Made by a program: the position numbers and the translations under genes. Under the pieces are notes generated by a model, which was not told the DNA's origin, did no database searches, and worked only from the letters and a program-made list of their open reading frames with translations. From Bacteroidales bacterium (GTDB lineage: Bacteria > Bacteroidota > Bacteroidia > Bacteroidales > Prolixibacteraceae), in NCBI GenBank assembly GCA_031285325.1, contig JAITWJ010000148.1, forward strand, positions 1 through 40,940: DNA of 40,940 nt. Direction: 5' to 3'. Positions 1-40,940 of this stretch are shown in pieces (the stretch's first letter is position 1; each line of letters begins with the position of its first letter).

Positions 1-813
1 CGTAATCCTGAAACCGAAATATATGCCGACCATGTTAAATTGAATGAAGTTGCAGGATACATACTTGCCCAGCAGCAAATCAGTAAATTTATGATAGAGG
101 CCGGACTGCGTTTGGAGAATCATGAACTTTACGGCTCCGAATGGATACCGCAGGCAGGTATTTCTTACAAGGCGGCAAAACAAACCAGCCTGAAATTTTC
201 ATTCTCTAAAGGATTCCGCTCTCCCAACATGCGCGAACTGTACATGTATGGCCCTGCCAATGAAGATTTGCTGCCGGAGCGCAGTTTCAGCTATGACTTT
301 ACGGTATCGCAAAGGCTCCTCGACAGCCGCATGTCGATGGAATTGACCTTGTTTTATATTGAGGGCGATAACCTGATAGAAGTTGTTCAAGTAGGCGAAA
401 GCCGTGTACAGAACAGGAATACAGGAGAATTTGCCAACAAGGGAATTGAATTCAGTATGAATTACCGGATAATAGACAATCTTATTCTGAATACCAACTA
501 TAGTTTACTCGATATGGAAAAGGCAATTACAGGCGCACCAAGAAACAAGTTCTATGCCGGAATTAACTATCATCCGGGTAAATTTACCTTGAGCGCCGGA
601 ACGCAGGTTATAGACAAACTTTATCTTGTTACCGGAGAAAAACCCCGTACAACCGACTATACAGTGGTTAATGCAAGGTTAGCATACCGTGCGCTGGACT
701 GGATGGAAATTTTTGTAAAGGGCGATAACCTGCTTGGAGAAAAATACGAAACAATGAACGGATACCCTATGCCCGGAGCTACATTCATGGGCGGAATATC
801 ATTAAACCTGTAA
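1..813 (+). CDS. TonB-dependent receptor, C-terminal part (5' end outside window)
   Basis: The frame is open from the first base, so this is the last ~270 residues of a larger outer-membrane protein. It shows alternating amphipathic strands typical of a 22-strand beta-barrel, the plug-contacting phrase FSKGFRSPNMRELY, and the usual C-terminal block (VKGDNLLGEKYE, then GYPMPGATFMGG and a last strand ending ISLNL). This ending resembles BtuB/FepA-type receptors for small nutrients more than SusC glycan importers. The first ATG-like position inside the window is only an internal leucine codon (TTG at 40), not a start. A lipoprotein gene follows after 13 bases and an exported nucleoside hydrolase after that, suggesting one transcription unit. 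The substrate cannot be read from this part. Confidence 0.9.
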   Translation, partial: RNPETEIYADHVKLNEVAGYILAQQQISKFMIEAGLRLENHELYGSEWIPQAGISYKAAKQTSLKFSFSKGFRSPNMRELYMYGPANEDLLPERSFSYDFTVSQRLLDSRMSMELTLFYIEGDNLIEVVQVGESRVQNRNTGEFANKGIEFSMNYRIIDNLILNTNYSLLDMEKAITGAPRNKFYAGINYHPGKFTLSAGTQVIDKLYLVTGEKPRTTDYTVVNARLAYRALDWMEIFVKGDNLLGEKYETMNGYPMPGATFMGGISLNL

Positions 814-826
814 AACAGATATAACG

Positions 827-1453
827 ATGCAGTGTTTTAAAGTTATTACTAATGCTAAAACCGCTATTGCGGTTTTAGCATTTATTTCGATATCGTGCAG
901 TAATGTAAAAGACGAGCCGATTCGTACAGCGGTAAAAAACCAGTTAAGTGTGTATCCCGAATCTACTTTACAGGACTTATATAAAAACTTCTTTCAAGAT
1001 TATTTCGGGCCGGGGCATATTGTGAGCGACACTATGTCGGCCGGAGCGTATCTGAACAGCGAACTTGCTTCATTAAAACAGGCAGCCGGCGCATATTACG
1101 AGCCTACAGGCTACAATGGAAATTTCTACCGGGTAAACCTGTCGGTTATACAAGACGGTTTTATTTCGCGCAATGCATACTTCGATGCATTTGTTCGCAG
1201 CGTAACAAATATGCAAACAATAACGTTTGAAGAATGGGAAAATGAGTGGATGCAGATAGATGCAGTTATTAACAGGATGAATTTAAAGCTGAACAATTAT
1301 GAACAGGAACGCGAAAAACTTTTCTCGTTGCTGGAGCAGGGGCAATACGTGGTGCATCACAGCGAGCTGTTCTCTAAAGAATACGACCCTCACTACCGGA
1401 TTATAAGGCAGGATATATTCCGTGAAGAAATTCTTCCGCTTCTTCCAAAATAG
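827..1453 (+). CDS. Lipoprotein of unknown function, partner of the TonB receptor
   Basis: A 208-residue protein with a lipoprotein signal: a hydrophobic run (AIAVLAFISIS) followed by the lipid-attachment cysteine at residue 24. The mature part is soluble and contains conserved-looking phrases such as DYFGPGHIVSD, YYEPTGYNGNFYRVNLS and HYRIIRQ. I recall similar proteins beside TonB receptors in other Bacteroidales but know no function. It starts 13 bases after the receptor stop, and its 3' end approaches the nucleoside hydrolase, so the three are probably co-transcribed. It is likely anchored in the outer or inner membrane, facing the periplasm. An enzymatic role cannot be assigned. Confidence 0.8.
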   Translation: MQCFKVITNAKTAIAVLAFISISCSNVKDEPIRTAVKNQLSVYPESTLQDLYKNFFQDYFGPGHIVSDTMSAGAYLNSELASLKQAAGAYYEPTGYNGNFYRVNLSVIQDGFISRNAYFDAFVRSVTNMQTITFEEWENEWMQIDAVINRMNLKLNNYEQEREKLFSLLEQGQYVVHHSELFSKEYDPHYRIIRQDIFREEILPLLPK

Positions 1454-1523
1454 TTTTAAAACACACTTGCCTGATGTTAATTTCACAAATAAAAACAAGT
1501 TCAGAATTGATAAGTCAAATTAT

Positions 1524-2420
1524 ATGCGTACAATATTCACAACAATATTTATCATGTTTTTTTGCCTTACGGCAGGAGCCGGTTCAGGAGAAGCACGTTT
1601 ACATGTAATTATTGATACCGACGCAGCCGCCGACGACCTGCGTGCAATATGCATGCTTATTGGAAACCCCCGAATAGAAACCCTCGCAATAACCACCTCC
1701 GAAGGAGCGTTAACACCTGCCGGCGCGGCAGTTAAAACAACAGAGTTACTGCATCATTTTAACATAAAAGACATACCGGTAGGCGTTGGGCGCCCGCTAT
1801 GCATTACCCCTCCGGCATGGCGGCAGCAGTCGGAGCAAATACCGTGGGGAGACGGTACGGCAAACACAGCCGAAACAACACAGCCGGCCTCCGGCCTTAT
1901 AATTCAAACACTTGAAGAACACAACAGTGGAGTAACCTTTCTGTGTTTCGGCACACTCACAAACCTGAACGATGTATTAACGGCAAAACCCGGCCTGAAA
2001 CAACGCATAGAGCGCATTATATGGTACAACAGCTCGTACAGCCCGTTAAAAGGAGCCAACTACGACGCCGATACCATATCGGCAAACAAAATACTGGCAG
2101 GCGGAATGCAGATAGACATAGTATCGGGCGGAGGCAGGCAGGAAATTGCCATCAACGAACAGTATATAGGCACAATTGCAAGTTTGAATAACAGGTATGC
2201 CGAAAAAATTGCACAAACACACAGCAGCGGCGTTTTAAAGCCGGTAACAGAATCGAGCCACATGAAAATGTGGGACGATTTGGCCGTAGTTTACCTCTTT
2301 GCCCCCGAACTGTTCGTCTCTGAAAACATTAACGCAGCCACAACAATAAATTCGATAACAGCCAATACATCAACACAAATTAAAGAAACAGCCATCCGGA
2401 TACTTACTCTTAACAAATAA
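1524..2420 (+). CDS. Exported nucleoside hydrolase (inosine-uridine family)
   Basis: Family members hydrolyse the N-glycosidic bond of ribonucleosides to give base and ribose. The calcium-binding signature appears as IDTDAAADDLRA (D-T-D-x3-D-D) just after the signal peptide, and the C-terminal metal-ligand region is seen as MKMWDDLAVVYLF. I chose the ATG at 1524 because it gives a clean signal peptide (MRTIFTTIFIMFFCLTAG); the frame is open back to an ATG at 1422, but that would overlap the upstream gene by 32 bases and bury the signal. Most family members are cytosolic, so export is notable: the protein should act in the periplasm next to the receptor and lipoprotein. That points to capture of a nucleoside-like nutrient. 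The exact substrate is unknown. Confidence 0.85.
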   Translation: MRTIFTTIFIMFFCLTAGAGSGEARLHVIIDTDAAADDLRAICMLIGNPRIETLAITTSEGALTPAGAAVKTTELLHHFNIKDIPVGVGRPLCITPPAWRQQSEQIPWGDGTANTAETTQPASGLIIQTLEEHNSGVTFLCFGTLTNLNDVLTAKPGLKQRIERIIWYNSSYSPLKGANYDADTISANKILAGGMQIDIVSGGGRQEIAINEQYIGTIASLNNRYAEKIAQTHSSGVLKPVTESSHMKMWDDLAVVYLFAPELFVSENINAATTINSITANTSTQIKETAIRILTLNK

Positions 2421-2635
2421 GAGCTCTTTTATATGAAAAATGACCTCTCTTGGTACACCAAGAGCCCTCTTTTGATATGACAAGAGCCCTCTCTTGGTAT
2501 GACAGGAGCCCTCTCTTGGTATGACAATAGACCTCTTTTGGTATGACAAGAGCCCTCTCTTGGTATGACAATAGCTCTCTTTTGATATGACAATAGTCAT
2601 CTCTTGGCACATCAATATCCCTCTCTATCAATCAA
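2421..2635. repeat. Degenerate 22-bp tandem array with a palindrome in each unit (about 10 units)
   Basis: Units start at 2421, 2442, 2462, 2484, 2506, 2528, 2550, 2572, 2594 and 2616. The commonest unit is GAGCCCTCTCTTGGTATGAC plus AA. Read across the unit border, CTCTTG and CAAGAG form an inverted repeat; the best copy is the perfect 7-bp pair CTCTTGG/CCAAGAG at 2447-2464. The array starts at the nucleoside hydrolase stop codon. Because 22 is not a multiple of 3, and two minus-strand frames are both open through it, it is unlikely to be coding. There are no spacers, so it is not a CRISPR array. Confidence 0.9.
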
Positions 2636-2712
2636 CTAACTGTATTCGGACGGCCGCAAGGGCAGCCCCTGCGTAACTGTCAACTGTCAATTATTAACTG
2701 TCAACTGTTCTT
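2636..2712. repeat. Dispersed intergenic element, copy 1 (GTATTCGG, GC-rich block, AACTGTCAATT motifs)
   Basis: GTATTCGGACGGCCGC at 2642-2657 is followed by a GC-rich block and then iterations of AACTGTCAACTGTCAATT. Related arrangements lie at 14929-15003 (opposite orientation) and 38910-38980. It looks like a non-coding dispersed repeat of the REP type. The remaining bases up to 2764 show nothing else. Confidence 0.6.
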
Positions 2713-2764
2713 CTGTGTTTCCCCGAGATTCAAAATGGTTCCTAAAACTCGAAACATAAATAAT

Positions 2765-4213
2765 TTACGTACGGTTAAGTTTCTTAATTCTTGCTTTTAG
2801 TTCGATTGTACGTACACGGTCTTTGTATATGTTGTTAGTGTTTTGTTTATGAATATCGAGCGCTGCATCGGTATTGTCTTCCCACCTGCGACAAAGATAA
2901 ACAGGCTCGTAAATGCGCCCTATTTTGTATTCACGCGAAATGGCCAACCCAACTGCATAATCTTCTCCATAACTTACGTTCGGAATTTTTATTTCGCGAA
3001 GCAACTGTGTGTAAAATGCACGCGGCGCTCCCAGCCCGTTAATGCGGAGAGCGTTGTTAGGGCCGTTGCCGGGTGTCCATTCCTGGTGGTTGACAATACC
3101 CGGCGGTATTTCTTCCAAAGCGAAATTAACGGTTTGATAACTGCCTATTACCATAGCACATTTTTCTTCATAAAACTTATCAATTATTTTCTGAAGTGTT
3201 TTTTCAGATGAATACAAATCGTCGCTGTCTAATTGTACTGCAAATTTTCCGCATTGCCTATTAAAAACAGCTTCGTTCCAGCAACCGCCAATTCCAAGGT
3301 CTTTCCGTTCAGGAATAATATGTATTAATGTTCCGTTTTGGGCAAAACCGGCTAAAACATTTGTGGTGCCATCGGTAGAGTGGTTGTCAACAACAATAAG
3401 GTTAAACAGGAAATTTGTTTTTTGTTTCATAACCGATTCTACTGCATCGGTTATTGTTTTTATGCGGTTTTTTACAGGAATTATAACCGAAGCTTCAACA
3501 TTGAACTTTTTACTATCAAAATCAATTTCCTTAAACGGGGGTTGCAGAAATGCGCCAATTCTTTTCAAATGACCGGTGCAGGCTTTTTCCATTTCAATTT
3601 GTTTTTCGCGGGTGTTTCCGCTTACATAATCGAATTGTTTTTCTGCCTGTTTGCGTGTATCGGTTTCGTGCATGGTAAAAAGGTTTTCAGGAATCCGTAC
3701 AAGTTCGCCCATTCGAGAGGCATGTAAATAGAGCGAATATAGTCCTGCCCATTTAAGGCCTTCTTCATCAAACAATTTTAAAACATCGGTTCTGAACAGC
3801 TGAACGGGGCCAAAATTAAAATCGTCGCGCAGGCTGCCATGCTGATAGTCGGTAACAGGATGCGGCGAACAAATGTTGTTTTTAATTTCGGTATAATCAG
3901 AATAAACCATTGTTGTGCCTATATTTTCGGCAACCTGCAGTAAACGTTCAACGGCAAACAGGCCAAATTCAACCTGTGTGTTCTGCATTGAAAGTAAAAC
4001 ATATCCGGCTTTACACTTTTCTGAAATTTGTTTAATGGTAACTGTTGAAAACGGTTGGTCGGAAATTAATGTTTCAACACCTGTAATTTTAACAGGTTTA
4101 GAGGAAATAACATAAATATTTTGCAAAACAGGAATATCACGTATTCCACAAATGGTTTTCAGAGTTTCCGTTTCGCCATTATATACAATAAATGCATCGA
4201 CTGTTTGATTCAT
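2765..4213 (-). CDS. Two-domain glycosyltransferase, family 2 (GT-A fold)
   Basis: A 482-residue protein without signal peptide or membrane segments. From about residue 240 there is a classic GT2 domain: [12 protein letters not shown] at the start, [10 protein letters not shown] for nucleotide binding, QLDSDD (the DxD metal motif) near residue 329, and a late [10 protein letters not shown] segment matching the acceptor/catalytic base region. The first ~230 residues ([26 protein letters not shown]) look like a second, degenerate GT-A-like domain lacking a clear DxD. It should transfer a sugar from a nucleotide-sugar donor in the cytosol; acceptor unknown. It stands alone, outside any visible polysaccharide cluster. 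Confidence 0.85.
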
Positions 4214-4322
4214 GCCTGTGTTTTTGTTATTTCAATTAAGGGCTGTAAGTATATGTATTTGTTTTTGAATGTAAAAATTTATTTTCGCAGGTTACCCCCG
4301 AAAGTGATACACTTATTACCTC

Positions 4323-5393
4323 TCAGGTGGCGGGGTAATTGTTAACTGCCAACTGTATTCCTATTCCGGGTTCATTTGTAAGTGTTATTTTTCCTTCAAT
4401 AATTTTTACACCTAGGAACGGGTCATTACTAATTAACAGATTACCGTCCAAGTCTGCCCAGTTGGCCTTGGGCGAAAGTTGGGCTGCCGCCGAAACAGCG
4501 CACGAAGTTTCGGTCATGCAGCCAATCATTACTTTTAGGTTGGCGGCTTGCGCCAGAGTTATTATTTTATGTGCCTCACGCATTCCTGTACATTTCATCA
4601 GTTTAATATTTATTCCCGAATACATGCCGGTAATTTTCTGCACATCTGCAAGTCGCTGTATGGCTTCGTCGGCTATAACAGGGAGCGGAGAATGTTGTGT
4701 TAGCCAGGCAATGTCGTCAAAGTTTTCGCGAGGCATTGGCTGTTCAACAAATACTACACCTTTCTCTTTAAGCCAGAAAATCATGTCGAGCGCCTTTTTC
4801 CTGTCGGTCCATCCCTGATTCACATCAACACAAATTTGTACATTGGTTACAGAACGCACTGTTTCAATCATTTCAATGTCGTTTCTCGAACCAAGCTTAA
4901 CTTTCAGTATTTTATATCCGGAAGCTTCTTTTACTTTCTGCCGTACCGTTTCAGGCATATCAATTCCTATTGTATATGAAGTATCTGGCGCTTTCTCGGG
5001 CGAAAACCCCCATATTTTATGCCATGGCTTATTTAGTATTTTTCCTGTAAGATCGTGCAGTGCAATGTCTATGGCAGCTTTTGCGGCTGTATTTCCGGGA
5101 GCAATATTGTCAACATAATCAAGAATTTCGTCCATACGGAAAGGATCTGAGAATTGTTCAAGTTTAAGCGCCGAAAGATACTTTGCCGCTGTTTTGTGCG
5201 ATTCGCCCAAATATGGCGGCATGGAAGCCTCTCCATAGCCACAAAAACCACCAAATTCAATTCGTGTAAGCATTACCGGTGTTGTTGAACGCGAACTTCC
5301 GGCCAATGTAAAAACATGTTTTAACTGCAATTCAAAAGGTTCAAAACTAAGTTTCAAACCCTTTTCAGGTAGAATTCCTTTCATAACCAACAT
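4323..5393 (-). CDS. L-Ala-D/L-Glu (dipeptide) epimerase, enolase superfamily
   Basis: It carries the muconate-lactonizing/epimerase signatures in order: KILKVKLG (KxK base), CVDVNQGW (first metal aspartate), FVEQPM (metal glutamate), VIADEA (metal aspartate), INIKLMKCTG (second lysine base) and WADLDG. These two opposed lysines are typical of dipeptide epimerases, which epimerise L-Ala-D-Glu released from peptidoglycan. The start is uncertain: the frame is open to 5435, and ATGs at 5393 or 5384 put fewer extra residues before the usual LSFEPFELQLKH start; I chose 5393. The last residues (LAVNNYPAT) are encoded by DNA resembling the dispersed AACTGTCAATT repeat, so the natural C-terminus may have been replaced. 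Confidence 0.87.
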   Translation of the reverse strand: MLVMKGILPEKGLKLSFEPFELQLKHVFTLAGSSRSTTPVMLTRIEFGGFCGYGEASMPPYLGESHKTAAKYLSALKLEQFSDPFRMDEILDYVDNIAPGNTAAKAAIDIALHDLTGKILNKPWHKIWGFSPEKAPDTSYTIGIDMPETVRQKVKEASGYKILKVKLGSRNDIEMIETVRSVTNVQICVDVNQGWTDRKKALDMIFWLKEKGVVFVEQPMPRENFDDIAWLTQHSPLPVIADEAIQRLADVQKITGMYSGINIKLMKCTGMREAHKIITLAQAANLKVMIGCMTETSCAVSAAAQLSPKANWADLDGNLLISNDPFLGVKIIEGKITLTNEPGIGIQLAVNNYPAT

Positions 5394-5567
5394 ATAAACT
5401 ACTTTACAGACAGTAAAATTAATTGTAATTAACAATTAATCCAAACAGCAGAAAATACACTCATAACAATAATAAAATATATAATCTTACATGCATTTGT
5501 TCTAAATTCGTATATTTATACCCCGATATACCGGTACAGTATATATCATAGACTTAAAAACAAAAGG

Positions 5568-5912
5568 ATGGAAACAGATTGGAAAGACAGGCTCGGGGTT
5601 GTTTATTCAACTAATCCGGATTTTCAATATGAAAAAGTCAGCATTGAGGAACAGCAAACACTTCCGCCTCAACAGCAGAACCTTAAAGTTAGCCTTGATA
5701 AAAAGCAGCGTAAAGGTAAATGTGTTACACTTGTGTCGGGGTTTACCGGAACCAGCAACGATTTAAAAGACCTCGGTAAAATGCTTAAAACAAAATGCGG
5801 CGTTGGCGGTACGGTAAAAAATGGAGAAATTCTTATACAGGGCGATTTTTGCGCTAAAATTATTGATATCCTTAAAACTGCCGGATATAAAACAAAGCGT
5901 TCGGGCGGGTAA
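5568..5912 (+). CDS. SUI1/YciH-type translation initiation factor (eIF1-like)
   Basis: A 114-residue protein. The C-terminal two thirds is a SUI1 domain: [29 protein letters not shown], then [15 protein letters not shown] and a last helix, [13 protein letters not shown]. Bacterial homologues are thought to influence start-codon selection on the small ribosomal subunit; the role in Bacteroidota is not well established. The N-terminal ~45 residues are polar and glutamine-rich, probably disordered. It is divergent from the epimerase gene across ~170 bases and is followed 35 bases later by the CvfB-like gene, also RNA-related, so they may share a transcript. Confidence 0.9.
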
Positions 5913-5947
5913 TTAAATTATTATTCAAATAAAACAAGAAATTAATT

Positions 5948-6787
5948 TTGGCTGAAATAGGGAAAATAAATACACTGAAGGTTGTAAGGGAAACAGGCAA
6001 CGGCGTTTATCTCGATGGTGAAAACCTTGGAGAAATATTGATGCCTAAAAAATTTGTTATTGATGATGTAAAATCGACAGGACAAGCCAGAGTGTTCATA
6101 TATGCCGATTCGGAAGACAGATTAGTTGCCACCACAGAGCAACCACTGGTAAAAGTTGGTGAGTTTGCTTTTTTAAAGGTAATTGCAACAAGTCGGTTCG
6201 GAGCTTTTCTATATTGGGGCCTGCCTAAAGACCTTCTTGTTCCGCACAGTGAGCAAAAAGCAAAAATGCTGGAAGGAAGATCGTATCTGGTGTTTGTTTA
6301 TCTTGATAAATTAACCAATCGTATTGTTGCTTCGGCCAAGGCAGATAAGTTTTTAAACAACACTCCTCCAGAATATGTACCTTGCCAAGCCGTAGATTTA
6401 TTAATTGCGGAGGAAACAGAATTAGGTTACAAAGCAATTGTTAATGACGAGCATTGGGGAATTTTGTATAAAAATCAAGTGTTTAAACCTTTGGTTCCAG
6501 GCGATAAAATTATCGGATATATAAACAAAATAAGGGAAGACGGTAAAATAGACTTACTTACCGAAAAACCAGGATATGAAAAAATTGACTATATATCGTT
6601 GACTATATTAAAAGCTCTGGAAGAAAATCGTGGTTTTATAGCCCTCTCCGATAATTCTTCACCTGAAATTATCAAATCTTTACTTGGTATAAGTAAGAAA
6701 AACTTCAAGAAAGCCATAGGTAATTTATACAAGAAACATATAATTGAATTCAAGTCGGATGGAATTAAGCTGACAACACACAAATAA
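5948..6787 (+). CDS. CvfB-like S1-domain RNA-binding protein (TTG start)
   Basis: A 279-residue protein built like CvfB/YitL: an N-terminal S1-like barrel (GVYLDGENLGEILMPKKFV), a second S1 barrel (ATSRFGAFLYWGLPKDLLVPHSEQ), a third (NDEHWGILYKNQVFKPLVPGDKIIGYI) and a C-terminal winged helix (residues ~220-279, LLGISKKNFKKAIGNLYKKHIIEF). CvfB binds RNA and affects virulence-factor expression in staphylococci. The start must be the TTG at 5948, because the next ATG would remove the first beta strand. It lies 35 bases after the SUI1 gene, consistent with a translation-related operon. Confidence 0.88.
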   Translation: MAEIGKINTLKVVRETGNGVYLDGENLGEILMPKKFVIDDVKSTGQARVFIYADSEDRLVATTEQPLVKVGEFAFLKVIATSRFGAFLYWGLPKDLLVPHSEQKAKMLEGRSYLVFVYLDKLTNRIVASAKADKFLNNTPPEYVPCQAVDLLIAEETELGYKAIVNDEHWGILYKNQVFKPLVPGDKIIGYINKIREDGKIDLLTEKPGYEKIDYISLTILKALEENRGFIALSDNSSPEIIKSLLGISKKNFKKAIGNLYKKHIIEFKSDGIKLTTHK

Positions 6788-6889
6788 GCTATGTTTATTC
6801 GACTCTAACACAATTTAGCCGAAAACAGCTGAACTGCGACGCGCCAAAAACGCAAGATAATTCCAGTATCTAAAAGATTATAGAACGAA

Positions 6890-7636
6890 CTAAAAATCTT
6901 CGAAAACCCCCAATCCAAATAGTGCAAAATCGTATTTTACAGGATCATCAGGGTCAAATTTACGGAGTACGGTTGTTATTTCTTCAACAGCTTTCCAATC
7001 GTTGGTTTTTCGCTGTAATATTCCCAGTTTTCGTGTAACATTTCCGGTGTGTACATCAAGTGGCAGCAGTAATGCCGATGTTGGAATTCCGTGCCATAAA
7101 CCAAAATCAACACGATTGTCGTTTCTAACAAGCCATCGTAAATACATGTTCAACCGTTTACCTTGCGCTCCATTCGATACGCAGGAAATGTGTTTTCGAG
7201 TACGTTCACCTTCAAGTTCAAAAAAAACTGTATATAAATACTCAAGTGCTGATTTTACAGTTTGATTTTGTTTAAATCCTTTCTCAAATACCTGCTGTAA
7301 TCCACCGTGATTTTGGTAAATATTTTTTAGTGAATGTAAAAAATATACGCAGTCATCGCCATTAATTGTGCGATGAACAAAATTTCTCACTGGTTTTAAA
7401 TCATTTTTCGTTGCATTCAACGTAAAATCTAAAGGCTCAAAATCCATCATCTGCATAAGTTTTGTTGCATTTTTTATTATGGATAATCGATTACCCCAGG
7501 AAATAACAGCTGTTAAAAAACCTGCAATTTCAATATCTTCCCTTTTTGAAAATTGTTTTGGAACCTGAATTGGGTCTGTTTCGATAAATACAGGCTGATT
7601 GAATTTCTCAACTTTTTCATCCAGAAATTCTTTCAT
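6890..7636 (-). CDS. TIGR02757 (DUF2400) family protein
   Basis: It matches this Bacteroidota-wide family by phrases such as KEFLDEKVEKFNQP, REDIEIAGFLTAVISWGNR, LNMYLRWLVRNDNRVDFGLW, LLLPLDVHTGNVTRKLGI and KYDFALFGLGV. It is a helical cytosolic protein of unknown function; the PLDVHTGNVTRKLG segment recalls helix-hairpin-helix DNA glycosylases, but this is only suggestive. The frame is open to a TTG at 7684 overlapping lolD; I prefer the ATG at 7636 (MKEFLDEK), which matches the family start, with 7651 as an alternative. It is transcribed after lolD with a gap of about 40 bases. Confidence 0.85.
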   Translation of the reverse strand: MKEFLDEKVEKFNQPVFIETDPIQVPKQFSKREDIEIAGFLTAVISWGNRLSIIKNATKLMQMMDFEPLDFTLNATKNDLKPVRNFVHRTINGDDCVYFLHSLKNIYQNHGGLQQVFEKGFKQNQTVKSALEYLYTVFFELEGERTRKHISCVSNGAQGKRLNMYLRWLVRNDNRVDFGLWHGIPTSALLLPLDVHTGNVTRKLGILQRKTNDWKAVEEITTVLRKFDPDDPVKYDFALFGLGVFEDF

Positions 7637-7676
7637 GTTTTTAATTATCATCTTGCGTAAGTTTTCGCCTGAAGGA

Positions 7677-8327
7677 TTATACAATCACGCCATCTTTTAT
7701 GTTTATTATATTATCGGAACGTTTGGCGAAATTATCGTCGTGCGTAACAATAACGAATGTTTGCCCGAAATCATCGCGCAGTTTGAACAGTAAATCGTGC
7801 AGTTCGTCGCGACTGGCCGAATCGAGATTTCCCGATGGTTCGTCGGCTAATACAACCGAAGGGCTGTTAATAAGAGCGCGTGCAACGGCAATCCTCTGTT
7901 TTTCGCCACCCGAAAGTTGAGATGGTTTATGTTCCATTCTTTTTAAAAGGCCTAAGTAACCAATTAGGTCTTTTGCTTTTTTTTCGGCTTTTGATTTTGA
8001 TGTTTTAGCGATAAACGCCGGAATACAAACATTTTCAAGCGCTGTAAATTCAGGCAATAGATGATGGAACTGAAAAACAAACCCTATTTCTTTATTTCTG
8101 AAAACAGATAATTCATTATCGTTAAACGATGAAATTTTTTTTTCGTTGTAATAAATTTCTCCGCTGCTCGGATTGCTCAATGTACCTAAAATTTGCAAAA
8201 GCGTTGTTTTACCGGCTCCACTGACACCTACAATAGAATACAACTTACCATCAGGTATTTCAAGATTAATTCCCTTCAAAACTTGAAGGTTTCCGAACGA
8301 TTTTTTTATTTCAACAGCTTTAATCAA
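7677..8327 (-). CDS. lolD: ABC transporter ATP-binding protein, LolD type
   Basis: A 216-residue ATPase. Walker A is [10 protein letters not shown], the signature is [15 protein letters not shown], Walker B is [12 protein letters not shown], and the H-loop is VIVTHDD. The EPSGNLD variant and size fit the LolD/MacB/FtsE group, which powers lipoprotein release from the inner membrane or related efflux. Its permease (LolC/E) is not in the neighbourhood, as is usual for Bacteroidota. It lies between the TatA-like gene upstream and the TIGR02757 gene downstream, all on the minus strand. Confidence 0.88.
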
Positions 8328-8380
8328 TGAAATTTATTTACAGATGAGGGAAATCTAAGAAAAGCCAAATTAAAATGATA

Positions 8381-8737
8381 TTAGTATTTCAAATTATCAT
8401 TAATATCTGTTTTTATGTTACTGGTTCCTTCACTAATATCGGATGAGATACCATCTAAGCCTTTTTTTATATCAGATGTATTTGTGTTAAGTTCATTTTT
8501 TATTTCATTGGTTGTCCTGTTAATATCAGACGAAATGCTACTGAAGTCTTTTTTTATGTCAGACGTGTTCTCGTTCAATTCGCGTTTTATATCGCTGGTC
8601 GCTTTTCTAAACTCGTTTAATCCTTTCCCAACTGTTTTGGCGATATCAGGAATTGCTTTCGAACCAAAAAGAAGTAAGGCCAATAACAAAACAACTACAA
8701 TTTCTCCTCCGCTTATAAATAGTAAATAACAGGTCAT
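8381..8737 (-). CDS. tatA: TatA/MttA-like protein with a repeated tail
   Basis: The N-terminus is a short membrane helix (ISGGEIVVVLLLALLLFGSKAIP) followed by the amphipathic helix of TatA (AIPDIAKTVGKGLNEFRKATSDIK). TatA forms the pore of the twin-arginine protein export system. Past residue 50 the tail is two tandem copies of a 29-residue unit (51-79 and 80-108), each containing SDIKK and ISSDI and predicted to be a long polar helix. TatC is not nearby. A TATATTTG promoter box lies just upstream. Some Bacteroidota carry several TatA paralogues, so this may not be the principal one. Confidence 0.82.
   Translation of the reverse strand: MTCYLLFISGGEIVVVLLLALLLFGSKAIPDIAKTVGKGLNEFRKATSDIKRELNENTSDIKKDFSSISSDINRTTNEIKNELNTNTSDIKKGLDGISSDISEGTSNIKTDINDNLKY
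8414..8587 (-). repeat. Tandem 87-bp duplication inside the TatA-like gene
   Basis: The two 29-codon units start KRELNENTSDIKK and KNELNTNTSDIKK. They align without gaps over their length, indicating an internal duplication of the cytoplasmic tail. Confidence 0.75.
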
Positions 8738-8756
8738 TTTTTATTTTTTTAAACCA

Positions 8757-8764
8757 CAAATATA
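8757..8764 (-). promoter_or_regulatory. Bacteroidota -7 box TATATTTG for the TatA-like gene
   Basis: The minus-strand sequence TATATTTG ends about 20 bases before the start codon at 8737 and fits the TAnnTTTG consensus. A matching -33 TTTG is not clear. Confidence 0.5.
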
Positions 8765-8913
8765 TAAATTGAAAAACTCATAAACATTAAATAAGCTAAA
8801 AAGTTTACAATGGTTTTCAAATGAGGTTGAAACGCCATTGCCTGTTTAATCTTTTCACTCACATTGATTATTTGTTCGGCAATGTGGTTTGTTTGTGTTT
8901 TGTGAAGGTTCGG

Positions 8914-11900
8914 TCAGATATTATTTTCAACTGCAAAAATAATTTTATCGAATATGCTTCCGGCTGCTTCAACGTTGGGTACGCTGTCGAAAATAAGTGT
9001 GAGTTTGTTATTCATTTCTTTCATTTTGCATGATGAGTTATTTTTTTGAACGAATTGAATTATCTTCATAAAATCGCTCGATTGATAGAATGGAGATTGC
9101 TGGTTGGGAACGAAATAGCAGATCATTTTTTCGTTCCGCAGGCTTATTTTTTCCATGCCGAGCTTAACAGATTTCCAGCGGAGTTTCATTATCTCGATAA
9201 GTTCATGGCTTTCTATCGGTAATTTTCCAAAGCGGTCTATTAATCTTTCTCTGTATTTTTGGAGTTCATCCTCGTTCTCAATATTGTCTAATTCGCGATA
9301 CAACAGCATTCTTTCTGATGTTTCGGGGATATAATTTTCGGGGAAAAGCAATTCAAGGTCGGTATCTATTTGGCATTCGCTTACGGGGTTTATGTTCAGG
9401 AATGCCTGAGTTTGCGTTTTGGTTTTATCTTCAAAAACATCTTTAAATTCTTCCTGTTTAAGTTCGCGTATTGCCTCGTTAAGAATACGATGATATGTTT
9501 CGAAACCTATATCGGCAATAAATCCGCTTTGTTCGGCGCCGAGCAAATTTCCTGCTCCGCGTATATCAAGGTCTTGCATGGCAATATTAAATCCACTGCC
9601 CAAATCAGAAAATTCCTCTAAAGCTTTAAGACGCCGGCGAGCATCGGCGTTAATACTTGCAAGTGGAGGCGTAATAAGGTAACAAAAAGCCTTTTTATTT
9701 GAACGCCCTACCCTGCCGCGTAATTGGTGTAAATCACTCAATCCAAAATTTTGCGCATTGTTTATAATAATTGTATTTGCATTTGGAATATCAAGTCCCG
9801 ATTCAATAATTGTAGTGGCAATCAAGACGTCGAAATTACCATTTATGAAATCGAGCATAACTTTTTCAAGTTTTTGCCCTTCCATTTGTCCGTGCCCGAC
9901 TCCGGTTTTTACACCAGGTACAATTTGTTTTATGGTATCTTCAACCTCGTAAATATTTTGAACAAAATTATGAATAAAAAACACCTGCCCGTTTCGTTCT
10001 ACTTCGTAAGTTATTGCTTCGCGTATAAACTGCTCATTAAAACCATGTATCTCGGTAATTATCGGATAGCGGTTTAACGGCGGTGTTTGAATAACCGACA
10101 AATCGCGCGCACCCATAAGCGAAAATTGTAAAGTTCTCGGAATTGGCGTAGCAGTAAGCGTTAATGTGTCAATATTAATCTTAAACCTTTTCAATTTTTC
10201 TTTTACCGAAACGCCAAATTTCTGTTCCTCGTCTATTATGAGTAAGCCCAAGTCTTTAAATTTCACATCTTTGCTCACCAAACGATGGGTGCCAATTATT
10301 ATATCTATTTTTCCTTCTGCCAGTTCAATTAATATATGTTTTATTTCGGCGGCCGATTTTAATCGGCTTACAGATTCTATTCGTACAGGAAAATCTTTCA
10401 ACCGTTCCGAAAAAGTTTTATGGTGCTGCAACGACAAAATGGTTGTAGGCACCAAAACGGCAACCTGTTTGCTGTCGGCAACCGCCTTAAATGCCGCCCT
10501 TATTGCAATTTCTGTTTTTCCGAAGCCCACATCGCCGCATACCAGCCTGTCCATCGGTATATCTTTTTGCATATCTTCCTTAACCGCAACAGTAGCCTTT
10601 TCCTGGTCTGGAGTATCTTCGTAAATAAACGAAGCTTCAAGTTCGTCCTGCAAATAGGTATCGGGTGAAAATGAGTAACCTTTTTCTGTTTTTCGCTGGG
10701 CATACAAAGCTATTAGCTCGCGGGCAATATCTTTTACCTTAGCTTTGGTACGGTTTTTCATATTCTGCCAAACACCGGTTCCAAGCTTGTTCAGGCTGGG
10801 TTCAAAACCTTCTTTACCTTTGTATTTCGATATACGGTGCAGCGAATGAATATTAACCAAAAGAGAATCGTTATCTCTATAAACTAAGCGTATAGATTCC
10901 TGTATTTTTCCGTTTACCTCTGTTTTTACCAGTCCTGCAAATTTACCGATTCCATGGTCAATATGAACTACATAATCGCCCTGGTGCAGTTTATTCAGTT
11001 CTTTCAACGAAACGGCTTCGTGTTCGGCTTTATTTATTTTCAGCTTAAACCTGTGATAGCGTTCAAAAATCTGGTGGTCGGTGTAACAGCATATTTTTAA
11101 TTCGTTATCGATAAAACCTTCGTGCAAAACAAAATTTACAGGAATAAACTCAACGTTTACGTTTATATCGTTAAAAATAGCTTTTAAACGTTCAAATTGC
11201 TTTTCGTTAGTTGAAAGAATCAGTATTTCGTAGCCTTTCTTTTTAAAATTGATAAGGTTTTCGCCTAACAGATTAAAATTTTTGTTGAACACCGGTTGCT
11301 TTGAGAACAGGAATTCAAATTTCGATGTTGGTTTAAAAAACATATCGGTACCAAAATCGAATACTGTTCGCTGTTCAAACTGCCTTTTCAGCACATTCCC
11401 CGAAGCAATCATGTCTTTAATATTTCCTTCTTCGGGTTTTGCCATAATTGTATTCTGGTATGTTTCGGAAACAAAATCGAAAAACTGGTTCAGGTTGTTT
11501 CCAAACAAAATACTTTCTTCAGGCAGGAAGTCAATAAACGAAATTCTTTCGCCTTTAATGTCGGGGTTATTAATATCGGGAACAATTGTGATGTGTTTAA
11601 AAATGTCTTTCGATATCTGGCTGTCGATATTGAAACTGCGAATTGATTCAATTTCGTTGCCAAAAAAATCGATGCGATACGGATTGTCGTTCGAAAATGA
11701 AAAAATATCGACAATGCTGCCACGTACCGAAAATTGTCCCGGTTCGTAAACAAAGCTAACTCTTTCGAACCCGTATTCATATAAAAACTCGTTGATAAAT
11801 TCGATTGAAATTTTATCGCCTTGCGTTATTTGAAGCGTATTTAAATTAAGGCTGGCCTGCGAAATAACGGTTTCGACCACAGCTTCGGGATAAGTAATAA

Positions 11901-12264
11901 TTAACCATTTTTGTTCTTTCGACGAAATCTTATTCAGAACTTCAGTTCTCTGTAAAATATTTTCCTGTTCGGGCTGGCCGTACTGGATTGAACGTTTGTA
12001 TGAAGACGGAAAAAACAGTGTGTGTTTTTCCAATCCAATATTATTTAAATCGTCGTAAAAGTATGCGGCTTCCTCTCTGTTGTTCAAAAAAACTATAATG
12101 TTTTTCTGAGCCTGCAAAAACATATTCCCCAGAAATATGGCTTTCGATGAGCCGATAAAACCATGCAGATGAATTTTTTCAAATAAATGAGTATTCGTCT
12201 TTCCTGCTATCTCGGAAAACGAAATATACCTGTTAAAATATTGAAGAAACTGTGAAATTCCCAA
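8914..12264 (-). CDS. mfd: Transcription-repair coupling factor Mfd (TTG start)
   Basis: A 1116-residue protein with the Mfd layout: UvrB-like N-terminal part (LHGFIGSSKAIFLGN, YEPGQFSVRGSIVDIFSF), the RNA-polymerase-interacting domain (LNKLHQGDYVVHIDHGIGKFAGL), a RecG-like translocase with Walker A GDVGFGKTEIA near residue 580, DEEQKFGV near 680, TATPIPRTLQ and the QLRGRVGRS motif, and a C-terminal TRCF domain. It removes stalled RNA polymerase from lesions and recruits UvrA. No ATG lies near the expected N-terminus: the in-frame start is TTG at 12264. The stop of the preceding minus-strand gene (ygjP) is ~600 bases upstream, and that interval is filled by the 41-bp hairpin array. Confidence 0.96.
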   Translation of the reverse strand: MGISQFLQYFNRYISFSEIAGKTNTHLFEKIHLHGFIGSSKAIFLGNMFLQAQKNIIVFLNNREEAAYFYDDLNNIGLEKHTLFFPSSYKRSIQYGQPEQENILQRTEVLNKISSKEQKWLIITYPEAVVETVISQASLNLNTLQITQGDKISIEFINEFLYEYGFERVSFVYEPGQFSVRGSIVDIFSFSNDNPYRIDFFGNEIESIRSFNIDSQISKDIFKHITIVPDINNPDIKGERISFIDFLPEESILFGNNLNQFFDFVSETYQNTIMAKPEEGNIKDMIASGNVLKRQFEQRTVFDFGTDMFFKPTSKFEFLFSKQPVFNKNFNLLGENLINFKKKGYEILILSTNEKQFERLKAIFNDINVNVEFIPVNFVLHEGFIDNELKICCYTDHQIFERYHRFKLKINKAEHEAVSLKELNKLHQGDYVVHIDHGIGKFAGLVKTEVNGKIQESIRLVYRDNDSLLVNIHSLHRISKYKGKEGFEPSLNKLGTGVWQNMKNRTKAKVKDIARELIALYAQRKTEKGYSFSPDTYLQDELEASFIYEDTPDQEKATVAVKEDMQKDIPMDRLVCGDVGFGKTEIAIRAAFKAVADSKQVAVLVPTTILSLQHHKTFSERLKDFPVRIESVSRLKSAAEIKHILIELAEGKIDIIIGTHRLVSKDVKFKDLGLLIIDEEQKFGVSVKEKLKRFKINIDTLTLTATPIPRTLQFSLMGARDLSVIQTPPLNRYPIITEIHGFNEQFIREAITYEVERNGQVFFIHNFVQNIYEVEDTIKQIVPGVKTGVGHGQMEGQKLEKVMLDFINGNFDVLIATTIIESGLDIPNANTIIINNAQNFGLSDLHQLRGRVGRSNKKAFCYLITPPLASINADARRRLKALEEFSDLGSGFNIAMQDLDIRGAGNLLGAEQSGFIADIGFETYHRILNEAIRELKQEEFKDVFEDKTKTQTQAFLNINPVSECQIDTDLELLFPENYIPETSERMLLYRELDNIENEDELQKYRERLIDRFGKLPIESHELIEIMKLRWKSVKLGMEKISLRNEKMICYFVPNQQSPFYQSSDFMKIIQFVQKNNSSCKMKEMNNKLTLIFDSVPNVEAAGSIFDKIIFAVENNI

Positions 12265-12318
12265 GAGCTGAAAATTTTTGGGCGAATATAATACTGTTGA
12301 TTTATACTTCCAGCAGTT

Positions 12319-12365
12319 TTTTCAAAAAAATATTTATACTTGTTCGGGTAATAAAATCAACTAAC
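12319..12365. repeat. 47-bp direct repeat, mfd-proximal copy
   Basis: It begins TTTTCAAAAAAATATTTA and ends ATAAAATCAACTAAC. It matches 12815-12861 at 44 of 47 positions by eye, in the same orientation. The pair brackets the hairpin array, and this copy lies in the mfd upstream region. Confidence 0.85.
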
Positions 12366-12469
12366 TGCCGGTTGTGCATTTATTATCAGGCAATACTAAA
12401 AATTTTAATCTGTAAAAAAAATACGTTTGGCCTTATATAACGTTCCTGAGCCTGAACTTCCTGTTTGAA

Positions 12470-12793
12470 CAACAAAAACAACGATTTTACCTCTTGCGGA
12501 GTTTCCGCAAACACGAAAATGAGGATTTTACCCTTTGCCGAAGCTCGGCAAACACGAAAATGATGAATTTACCTCTTGCCGAAGTTCGGCAAACACGAAA
12601 ATGAGGATTTTACCCTTTGCCGAAGCTCGGCAAACACAAAAATGATGAATTTGCCCCTTGCCGAAGTTCGGCAAACACAAAAATGACGATTTTACCTCTT
12701 GCCGAAGCTCGGCAAATACGAAAATGATGAATTTGCCTCTTGCCGAAGTTCGGCAAACACAAAAAAGATGATTTTGCCTCTTGCATCTGAATA
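12470..12793. repeat. 41-bp tandem array of hairpins with compensatory changes (8 units)
   Basis: Full units start at 12508, 12549, 12590, 12631, 12672 and 12713; diverged edge units start at 12470 and 12754. Each full unit contains TTGCCGA, a 3-base loop and TCGGCAA. Loop AGC alternates with AGT, and GAGGATTTT or GACGATTTT mostly alternates with GATGAATTT, so there is an 82-bp higher-order period. The edge unit at 12470 has TTGCGGA/TCCGCAA: both arms changed so that pairing is kept. It lies between ygjP and mfd, both on minus. Confidence 0.92.
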
Positions 12794-12814
12794 TTACAAC
12801 AGTGTTGTAAACAA

Positions 12815-12861
12815 TTTTCAAAAAAATATTTACACCTATTCGGGTAATAAAATCAACTAAC
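12815..12861. repeat. 47-bp direct repeat, ygjP-proximal copy
   Basis: The second copy of the 12319-12365 sequence, with three substitutions. It ends 9 bases from the ygjP stop. Confidence 0.85.
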
Positions 12862-12869
12862 GAAACAAA

Positions 12870-13565
12870 CTATAGATACACCGAATACTGTTTCGTTTTT
12901 TTGGCCAGTGCACGGGCATTGTTGCCGGTAATTTCATTTAGTTTTTCCCAAAACACCGGGCCGTGGTTTTTTATTTTGGTGTGTACCAGTTCGTGCAGTA
13001 AAATATAATCAATAAGCTCATCGGGCATTTTCATCATCTGTAAATTCAGGCTTATGTTGTTTCGCGACGAACAGCTCCCCCAGTTATGTTTATTATTTCG
13101 GACAGTTACATTGTTGAACGAAAACCCGAACTGTCCGGCCAGTTTATTTAAACGTGCAGGGAGTATATTTATGGCCTCGAGACGATAAATTCCGGTAATT
13201 ACTTTTTCAATAAAAGCATAGCTTTCGGCTGATGAGAAATCTTTAACAGTAACAAAAACACGGTCTTCTTTTCTTTCTGCCTTATTTTCAAATCCGTTAG
13301 AGAAATTAACTGTAAAATGTTTTGTTTTGAAAACTGAATTGTCGGAAAATATATTTAACCGGTTTTCAAATTTAGATTGCTGACGCAGTATCCATGCTTT
13401 ATTTCTTTCAACAAACTCTGTTACCGATTTAAACGAAGCATAATAAGGGAACGACACAAGCACCGATTTATCTGGCTTAACACTTATTTTAATATTTCTT
13501 GAGCGTATGTTTCCTGAAAAAGTAACCGAACCAATATCTTTCAGTTTAACTGTTTTATTAGTCAT
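12870..13565 (-). CDS. YgjP-type zinc metallopeptidase (DUF45)
   Basis: The C-terminal half has LLHELVHTKIKNHGPVFWEKL, the HExxH zinc site with a third histidine as in YgjP/SprT-like proteins, preceded by NNKHNWGSCSSRNNISLNLQMM, another hallmark of DUF45. The N-terminal half is the beta-rich part of the family. Substrates are unknown; the family is often encoded near DNA-repair or restriction genes. The start is the ATG at 13565, forming an ATGA overlap with the upstream exonuclease stop, so translation is likely coupled. The frame is open 14 codons further upstream, but that lies inside the exonuclease gene. Confidence 0.87.
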   Translation of the reverse strand: MTNKTVKLKDIGSVTFSGNIRSRNIKISVKPDKSVLVSFPYYASFKSVTEFVERNKAWILRQQSKFENRLNIFSDNSVFKTKHFTVNFSNGFENKAERKEDRVFVTVKDFSSAESYAFIEKVITGIYRLEAINILPARLNKLAGQFGFSFNNVTVRNNKHNWGSCSSRNNISLNLQMMKMPDELIDYILLHELVHTKIKNHGPVFWEKLNEITGNNARALAKKTKQYSVYL

Positions 13566-14137
13566 TGGGCATTTGAAAATTTCATGAAAATTTCCTGTGC
13601 AATCCATGCATCGGTGGCAGCGTATATAATTTGGGACTGGGTTAATGTTTCAACATCCCAGTTAGATATTTGCTGTGTTTTTGAAATGCGGAACCCGCAA
13701 ACAATGGCGGCAAGTTTTTTCAGGCTGAAATCCTGTATTCCAAGGCTGCGGGCATAATCCTGCAGCTCGACAAACCCGCGCGGGTTGAATTTACAGATTT
13801 TCTGCAATACCTTTATATCGTCGCGAATGGCAACACCTGCCTTAATAATACCGGGGTTAGCTAAAACGCTGCAAATTTCGGGCGGCAGGCCAATTTTATT
13901 TATACGGAACAAAAAAGCCTGACTGCATGTTGAAAGCTGAAGCAGCGCCACCGTGTTTACCATTCCTTTTTTGAAGGATGGACGGGTTTCGGTATCGAAC
14001 CCTATTACATGCTGCACCGATAAAATTTCGCAGGCCTTGTGTATTTTTTCATGGCTGTCAACCACAGTTATTTCGCCTTCGAAACATTTCAGCGGCAAAT
14101 TTGCAAGCTCTTCATTTGTAATCTTCTCTTTAAACAT
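13562..14137 (-). CDS. 3'-5' exonuclease of the RNase D/WRN type (DEDDy)
   Basis: A 191-residue protein with Exo I GFDTETRPSF, Exo II in AGVAIRDDIKVLQ and Exo III IIYAATDAWIAQEIF (Y-x3-D), the four acidic residues plus tyrosine of DEDDy nucleases. Homologues trim RNA 3' ends or DNA. Only the nuclease domain is present, without the HRDC domain of RNase D. It overlaps the ygjP gene by ATGA, so the nuclease and metallopeptidase are probably made together. Confidence 0.88.
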   Translation of the reverse strand: MFKEKITNEELANLPLKCFEGEITVVDSHEKIHKACEILSVQHVIGFDTETRPSFKKGMVNTVALLQLSTCSQAFLFRINKIGLPPEICSVLANPGIIKAGVAIRDDIKVLQKICKFNPRGFVELQDYARSLGIQDFSLKKLAAIVCGFRISKTQQISNWDVETLTQSQIIYAATDAWIAQEIFMKFSNAQ

Positions 14138-14232
14138 GTTATTACTTTTTGTTGAAGTGATACTTTTTTAAAAAACCGTCAAACCATTTTGCGTTGCCCT
14201 TGCGCTGCGGTACTTAGCCGTTACACCGGTTC

Positions 14233-14760
14233 TTAAACACCGGCGCTGCCATACACAAGCCGGTGTATTGCACGTAAAACATTTACCAGATTTTGCCCCC
14301 AGTATTCCTCGAAACCATACCGGCATTCATACAAGGCATCGTTCATTACCTCGTCGTTTCCAATACTGTAAGAAAACACAAAGTTTTTTACCGGCTGATA
14401 AATATCTGCAAGGTTTTCCGATATGCTAGCCGTAACGGTTTCCTGTCCGAACTGTATAGAAGGGTCAAAAACTTCGTAAAAACTGTCGTTTTCGCCCAGC
14501 ACCTGCAACCATTTCTGGTTATACAAATTGTAGTCGAACTCGGTTACATGTTTGTCAATATCATCATCCAAAACAATTTCATTTTCGGGAAGCAGAGCAG
14601 CCTTAAGATATAAAAGCGGAAGTATTTTATGCAACTTATCAAGACTGTTACGTACATTGTCCTCTTCGGCGCCTTCAATAATACGACAAAACTCGTTTGC
14701 AACCGTTAAAAACTCAATAACATTTCTCGAATATACAAGCTGATGTAATTTATTTTTCAT
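14233..14760 (-). CDS. DUF5063 domain protein
   Basis: An all-helical cytosolic protein of about 175 residues with many acidic residues. Phrases such as VIEFLTVANEFCRIIEG, LHKILPLLYLKAALLP and GFEEYWGQNLVNVLRAIHRL match my memory of DUF5063. Function unknown. The frame extends to 14793, but I chose the ATG at 14760 (MKNKLHQLVYSRN), which starts at the first predicted helix. The next gene on the same strand, the exonuclease, starts ~95 bases downstream, so they may be co-transcribed. Confidence 0.78.
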   Translation of the reverse strand: MKNKLHQLVYSRNVIEFLTVANEFCRIIEGAEEDNVRNSLDKLHKILPLLYLKAALLPENEIVLDDDIDKHVTEFDYNLYNQKWLQVLGENDSFYEVFDPSIQFGQETVTASISENLADIYQPVKNFVFSYSIGNDEVMNDALYECRYGFEEYWGQNLVNVLRAIHRLVYGSAGV

Positions 14761-14842
14761 TCTTTCAACTAAAAACACTGCAATAGTACGCAAAATTTGA
14801 ACTCTTTAGGGGATTTAGGGGTAAATAATTGTAAATTGTCCG

Positions 14843-14878
14843 TTGTCAATTAAGATAGTTTTACATACATTTACGGTG
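14843..14878 (+). promoter_or_regulatory. Promoter module of the GH43 gene, shared with the region at 38986
   Basis: TTG at 14843, 20 bases, then TACATTTA at 14866-14873 fit the -33/-7 arrangement of Bacteroidota promoters. The 36 bases match 38986-39021 at 31 positions, including CATACnTTTACGGTG. Confidence 0.55.
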
Positions 14879-14928
14879 TAATATTTTATTCATATTTGAA
14901 AATTGATTATTGTATCGTGGTTAGCTTT

Positions 14929-15003
14929 AGCGCCGGCTACCGGCCGGACGCTACTGCCGACCCGAATACTTGTTGACAATGAATAATGAACGATTGACAA
15001 CTG
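14929..15003. repeat. Dispersed GC-hairpin element, copy 2 (reverse orientation)
   Basis: A hairpin with arms AGCGCCGG and CCGGACGCT (one bulge) at 14929-14952 is followed by CCGAATAC (GTATTCGG reversed) at 14962-14969 and TTGACAAT-type motifs. It ends just before the GH43 start. Related copies lie at 2636 and 38910. Confidence 0.55.
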
Positions 15004-15018
15004 ATAAAAAACATCAAC

Positions 15019-16770
15019 ATGAAAACATCTCTCTGGGCGGCAGCCATCTTGCTTGGAATAACGGCGGTAACAGCCCATGCCCGCCGGCCGCTGCAAACAG
15101 AAACGTCGGAGCAGCAGGCATCTGCACCAAACAAAGCCACATTCAGCTATTTCGAATACACCGGTAACGACGCCCGCTTCAATGTGCCTGTCGATCCTGC
15201 AAAACAGTATCTGAATCCCATTGTGGCCGGATTCTGGCCCGACCCAAGCATCTGCCGCAAGGGCGACGACTTTTACATGGTAAACTCCACATTCGGCTAT
15301 TTTCCCGGTGTGCCAATCTTCCACAGTAAAGACCTTGTTAACTGGACGCCCCTCGGCCATGTGCTAAATCGTAACTCGCAGCTCGACCTTACCGGCCTGC
15401 GCCATTCGCGCGGCATATACGCTCCAGCCATCGAGTATAACCCCCACAACGACACCTTTTATATGATTACCACCAGCACCGACGGAGCATGGAACTTCGT
15501 AGTAAAAACCAAAGACCCACACAGCGGCGTATGGTCAGACCCGATACGCCTGCCGGAGGTATTCGACATCGACCCCTCATTCTTCTTCGATGACGACGGC
15601 AAAGCGTACATAGTGCACCGCACCGACCCGCCGCTACTGAAATTCCCAAACCACAAGATGATAGTTCTTCGTGAATACGACATCGAAAACGACTGTACTA
15701 CAGGAGAAATGACAGTATTGGTTGAAGAGGGCCTAAACTGGCTGCCCCGTCCGCAATACATCGAGGGGCCGCACATATACAACATAGACGGCCGCTACCA
15801 CCTGATAGCCGCCGAGGGAGGCACCTGGGAACAGCACGCCGAAGTAGCACTAACGGCCAACAATATTAAAGGGCCATATAAATCAAACCCAGTCAACCCG
15901 ATACTCACCCAGCGCGACCTGCCCGAAAACCGCCCTGATAAGGTAACCACCACCGGCCATCTCGACTTCCTGCAAGACGCAAAGGGCGAATGGTGGGGCG
16001 TGTTCCTCGCCTGCCGGCCATACGAAGGCAATTACTACAACACAGGGCGCGAAACGTTCCTGCTGCCGGTCGAATGGAAAGACGGCTATCCGGTTATCCT
16101 CGAAAAAGGGCGCGCAGTGCCAACTATAGTCGCCAAGAACGACCTGCGTCCCAACACCGGCTACCCTTACCTCACGGGTAACTTCACCTGGCGCGACGAG
16201 TTCGACACCGATGCACTCGATTTCGAATGGTCGTTCATACGCAACCCGCGCGGGGAGTGGTGGCGGCAGGCAAACGGTAAGATGGTGATTGACGCCCTGC
16301 CACGCTCTATCTACACTATGGACAATCCCGCCTATCTGGGCAAACGCCAGCAACATCAGGTGTTCGAGGCCGAAACTATCATCGATTTCGTGCCGGCAGC
16401 GAGCGGAGAACTGGCCGGGATGGCTTATTTCCAGAACGAGCGTTTCAATTTCGTATTCGGGAAGACTATACTCAACGGGCAGCAAACTATCACCCTCGAC
16501 CGCACCGAAGACGGCGTAACACACCGGCTGGTGGCAATATCCGTGCCGGCAGGCAACGAACAGACACTGTTACGGCTGAAAATATCGGTCAACAGCGACA
16601 AGGGATCGTTCTTCATAGCCTATAACGACGCCAACTGGCAGGCTGTGGCAGAAGGAATCGACGTAAGGAACCTGAGTACCCACGCCGCAGGCGGCTTTGT
16701 AGGAGCAACTATCGGCATGTATGCTACCTCTACCGTTACCCCTCCCCTGCCCAATATACCCACTTGGTAA
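15019..16770 (+). CDS. Secreted glycoside hydrolase family 43 (xylosidase/arabinofuranosidase type)
   Basis: A signal peptide (MKTSLWAAAILLGITAVTAHA) precedes a five-bladed GH43 domain with all three catalytic acids: Asp near 75 in GFWPDPSI, Asp near 185 in DIDPSFF, and Glu near 249 in YIEGPHIY. From about residue 390 (FTWRDEFDTDALDFEWSF) there is a beta-sandwich like the C-terminal domain of XynB-type beta-xylosidases. It should release xylose or arabinose from plant glycans in the periplasm or at the surface. No SusC/SusD genes are nearby, so it is not in a standard polysaccharide utilization locus. Codon use is clearly GC-richer than in flanking genes. Its stop overlaps the next start (TAATG). 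Confidence 0.92.
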   Translation: MKTSLWAAAILLGITAVTAHARRPLQTETSEQQASAPNKATFSYFEYTGNDARFNVPVDPAKQYLNPIVAGFWPDPSICRKGDDFYMVNSTFGYFPGVPIFHSKDLVNWTPLGHVLNRNSQLDLTGLRHSRGIYAPAIEYNPHNDTFYMITTSTDGAWNFVVKTKDPHSGVWSDPIRLPEVFDIDPSFFFDDDGKAYIVHRTDPPLLKFPNHKMIVLREYDIENDCTTGEMTVLVEEGLNWLPRPQYIEGPHIYNIDGRYHLIAAEGGTWEQHAEVALTANNIKGPYKSNPVNPILTQRDLPENRPDKVTTTGHLDFLQDAKGEWWGVFLACRPYEGNYYNTGRETFLLPVEWKDGYPVILEKGRAVPTIVAKNDLRPNTGYPYLTGNFTWRDEFDTDALDFEWSFIRNPRGEWWRQANGKMVIDALPRSIYTMDNPAYLGKRQQHQVFEAETIIDFVPAASGELAGMAYFQNERFNFVFGKTILNGQQTITLDRTEDGVTHRLVAISVPAGNEQTLLRLKISVNSDKGSFFIAYNDANWQAVAEGIDVRNLSTHAAGGFVGATIGMYATSTVTPPLPNIPTW

Positions 16771-17963
16771 TGGCTATGGCAACAAAAACTACACGCATCG
16801 ACGCGGCAGACGTTCTGCGGGGTATAGCCGTTATCGGAATCATACTCGTGCACTCGGTCGAGCATTTCAATTTCATATCCTTCGCAGATGCGGCAGAACA
16901 ATGCGCCTTTCTGAATTTCACCGACCGTGTGGTGTGGGATTCGCTCTTTTTCATATTCGGAGGCAAAGGGTATGCCATTTTCGCACTGCTGTTCGGCTTT
17001 AGTTTTTTTATCCAGGATAGCAACCAGCAGGCGAAAGGGAAAGACTTCCGTATGCGGTTCGTGTGGCGGCTATTCCTGCTCTTTTTGATAGGTCTGTTCG
17101 ACGCACTGTTCTATTCGGGCGACATTCTGGTACTCTACGCGGCTATGGGGCTAATCCTGCCAATAGTGTGCCGCCTGCCCAATCGGGCGGTGCTGTGGAT
17201 CGCTGTGGCGCTGATACTTCAACCTATGGAGTGGTGGAAACTTGACCATGCCCTGCTCGACCCAACCTACCTGCCGGGCAATGGATGGTTCGACGCCTCG
17301 TTCCTAACACTGGCTCCGGTGCAGTCCGGCGGCACTTTCTGGGAGGCGTGTAAGGCAAACTTCATGGAGGGGCAGTTTGCCAATATGAACTGGTATGTAG
17401 CCAACGGCCGTATAACACAAACCGCCGGATTGTTCGTCATAGGCCTGCTCATGGGCAGCAAGGGGCTGCTAACAGGTGGTGAGAAGAATCTGAAATTCTG
17501 GTTCGGAATTATCTGTTGGGCGGCAGTGGTCTTTTTTGCCGCCGAGGGGCTTCTTAACCTCGTGCAGGAGTTCATTGAGCGAGGAAATGTGCTCCGGCCA
17601 TTGAGGCTAATCCTCAAATCGTACGGGAACATGGGGGTTACTTTCGCGCTGGTAGGCGGAATCATGATCCTGTTCTACACCACCAAACTACACGTCCCGC
17701 TGATGAAAATAGCCCCATACGGGCGAATGAGCCTGACTAACTACCTGAGCCAGTCGATACTCGGCACTATGATATTCCATAATTGGGGCTTTGGCCTGTG
17801 GGACAATCTGGGAATTACGTACAGTGTTTTCGTGGGAGTAGCTATCATCGCCGTGCAGATCGTTTTCTGCCGCTGGTGGTTGCAATCGCACCGGCAGGGG
17901 CCCGTAGAATGGGCGTGGAAAAAAGCCACATGGCTTTTTAGTTTAGAGTGGAAAGACAGGTAG
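16770..17963 (+). CDS. DUF418 (YeiB-like) multipass membrane protein
   Basis: It starts with the family's DAADVLRGIAVIGIILVHSV segment and has about ten hydrophobic helices (FFIFGGKGYAIFALLFGFSFF, FVWRLFLLFLIGLFDALFYSGDILVLYAAMG, then the DUF418 core GRMSLTNYLSQSILGTMIF). These are inner-membrane proteins distantly related to acyltransferase-3 and heparan N-acetyltransferase families; function is not established. The ATG at 16770 overlaps the GH43 stop as TAATG, so translation is coupled and a joint role, for example with acylated sugars, is possible. It shares the GC-rich composition of the GH43 gene. Confidence 0.88.
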   Translation: MAMATKTTRIDAADVLRGIAVIGIILVHSVEHFNFISFADAAEQCAFLNFTDRVVWDSLFFIFGGKGYAIFALLFGFSFFIQDSNQQAKGKDFRMRFVWRLFLLFLIGLFDALFYSGDILVLYAAMGLILPIVCRLPNRAVLWIAVALILQPMEWWKLDHALLDPTYLPGNGWFDASFLTLAPVQSGGTFWEACKANFMEGQFANMNWYVANGRITQTAGLFVIGLLMGSKGLLTGGEKNLKFWFGIICWAAVVFFAAEGLLNLVQEFIERGNVLRPLRLILKSYGNMGVTFALVGGIMILFYTTKLHVPLMKIAPYGRMSLTNYLSQSILGTMIFHNWGFGLWDNLGITYSVFVGVAIIAVQIVFCRWWLQSHRQGPVEWAWKKATWLFSLEWKDR

Positions 17964-18266
17964 GATGGCAATAGCGCGTAACCATAGCACAGACGTTGGT
18001 TAACGAACCGTAAATAATTATATACAACGAATCTGAATACCCTAAACATGGCCACAGTACTTGAATTACTCAAGAAATTATGCCGTAAAAAAGTCGAAGT
18101 AAAATTTTTTACACAATAACATGTTTTTTAAAACAATGTTACCTTATATGGTAAACAATTATCGAGATAGTAAAACACAACCCAAATTATATTTTAACTT
18201 TGACAATACAATCTGGAAGGTTGTGCTGTGTTCCGGATTTTTATAAAATAATTACACCAAATTTAA
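17964..18266. other. Intergenic region between the GC-rich insert and addA
   Basis: It becomes AT-rich again, marking the right edge of the GC-rich insert. The only frame of note is a 23-codon ORF at 18048-18119 (MATVLELLKKLC and a lysine-rich end), too short to support. TAACTTTG at 18195-18202 is a candidate -7 box for addA. Confidence 0.5.
18195..18202 (+). promoter_or_regulatory. Candidate -7 box TAACTTTG for addA
   Basis: It fits TAnnTTTG, 64 bases before the start codon. No convincing -33 TTTG is seen. Confidence 0.4.
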
Positions 18267-21200
18267 ATGTTAACAGTTTACAAGGCTTCGGCAGGTTCAG
18301 GGAAAACATATCAACTTGTGGTTGAATACCTCAAATTACTGCTGCAAAATCCATATAATTACAGGCATATACTGGCAGTAACATTTACCAATAAGGCAAC
18401 AAGCGAAATGAAAAGCCGGATATTGGAATATTTGAATGCACTTTCAAAAGGTGTAAATTCTGCATACTCGGAAACCCTGAAAAATGAGCTTAATTTTTCA
18501 GATGAAACCATCCGGCAAAAGGCGCAACAGGTTTTTAAAAACATCCTGCACGATTATAACCATTTTTCAATTAGTACTCTCGACTCATTCACACAGCGTG
18601 TTATAAAATCTTTCAATCGCGAACTGGGTATTTCACCAAATTTTGCACTTGAACTCGACAGTAACATGATTCTTGAAGAAGCGGTTGACCGTTTATTGGC
18701 CAAAATAGGCCATGACAAGAAACTACTTGAATGGCTGGTACGTTTCAGTGAAGAAAAAATTATAGATAGTAAGAGCCAGCGAATTGAAAAAAACATGATA
18801 TCGCTGGGGCAAGAACTTTTTAAGGAAAAATTTCAACTGTTTTTTCCTGAAACAAAAAATTCACCTTATACCCGCGAAAATATTGAGGATCTTAAAAATG
18901 AACTGGAAAAAATTATTGTATTGTTTGAAACCACACTGCAACATAAAGGTAAAGAGGCAATACAAATAATCGGCAGTAATGGGTTTACGGTTAATGATTT
19001 TGCGTATAATGTTTCAGGGATTGCAGGATTCTTTATCAATCTTTCTGAAAAAAAAATAAAAACACCCGGGCCTCGTATTTTCGGCGCGTTAGATTCAGCA
19101 GAAAAATGGTTTAGTAAAACCCATAAACAAAAAACAGAACTCCAAATACTTGTAAAAGATAACCTCCAGCCTCTGTTAGGTGAAATAATACACTACTACA
19201 ACAAAGAATCGGCAAAATATTTTTCTGCAAAAGCAGTAAACGAACAATTACGAATACTTGGTATTTTAACCGATTTAAAAGAAGAAATTAAAACCCTTCT
19301 GCACGAAAAAGGGATCCTTCAACTTTCCGATTCCAACCTGCTGCTTAGCAAAATTATTGATGAATCGGATTCACCGTTTATATACGAGAAAGTTGGAATT
19401 TTTTTCAAATATTTTATGATTGATGAATTCCAGGATACATCGGCATTGCAATGGAAAAATTTTAAACCACTTATTGCAAACTCACTTTCAGAAGGAAACA
19501 AAAACTTATTGTTGGGCGACGTAAAACAATCGATTTACCGATGGCGAAATAGCGATTGGAATATTCTTGCAGAACAAATAAACAGCGATTTCCCAAATTC
19601 ACCCTCTGAAATCAGAGTACTTACCAAAAACTGGCGCAGTGATAAAAATATCATCGAATTTAATAATACCATAATTGAACATCTGAAGTCGGCTTTCGAA
19701 ACAAATCTTTTTCAGAACTCTAATGAAGAATGGGAAAAACAAAAAATAAAATTTCAGAATGTTTTCAGTGATTTTAAACAGGGAAATGGTAAAAAATCAG
19801 CAGAAAAAAATGGATGGGTAAAAATTACATTCTTAGATGAATCTGATTTTCAAGAACGTTCTGTACAACTTTTAACAGATCAGGTAAAACAATTACAAAA
19901 CAAAGGGTTAAGAGCATCTGATATTGCAATACTCATCCGGAAAAACAGTGAAGGAAGTCAAATTATCGAAAATTTTTTATCGGCTGCAAAAAAGAAAGAA
20001 AACGAGAATTATAACCTTTCTGTTTTATCAAACGAATCGTTGTTTCTATACGCGTCGCGTTCAGTATTGTTTGTAATTGCAGTAATGGAGTGGCTTATTG
20101 AGCCTGAAAACAAAATTACAAAGGCAGCACTTCTTCAGCTTTGGCAAACATGCATAAAACCCGAACTGAAAAATAAGGGTATTTCATTCCCACAAAACGA
20201 AAATGAGTTTCAGAATCTCGATAAAAATTTTGAGAAAAGAATAAACAACGAACTTGGCCATGCACTTAACCAAATCAGGCACAAAATTATGACATCTTCA
20301 ATAGATGAAACAATTTGTGAAATATGCAGCCATTTTCAACTTTTTAAAATAGAAAACGAACTTCCCTTCCTGCAAACATTAATCGATAAAGCCGGAGAAG
20401 TTAAAATATCCATTTCAAACGACATTTCCAATTTTTTGTTCTGGTGGAATGAGAAAGGATACAAAACATCGGTAAACATAAACGACGAAGTTGACTCCAT
20501 CCGGCTGTTAACTGTCCACAAATCTAAAGGGTTGGAATTTAAAGCTGTACTTATTCCATTTCTAAACTGGAAAATCTCTCCAACAGGTAACCAATTGCCA
20601 ATACTTTGGTGTCGTTCTGAAACAGAGCCATTCAACCGTTTCCCTCTGTTGCCTGTGAAAGCAAAATCGGAACTTATAAATACATTGTTTAGTAAAGAAT
20701 ATATTGAAGAAATAGCAAATTTATATATCGACACATTAAATCTGTTGTATGTGGCTTTCACACGTGCAAAATCGGCATTATTCATAAATACTGTAAATTA
20801 TGAAAAAAACATCAAGGAAGTGAGTACGCTGTTGAAAGAATCGTTACAGGTAATGGGAACAAAAGAACCCTTTGAGAAATGCTGGAATGAAGAGAAAAAT
20901 ATATTTGAATTCGGAAAGCTTAACCATATTAATGTTGAAAAACAGAAAGCAAATCTGGTTTTTATAAACGATTACAGTTTCAACAATTTTCATGACAAAC
21001 TAAAATTACGTCAGAAAAGCAGCGATTGGCTACTCGAAGGCGAACATAATAAATCAATGAAAAACAGAGGTAAAATAATTCACGAAATTTTATCTAAAAT
21101 AAAAACTGTGAACGACTTGAATAAGGCATGTGAACAAGCTCTTTATGATGGGAAAATTGATGAAAATGAACTGTTGGTAATAAAGCAGGAATTAATGGAC

Positions 21201-21497
21201 AAATTCCAAAAAATGGAAATTAAACATTGGTTTGACGGAAGCTGGAAAGTGATTAATGAACGTAACCTGCTTACATTAGATAAAATAATGCGCCCCGACC
21301 GGATAATGGTTTCAGGGAAAAACGCCGTTGTAGTAGATTATAAAACCGGAAAACAAAAATCAGAGGACCATGACAGTCAGGTTAAGCATTACGCCAAAAT
21401 ACTCAAAGAAACAGGTTTCGAAAAAGTTGAGGCTTTTCTGTGGTATCTTGCATTAAATGAAGTTGAAAAAGTAGCAACATTTGATTTTCCATCATGA
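18267..21497 (+). CDS. addA: AddA/RecB-like UvrD helicase-nuclease
   Basis: A 1076-residue protein. The start codon is immediately followed by motif I (VYKASAGSGKTYQL), then motif Ia (ILAVTFTNKATSEMKSRI), motif II near residue 385 (FMIDEFQDTSALQW), motif III (LLGDVKQSIYRWRNSD), motif V (RLLTVHKSKGLEFKAV) and motif VI (NLLYVAFTRAK). The C-terminus holds a RecB-family nuclease: GKIIHEIL, then MRPDRIMV and VVDYKTGKQ (D...DYK). It should process double-strand breaks for recombination together with AddB. AddB is usually encoded next door, but no neighbour here is a candidate. Confidence 0.92.
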   Translation: MLTVYKASAGSGKTYQLVVEYLKLLLQNPYNYRHILAVTFTNKATSEMKSRILEYLNALSKGVNSAYSETLKNELNFSDETIRQKAQQVFKNILHDYNHFSISTLDSFTQRVIKSFNRELGISPNFALELDSNMILEEAVDRLLAKIGHDKKLLEWLVRFSEEKIIDSKSQRIEKNMISLGQELFKEKFQLFFPETKNSPYTRENIEDLKNELEKIIVLFETTLQHKGKEAIQIIGSNGFTVNDFAYNVSGIAGFFINLSEKKIKTPGPRIFGALDSAEKWFSKTHKQKTELQILVKDNLQPLLGEIIHYYNKESAKYFSAKAVNEQLRILGILTDLKEEIKTLLHEKGILQLSDSNLLLSKIIDESDSPFIYEKVGIFFKYFMIDEFQDTSALQWKNFKPLIANSLSEGNKNLLLGDVKQSIYRWRNSDWNILAEQINSDFPNSPSEIRVLTKNWRSDKNIIEFNNTIIEHLKSAFETNLFQNSNEEWEKQKIKFQNVFSDFKQGNGKKSAEKNGWVKITFLDESDFQERSVQLLTDQVKQLQNKGLRASDIAILIRKNSEGSQIIENFLSAAKKKENENYNLSVLSNESLFLYASRSVLFVIAVMEWLIEPENKITKAALLQLWQTCIKPELKNKGISFPQNENEFQNLDKNFEKRINNELGHALNQIRHKIMTSSIDETICEICSHFQLFKIENELPFLQTLIDKAGEVKISISNDISNFLFWWNEKGYKTSVNINDEVDSIRLLTVHKSKGLEFKAVLIPFLNWKISPTGNQLPILWCRSETEPFNRFPLLPVKAKSELINTLFSKEYIEEIANLYIDTLNLLYVAFTRAKSALFINTVNYEKNIKEVSTLLKESLQVMGTKEPFEKCWNEEKNIFEFGKLNHINVEKQKANLVFINDYSFNNFHDKLKLRQKSSDWLLEGEHNKSMKNRGKIIHEILSKIKTVNDLNKACEQALYDGKIDENELLVIKQELMDKFQKMEIKHWFDGSWKVINERNLLTLDKIMRPDRIMVSGKNAVVVDYKTGKQKSEDHDSQVKHYAKILKETGFEKVEAFLWYLALNEVEKVATFDFPS

Positions 21498-21525
21498 AAA
21501 AATTATTTTTACAAAAATTTTAATT

Positions 21526-21969
21526 ATGATTCAACGAATACAAACTGTATATCTGATTATTGCCGGCTTGCTTGCAGCATCACTGCTTAAACTCAGGTTT
21601 GCCGAAATGGTTATCAACAGCAATTTTTACACTTTTTCGGCAAAAGGAATATTTAATAACGAAACACTGTTGTTACAAGGGATGCCAATAATGGTTATTA
21701 TCGGTATTATTGTTGTTTTGCATTTTGTTATAATAGCAATGTACAAACAAAGAGTCTGGCAAATACGTTTAACAGTGTTTACAATAGTTCTTTTAGTAGT
21801 ATTGTTTGGCTTATTTTTATATTTCGCCTACGCCGGTATAAATGAAACACAAGTTGCGTTAAAAATTCCATCTGTTTTTCCTTTAGTGGCTATTATTTTC
21901 GATCTTCTTGCTTTACGCTCAATCAGGAAAGACGAAGCACTTATTCGCAGCCTGAACAGAATAAGGTAA
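21526..21969 (+). CDS. DUF4293 four-helix membrane protein
   Basis: MIQRIQTVYL is the typical start of this Bacteroidota family. Four hydrophobic segments follow (TVYLIIAGLLAASLL, MVIIGIIVVLHFVIIAMY, VFTIVLLVVLFGLFLYFAY, FPLVAIIFDLLALRSI), and the C-terminus is the conserved RSIRKDEALIRSLNRIR. Function unknown. The frame opens at 21481 inside addA, but the ATG at 21526 gives the family start. It lies 28 bases after addA and 15 bases before the nucleotidyltransferase, suggesting one operon. Confidence 0.87.
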   Translation: MIQRIQTVYLIIAGLLAASLLKLRFAEMVINSNFYTFSAKGIFNNETLLLQGMPIMVIIGIIVVLHFVIIAMYKQRVWQIRLTVFTIVLLVVLFGLFLYFAYAGINETQVALKIPSVFPLVAIIFDLLALRSIRKDEALIRSLNRIR

Positions 21970-21984
21970 ATACAAATTATAATT

Positions 21985-22719
21985 ATGATGAAAGCAATGA
22001 TTTTTGCCGCCGGATTAGGTACCCGTTTGCTAAACGAAACCTCAGAAAAACCCAAGGCACTTGTCGAAATTAACGGAAAAACATTGCTGCAGCACACCAT
22101 CGAAAAACTTAAAAACGAGGGTATCACAGAAATTGTTGTGAACATTCATCATTTCTCGGAAAAAATAAAAACATTTTTGAAAGAGAATGATTTTGGGGTT
22201 CAGATTAATATTTCGGACGAGAGCGAAAAATTACTCGACACGGGAGGAGGATTAAAAAAAGCAGCTGTTTTTTTGACCGGAGACGAGCCTGTTATAATTT
22301 ATAATGTAGATATTATAAGCAACCTTTCGTTGAAAAAACTGGCTGAGTTTCACGAAAAATCAGGAGCATTGGCAACAGTTGCAGTTCGTAAGCGGCAAAC
22401 ACAGCGTTATCTGAAATTTGATAAAAATAATAGGTTGGTAGGCTGGATAAATAAAAAAACCGGTGAAATAAAAATATCAGTTCATGAAAATTTTGAGAAT
22501 GCTACAGAAATGGCTTTCAGTGGTATTCATATTGTTCAGCCCGAAGTTTTAAAACTAATGCCGGAAGAAAATAAATTTTCCATAATAGATTTATATCTTG
22601 AATTGGCAAAAACACATATAATAAAAGGTTATTTCGATAATTCAGAAATTTGGATGGACTTGGGGAAACCTGAAGAATTGGCAAAAGCAAGACAAATACA
22701 ATTTACAACTAACAACTAA
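21985..22719 (+). CDS. Sugar-1-phosphate nucleotidyltransferase, MurU-like
   Basis: The N-terminus is the NTP-transferase signature AMIFAAGLGTRL...EKPKALVEI, followed by ESEKLLDTGGGLKKA and the metal-binding YNVDI. The fold continues with MAFSGIHIVQPEVLKLM and ends EIWMDLGKPEELAKARQ. Size and sequence best fit MurU (MurNAc-1-phosphate uridylyltransferase of peptidoglycan recycling) or small mannose-1-phosphate guanylyltransferases. The partner kinase AmgK is not adjacent. It starts MM; the ATG at 21988 is an equally good start. It would act in the cytosol with UTP or GTP. Confidence 0.82.
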   Translation: MMKAMIFAAGLGTRLLNETSEKPKALVEINGKTLLQHTIEKLKNEGITEIVVNIHHFSEKIKTFLKENDFGVQINISDESEKLLDTGGGLKKAAVFLTGDEPVIIYNVDIISNLSLKKLAEFHEKSGALATVAVRKRQTQRYLKFDKNNRLVGWINKKTGEIKISVHENFENATEMAFSGIHIVQPEVLKLMPEENKFSIIDLYLELAKTHIIKGYFDNSEIWMDLGKPEELAKARQIQFTTNN

Positions 22720-23064
22720 TAATGTTATCGGCGTCCCTCACAGTAGCCCGAATCTACTCAATAAACCAACCCGAATGGGCTAAATATTGGTAACCGCACA
22801 GCAAGCGCAGCGTTGCCTGAGGAGAAACAGAACATAATTATCAATACCTCTCCTCCTTCAGAAGCCGGAATGGCGCTTGACGATCTACATCTCAAATACT
22901 TATAAACAGTTGAAAATTTCCCATCGAAAAAAACTTATTCAATAAATTCAAAATAAATTCTTACATTTGGGTGTATCATTATATACACATATAATTTATG
23001 CCGGCATAGATGAGTTTTAGTATAATATTCGAAATTATTTTAAACATATATACATAAGTTGAGA
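22720..23064. other. Intergenic region upstream of argB
   Basis: It holds an AGCCC/GGGCT inverted repeat around 22745-22780, a GCAAGCGCAGCGTTGC block near 22800, and an AT-rich promoter region with TACATTTG at 22962-22969. A 23-codon frame at 22722 looks accidental. No gene is seen. Confidence 0.5.
22962..22969 (+). promoter_or_regulatory. Candidate -7 box TACATTTG for argB
   Basis: It fits TAnnTTTG and lies 96 bases before the start codon, leaving an AT-rich leader. A -33 TTTG is not obvious. Confidence 0.45.
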
Positions 23065-23832
23065 ATGGGAAGAATTACGATAGTAAAAGTAGGCGGTAAA
23101 GTAGTAGAAGAAACCGAATCGCTAAATTCGCTTTTAGACCAGTTTTACAAAATATCGGGAAACAAAATTTTGGTTCATGGAGGCGGCAAGTCGGCAACCG
23201 AAGTTGCAAACAGAATGGGTATTAAAACACAAATGATAAACGGGCGAAGGATAACCGATGCTGCCACACTCGAAGTAGTTACAATGGTTTACGGCGGTAT
23301 GATAAATAAAAAAATAGTTGCAGGACTTCAATCGCGTGGTATAAACTCATTGGGCCTAACAGGTGCCGACCTCGATTTAATCAGGGCAAAAAAAAGACAT
23401 GTTGGCGAGATAGATTACGGCTTTGTAGGCGATGTTGAAAATGTAAACACCAACGAACTTAAATTACTCATAAATGAAAATATTACCCCTGTAATTGCTC
23501 CACTTACACACGACGGCAAAGGCAATATGCTTAATACGAATGCCGATACTATTGCCTCTGAACTCGCTATTGAACTTACAAATTACTTCGATGTTTATCT
23601 TTTCTACTGTTTCGAAAAAAAGGGTGTCCTCATGAATCCGGACGACGAAAACAGTGTAATACATGACCTCGATTTTGACCTTTTCACGAAATATAAAGAA
23701 AACGGCATTATAAATACAGGAATGATACCAAAACTTGAAAACGGATTCAGGGCAAAGCGAAGCGGAGTAAAAGAAGTATTGATAACAAATCCTGACAATA
23801 TAGCCAACGGAAAAGGAACACGCATAATTTAA
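23065..23832 (+). CDS. argB: Acetylglutamate (or succinylglutamate) kinase
   Basis: It shows the amino-acid kinase fold with VKVGGKVVEE, KILVHGGGKSATEVANRMGI, INGRRITDAATLEVVTMVYGG, GLTGADLDLI, NTNADTIASELA and the C-terminal INTGMIPKLENGFRAKRSGV. ArgB phosphorylates N-acyl-glutamate in arginine synthesis; Bacteroidota use N-acetyl or N-succinyl intermediates. The start is ATG 23065 (MGRITIVKVGG); a TTG six bases upstream is unlikely. No other arginine gene is nearby, so this argB is separated from the cluster usual in many relatives. Confidence 0.92.
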   Translation: MGRITIVKVGGKVVEETESLNSLLDQFYKISGNKILVHGGGKSATEVANRMGIKTQMINGRRITDAATLEVVTMVYGGMINKKIVAGLQSRGINSLGLTGADLDLIRAKKRHVGEIDYGFVGDVENVNTNELKLLINENITPVIAPLTHDGKGNMLNTNADTIASELAIELTNYFDVYLFYCFEKKGVLMNPDDENSVIHDLDFDLFTKYKENGIINTGMIPKLENGFRAKRSGVKEVLITNPDNIANGKGTRII

Positions 23833-23921
23833 AATCGCTGTACTTAATTTATTTTATTGCCATAGCATAAACGAAATTTATTTCAAGTTTAGGCGAGATG
23901 CATACACTTATGCATAATTTA

Positions 23922-23929
23922 TATATTTG
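23922..23929 (+). promoter_or_regulatory. -7 box TATATTTG for gltX
   Basis: A good TAnnTTTG match, 17 bases before the start codon, implying a very short leader. Confidence 0.5.
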
Positions 23930-23946
23930 TACAAAATTTAAATATA

Positions 23947-25482
23947 ATGACTAATCGGAAAGTACGCGTACGCTTTGCTCCAAGCCCTACAGGGCCATTG
24001 CACATGGGTGGCGTAAGAACTGCTTTATTCAACTACCTGTTTGCAAAAAAATATAATGGCGATTTCATTCTCCGCATTGAAGACACCGACCAAAACCGTT
24101 TTGTTCCGGGTGCCGAGGAGTATATTATTGAAAGTTTGAAATGGTGCGGATTACAGTTTAGCGAAGGCCCCGGCAACGGTAAATACGGGCCATACCGTCA
24201 GAGTGAACGCAAAGAAATATATAAAAAATATGCCGACTATTTAATTGATTCGGGAATGGCATATTTTGCTTTCGACACTCCTGAACAACTTGATGAAATA
24301 AGAATAGAGGCAGAAAAAAAAGGGCAGGTTTTCTCTTACGGAATACTCACCAGAAATAATCTCCAAAATTCGTTAACACTTTCGAAAACAGAAGTTGACA
24401 GAAAACTTAATTCGGGCGAGTCATTCGTTATTCGTTTTAAAATGCCCGAAGATACGTTGGTTACCGAAAATGATATTATCCGCGGCGAAGTTACTTTCAG
24501 TACTTCTGTACTCGACGACAAGGTAATTTTCAAATCAGACGGTATGCCCACCTACCATCTGGCAAATGTGGTTGACGACCATTTAATGGAAATTACCCAT
24601 GTTATACGCGGCGAAGAATGGTTGTCGTCTATGCCTCTGCATGTTTTGCTTTACAGAACACTCGGCTGGGAGAAAACCAAACCGCAATTTGCCCATCTTC
24701 CACTTATTCTTAAACCCACAGGAAAAGGAAAACTAAGCAAGCGCGACGGCGACAAAATGGGGTTTCCGGTCTTTCCTGTAAGATGGGCTGATACGGAAAC
24801 AAATGAAGTTTTCAGGGGTTACCGCGAAGATGGTTATTTCCCCGAAGCATTTATAAATTTGCTGGCATTGCTTGGTTGGAATCCGGGAACTGAACAGGAA
24901 TTTTTTTCGCTCGAAGAACTTTCAGAAATATTCAGCCTGGAGCGTGTTGTTAAATCGGGGTCCAGATTCGATCCTGAAAAGGCAAAATGGTTCAACAGGC
25001 ATTATTTTCAGCAAAAAGATGTAACAGAATTAGCTGAATTGTTTAAACCTGTGTTAATAGAAAAAGGTATTTCTGTTTCAAATGAAATGCTTTTGAAGGT
25101 AATTGCTGAAGTTAAAGAACGGTGCGGATTTACAACCGATTTGTGGGAACATAGCTATTTCTTTTTCAGTATGCCCTCGGAATACGATATTAAAACCATA
25201 AAAAAACACTGGAAAGAAGACACATCTGAAAAACTCCTGGCCATTTCAAAACTTTTTGAAAACATAGAAAACTGGAAAGCACAGCAGATAAAAGAAACTT
25301 TTTCTGATTTTTTGAACACAAAAGAATGGGCATTCGGAACTGTAATGAATCCTCTTCGCCTTTGCCTTGTAGGAGGGAATGTTGGTCCCGATTTATTTGT
25401 TATATGTGATATTTTGGGTAAAGACACAACCTTAACAAGAATAAAATCGGGTATTGAAAAAATTGAACAGATTACTATATAA
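23947..25482 (+). CDS. gltX: Glutamyl-tRNA synthetase
   Basis: A class I aminoacyl-tRNA synthetase of 511 residues. The HIGH-type motif is in APSPTGPLHMGGVRTALFNYLF, the family motif LRIEDTDQNRF follows, then HVIRGEEWLSSMPLH, and the KMSKS-type loop is KLSKRDG near residue 263. The segment FPVRWADTETNEVFRGYREDGYFPEA is an insertion I associate with Bacteroidota enzymes. It attaches glutamate to tRNA-Glu in the cytosol. It is transcribed alone, with a promoter box immediately upstream and the 21-bp array downstream. Confidence 0.97.
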   Translation: MTNRKVRVRFAPSPTGPLHMGGVRTALFNYLFAKKYNGDFILRIEDTDQNRFVPGAEEYIIESLKWCGLQFSEGPGNGKYGPYRQSERKEIYKKYADYLIDSGMAYFAFDTPEQLDEIRIEAEKKGQVFSYGILTRNNLQNSLTLSKTEVDRKLNSGESFVIRFKMPEDTLVTENDIIRGEVTFSTSVLDDKVIFKSDGMPTYHLANVVDDHLMEITHVIRGEEWLSSMPLHVLLYRTLGWEKTKPQFAHLPLILKPTGKGKLSKRDGDKMGFPVFPVRWADTETNEVFRGYREDGYFPEAFINLLALLGWNPGTEQEFFSLEELSEIFSLERVVKSGSRFDPEKAKWFNRHYFQQKDVTELAELFKPVLIEKGISVSNEMLLKVIAEVKERCGFTTDLWEHSYFFFSMPSEYDIKTIKKHWKEDTSEKLLAISKLFENIENWKAQQIKETFSDFLNTKEWAFGTVMNPLRLCLVGGNVGPDLFVICDILGKDTTLTRIKSGIEKIEQITI

Positions 25483-25515
25483 CGTAAAAACAGCACTTTT
25501 ATATACATCACCGTA

Positions 25516-25809
25516 AACTACCGGGAATAACCTCCATTAAACATGGAACGAGTGCCGCTCCTGATGGAATAAAGTCCGTTTCTGCAGAAATACATCTCAT
25601 TTCTATGGAAATCATATTTATTTCTGTAGAAATACAGCAAATGTCAGAAGAAATACCGTCCGTTTCCAAAGAAATGCAACTCATTTCTGCGGAAATCATA
25701 TTTATTTCTGCAGAAACAGCACTCATTTCTGTAGAAATACAGTCAATGTCATAAAAAATACTGTCCGTTTCCAAAGAAATATAACCCATTTCTAAAGAAA
25801 AGCATCGTT
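25516..25809. repeat. 21-bp tandem array, TTTCnnnnGAAA in most units (about 14 units)
   Basis: Clear units start every 21 bases from 25579 to 25789; three decayed units extend left to 25516. The core TTTCnnnnGAAA is an inverted repeat, perfect as TTTCTGCAGAAA at 25579 and 25705. Units 25600-25683 recur in order, with one extra unit inserted, at 25684-25788, so there is a higher-order repeat. The minus strand has a frame at 25508-25789 (93 codons) covering almost exactly the array and reading as heptads of the form I-S-x-E-x-x-x. Because 21 is a multiple of 3, I cannot tell from this alone whether the array is coding or a non-coding palindrome array. Confidence 0.9.
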
Positions 25810-25837
25810 TGTTATATCGAGGAAAAGCATATCTTTA
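25808..25837 (+). promoter_or_regulatory. Promoter for the 25879 gene (TTTG, 18 bases, TATCTTTA)
   Basis: The -33 TTTG at 25808-25811 and -7 TATCTTTA at 25830-25837 have near-canonical spacing for Bacteroidota. Confidence 0.55.
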
Positions 25838-25878
25838 CACTGATATTTTTTTATAAACTAATTTAAAACAAAAATGCA

Positions 25879-26193
25879 ATGGCAGGAAAATCATTTGCAC
25901 AGACATTGAGCGATGCACGGCTGCTGGTGTCGGGCATCCGCAAAAACAGGCAGTTGCTCGCCAAACGCAGCATCACCGAGGATCGTGCAGTAGAAATCGA
26001 AAACCTCATCCTTAAAGTGGAGCAGCTCGACAACGAGCAGGAATCGCTCAAGGCGCGGCTCAAAAGCATGGGCGAAGAACTGAAGCTGAAAACCGCCGCA
26101 CTTAAGGCGGCAGTTTCGACCGATACCCGCATTATCAAAACCGACATCCCACAGGCTATGTGGAAAGAGTTCGGCATTCAGGCAAAAAAGTAG
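25879..26193 (+). CDS. Small coiled-coil protein of unknown function
   Basis: A 104-residue soluble protein. Residues ~10-90 are almost entirely helical with heptads (VEIENLILKVEQLDNEQESLKARLKSMGEELKLKT), so a coiled coil is likely; the end is DIPQAMWKEFGIQAKK. I recall similar short proteins in Bacteroidota but no function. Codon use is GC-richer than its surroundings, hinting at transfer. It has its own promoter and is followed by a perfect palindromic terminator, so it is an independent one-gene unit in an accessory stretch. Confidence 0.7.
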   Translation: MAGKSFAQTLSDARLLVSGIRKNRQLLAKRSITEDRAVEIENLILKVEQLDNEQESLKARLKSMGEELKLKTAALKAAVSTDTRIIKTDIPQAMWKEFGIQAKK

Positions 26194-26211
26194 CCGGTAG
26201 CCGATTTTACC

Positions 26212-26241
26212 GCAAAGGGCGCGATTAATCGCGCCCTTTGC
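26212..26241 (+). terminator. Perfect 30-bp palindromic terminator
   Basis: GCAAAGGGCGCGATT is followed directly by its exact reverse complement, then TTTT. It lies 18 bases after the coiled-coil gene. Confidence 0.85.
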
Positions 26242-26257
26242 TTTTGCAGAAAAACAG

Positions 26258-26265
26258 TATCTTTG
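26258..26265 (+). promoter_or_regulatory. -7 box TATCTTTG for the 26302 gene
   Basis: TATCTTTG with TTTG at 26237-26240, 17 bases upstream and within the preceding terminator. The context AGTATCTTTGC-T-CCCGAAAACAA is almost identical to the promoter at 27731. Confidence 0.6.
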
Positions 26266-26301
26266 CTCCCGAAAACAAATCCGAAAATTTAAGATATTGG
26301 T

Positions 26302-27054
26302 ATGAATACCTCTTTTAAAGATGTAATGTCAAATCGGACTGACGAGGAACTGATAAAAATTGTAACCGTAGATAGAGAAGGTTATCAACCGCAGGCTGTT
26401 ACTGCCGCCTATGAAGAAATAAAACAGCGGAACCTGCCTTTCACAAAAATAGAGACGATAACGGAAGAATTAAAATCAGGAATAGAAGAAAAAAATAGGC
26501 GAACCGGCACACAATGGCTCGCTGCGCTTGCAAACGCTTTAAATCCCGTTCAAAAAGAAATGCCCGCAACCGGACGAATCATAAAACTCATCTCGATTTT
26601 TCTCTGGGCAACATTCTTATACGAACTTTACGATAAGTTGAGTGTGTACGGGTTTGCATTCTTCACCGGTGATTATGAATGGCGTTTCGGTATAATGTTT
26701 CTCATCCCTCTTATCTATTTGCCTACGGCAGGATCACTGTTCTGGTTCAGGAAAAAATCAGGATGGATGCTTGCCGCAAGCTATTTTTCATATATGTCAG
26801 CAGGCGCAATTCCGATGTTCATAATAACGTTTATCCATGAGCCGTCGGGCATTCCGTCACTCGATGCCCTGTTCACTGCAGTATCGCCGGTTGTTTGGGT
26901 GGGAAGGTTATTGTTCTTCAGCGGGCTGACATGGTGCCTGTGCCGGAAAAATATAAGAACAATTTACCGGATCGACCTAAAAAAAATGCTAACAGCATTG
27001 GGGCTTGGAACAGGAGTTGTTTTATTAATAACATTTGGGGCAAGATTACTGTAA
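26302..27054 (+). CDS. Membrane protein of unknown function
   Basis: A 250-residue protein with a soluble N-terminal part (NRTDEELIKIVTVDREGYQPQAVTAAYEEIKQRNL), a motif I recognise at the start of various Bacteroidota membrane proteins. About five hydrophobic segments follow from residue ~92 (IIKLISIFLWATFLYEL, FGIMFLIPLIYLPTAGSLFWF, SYFSYMSAGAIPMFIITFI, VVWVGRLLFFSGLTWCL, MLTALGLGTGVVLLITFGARLL). It is an inner-membrane protein; no catalytic motif is visible. It has its own promoter and no partner gene. Confidence 0.75.
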   Translation: MNTSFKDVMSNRTDEELIKIVTVDREGYQPQAVTAAYEEIKQRNLPFTKIETITEELKSGIEEKNRRTGTQWLAALANALNPVQKEMPATGRIIKLISIFLWATFLYELYDKLSVYGFAFFTGDYEWRFGIMFLIPLIYLPTAGSLFWFRKKSGWMLAASYFSYMSAGAIPMFIITFIHEPSGIPSLDALFTAVSPVVWVGRLLFFSGLTWCLCRKNIRTIYRIDLKKMLTALGLGTGVVLLITFGARLL

Positions 27055-27142
27055 TTACCCAAATCACACAAGTTTAATTAGGCGTAACCTGTGCCTTTCC
27101 TACCCACTCTTAAAGCCATTCAACCAAAAAGAAATAAAGTAA

Positions 27143-27150
27143 TATCTTTA
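27143..27150 (+). promoter_or_regulatory. -7 box TATCTTTA for the 27168 gene
   Basis: It fits the local TATCTTT(A/G) promoter type and ends 17 bases before the start codon. Confidence 0.5.
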
Positions 27151-27167
27151 CGGAACAATTAAAATTT

Positions 27168-27587
27168 ATGACAGAACGCCTTTTGAACCTTCCTCAGGAC
27201 GACAGTACCGAAGCCAAAAAGCAACGCAAACAGTTTATTATTGATTTTTATTCGCAATGGATTGCGGTAAATTCAACGAAGCAAATCTTCAACGGGTCGC
27301 TGAACGATTTTATCAATGTGCGTTTTCTGTCTATACAGGAAACCGCCGGACACGCCTCGCATACCTATAAATCCACCGTTGCTGTTACTTTTCTTACCGA
27401 AATTCTGGAAAAGGCAAAACGTATGACAAGCGTAAAACCCAAGCCCGAAAACAAAAATCAGCAGCGATTTTCGGAGATAATTGTGATGGAACATTCAAAA
27501 CAGATTTTCGGGAAAATTAAACTGACAGTCGGAATTTTGAAAGGAAACAAACAGAAAATTCAGTACTGCATTACGGCGATAGAATAA
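27168..27587 (+). CDS. Orphan protein of unknown function
   Basis: A 139-residue basic soluble protein, beginning LLNLPQDDSTEAKKQRKQFIIDFYSQW and ending FSEIIVMEHSKQIFGKIKLTVGILKG then IQYCITAIE. The C-terminal strand-rich part reminds me of domains at the ends of large phage or conjugative-element polyvalent proteins in Bacteroidota, but I cannot confirm that. It has its own promoter and a stem-loop downstream, so it is expressed alone. It lies among other orphans, consistent with an accessory or mobile origin. Confidence 0.65.
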   Translation: MTERLLNLPQDDSTEAKKQRKQFIIDFYSQWIAVNSTKQIFNGSLNDFINVRFLSIQETAGHASHTYKSTVAVTFLTEILEKAKRMTSVKPKPENKNQQRFSEIIVMEHSKQIFGKIKLTVGILKGNKQKIQYCITAIE

Positions 27588-27592
27588 AACAA

Positions 27593-27638
27593 AACGGCTG
27601 AAAACCCGCGAAACCCCGCAATAGTTATCAGCCGTTTA
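27593..27638 (+). terminator. Stem-loop after the 27168 gene
   Basis: AAACGGCTGA (27593-27602) pairs with TCAGCCGTTT (27629-27638) across a 26-base loop, 5 bases after the stop codon. No long T run follows, so termination is probable but not certain. Confidence 0.5.
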
Positions 27639-27730
27639 TAAATTCGTGCAGCAAAGATACAACTACTTTTTCAATCCGTAAAAAATATCTCCGAAAAAAA
27701 ACCGAAAATAATTGTGAGTCTAAAATTCAG

Positions 27731-27738
27731 TATCTTTG
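27731..27738 (+). promoter_or_regulatory. -7 box TATCTTTG for the EamA gene
   Basis: The context AGTATCTTTGCACCCGAAAA closely repeats that at 26256. Confidence 0.6.
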
Positions 27739-27787
27739 CACCCGAAAACAACTAAATTACAAACCACTAAACCCTGGATAAAACAGT

Positions 27788-28204
27788 ATGTGGAAATATT
27801 ACGCAATTCTGTCGGCAGTATTTGCAGCCTTAACTGCAATATTTGCCAAAATGGGAGTTAAAAACGTTAATTCCGATTTGGCAACAGCCATACGTACCAC
27901 TGTAATTTTGCTGATAACATGGGGGATTGTAATTTTCGGACATAAAATTGCGGGCATCAAAGAACTTTCGCGTTCCAACTGGATTTTTTTATTGCTTTCG
28001 GGCACAGCAACCGGACTGTCGTGGCTGTTTTATTTCAAAGCCCTGCAACTGGGCGATGTTTCCCGTGTTGCACCTGTCGACAAACTCAGCGTTGTGTTTG
28101 TGATACTTCTCTCTTTTCTTGTTTTGAAAGAACCACTCACCCTCAAAGTCATTATCGGGGCTTTGCTCATTTGTGCAGGCAGTGTAGTTATGATATGGAA
28201 ATAA
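27788..28204 (+). CDS. Single-domain EamA/DMT-family transporter
   Basis: A 138-residue protein with five hydrophobic helices, beginning YYAILSAVFAALTAIFAKMGVKNVNSDLATAIRT and ending LSFLVLKEPLTLKVIIGALLICAGSVVMIW, both classic for one EamA repeat. Full EamA transporters have two repeats, so this half-size protein probably works as a dimer, as in small multidrug-resistance relatives. Substrate unknown. It is preceded by a strong promoter box and not followed closely by another gene. Confidence 0.88.
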   Translation: MWKYYAILSAVFAALTAIFAKMGVKNVNSDLATAIRTTVILLITWGIVIFGHKIAGIKELSRSNWIFLLLSGTATGLSWLFYFKALQLGDVSRVAPVDKLSVVFVILLSFLVLKEPLTLKVIIGALLICAGSVVMIWK

Positions 28205-28336
28205 CACACGGCGTTTCCAACCTGTTTGTATCTGTACTCAGTACACCTGTTCATAAAGAAAATAAATCTGTACCCAACTCAAATACATGTAAATCTTTTT
28301 ACCCAATTTCAACTCTACATTCTCAATTAAAAATTG

Positions 28337-28344
28337 TACATTTA
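28337..28344 (+). promoter_or_regulatory. Candidate -7 box TACATTTA for the DUF3795-flavodoxin pair
   Basis: It lies 26 bases before the DUF3795 start and resembles the TAnnTTT(G/A) boxes elsewhere in the window. Confidence 0.4.
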
Positions 28345-28370
28345 TAATTTTAAAACAGAAGAATAGAAAC

Positions 28371-28829
28371 ATGGACAGAAAGTATGCCTGCTATTGCGGT
28401 CTTTACTGCGAAAACTGTGCAGTAAAGGTAAAAGTTGAACCTGCTGCAAAAGTTTTGTATGAAGAAATGAATCAATTGGGATTTGCAGAAATTATGCAAT
28501 TCTTTCCCGACGGTGAAAACTTCTGGTCGTTTTTAAAAAGCATGTCGGCAGAAGGCGTCTGCATCTCGTGCAAGACAGGAAGCGGAAATCCTGCCTGTAA
28601 AATCCGGCTTTGTGCAAAAGGAAAAAACTTGGAAATATGCGCCATGTGCAACAGTTATCCCTGCGAATATTTTACCGAATTTTTCACAGGCTATCCTGCA
28701 CTTAGAAGCGATAATGCCGTTTTGCGCGAAAAAGGCTGGGAAGCGTGGGCAAAACTTCAAGACAAACGCCGAACAGAAGGGTGCGCATCTTTTTACGACA
28801 AAAACAGTAACGAACCAAACAAAATATAA
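28371..28829 (+). CDS. DUF3795 cysteine-rich protein
   Basis: A 152-residue protein with the DUF3795 signature at the start (YACYCGLYCENCAVKV) and further cysteine clusters (GVCISCKTGSGNPACKIRLCAKGK, LEICAMCNSYPCEYF). The paired CxxC/CxxxC motifs suggest zinc or an iron-sulfur cluster. Function is unknown. It is followed 5 bases later by a flavodoxin-fold gene, so the two are co-translated, which hints at a redox or metal role. Confidence 0.87.
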   Translation: MDRKYACYCGLYCENCAVKVKVEPAAKVLYEEMNQLGFAEIMQFFPDGENFWSFLKSMSAEGVCISCKTGSGNPACKIRLCAKGKNLEICAMCNSYPCEYFTEFFTGYPALRSDNAVLREKGWEAWAKLQDKRRTEGCASFYDKNSNEPNKI

Positions 28830-28834
28830 ACGAT

Positions 28835-29314
28835 ATGAACACAGCCATAATTTACACTTCAAAACACGGTACAACAGAAAAAGTGGCACAGAAAATTGCC
28901 GCTCAACTTTCAAACGGAACAGTTGAAATCTTCAATCTGAAAACAGACAGAGAGATTGACCTGGGAAAATTTGACACCGTCATTCTCGGCACAGCTATTT
29001 ATGCGGACACGCCTATGCAGGCAATGAAGAAATTCTGCATTGCCCAAAACAATACGTTGCAGGCAAAACGTTTGGGTTTGTTTGTTTGCGGAATGGAACC
29101 TGACAAAGAAAAGCAGCAGGCAGAAATTACCGGCGCCTTCCCACAAAATTTGTGCGAAAAAGCAATCTCAACCGCCTTTCTCGGAGGCGAGTTTCTGTTT
29201 GAAACAATGAACTTTTTCGAGAAAATGGTTATCCGGAAAATTGCCAAAACCGATAAAAGCGTGTCGGCAATAAAAGAAGAGCGGATTAAGGAATTTGTCG
29301 GGTTTATGAGTTGA
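28835..29314 (+). CDS. Flavodoxin-domain protein (HemG-like)
   Basis: The FMN phosphate-binding loop is seen at the start (AIIYTSKHGTTEKVAQKIA), followed by the FDTVILGTAIYADTPM and LGLFVCGME segments of the flavodoxin_5/HemG group. HemG oxidises protoporphyrinogen, but many members are unassigned. The 159-residue length and C-terminal helix (RIKEFVGFM) fit. It is coupled to the DUF3795 gene. Its last 11 bases overlap, tail to tail, a decayed lipoprotein gene on the other strand. Confidence 0.87.
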   Translation: MNTAIIYTSKHGTTEKVAQKIAAQLSNGTVEIFNLKTDREIDLGKFDTVILGTAIYADTPMQAMKKFCIAQNNTLQAKRLGLFVCGMEPDKEKQQAEITGAFPQNLCEKAISTAFLGGEFLFETMNFFEKMVIRKIAKTDKSVSAIKEERIKEFVGFMS

Positions 29315-29533
29315 ACAAATATGTAAAAGCAGTGTATTTACTTAAATGTTTATCGAGAATTGCTTTATCATTCTCTGTTAACGAAGCGCTCTTTATACTT
29401 GGAGTGTAAGCCGACTCCAATGAACGGGTAACAGCATTAATATCCTGTTCTGCACTGTATGGTTTAAGTTCCTGTTCTTTACAACCAAAAAGAACAAGAA
29501 ATAAAACAAAAAATACATTTATTAATTTTTCAT
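29304..29533 (-). pseudogene. Decayed small lipoprotein gene, one-base deletion after the ATG
   Basis: On the minus strand ATGAAAAATTAA stops after three codons. Adding one A to the run of five gives M-K-K-L-I-N-V-F-F-V-L-F-L-V-L-F-G-C-K and then ~57 uninterrupted residues (EQELKPYSAEQDINAV, then SLTENDKAILDKHLSKYTAF, ending LFNS). This is a clear lipoprotein signal with lipobox LFGC. The reading frame is otherwise intact to the TAA at 29304. The defect may be a real mutation, a phase-variable A-run or a sequence error. The 3' end overlaps the flavodoxin gene tail to tail. The predicted product is unlike anything I can name. Confidence 0.6.
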
Positions 29534-29536
29534 GGT

Positions 29537-29725
29537 TTATTTCTTTAATAATTCGTCTAATTTATTTTCAAACTCATCAATTGGTAACTTTTTATGCAAT
29601 ATCTTTTATTTTTTTCAAACAAACCGGAGAGGTTGCATTATTCGATGTACAACGGGTTGTTTGTAAAATGGAACAGTTATTGCCTATATAATAGGCAGCA
29701 CATTTAGCCAGTTATAATCAGACAT
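29537..29725 (-). pseudogene. Decayed cysteine-containing small gene upstream of the lipoprotein relic
   Basis: ATG at 29725 gives MSDYNW and soon a stop. A neighbouring frame reads AKCAAYYIGNNCSILQTTRC, then TSNNATSPVCLKKIKDIA and a stop, and a third frame continues KKLPIDEFENKLDELLKK to the TAA at 29537. Restoring about two single-base indels (one at TGG/GCT, one at the A-run of GCATAAAAAG) joins these into a ~60-residue protein with four cysteines. It ends 3 bases before the lipoprotein ATG, as in an operon. This is inference from frame patching. Confidence 0.42.
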
Positions 29726-29747
29726 ATTGTCATTAATTTAATAAAAA

Positions 29748-32198
29748 ATGGGGGAAATAAAAAATTCAGGGTTTCAAGGCATATTCTCAAGTTTAATAAA
29801 TCGTAATCCCGGTTTTATTCCGATAATTACTGATGGCGACGAAAAGGAATTTAAAAATACCGAAATACCAGACATATTGCCAATTCTTCCACTTCGTAAT
29901 ACCGTGCTTTTCCCCGGAGTAGTATTTCCTATTACTGTTGGAAGGGAAAAATCGCTGAATCTTATTAAAGATGTTTATCAGGGTAACCGTTTACTTGGCA
30001 CGGTTGCCCAGCGCGATCATACAATTGATGAACCTAATATAGAAGATTTATATACTGTAGGAACAGTAGCCGAAATACTGAAAATTTTTGAAATGCCCGA
30101 TGGTTCAACATCAATTATAATTCAGGGTAAAAAGCGTTACAAAATTCTTGAATTTATTTCAGATGTACCATATTTCAAAGCTAAGGTATCCTCCTTTAAC
30201 GAAATTATTCCTGTTGATGATAACGAATTTAGCGCTATTGTTGGTTCTTTGAAAGATTTATCAATAAAGACGGCACAATTTTCGGCTAATATTCCGCCTG
30301 AAGCAACTTTTGCTTTAAAAAACATTGAAAATTCAACATTTCTCATTAACTTCATCTGTTCGAACACCGATTTACATGTTGAAGACAAACAATGCCTGCT
30401 TGAGGTTGACAATATTAAAGACAGGGGAATTCAGGCAATAAGCTATCTGGTTAAAGAATTGCAAATGCTTGAACTTAAGCATGACATTCAAAAAAAGGTA
30501 AGAACCGACATTGATCGTCAACAGCGTGAATTCATGCTGAATATGCAAATGAAAACCATACAGGATGAACTGGGCGGCAATCCGATGGATCAGGAAATAA
30601 ATGATCTCAAAGAACGTGGCAAAGATAAAAAATGGAATGATGAGGCAGGCAAATTCTTTACTAAAGAAGTAGATAAACTGAAAAGGCTGAACCCTACCGC
30701 CGGAGAGTATTCCGTACAGTTTAACTTTTGTCAAACACTTCTTGATTTACCATGGAATGAATATACAGACGATAATTTCGACCTAAAAAATGCCAGTAAT
30801 GTTTTGAATGAGGATCATTATGGGCTTGAAAAAGTTAAAGAAAGAATACTGGAACATCTTGCTGTACTTAAACTAAAGAAAGATATGAAGTCGCCCATAC
30901 TTTGTCTTTACGGACCTCCTGGAGTTGGGAAAACTTCGTTGGGGAAGTCAATTGCCAAAGCGCTGGGAAGAAATTATGTACGTATTAGCCTTGGCGGGCT
31001 GCATGATGAATCAGAAATACGCGGCCACCGCAAAACATACATTGGAGCTATGCCCGGACGGATTATTCACAATATTAAGAAAGCAAAATCGTCGAACCCT
31101 GTATTTATTCTTGATGAAATTGATAAAGTTTCAAAACAGTTTCATGGAGATCCTGCTTCGGCGTTGCTCGAAGTACTCGATCCCGAACAAAACAACGAAT
31201 TCCATGATAATTATATTGAAGTCGATTACGATCTGTCAAAAGTAATGTTTATTGCTACTGCCAATACGCTCAATACAATTTCCCCTCCACTGCGCGACCG
31301 TATGGAAATGATTGAAGTAAGCGGCTATCTTGTAGAAGAAAAAATTGAAATAGCCAAACGGCACCTGATTCCCATACAAATGGAGAATCATGGACTTTCA
31401 AAGAATGACGTAATTTTCACGAAAGAAGCTATAGAACTTATCATAGATGGTTACACACGTGAGTCGGGAGTTCGTGAACTCAACAAAAAAATTGCAAAAG
31501 TAATCAGACGTATTGCAAAAAAAATAGCGTTTGATGAAAGCTATTGTAAGAAATTAGTTAAAGACGACATACGTGAATATTTGGGAGTAACCGAATATTC
31601 AAAAGAAAAATACCAGGGTAACGATTTTGCAGGTGTAGTTACAGGCTTAGCCTGGACAGCTGTAGGGGGCGAAATTCTTTATGTAGAAAGCAGTCTGAGC
31701 AAAGGAAATGGTGCACTAACCATTACAGGAAACCTTGGTGATGTAATGAAAGAATCGGCAATGCTGGCATATGAATACCTGAAATCGCATGCTGAAATAC
31801 TTAAACTCAACTCTGAAATTTTTTCCAGTTGGAATGTCCATATACACGTTCCCGAAGGAGCTATTCCAAAAGATGGACCATCGGCAGGTATAACCATAGT
31901 TACTTCGCTGGCATCGGCTTACACTCGGCGAAAGGTAAAAAAGAACCTTGCCATGACAGGCGAAATTACTTTAAGAGGGAAAGTACTTCCGGTAGGTGGA
32001 ATTAAAGAAAAAATATTGGCAGCCAAACGTGCCGGAATCACAGAAATAATACTTTCAGAAGATAATAAAAAGAACCTTGAGGAAATTAAAGGCATTTATC
32101 TGAAAGGCCTAAAATTTCATTTCGTGAAAACTGTAACAGATGTGTTTGATATTGCATTAATGAAAGCGAAAGTTGAAAACAACTTGAAAATATCATGA
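29748..32198 (+). CDS. lon: ATP-dependent protease Lon
   Basis: An 816-residue protein with the LonA layout: N-terminal substrate domain ([19 protein letters not shown]), a central coiled coil, the AAA module (Walker [14 protein letters not shown] near residue 389, Walker [11 protein letters not shown], sensor region [20 protein letters not shown]) and the protease domain with the catalytic serine in [10 protein letters not shown] near residue 709 and lysine in LPVGGIKEK near 753. It degrades misfolded and regulatory proteins in the cytosol. The start follows an AT-rich region with no SD. A decayed gene pair lies upstream on the other strand. Confidence 0.97.
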
Positions 32199-32649
32199 AA
32201 TGTTTATATCATGTAATTAATCGCAGAATTAATAATGCTTTAGTTGTAGATTTATTGTAAACAGCACAGCGTATTTCATTTTTTGTACATTGATATTTAG
32301 AAACTGTTGTACATTGAAAAATGCAAAACTCCAGGGTTATTAAAATTACATTTTGTATATATGTGGTTTAATTGTGCTTAATTATTTTTAAGCTTACCTT
32401 TTTTAATAATCTTTAAATAAATATTTCTTTATTCGTTTTTTTTTTATAAAAATGAAATTCTTACTTAGAATCACATATTTTTGCATTAATAAACAGTAGT
32501 TTGTTGTATTGTAGTACCTGAAGTTCGGTATTAAGGCAGTGTATTAACTTGAGAAACTGAGATTTTTTTTAAAGTGTACAGGTTCGCGGCAAATAAACCG
32601 GGGAAAGATAACAATTACCAACAGCTAACATTAATTAAAAAAAACACAG
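32199..32649. other. Long AT-rich leader region upstream of serC
   Basis: There is no gene. TATTTTTG at 32476-32483 is a candidate -7 box, which would leave a leader of roughly 160 bases before serC. The leader includes a GTAGTACCTGAAGTTCGGTA segment and a GC-containing block near 32581. I cannot fold it reliably by eye or match it to a known riboswitch. Confidence 0.5.
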
Positions 32650-33720
32650 ATGAAAAAGCACAATTTTTATGCAGGGCCTTCGATTTTGCCTGGGTTTACA
32701 ATGGAAAAAACAGTCGAAGCAATTAAAGATTTTGCCGGTACCGGACTTTCATTAATGGAGATTTCGCACCGCAGTAAAGAGTTTGTTGCTGTTATGGAAC
32801 AAGCACAGGCTTTGGTTAAAGAACTTTTACAGGTTCCTGAAGGTTATTCGGTACTTTTCCTTCAAGGAGGTGCAAGTTTACAGTTTTATATGGTGCCATG
32901 CAATTTGCTGAACAAAAAAGCAGCTTACCTGAATACAGGTTCATGGGCTTCAAAAGCTATTAAAGAGGCAAAATTGGTGGGCGAAGTTGTTGAAGTAGCA
33001 TCGTCTAAAAATGCTAATTTTAATTACATCCCTAAAGAGTATAATATTCCTGCCGATGCCGAATATTTACACATTACCACCAACAATACTATTTTTGGCA
33101 CCGAAATTCTGAAAGATCCTGATGTTGCCGTTCCTTTGGTAGCCGATATGTCTTCAGATGTTTTCAGCCGTCCGGTTGATGTTTCAAAATACAACCTTAT
33201 ATATGCCGGAGCACAGAAAAATCTTGGTCCGTCGGGTGCCACCCTTGTAATTGTAAAAAACGAAGCGCTTGGAAAAGTAGAACGTACAGTTCCTACTATT
33301 CTCGATTACAAGATACATATTGATAACGAATCTATGTTCAATACCCCGTCAACTCTTGCTGTTTATGGATGTTTACAAACATTAATATGGTTGAAAGAAC
33401 AGGGAGGTGTTGAAGCGATGGAAAAAATAAACATTCAAAAAGCTGGTATTTTGTATGACGAACTCGATAGGAACAAATTTTTTGTACCAACAGTACCGAA
33501 TACTGAAGATCGTTCGAGAATGAATGTAACTTTTGTTATGGCGCCGGAATATGTTGAATTAGAAAAAGAATTCAACGACTTCGCATCATCAAGAGGAATG
33601 CTTGGATTAAAAGGGCATCGTTCTGTTGGTGGATTCAGAGCTTCTATTTATAACGCAATGCCTGCTGCAAGCGTACAAGCTTTGGTTGATTGCATGAAGG
33701 AGTTTGCGAAAATGAAATAA
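32650..33720 (+). CDS. serC: Phosphoserine aminotransferase
   Basis: A 356-residue PLP enzyme beginning [11 protein letters not shown], with [13 protein letters not shown], the phosphate-loop region [22 protein letters not shown], and the PLP lysine in [12 protein letters not shown] near residue 190. The C-terminus has the family's [17 protein letters not shown]. It transaminates 3-phosphohydroxypyruvate with glutamate in serine synthesis and also serves pyridoxine synthesis. In many Bacteroidota serA follows; here a terminator and map follow instead. Confidence 0.95.
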
Positions 33721-33721
33721 C

Positions 33722-33751
33722 AAAAATGCAGGATTGTTTCTGCATTTTTTT
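33722..33751 (+). terminator. Intrinsic terminator of serC
   Basis: AAAAATGCAG and CTGCATTTTT form a 10-bp stem with loop GATTGTTT and a continuing T run, right after the stop codon. Confidence 0.85.
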
Positions 33752-33885
33752 GATTATATCAGGATCATTATTTTTATTCTGGCTGCTTGTGTTTAACCTA
33801 TGGCTTTTCTAAATTGTTCAACATATTTATTTATATTGTTTTGAAATATAATCTAAAATGACCATAATTTTATGAGAAAGTTATA

Positions 33886-34665
33886 ATGGGTAGAATAATC
33901 ATTAAGAACGGTGAACAAACAGAAGGAATCAGGAAAAGTTGCCGTTTGGCGGCACAGGCACTGGATCTTGCTGGGCAATTTGTTCAACAAGGGGTTTCCA
34001 CAGGGTTTATTAACGCAAAGATTGAAGAATTTATAATAAGCCATGGTGCAATTCCGGCAACAAAAGGTTATAATGGTTATCCCATGTCGTCGTGTATTTC
34101 GTTGAATGAAGTGGTTTGTCATGGAATTCCTTCAGAACAAACAGTTTTAAAGGAAGGCGATATTTTAAATATTGACGTAACTACTATTCTTAATGGTTAT
34201 TATGGTGATACTTCGCGTATGTTTATTGTAGGTGAAGTATCGTTTGAGGCAGAATCATTAATTAAAGCCACCAAACACTGTCTCGATTTGGGAATTCAAC
34301 AGGTAAAACCAGGCAATTATTTTGGGAATATCGGTTTTGTTATAAGTCGTTATGCACGGGCAAATGGATATAGTGTTGTTTACGAATTTTGCGGCCATGG
34401 AGTAGGTGTCAATTTTCATGAAGCACCCAATGTTGACCATACTTCAAGAAAAAATACAGGACAACTTATGAAGCAGGGAATGATTTTTACTATTGAACCT
34501 ATGATTAACCAAGGGAAACCTTCGACCGATATAGATAAAAAAGACGGATGGACAGCTCGTACTGTGGATGGTAAATTATCGGCACAGTTCGAGCATACAG
34601 TTTTAGTTACCGGAACCGGTTTTGAAGTTTTAACTGATATTCACGGTGATTATCCAATTACATAA
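33886..34665 (+). CDS. map: Methionine aminopeptidase, type I
   Basis: All five metal ligands are visible: Asp in LNIDVT, Asp in GDTSRMF, His in CGHGVGVNFHE, Glu in FTIEPMIN and Glu in SAQFEHTV. The protein lacks the long zinc-finger extension of eukaryotic forms. It removes the initiator methionine from nascent proteins in the cytosol. The last ~20 residues (TGTGFEVLTDIHGDYPIT) match the usual end. It is usually found next to secY in ribosomal operons; here it stands away from them, so a second copy may exist elsewhere. Confidence 0.95.
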   Translation: MGRIIIKNGEQTEGIRKSCRLAAQALDLAGQFVQQGVSTGFINAKIEEFIISHGAIPATKGYNGYPMSSCISLNEVVCHGIPSEQTVLKEGDILNIDVTTILNGYYGDTSRMFIVGEVSFEAESLIKATKHCLDLGIQQVKPGNYFGNIGFVISRYARANGYSVVYEFCGHGVGVNFHEAPNVDHTSRKNTGQLMKQGMIFTIEPMINQGKPSTDIDKKDGWTARTVDGKLSAQFEHTVLVTGTGFEVLTDIHGDYPIT

Positions 34666-34760
34666 AAATTGTTCGTTTGGTGGTTATTTTACACTTTTTA
34701 TACTGTTCCGAAAAAAAAATATAATGTTTTGTATTTGTAGCCTTGTTAAGCTAAAATGTT

Positions 34761-35147
34761 ATGTCATTAATAATTGAAGAAAAAGATCTTGAAAAAATTA
34801 TAATGGTAGGCGACCGTGTTTTGATTAAACCTAAAAATCCGGCAGGTAAAACAAAAACAGGTCTGTATTTACCTCCAACAGTGCAAGAAAGCGAGCATGT
34901 TCACAGTGGGTATATTGTAAAAGTTGGCCCGGGTTACCCTATTCCTGCGATTAGCGAAGATGATGAAGTCTGGAAAGAAAAAAAGGAAGAAATTAAATAT
35001 GTGTCACTTCAGACCCACATTGGTGATCTTGTTGTTTATCTTAACAAAAACGGTTGGGAATTAGAATTTAACAACGAAAAATATATCATCATGCCTCATT
35101 CTGCAATCCTTATGATTATAAGGGATGAAAACTTATTTGAGTTATAA
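34761..35147 (+). CDS. Divergent stand-alone GroES-like co-chaperonin
   Basis: A 128-residue protein. It contains the GroES fold markers MVGDRVLIKPKNPAGKTKTGLYLP, SGYIVKVGPGYPIP and HIGDLVVYLNKNGWELEFNNEKYIIMPHSAILMII. It has an N-terminal extension and an insertion (SEDDEVWKEKKEEIKYVSLQTH) absent from the ~90-residue classical GroES, and no groEL follows. In Bacteroidota such paralogues occur beside the true groES-groEL operon; the role is unknown. A strong hairpin follows. Confidence 0.87.
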   Translation: MSLIIEEKDLEKIIMVGDRVLIKPKNPAGKTKTGLYLPPTVQESEHVHSGYIVKVGPGYPIPAISEDDEVWKEKKEEIKYVSLQTHIGDLVVYLNKNGWELEFNNEKYIIMPHSAILMIIRDENLFEL

Positions 35148-35175
35148 AACAAGTTACATTAATGTATAAAGCAAA

Positions 35176-35208
35176 AGCATCATGAAAACACTTCGTTTTC
35201 ATGATGCT
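35176..35208. terminator. Bidirectional hairpin between convergent genes
   Basis: AGCATCATGAAAAC pairs perfectly with GTTTTCATGATGCT across ACTTC, between the GroES-like gene (+) and the beta-helix gene (-). T tracts are weak on both sides. Confidence 0.7.
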
Positions 35209-35249
35209 TGCTTAAAAGGGACAATAAATTGAAATAACACAAAGGCTTA

Positions 35250-36971
35250 TTATTCCTCTAATTGCCCTTCTTTTATAATATTCTTAACTGCCTGCTCTCC
35301 CAAGCGTTCTTTTAACTGTGAAAGGTAAAGGCTTCTGGGAGTAACATGTTTATCCATAGATTCAAGATGACCGTTTGGTTTGGTACGATCCTGTAAAACA
35401 GTATTAAAAATTACAGAATTTATTCCTATATGGCCAAATGAATAATTTTGTGCTGTAGGTGGTTTTTGCATCATATAATCACCTTCGCAATTCCAAAAAA
35501 CATTGTTGGCACCAGCCCATCCAATGCCTTGAGTCCAAAGTCTTGCAGAAAGAGGTGCCTTTACATTATCGTAAAGTAACCCTGTTAACCATTGAGAATG
35601 TGGCTCGCTTGTTGAAAATGGATTTATTGCTTCGCAGTCAAGAAATACATTTCCGCTGGATCCAGTACCATTAACAAATGAGTGTCTCCCTTTTTGAGAA
35701 AAGCACCTCTGGACGAACGAAAGTTGACCGCTAAGCTGAAAAGTAAAACGGCGCGCGCCTGCTCTGATTGAAACGGGTTCCCACGATTCACAATCTTGTA
35801 TTGTTATCCATTTTGTTCCATTAGCTGCATGTATAACACTACTGCCAAAATGAAGACCGCTGATGTTCCGTGCCCATCCGTTTTTTACATTTGTAATACT
35901 GATAAACGTAAAATAATGGTTTTCATCGGCATAATATTCTTCACCTTCATAATGTAGTATGTCGGGAGCATCCCAATTCCCACGGTCCATATTCCCATAC
36001 GAGGTTATTCTTACAGAAGGGTCGTATTCTGAAATTCCTCTCAAATTCTCGATACCTACTTGTTCTAACCGTCCGGCATCGTCATATTTATAAACTTCGC
36101 CGCCTCCCCAACGAGTTTCGATGGCACAAAAAATAGGTGCATCAACTGTTATGGTGTTTCCGTTTATACCTGTAATTACTCTATCGTAATCGGTATTGAA
36201 AGGCCTCAATGCTCTTCCTGTACTTTCGCTGTCAGGGTAGAGTTCTTTAAAGAAAGCATCGTTTCCTATTCTTCGTACAAGTATTTTGTCGCCGGTTTTG
36301 AATCCGCTGGCTGATGTTACTGTAAAACTGAAAGCGCCTACAGGTACATAATTGTCGGTAATTAGTTGCTTTGTATTTTCCTGTATAGTAACACCCGATT
36401 CACCACTTATATTTACAAGCGCTGACCTTCTTTGAGAAGTAGTTTGCCTTTCCATTGGTAATCCTTTGCTTTCGTTAGATAAATCTTCAAGTTTACCAAT
36501 AAGAATTGTTCCTGTTTCGCCCATTCCTTCACCGCGAAGAACAACCCCCGAAGTTCTAATATATATAGGCTTTGCAAGTTCATAAATCCCCATTTTAAGC
36601 AATACTGCCCCCTTGAATCCTGATGCATCGGCAGGCAATGAAGAAACCTTATCGATAGCTGCCTGTATATTTGCCGAATTGTCGCCACGTACAGGCCACA
36701 CAATTTCTTTATTTGCCACATACGGGATAGGTACGCCGCCGCCTTTGTAACCTGCGTTTGAAAAATCAGGAATTATATTCCCTAAATTATCGGCAACATA
36801 AACCATTTTACCGTCAGTGCCGGGGTAAACTAACGATGTTGTAGGAGGAATATCCTGAGCATGGAAATCATTTGAGAGTGGTGAGTTCCCATTAGATGCA
36901 CCTTGGCTGCTTTTGTAAGGTGCGTTTACGAAGAACATTAACACAATAATTGCGTAAAATAATTTTTTCAT
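35250..36971 (-). CDS. Secreted beta-helix protein, pectate-lyase-superfamily type (paralogue A)
   Basis: A 573-residue protein with signal peptide MKKLFYAIIVLMFFVNAPYKS. The N-terminal part (DNSANIQAAIDKVSSLPADASG, then AVLLKMGIYELAKPIYIRTSGVVLRGEG) is the opening of a pectate-lyase-3-like right-handed beta helix. Turns with repeated aromatic and asparagine ladders follow (FTFISITNVKNGWARNISGLHFG, ITIQDCESWEPVS, VFLDCEAINPFSTSEPHSQWL). I think this belongs to DUF4955-related proteins; no lyase catalytic residues can be named with confidence. It is closely similar to the next gene along most of its length, a recent tandem duplication. Probably periplasmic or surface-exposed. Confidence 0.82.
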   Translation of the reverse strand: MKKLFYAIIVLMFFVNAPYKSSQGASNGNSPLSNDFHAQDIPPTTSLVYPGTDGKMVYVADNLGNIIPDFSNAGYKGGGVPIPYVANKEIVWPVRGDNSANIQAAIDKVSSLPADASGFKGAVLLKMGIYELAKPIYIRTSGVVLRGEGMGETGTILIGKLEDLSNESKGLPMERQTTSQRRSALVNISGESGVTIQENTKQLITDNYVPVGAFSFTVTSASGFKTGDKILVRRIGNDAFFKELYPDSESTGRALRPFNTDYDRVITGINGNTITVDAPIFCAIETRWGGGEVYKYDDAGRLEQVGIENLRGISEYDPSVRITSYGNMDRGNWDAPDILHYEGEEYYADENHYFTFISITNVKNGWARNISGLHFGSSVIHAANGTKWITIQDCESWEPVSIRAGARRFTFQLSGQLSFVQRCFSQKGRHSFVNGTGSSGNVFLDCEAINPFSTSEPHSQWLTGLLYDNVKAPLSARLWTQGIGWAGANNVFWNCEGDYMMQKPPTAQNYSFGHIGINSVIFNTVLQDRTKPNGHLESMDKHVTPRSLYLSQLKERLGEQAVKNIIKEGQLEE

Positions 36972-37085
36972 GTGTATAAGTTTTTTAAGATCATATTTTT
37001 CAGATAAAATTTTCTTCTTAAATTGAAATCAAAAAATATAATTATCTATTTAATGCAGAATGTTTTGCAATGTGTAAACCAATAA

Positions 37086-38747
37086 TTATTCGACTGTTTG
37101 CCCTTTTTTAATCACATTTCTAACAGCCTGTTCTCCTAAACGTTCTTTGAGTTGCGTAAGATATAAACTGCGTGGTGCAACATGTTTGTCTAACGACTCA
37201 ATATGTCCGTTTGGTTTTGATGTGTCTTGCAGGGCCTTGTTGAAAATTACAGCGTTTATTCCGATATGTCCAAATGAATAGTTTTGCGCTGTTGGTGGTT
37301 TCTGAATAAAGAAATCGCCTTCGCAGTTCCAGAAAACTATATTAGCACCAGCCCAACCAATAATAAAATCCCAAAAACGGGCTGTAAGTGGCGCTTTTAT
37401 GTTATCATAAAGTACTCCGTTAACCCATCTGTTGTGAGGTTCGCTGGTTGAGTAAGGATTAACAGCTTTACTGTCGAGAAATACATTACCGCTCGCTTCC
37501 GGACCTTGTAAAACAAATGAGTGCCTTCCTTTTTGTGAGAAACATCTTTGTACAAGACAGAACTGTCCGTTCATTTGATATGTAAACCGTCGTCCTCCAA
37601 CGCGTGGTGCAACAGGTTCCCACGATTCACAGTCCTGTACGGTAACCCATTTTGTTCCTGCACTACTCATAATAACACTGTTTGCGAAATGCAGAGCGCT
37701 CATATTGCGTACCCAAACGTTTTTTGCATTGGTTATATTAATAAAATTAGAATAATGGTTTTCATCCGAAAAATATTCTTCGGCTTCATAACCTTCACGG
37801 TCCATGTTGCCGTAATTTTTTGTTCTGACTGTTGGATTATATTCCGAAATGCCCCGCAGGTTTTCAATACCTACCTGCTCTATTCTTTCGTCGGTATATT
37901 TAGTTATATCGCCACCGCCCCAGCGAGTTTCGATGGCACAAAAAATAGGCGCATCAACGGTAACAGTATTTCCGTTCACAGCAGTAACAATTCTGTCGTA
38001 TGTTATATCAAATGCTCTCCACTGATTTCTTCCTACAGCAGCGCTGTCTTGTCCTATTTCTGTTATCCATTTTTCGTTGCCAATACGTTTAATCAATACT
38101 TTGTCGCCGGGTTTAAACCCGCTTGCAGTTCTTACGTTGAAACTGTGGGCGCCAACCGGTACATAATTGTCGGTAATAGCCTGTCTTGTTTCTTCCATAA
38201 GTTTAATGCCAGAATCTCCGCTTATATTAACAAGGCCTCCTCTTGTTCTTTCTGTTGGAATTTTACCAATCAGGATAGTTCCAATATCATTCATCCCTTC
38301 GCCGCGAAGTACTACTCCTGAAGCTTTTATTGTTAGTGGTTTGTTAAGAATATAAGTCCCCATTTTTAAAAGTACGGTACCTCTAAACCCTGAAGCATCT
38401 AAAGGTAATGCCGATACACGGTCGATGGCCGACTGTATATTGTCTGAATTATCGCCCGGAACCGGCCAAACAGTTTCTTTTATGGCTACATTTGGAATGG
38501 GTACACCACCACCTTTGTATCCTGCGTTTGAAAAATCGGGAATTGTATTCCCTAAACTGTCGGCAACATAAACCAGTTTGCCGTCGGTGCCTGGATAAAC
38601 CAGCGAAGCAGTTGGAGGAATATCCTCAGCTTTAAATTCAAAATCATTATTCTTGCCGTTTTTTGTTACAGTTCCTGCATTAACCGAAACATGGCTTAAC
38701 CCGAATACCAATACTATTGCAGTAGTAAAAATAAGTGAATTTTTCAT
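37086..38747 (-). CDS. Secreted beta-helix protein, pectate-lyase-superfamily type (paralogue B)
   Basis: A 553-residue protein with signal peptide MKNSLIFTTAIVLVFGLSHVSVNA. It keeps the same blocks as paralogue A: SLVYPGTDGKLVYVADSLGN, VVLRGEGMNDIGTILIGK, FCAIETRWGGGD, VEQVGIENLRGISEYNP-like segments, CFSQKGRHSFV and the C-terminal APRSLYLTQLKERLGEQAV. It lacks about 20 residues found in A in the SNESKGLPMERQTTSQRR region and another short stretch near DAPDILHYE. It lies 114 bases upstream of A on the same strand, so both may be in one transcript. Substrate unknown. Confidence 0.82.
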   Translation of the reverse strand: MKNSLIFTTAIVLVFGLSHVSVNAGTVTKNGKNNDFEFKAEDIPPTASLVYPGTDGKLVYVADSLGNTIPDFSNAGYKGGGVPIPNVAIKETVWPVPGDNSDNIQSAIDRVSALPLDASGFRGTVLLKMGTYILNKPLTIKASGVVLRGEGMNDIGTILIGKIPTERTRGGLVNISGDSGIKLMEETRQAITDNYVPVGAHSFNVRTASGFKPGDKVLIKRIGNEKWITEIGQDSAAVGRNQWRAFDITYDRIVTAVNGNTVTVDAPIFCAIETRWGGGDITKYTDERIEQVGIENLRGISEYNPTVRTKNYGNMDREGYEAEEYFSDENHYSNFINITNAKNVWVRNMSALHFANSVIMSSAGTKWVTVQDCESWEPVAPRVGGRRFTYQMNGQFCLVQRCFSQKGRHSFVLQGPEASGNVFLDSKAVNPYSTSEPHNRWVNGVLYDNIKAPLTARFWDFIIGWAGANIVFWNCEGDFFIQKPPTAQNYSFGHIGINAVIFNKALQDTSKPNGHIESLDKHVAPRSLYLTQLKERLGEQAVRNVIKKGQTVE

Positions 38748-38909
38748 TTGTTTAAGTTTTATAGATTCTTTAAATGTGTTAAAAATAGACTATTATTAGA
38801 AAACCGCTATAAAAGTAAAAATATATATTTCACTTGCAAAATATAAACCGATGTATATTTAGTATTATTAAGCATAAAGCCGTTTAAATTTATTGAAACA
38901 ATTAACATG

Positions 38910-38980
38910 GATAATTGATAACTGTTAATTGTATTCGGACGACCGCGAGTGTCGCCCCTATATCGCTATTAATTGTTAAT
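38910..38980. repeat. Dispersed GC-hairpin element, copy 3
   Basis: AACTGTTAATT, then GTATTCGG (38931-38938) and GGACGAC (38937-38943), which pairs with GTCGCCC (38951-38957) at six of seven positions, then ATTAATTGTTAATT. It is related to 2636 and 14929. Confidence 0.55.
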
Positions 38981-38985
38981 TTTTA

Positions 38986-39021
38986 TTGTCTATTAAAACA
39001 GTTTTTCATACCTTTACGGTG
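38986..39021 (+). promoter_or_regulatory. Promoter module of the propeller locus, shared with the GH43 gene
   Basis: TTG at 38986, 20 bases, TACCTTTA at 39009-39016. It matches 14843-14878 at 31 of 36 positions. Confidence 0.55.
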
Positions 39022-39088
39022 GTACTCTTTTGAACAAAAAAGAACATTTATGAAAGCCATTCTGAACATAAACTTATTACCTGCCTCC

Positions 39089-39150
39089 TTTGCAACACAC
39101 GTTGCAAACTGCATCTTACCCTGTTGGGTATTTGCAGAAACTTCTGCAAA
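39089..39150 (+). repeat. Two hairpins at 42-bp spacing, related to the 41-bp array
   Basis: TTTGCAAC/GTTGCAAA (39089-39108) and TTTGCAGAA/TTCTGCAAA (39131-39150). Both keep the outer TTTGC...GCAAA of the 12470 array while the inner bases differ on both arms. TTACCCT lies between them, as in that array. Confidence 0.6.
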
Positions 39151-39272
39151 CCTGAAATTTTTAAACTAATTATATAGAACCATGAAAATCATTACACGAT
39201 TCAGCTATGAACACCTTCGTAACATTGATGATGGACAATTGTTGTTGTTGTTAACTGTCAATTAAAATATTT

Positions 39273-40391
39273 ATGAGAAATTTTTATTTATTGGTATTTA
39301 TTCTATTTGTATTTGGGTGCAAATCGAGTAACAACGAGGAAATTGATACAATCAGTATAGAAAACAATATATCGGACGCTATAAGCATCGATGATATTTT
39401 TAAGGAATATAAATTTATCAGTTTGGAAGCTACCACTGACTCTTCACTGGTAGGCGTTCCAAGAAAAATTGCTCTGAAAAATGATGTTATTTTCGTTTCT
39501 GACGGGAGAAGACTGTTTCAATTTAACACTGACGGCAGTCATATAAGAACTTTAAACAAAGTTGGAGGAGGCCCTCAGGAATATCTGGGCATTTGGGATT
39601 TCATCGTTTCCGATAAAGAGATACTTATATGGGATCAGAACAGCAGGAAACTGATCAGATATACGCTGGATAATGAATATATAAACAGCTATGTGATAGA
39701 CAACTTTGCTGCCACAATCCATCTTGTTGACAGAGATAAGGTTTTATTCTCTTCGTCGTATCAAAGTAATGATGAGTATAAATTTACGGTTCGCGATTTG
39801 GAAACAATGAACATTGTTGCAAGTTTTCATCCTGTAAACAAAAATCAAATAACATACAGGCATTTTGCGGAACAGGATAATTATTATGTGTATAAAAACA
39901 CTCTTTTGTTTCATGAACCCATGAATAATTATATTTACGAAATAGGCAACAATAAATTTGAGCCGGTACGTTACCTGGACATATACGGTAAAAATCCGCC
40001 CGAAGAATTTTTGGAAGAAAAACATGAAGATATAATGGATATTATTGTAAAGGCGCAAACAAACGGATATTGCTATGGTGCTCCGATGTATGCCGAAAGC
40101 AACGATCAGATTGTTTTTTCTTTTCGGGCAGAAGACAGAACCATGCTGTGCAGCTATTCAAAAGAAACAGATAAATCAATACAGTCTGAAAAAATAGTTT
40201 TGTACCAGGATGTTCCTCCAATAGAATTTATGCGGGTAAAGGTAAACACCGATTCCGATGAAGCCTTTCTCTTTGCCGTGGGTAGTGAAACGTTTTATAA
40301 GGATGTTGACAATAACATTCCTTATGTAGAGGACTTGTCATATCTCTCAAATAACGGTAATCCTGTAATTTGTTTGGCTAAACTAAAATAA
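39273..40391 (+). CDS. 6-bladed beta-propeller lipoprotein, NVEALA-associated
   Basis: A 372-residue lipoprotein (MRNFYLLVFILFVFGC, lipidated Cys16). The mature part has repeated blade motifs: ALKNDVIFVSDGRRLFQFNT, IRTLNKVGGGPQEYLGIWDF, EILIWDQNSRKLIRYTLD and YVYKNTLLFHEPMNNYIYEI. The phrases KVGGGPQEYL and FKEYKFISLEATTDSSLVG are typical of the Bacteroidota 6-bladed propeller family (PF17170-like) encoded beside NVEALA peptides. Likely attached to a membrane facing the periplasm or outside. A sensor, peptide-binding or maturation role is unproven. An NVEALA gene follows and another lipoprotein starts after it. Confidence 0.85.
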   Translation: MRNFYLLVFILFVFGCKSSNNEEIDTISIENNISDAISIDDIFKEYKFISLEATTDSSLVGVPRKIALKNDVIFVSDGRRLFQFNTDGSHIRTLNKVGGGPQEYLGIWDFIVSDKEILIWDQNSRKLIRYTLDNEYINSYVIDNFAATIHLVDRDKVLFSSSYQSNDEYKFTVRDLETMNIVASFHPVNKNQITYRHFAEQDNYYVYKNTLLFHEPMNNYIYEIGNNKFEPVRYLDIYGKNPPEEFLEEKHEDIMDIIVKAQTNGYCYGAPMYAESNDQIVFSFRAEDRTMLCSYSKETDKSIQSEKIVLYQDVPPIEFMRVKVNTDSDEAFLFAVGSETFYKDVDNNIPYVEDLSYLSNNGNPVICLAKLK

Positions 40392-40472
40392 ATGACCAAA
40401 AACATTAAAGAAATCAGGCAAACAAAAAAAAGATTAATTTTTAAAACTTTAAGGTTTTGGTTGTTGAAATGA
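40392..40472 (+). CDS. Possible 26-residue basic peptide
   Basis: An ATG touches the propeller stop (TAAATG) and opens 26 codons rich in lysine and arginine (MTKNIKEIRQTKKRLIFK, then a short hydrophobic end). It could be translated by coupling, or be chance. I do not recognise it. The rest of the gap to 40524 has a GGTTGT/ACAACC stem near 40458-40485. Confidence 0.2.
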   Translation: MTKNIKEIRQTKKRLIFKTLRFWLLK

Positions 40473-40524
40473 TAAATACAACCACTATAGTTATTTTTTT
40501 TATTAATCCATAAATCTAAAATTT

Positions 40525-40755
40525 ATGAAGAAAAAAATTTTATGCGGCGTTGCCGCGGTAGCTATTTCAGCTACAATTGCATTCAATATGAGTTTGAATG
40601 CTAACAGTAACAACTTGTCGGATCTTTCTTTAGCTAATGTGGAGGCGTTGGCCAGTGATGAATTATTGGACATAAAGATGTGGTCAGTATATGCGGAATC
40701 ATCTGTGCATTGGAGATGTGATCCAAATGGTAATTCAGCCTGTCCTGCTCCTTAG
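40525..40755 (+). CDS. NVEALA family peptide precursor
   Basis: A 76-residue protein with an N-terminal signal-like segment (KKKILCGVAAVAISATIAFNM) and the diagnostic LSLANVEALASDE block at residues 36-46. The family is named for NVEALA, thought to mark the end of a leader. The remaining ~33 residues include a hydrophobic/aromatic stretch (LLDIKMWSVYAESS) and a two-cysteine end (WRCDPNGNSACPAP), which could form a disulfide loop after export. No processing enzyme is in the window. A strong terminator follows immediately, so the peptide is probably made in excess of the next lipoprotein. Function unknown in the literature I know. Confidence 0.9.
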   Translation: MKKKILCGVAAVAISATIAFNMSLNANSNNLSDLSLANVEALASDELLDIKMWSVYAESSVHWRCDPNGNSACPAP

Positions 40756-40765
40756 GTACAGTAAT

Positions 40766-40799
40766 AAAAAACAGGAGAGAAAGATCTCTCCTGTTTTTT
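40766..40799 (+). terminator. Strong intrinsic terminator after the NVEALA gene
   Basis: AAAAAACAGGAGAG pairs with CTCTCCTGTTTTTT (14 bp) around a 6-base loop, ending in six T. It stands 11 bases after the stop and 29 bases before the next gene. Confidence 0.92.
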
Positions 40800-40828
40800 A
40801 AAGTTTTAAATAATATAACTTACACAAA

Positions 40829-40940
40829 ATGTATAGAATATTAACTGTTATTTTTGCTGTTTTGATATTTGCAGGGTGCCGTTCAGAAACAGATACAAGT
40901 GATAAAATTCCCGTTAATTTTGACGACAACGGACATTTTG
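40829..40940 (+). CDS. Lipoprotein, N-terminal part (3' end outside window)
   Basis: An ATG starts MYRILTVIFAVLIFAGC with a lipid-attachment cysteine at residue 17, followed by RSETDTSDKIPVNFDDNG. The length seen (37 codons) is too short to classify. Its position after an NVEALA gene and its similar signal peptide suggest a second beta-propeller lipoprotein. With a strong terminator just upstream, it would need read-through or its own promoter. Confidence 0.7.
   Translation, partial: MYRILTVIFAVLIFAGCRSETDTSDKIPVNFDDNGHF

Follow-up and report, generated by a model that had tools for sequence, protein, structure and literature searches.

The window, by which we mean the whole analysed stretch of 40,940 nucleotides of Bacteroidales DNA, is an entire contig (C29) of the source genome, and at its right end a short NVEALA peptide gene lies between two propeller lipoprotein genes (Table 1). 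As the initial annotation had described it, the precursor combines a signal-like N-terminus, the NVEALA boundary and a short Cys-bearing end, and its Pfam match to PF14055 (43.8 bits, cut-off 27, E 2.1e-11) places it in that family. The complete propeller upstream of it belongs to PF17170 by the same kind of comparison (116.6 bits, cut-off 22.9, E 2e-33). Against NCBIfam, neither the peptide nor this propeller gave a match at E up to 1, and the peptide was accordingly not matched as a TIGR04149 double-glycine (GG) leader precursor.

Table 1. Features at the right end of the window
Feature	Position	Strand	Details
Propeller lipoprotein (6-bladed, PF17170/DUF5128), complete	39273..40391	+	372 aa; lipobox-like Cys at residue 16
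NVEALA peptide precursor	40525..40755	+	76 aa; basic N-terminus, then hydrophobic stretch
Leader	40525..40653	+	residues 1-43: basic start, hydrophobic stretch, spacer, NVEALA
NVEALA motif	40636..40653	+	residues 38-43; putative type I signal-peptidase site, cut after A-L-A
Hypervariable core	40654..40752	+	33 aa, 2 Cys; predicted mature peptide
Terminator-like hairpin with T run	40766..40799	+	34 bases, between peptide and downstream propeller
Downstream propeller lipoprotein, truncated	40829..40940	+	first 37 codons, rest beyond contig end; candidate cognate partner

The frame that follows the peptide is taken to be a propeller because its DNA is almost identical, over the 37 codons present, to the start of a propeller gene on contig C137, where that gene comes after a sister NVEALA peptide (DNA alignment with contigs C137 and C28). 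The placement of the peptide between a six-bladed propeller lipoprotein and another lipoprotein, as first annotated, therefore holds. The repeat at this position accounts for the assembly break, as contigs C29 and C28 end at the same base. Contig C137 carries the row propeller, peptide, propeller, thioredoxin-like, peptide, propeller, and the source genome as a whole contains seven NVEALA matches and eight PF17170 matches, seven of these above the cut-off, so that the arrangement in the window is not a chance one. The peptide of Table 1 is the only NVEALA match on its contig, and none lies directly upstream of the complete propeller, which is probably unpaired or belongs to the previous unit.

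Leaders, cores and distribution of the precursors

The family was compared in a pooled set of 112 stretches (the window and L016-L126) with 5898 open reading frames, 99 of the stretches containing a precursor. A motif pattern yielded 189 precursors, or 177 from 63 genomes after de-duplication by sequence and next gene; since the pattern demanded the letters E-A-L, their invariance is by construction. At the level of sequence, the comparison establishes a precursor made of a shared leader ending in NVEALA and a hypervariable, Cys-containing core. Mean leader similarity is 0.60 within a genome vs 0.35 between genomes, and the corresponding values for cores are 0.110 and 0.112; in P. massiliensis the leaders share 97% of their DNA sequence in 15 pairs of equal length, with cores that differ. 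Cysteine makes up 0.084 of residues in cores vs 0.007 in leaders, and its number per core is even in 142/173, odd in 30 and zero in one. The mean core charge is -2.3, with +2 or more in just 4/173, and a reading of the cores as cationic membrane-active peptides is disfavoured by this mostly acidic character.

An AxA sequence before the cut marks a type I signal-peptidase site. Gln is the residue directly after NVEALA in 34/173 cores, compared with 25/1730 at the ten positions that follow; in the window peptide, Ser occupies this place. PMC10653852 gives a Q-rule for Bacteroidetes, with Gln after the type I signal-peptidase cut in about 71% of substrates, and the Gln share found here is far above background and under that value, with the ALA stemming in part from the search pattern.

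The NVEALA family matched 6/395 genomes of a class-level sample at E up to 1e-3, five of them above the Pfam cut-off; in the sixth (G165), the stretch inspected held no precursor. In an order-level sample the figures were 12/247 and nine. Among the matches below the cut-off, that in G444 lies inside a 568-codon frame, with no precursor in its stretch, and is probably due to chance; G615 has a precursor-like fragment without a leader and G495 a complete-looking precursor. With eight candidates scored per genome, PF17170 was found in 54/247 genomes of the order sample, including 11 of the 12 with NVEALA, where 2.6 would be expected (Fisher 2e-7), and all nine of those above the cut-off (Fisher 7e-7). 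The search across genomes that had been proposed for the two families thus returned clear co-occurrence. Presence is patchy, as G562, a genome of the same genus as the source and rated 100% complete, gave no NVEALA match; in L184 and L185, NVEALA-like precursors missed by Pfam were spotted by eye.

A scan of named genomes with the pattern [AST]L[AD]NVEALA, for which the leaders are thereby preselected, returned 106 relatives. The best 80 of these fall in 75 loci, mostly from Bacteroidales and also from Sphingobacterium and Parapedobacter; common gut genera, among them Phocaeicola, Parabacteroides and Bacteroides, have such loci. The largest number of distinct precursors per genome in the stretches inspected was ten, in P. 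massiliensis. There was no sign of a phage origin, as none of 27 pattern matches in viral contigs proved to be a relative by tblastn.

Some of these genes are carried on plasmids, five records of which were matched by one P. massiliensis precursor used as query. According to the NCBI annotation, a P. vulgatus plasmid has five NVEALA genes, behind each of which comes a 6-bladed propeller or a BF3164 gene; a single strand of it bears NVEALA, propeller, redoxin, lepB, O-antigen ligase, a hypothetical gene and transglutaminase. Two NVEALA proteins of a P. dorei plasmid are shared with it by accession, and in the case of a B. fragilis plasmid, NVEALA is followed by a gene with no annotation beyond hypothetical.

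Genes that accompany the peptides

Neighbouring families were followed through the 5898 frames with profiles built by iteration from one seed each; as some stretches overlap (L026/L124, L033/L112, L034/L104), the per-locus counts include overlaps. The gene after the peptide is on the same strand in 171/171 cases, the remaining 6 of the 177 lying at the end of a stretch. It encodes a propeller after 140 peptides, another peptide after 11, a thioredoxin-like protein after eight, a transglutaminase-like protein and an S26 signal peptidase after one each, and some other protein after ten, so that the recurrent association stated in the initial annotation is supported. On the upstream side the neighbour is most often a thioredoxin-like (44) or propeller gene (43), followed by other same-strand genes (21), divergent regulators (17), the end of the stretch (13), peptides (11), divergent kinases (seven), other divergent genes (six), S26 (six), transglutaminase-like (five) and O-antigen-ligase-like (waaL) genes (two) and same-strand regulators (two). 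An NVEALA peptide immediately upstream is lacking for 116 of the 265 propellers, and nine more sit at a locus edge. The 112 stretches scanned contained no natural peptide-propeller fusion.

By locus, propellers were matched in 106 of the 112, thioredoxin-like proteins in 63, transglutaminase-like proteins in 41, S26 in 39, regulators in 39, kinases in 36 and waaL-like proteins in 31, the regulator and kinase profiles picking up ordinary regulators too. Within 6 kb, the genes on the peptide strand are 253/253 for propellers, 69/69 for thioredoxin-like proteins, 36/36 for S26, 23/23 for waaL and 40/41 for the transglutaminase-like protein, vs 5/23 for regulators and 0/12 for kinases. Density falls steeply with distance from the peptide for thioredoxin-like genes, propellers and regulators, and does not fall for S26, transglutaminase-like and waaL genes, which are placed further down the gene row. 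RND-type genes occur in 19 loci and 16/71 genomes, and within 6 kb the pump components are mostly on the peptide strand (RND 12/13, second RND 4/4, MFP 9/11, TolC 4/6), their density (RND, MFP and TolC) showing no fall with distance; in four loci (L018, L056, L071, L084) the peptide is nonetheless flanked by an RND-type gene on one side and a TolC or second RND gene on the other. The row in P. vulgatus ATCC 8482 (L123) comprises a divergent regulator and then peptide, thioredoxin-like, peptide, propeller, transglutaminase-like, S26, transglutaminase-like, waaL, MFP and RND. For B. thetaiotaomicron VPI-5482, tables in PMC10434189 give BT0662 as an O-antigen ligase, BT0664 as a propeller, BT0667 as lepB and BT0669 as an RND adaptor. 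A CxxC motif is present in 55/69 thioredoxin-like neighbours, and the Pfam match of the transglutaminase-like protein is weak (3.5e-4, below the cut-off). As judged from these comparisons, the loci recurrently carry an S26 clade, a CxxC thioredoxin-like lipoprotein and O-antigen-ligase-like and transglutaminase-like proteins, and sometimes RND, MFP and TolC genes.

The S26 genes of NVEALA loci are extra copies, distinct from the housekeeping ones and often in a tandem pair. In a tree of 54 sequences, 35 cluster-type enzymes (28 from the pooled loci) fall into one clade with support 1.0, a clade that also includes two sequences from G464, a genome whose peptides are accompanied by more divergent S26 genes. 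Ser and Lys, which we take to be the catalytic-type residues, are invariant in ten aligned sequences. Across the 247 genomes, the profile of the cluster enzyme scored at least 390 bits in six, all of them NVEALA-positive above the cut-off (Fisher 3e-10), which corresponds to 6/12 of the NVEALA genomes and 6/9 of those above the cut-off. It scored 238 bits in G446 and 175 in G553, both with variant precursors, and about 153 bits or less in the other genomes among the matches listed (E up to 1e-40). G508 and G495, both 99% complete, have two and one S26 genes, of the housekeeping type. The source genome has an S26 gene at C84:17969-18847, beside a propeller. The likely maturation enzyme is a signal-peptidase paralogue, not the propeller.

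A special position is held by peptides with two cysteines, of which there are 50, 34 with the cysteines 7-9 apart. A divergent transmembrane regulator or sensor kinase lies directly upstream of 22 of these 34, and a same-strand regulator of two, vs a divergent regulator upstream of 2/143 other cores. The N-terminal part of the one-component regulator aligns with that of the kinases (97.5%, E 8e-12) and its C-terminal part with that of response regulators (E 9e-17; control pair 0.87). Candidate inducers, with the same leader type and an adjacent kinase or regulator, are thus found in the family, and none was seen in the window. A hairpin followed by a T run was found in 36/103 peptide-propeller spacers of 40-400 nt, where mononucleotide shuffles give an expectation of 3.5, and in 4/75 upstream spacers (3.5 expected). 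The hairpin in the window would favour the production of more peptide than propeller.

As to where the propeller resides, PMC5080379 describes a strict Bacteroidetes surface-export signal, K-(D/E)2 or QA-(D/E)2 after the lipid Cys, and notes that such signals differ between species. This signal is present in 1/241 propellers with a lipobox, and two or more acidic residues at +2 to +6 in 18/241. Since the single SusD used as positive control carries the acids and lacks the strict signal as well, these counts speak neither for nor against the surface placement given in the initial annotation, and only suggest that the propeller faces the periplasm. In a profile search against structures, the propeller profile matched the solved chain PDB 4raa_A ('Putative exported protein') at 4e-51.

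Coupling between cores and downstream propellers

Coupling was measured as the correlation of between-genome similarities over 129 complete pairs from 55 genomes, with propellers shuffled within genomes as the null. Core similarity follows that of the downstream propeller with r 0.595, a value reached in 0/1000 shuffles (maximum 0.315), and removal of ten regulator-linked two-Cys cores leaves r at 0.564 (0/1000). The core is not coupled to its own leader (r 0.060; 836/1000 shuffles as high), to the upstream propeller (r -0.021, n=34; 787/1000) or to the upstream thioredoxin-like protein (r 0.158, n=36; 944/1000), and the value for leader and propeller is 0.107 (52/1000). We consider it established by these comparisons that a core is inherited with the propeller encoded just downstream.

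Where propellers flank the peptide on both sides (n=28, five genomes with more than one pair), r is 0.453 downstream and -0.054 upstream, the downstream coupling in this small set not being significant under within-genome shuffling (167/1000); with a thioredoxin-like gene upstream (n=27), the downstream r of 0.411 is borderline (53/1000). The rank correlation over all core-propeller pairs is flat (0.003), so that the signal comes from those cores, a minority, whose similarity can be recognised. For the 48 peptides with a core match of this kind, the matched propeller is among the top three in 46, where 1.1 would be expected, and r is still 0.41 (0/2000) after exclusion of genome pairs with a propeller in common (similarity of at least 0.5). 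The combined similarity patterns of leader, core and propeller suggest that a core and its propeller move together, as a unit, behind a host-typical leader.

These results bear on the identity of the partner in the window. Because cores track downstream and not upstream propellers, the likely partner of the window peptide is the truncated propeller downstream, and the complete one is probably not its partner. The earlier proposal of a cognate lipoprotein is therefore upheld as to the coupling itself, with the propeller that follows the peptide as the probable partner.

Possible functions and relation to known systems

We put at roughly one half the probability that the unit in the window belongs to a multi-copy system whose diversified peptides are exported, with a logic like that of a class II bacteriocin regulon. 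We favour effector peptides that would be directed at other bacteria, each propeller serving as a partner or immunity protein. Around the pairing and the gene set, which come directly from the comparisons, cleavage, export and biological role may be pictured as follows. The precursor would enter the inner membrane via Sec, the S26 enzyme would cut after NVEALA, and the thioredoxin-like protein would help disulfide formation. An RND/TolC pump may export the peptide; this is the weakest step, as RND genes were found in the minority of genomes given above and the pump genes do not cluster around the peptide. The propeller may face the periplasm and would bind its own core so as to hold it, hand it over or neutralise it, and the two-Cys peptide type would serve as an inducer read by the regulator. 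Earlier, a role in binding, maturation or signalling had been suggested for the lipoprotein; the gene set does fit maturation and signalling, with the qualification that maturation likely belongs to the S26 paralogue and not to the propeller. The full chain, in which Sec-delivered peptides are matured by a private S26 enzyme, exported by RND/TolC, matched by core-specific propellers, induced by a two-Cys peptide and reshuffled as plasmid-borne pairs that act between bacteria, is put forward tentatively.

The acidic cores argue against simple membrane killing and hence make signalling a strong rival, although we give it only about one chance in four. Each core would then be a private signal, and the propeller a receptor that relays it to transmembrane regulators, with no toxicity involved. 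Such relaying is supported by the position of peptides with two Cys 7-9 apart next to regulators, one-component or kinase, whose N-terminal parts are homologous. However, the regulator adjoins that one peptide type and hardly any other core, and many other pairs had no dedicated regulators in the stretches inspected. It is less probable, and on balance unlikely, that the system builds the envelope, with the transglutaminase-like and waaL-like proteins coupling peptide subunits to glycans or to each other and the propellers acting as chaperones. The nearly constant placement of these two gene types on the peptide strand within 6 kb speaks for it, as does the plasmid with a transglutaminase and an O-antigen ligase gene downstream of peptide and lepB, yet hypervariable cores with matched partners would be unusual for structural subunits, and the Pfam match of the transglutaminase-like protein is the weak one noted above.

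That the propeller is itself an enzyme which processes or modifies the peptide seems very improbable. It matches chains of peptidyl-glycine alpha-amidating monooxygenase weakly (8e-7), but the NHL propellers of TRIM and Brat outscore these by far in the same profile search, so that the match may reflect shared NHL repeats only; moreover, the private S26 enzyme accounts better for cleavage, and a core-specific partner would not be expected of a shared enzyme. Lower still we rate plain linkage, in which mobile cassettes would bring peptide and propeller side by side without any interaction between them. Neighbours can be inherited together without binding, so linkage alone could produce a coupling between them, and pairs are indeed found on plasmids; against this, the leader, which is part of the same gene as the core, is uncoupled from it, and so is the upstream propeller, which is also adjacent (n=34). 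If each peptide does have a private partner, the loci would amount to a large unexamined repertoire of bacterial peptides, and simple deletions could be used to test a function for two orphan families; they would also provide an example of a signal peptidase that was duplicated and given over to small peptides.

The side-by-side occurrence of these genes is already known, as NCBI names NVEALA, 6-bladed beta-propeller and BF3164 family lipoprotein next to each other on plasmids. The families concerned, PF14055, PF17170 and PF15869 (TolB-like, BF3164), carry no stated function, the window peptide and propeller being members of the first two. Among the papers listed in literature searches by family name and locus tag, as judged by title or opening of the abstract, there was no description of the core-propeller pairing, the private signal peptidase or the regulator link. 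Among systems of the same order, the TIGR04149 precursors of Bacteroidales likewise have Cys-containing cores behind a shared leader; they differ from the NVEALA system in the leader, which is of the GG type, in the peptidase and in the exporter, a C39 one. A propeller occurs in 4/19 TIGR04149 stretches (all 19 together covering 22/35 matches), and none was seen in the other 15/19, so that a general link between propellers and GG-leader peptides was rejected. L158, which covers one further TIGR04149 match, also has a propeller, and L157 contains a double-glycine-type peptide without a family match, a C39 exporter and propellers.

Class II bacteriocin regulons of Gram-positive bacteria combine a double-glycine leader, a C39 peptidase, a C39-ABC exporter and a small immunity protein. 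The NVEALA system is not a member of this class, since its leader ends in NVEALA and its recurrent peptidase is S26. It further differs from these regulons in the hydrophobic stretch of a leader that ends in ALA, in the RND/TolC genes that some genomes have in place of a C39-ABC exporter, in having a propeller lipoprotein where those have a small immunity protein, and in its acidic cores. Despite these differences, both would have an inducer and effectors with one leader, a private leader peptidase, a dedicated partner for each effector and a kinase or regulator nearby (see also PMC10059821 on such regulons).

Contig ends and tandem paralogues

The window and a second contig of the same genome, C28, end at the same final base (window position 40940) within the repeated propeller gene, and the assembly break is therefore attributed to this repeat. 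In the window, two tandem paralogues match a BT3328 hyaluronate-lyase model, both matches being weak and far under the cut-off of that model.

Tandem paralogues in the window and their hyaluronate-lyase model matches
Feature	Position	Strand	Length (aa)	BT3328 model match
Paralogue 1	35250-36971	-	573	partial, E 3e-13
Paralogue 2	37086-38747	-	553	partial, E 1e-12

Irregular genes and unusual settings

On C28, an NVEALA precursor (about 7780-7960 of the stretch read, L020) has its start codon ahead of an A run and in a frame that differs from that of the NVEALA part, a mismatch that reflects slippage, a pseudogene or an assembly error. A short, sub-cut-off match to the S26 signal-peptidase family, flanked by an O-antigen-ligase-like gene and a propeller (genome G000, C5:4200-4298), is perhaps a remnant.

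The P. vulgatus plasmid pPvulCL10_1 (L190/L191) alone carries five NVEALA pairs and the S26/ligase/transglutaminase set. It also has a SusD/TonB/fucosidase locus, genes for conjugation and several that resemble defence genes. NVEALA contigs also occur in MAGs named Rickettsiales, Gastranaerophilales, Firmicutes, Bacillales and Clostridiaceae (L064, L073, L089, L110 and L126), which more likely represent binning errors than true spread.

Propellers beside other small peptides

Small Cys-rich proteins with a hydrophobic N-terminal start and without NVEALA also adjoin propellers at L154 and L160, in genomes where the profile search gave no Pfam NVEALA match. At L157 (genome G499), propellers are adjoined by a Cys-rich, double-glycine-type peptide with a C39 exporter and HlyD; this peptide is the same kind of propeller neighbour, using a different export route.
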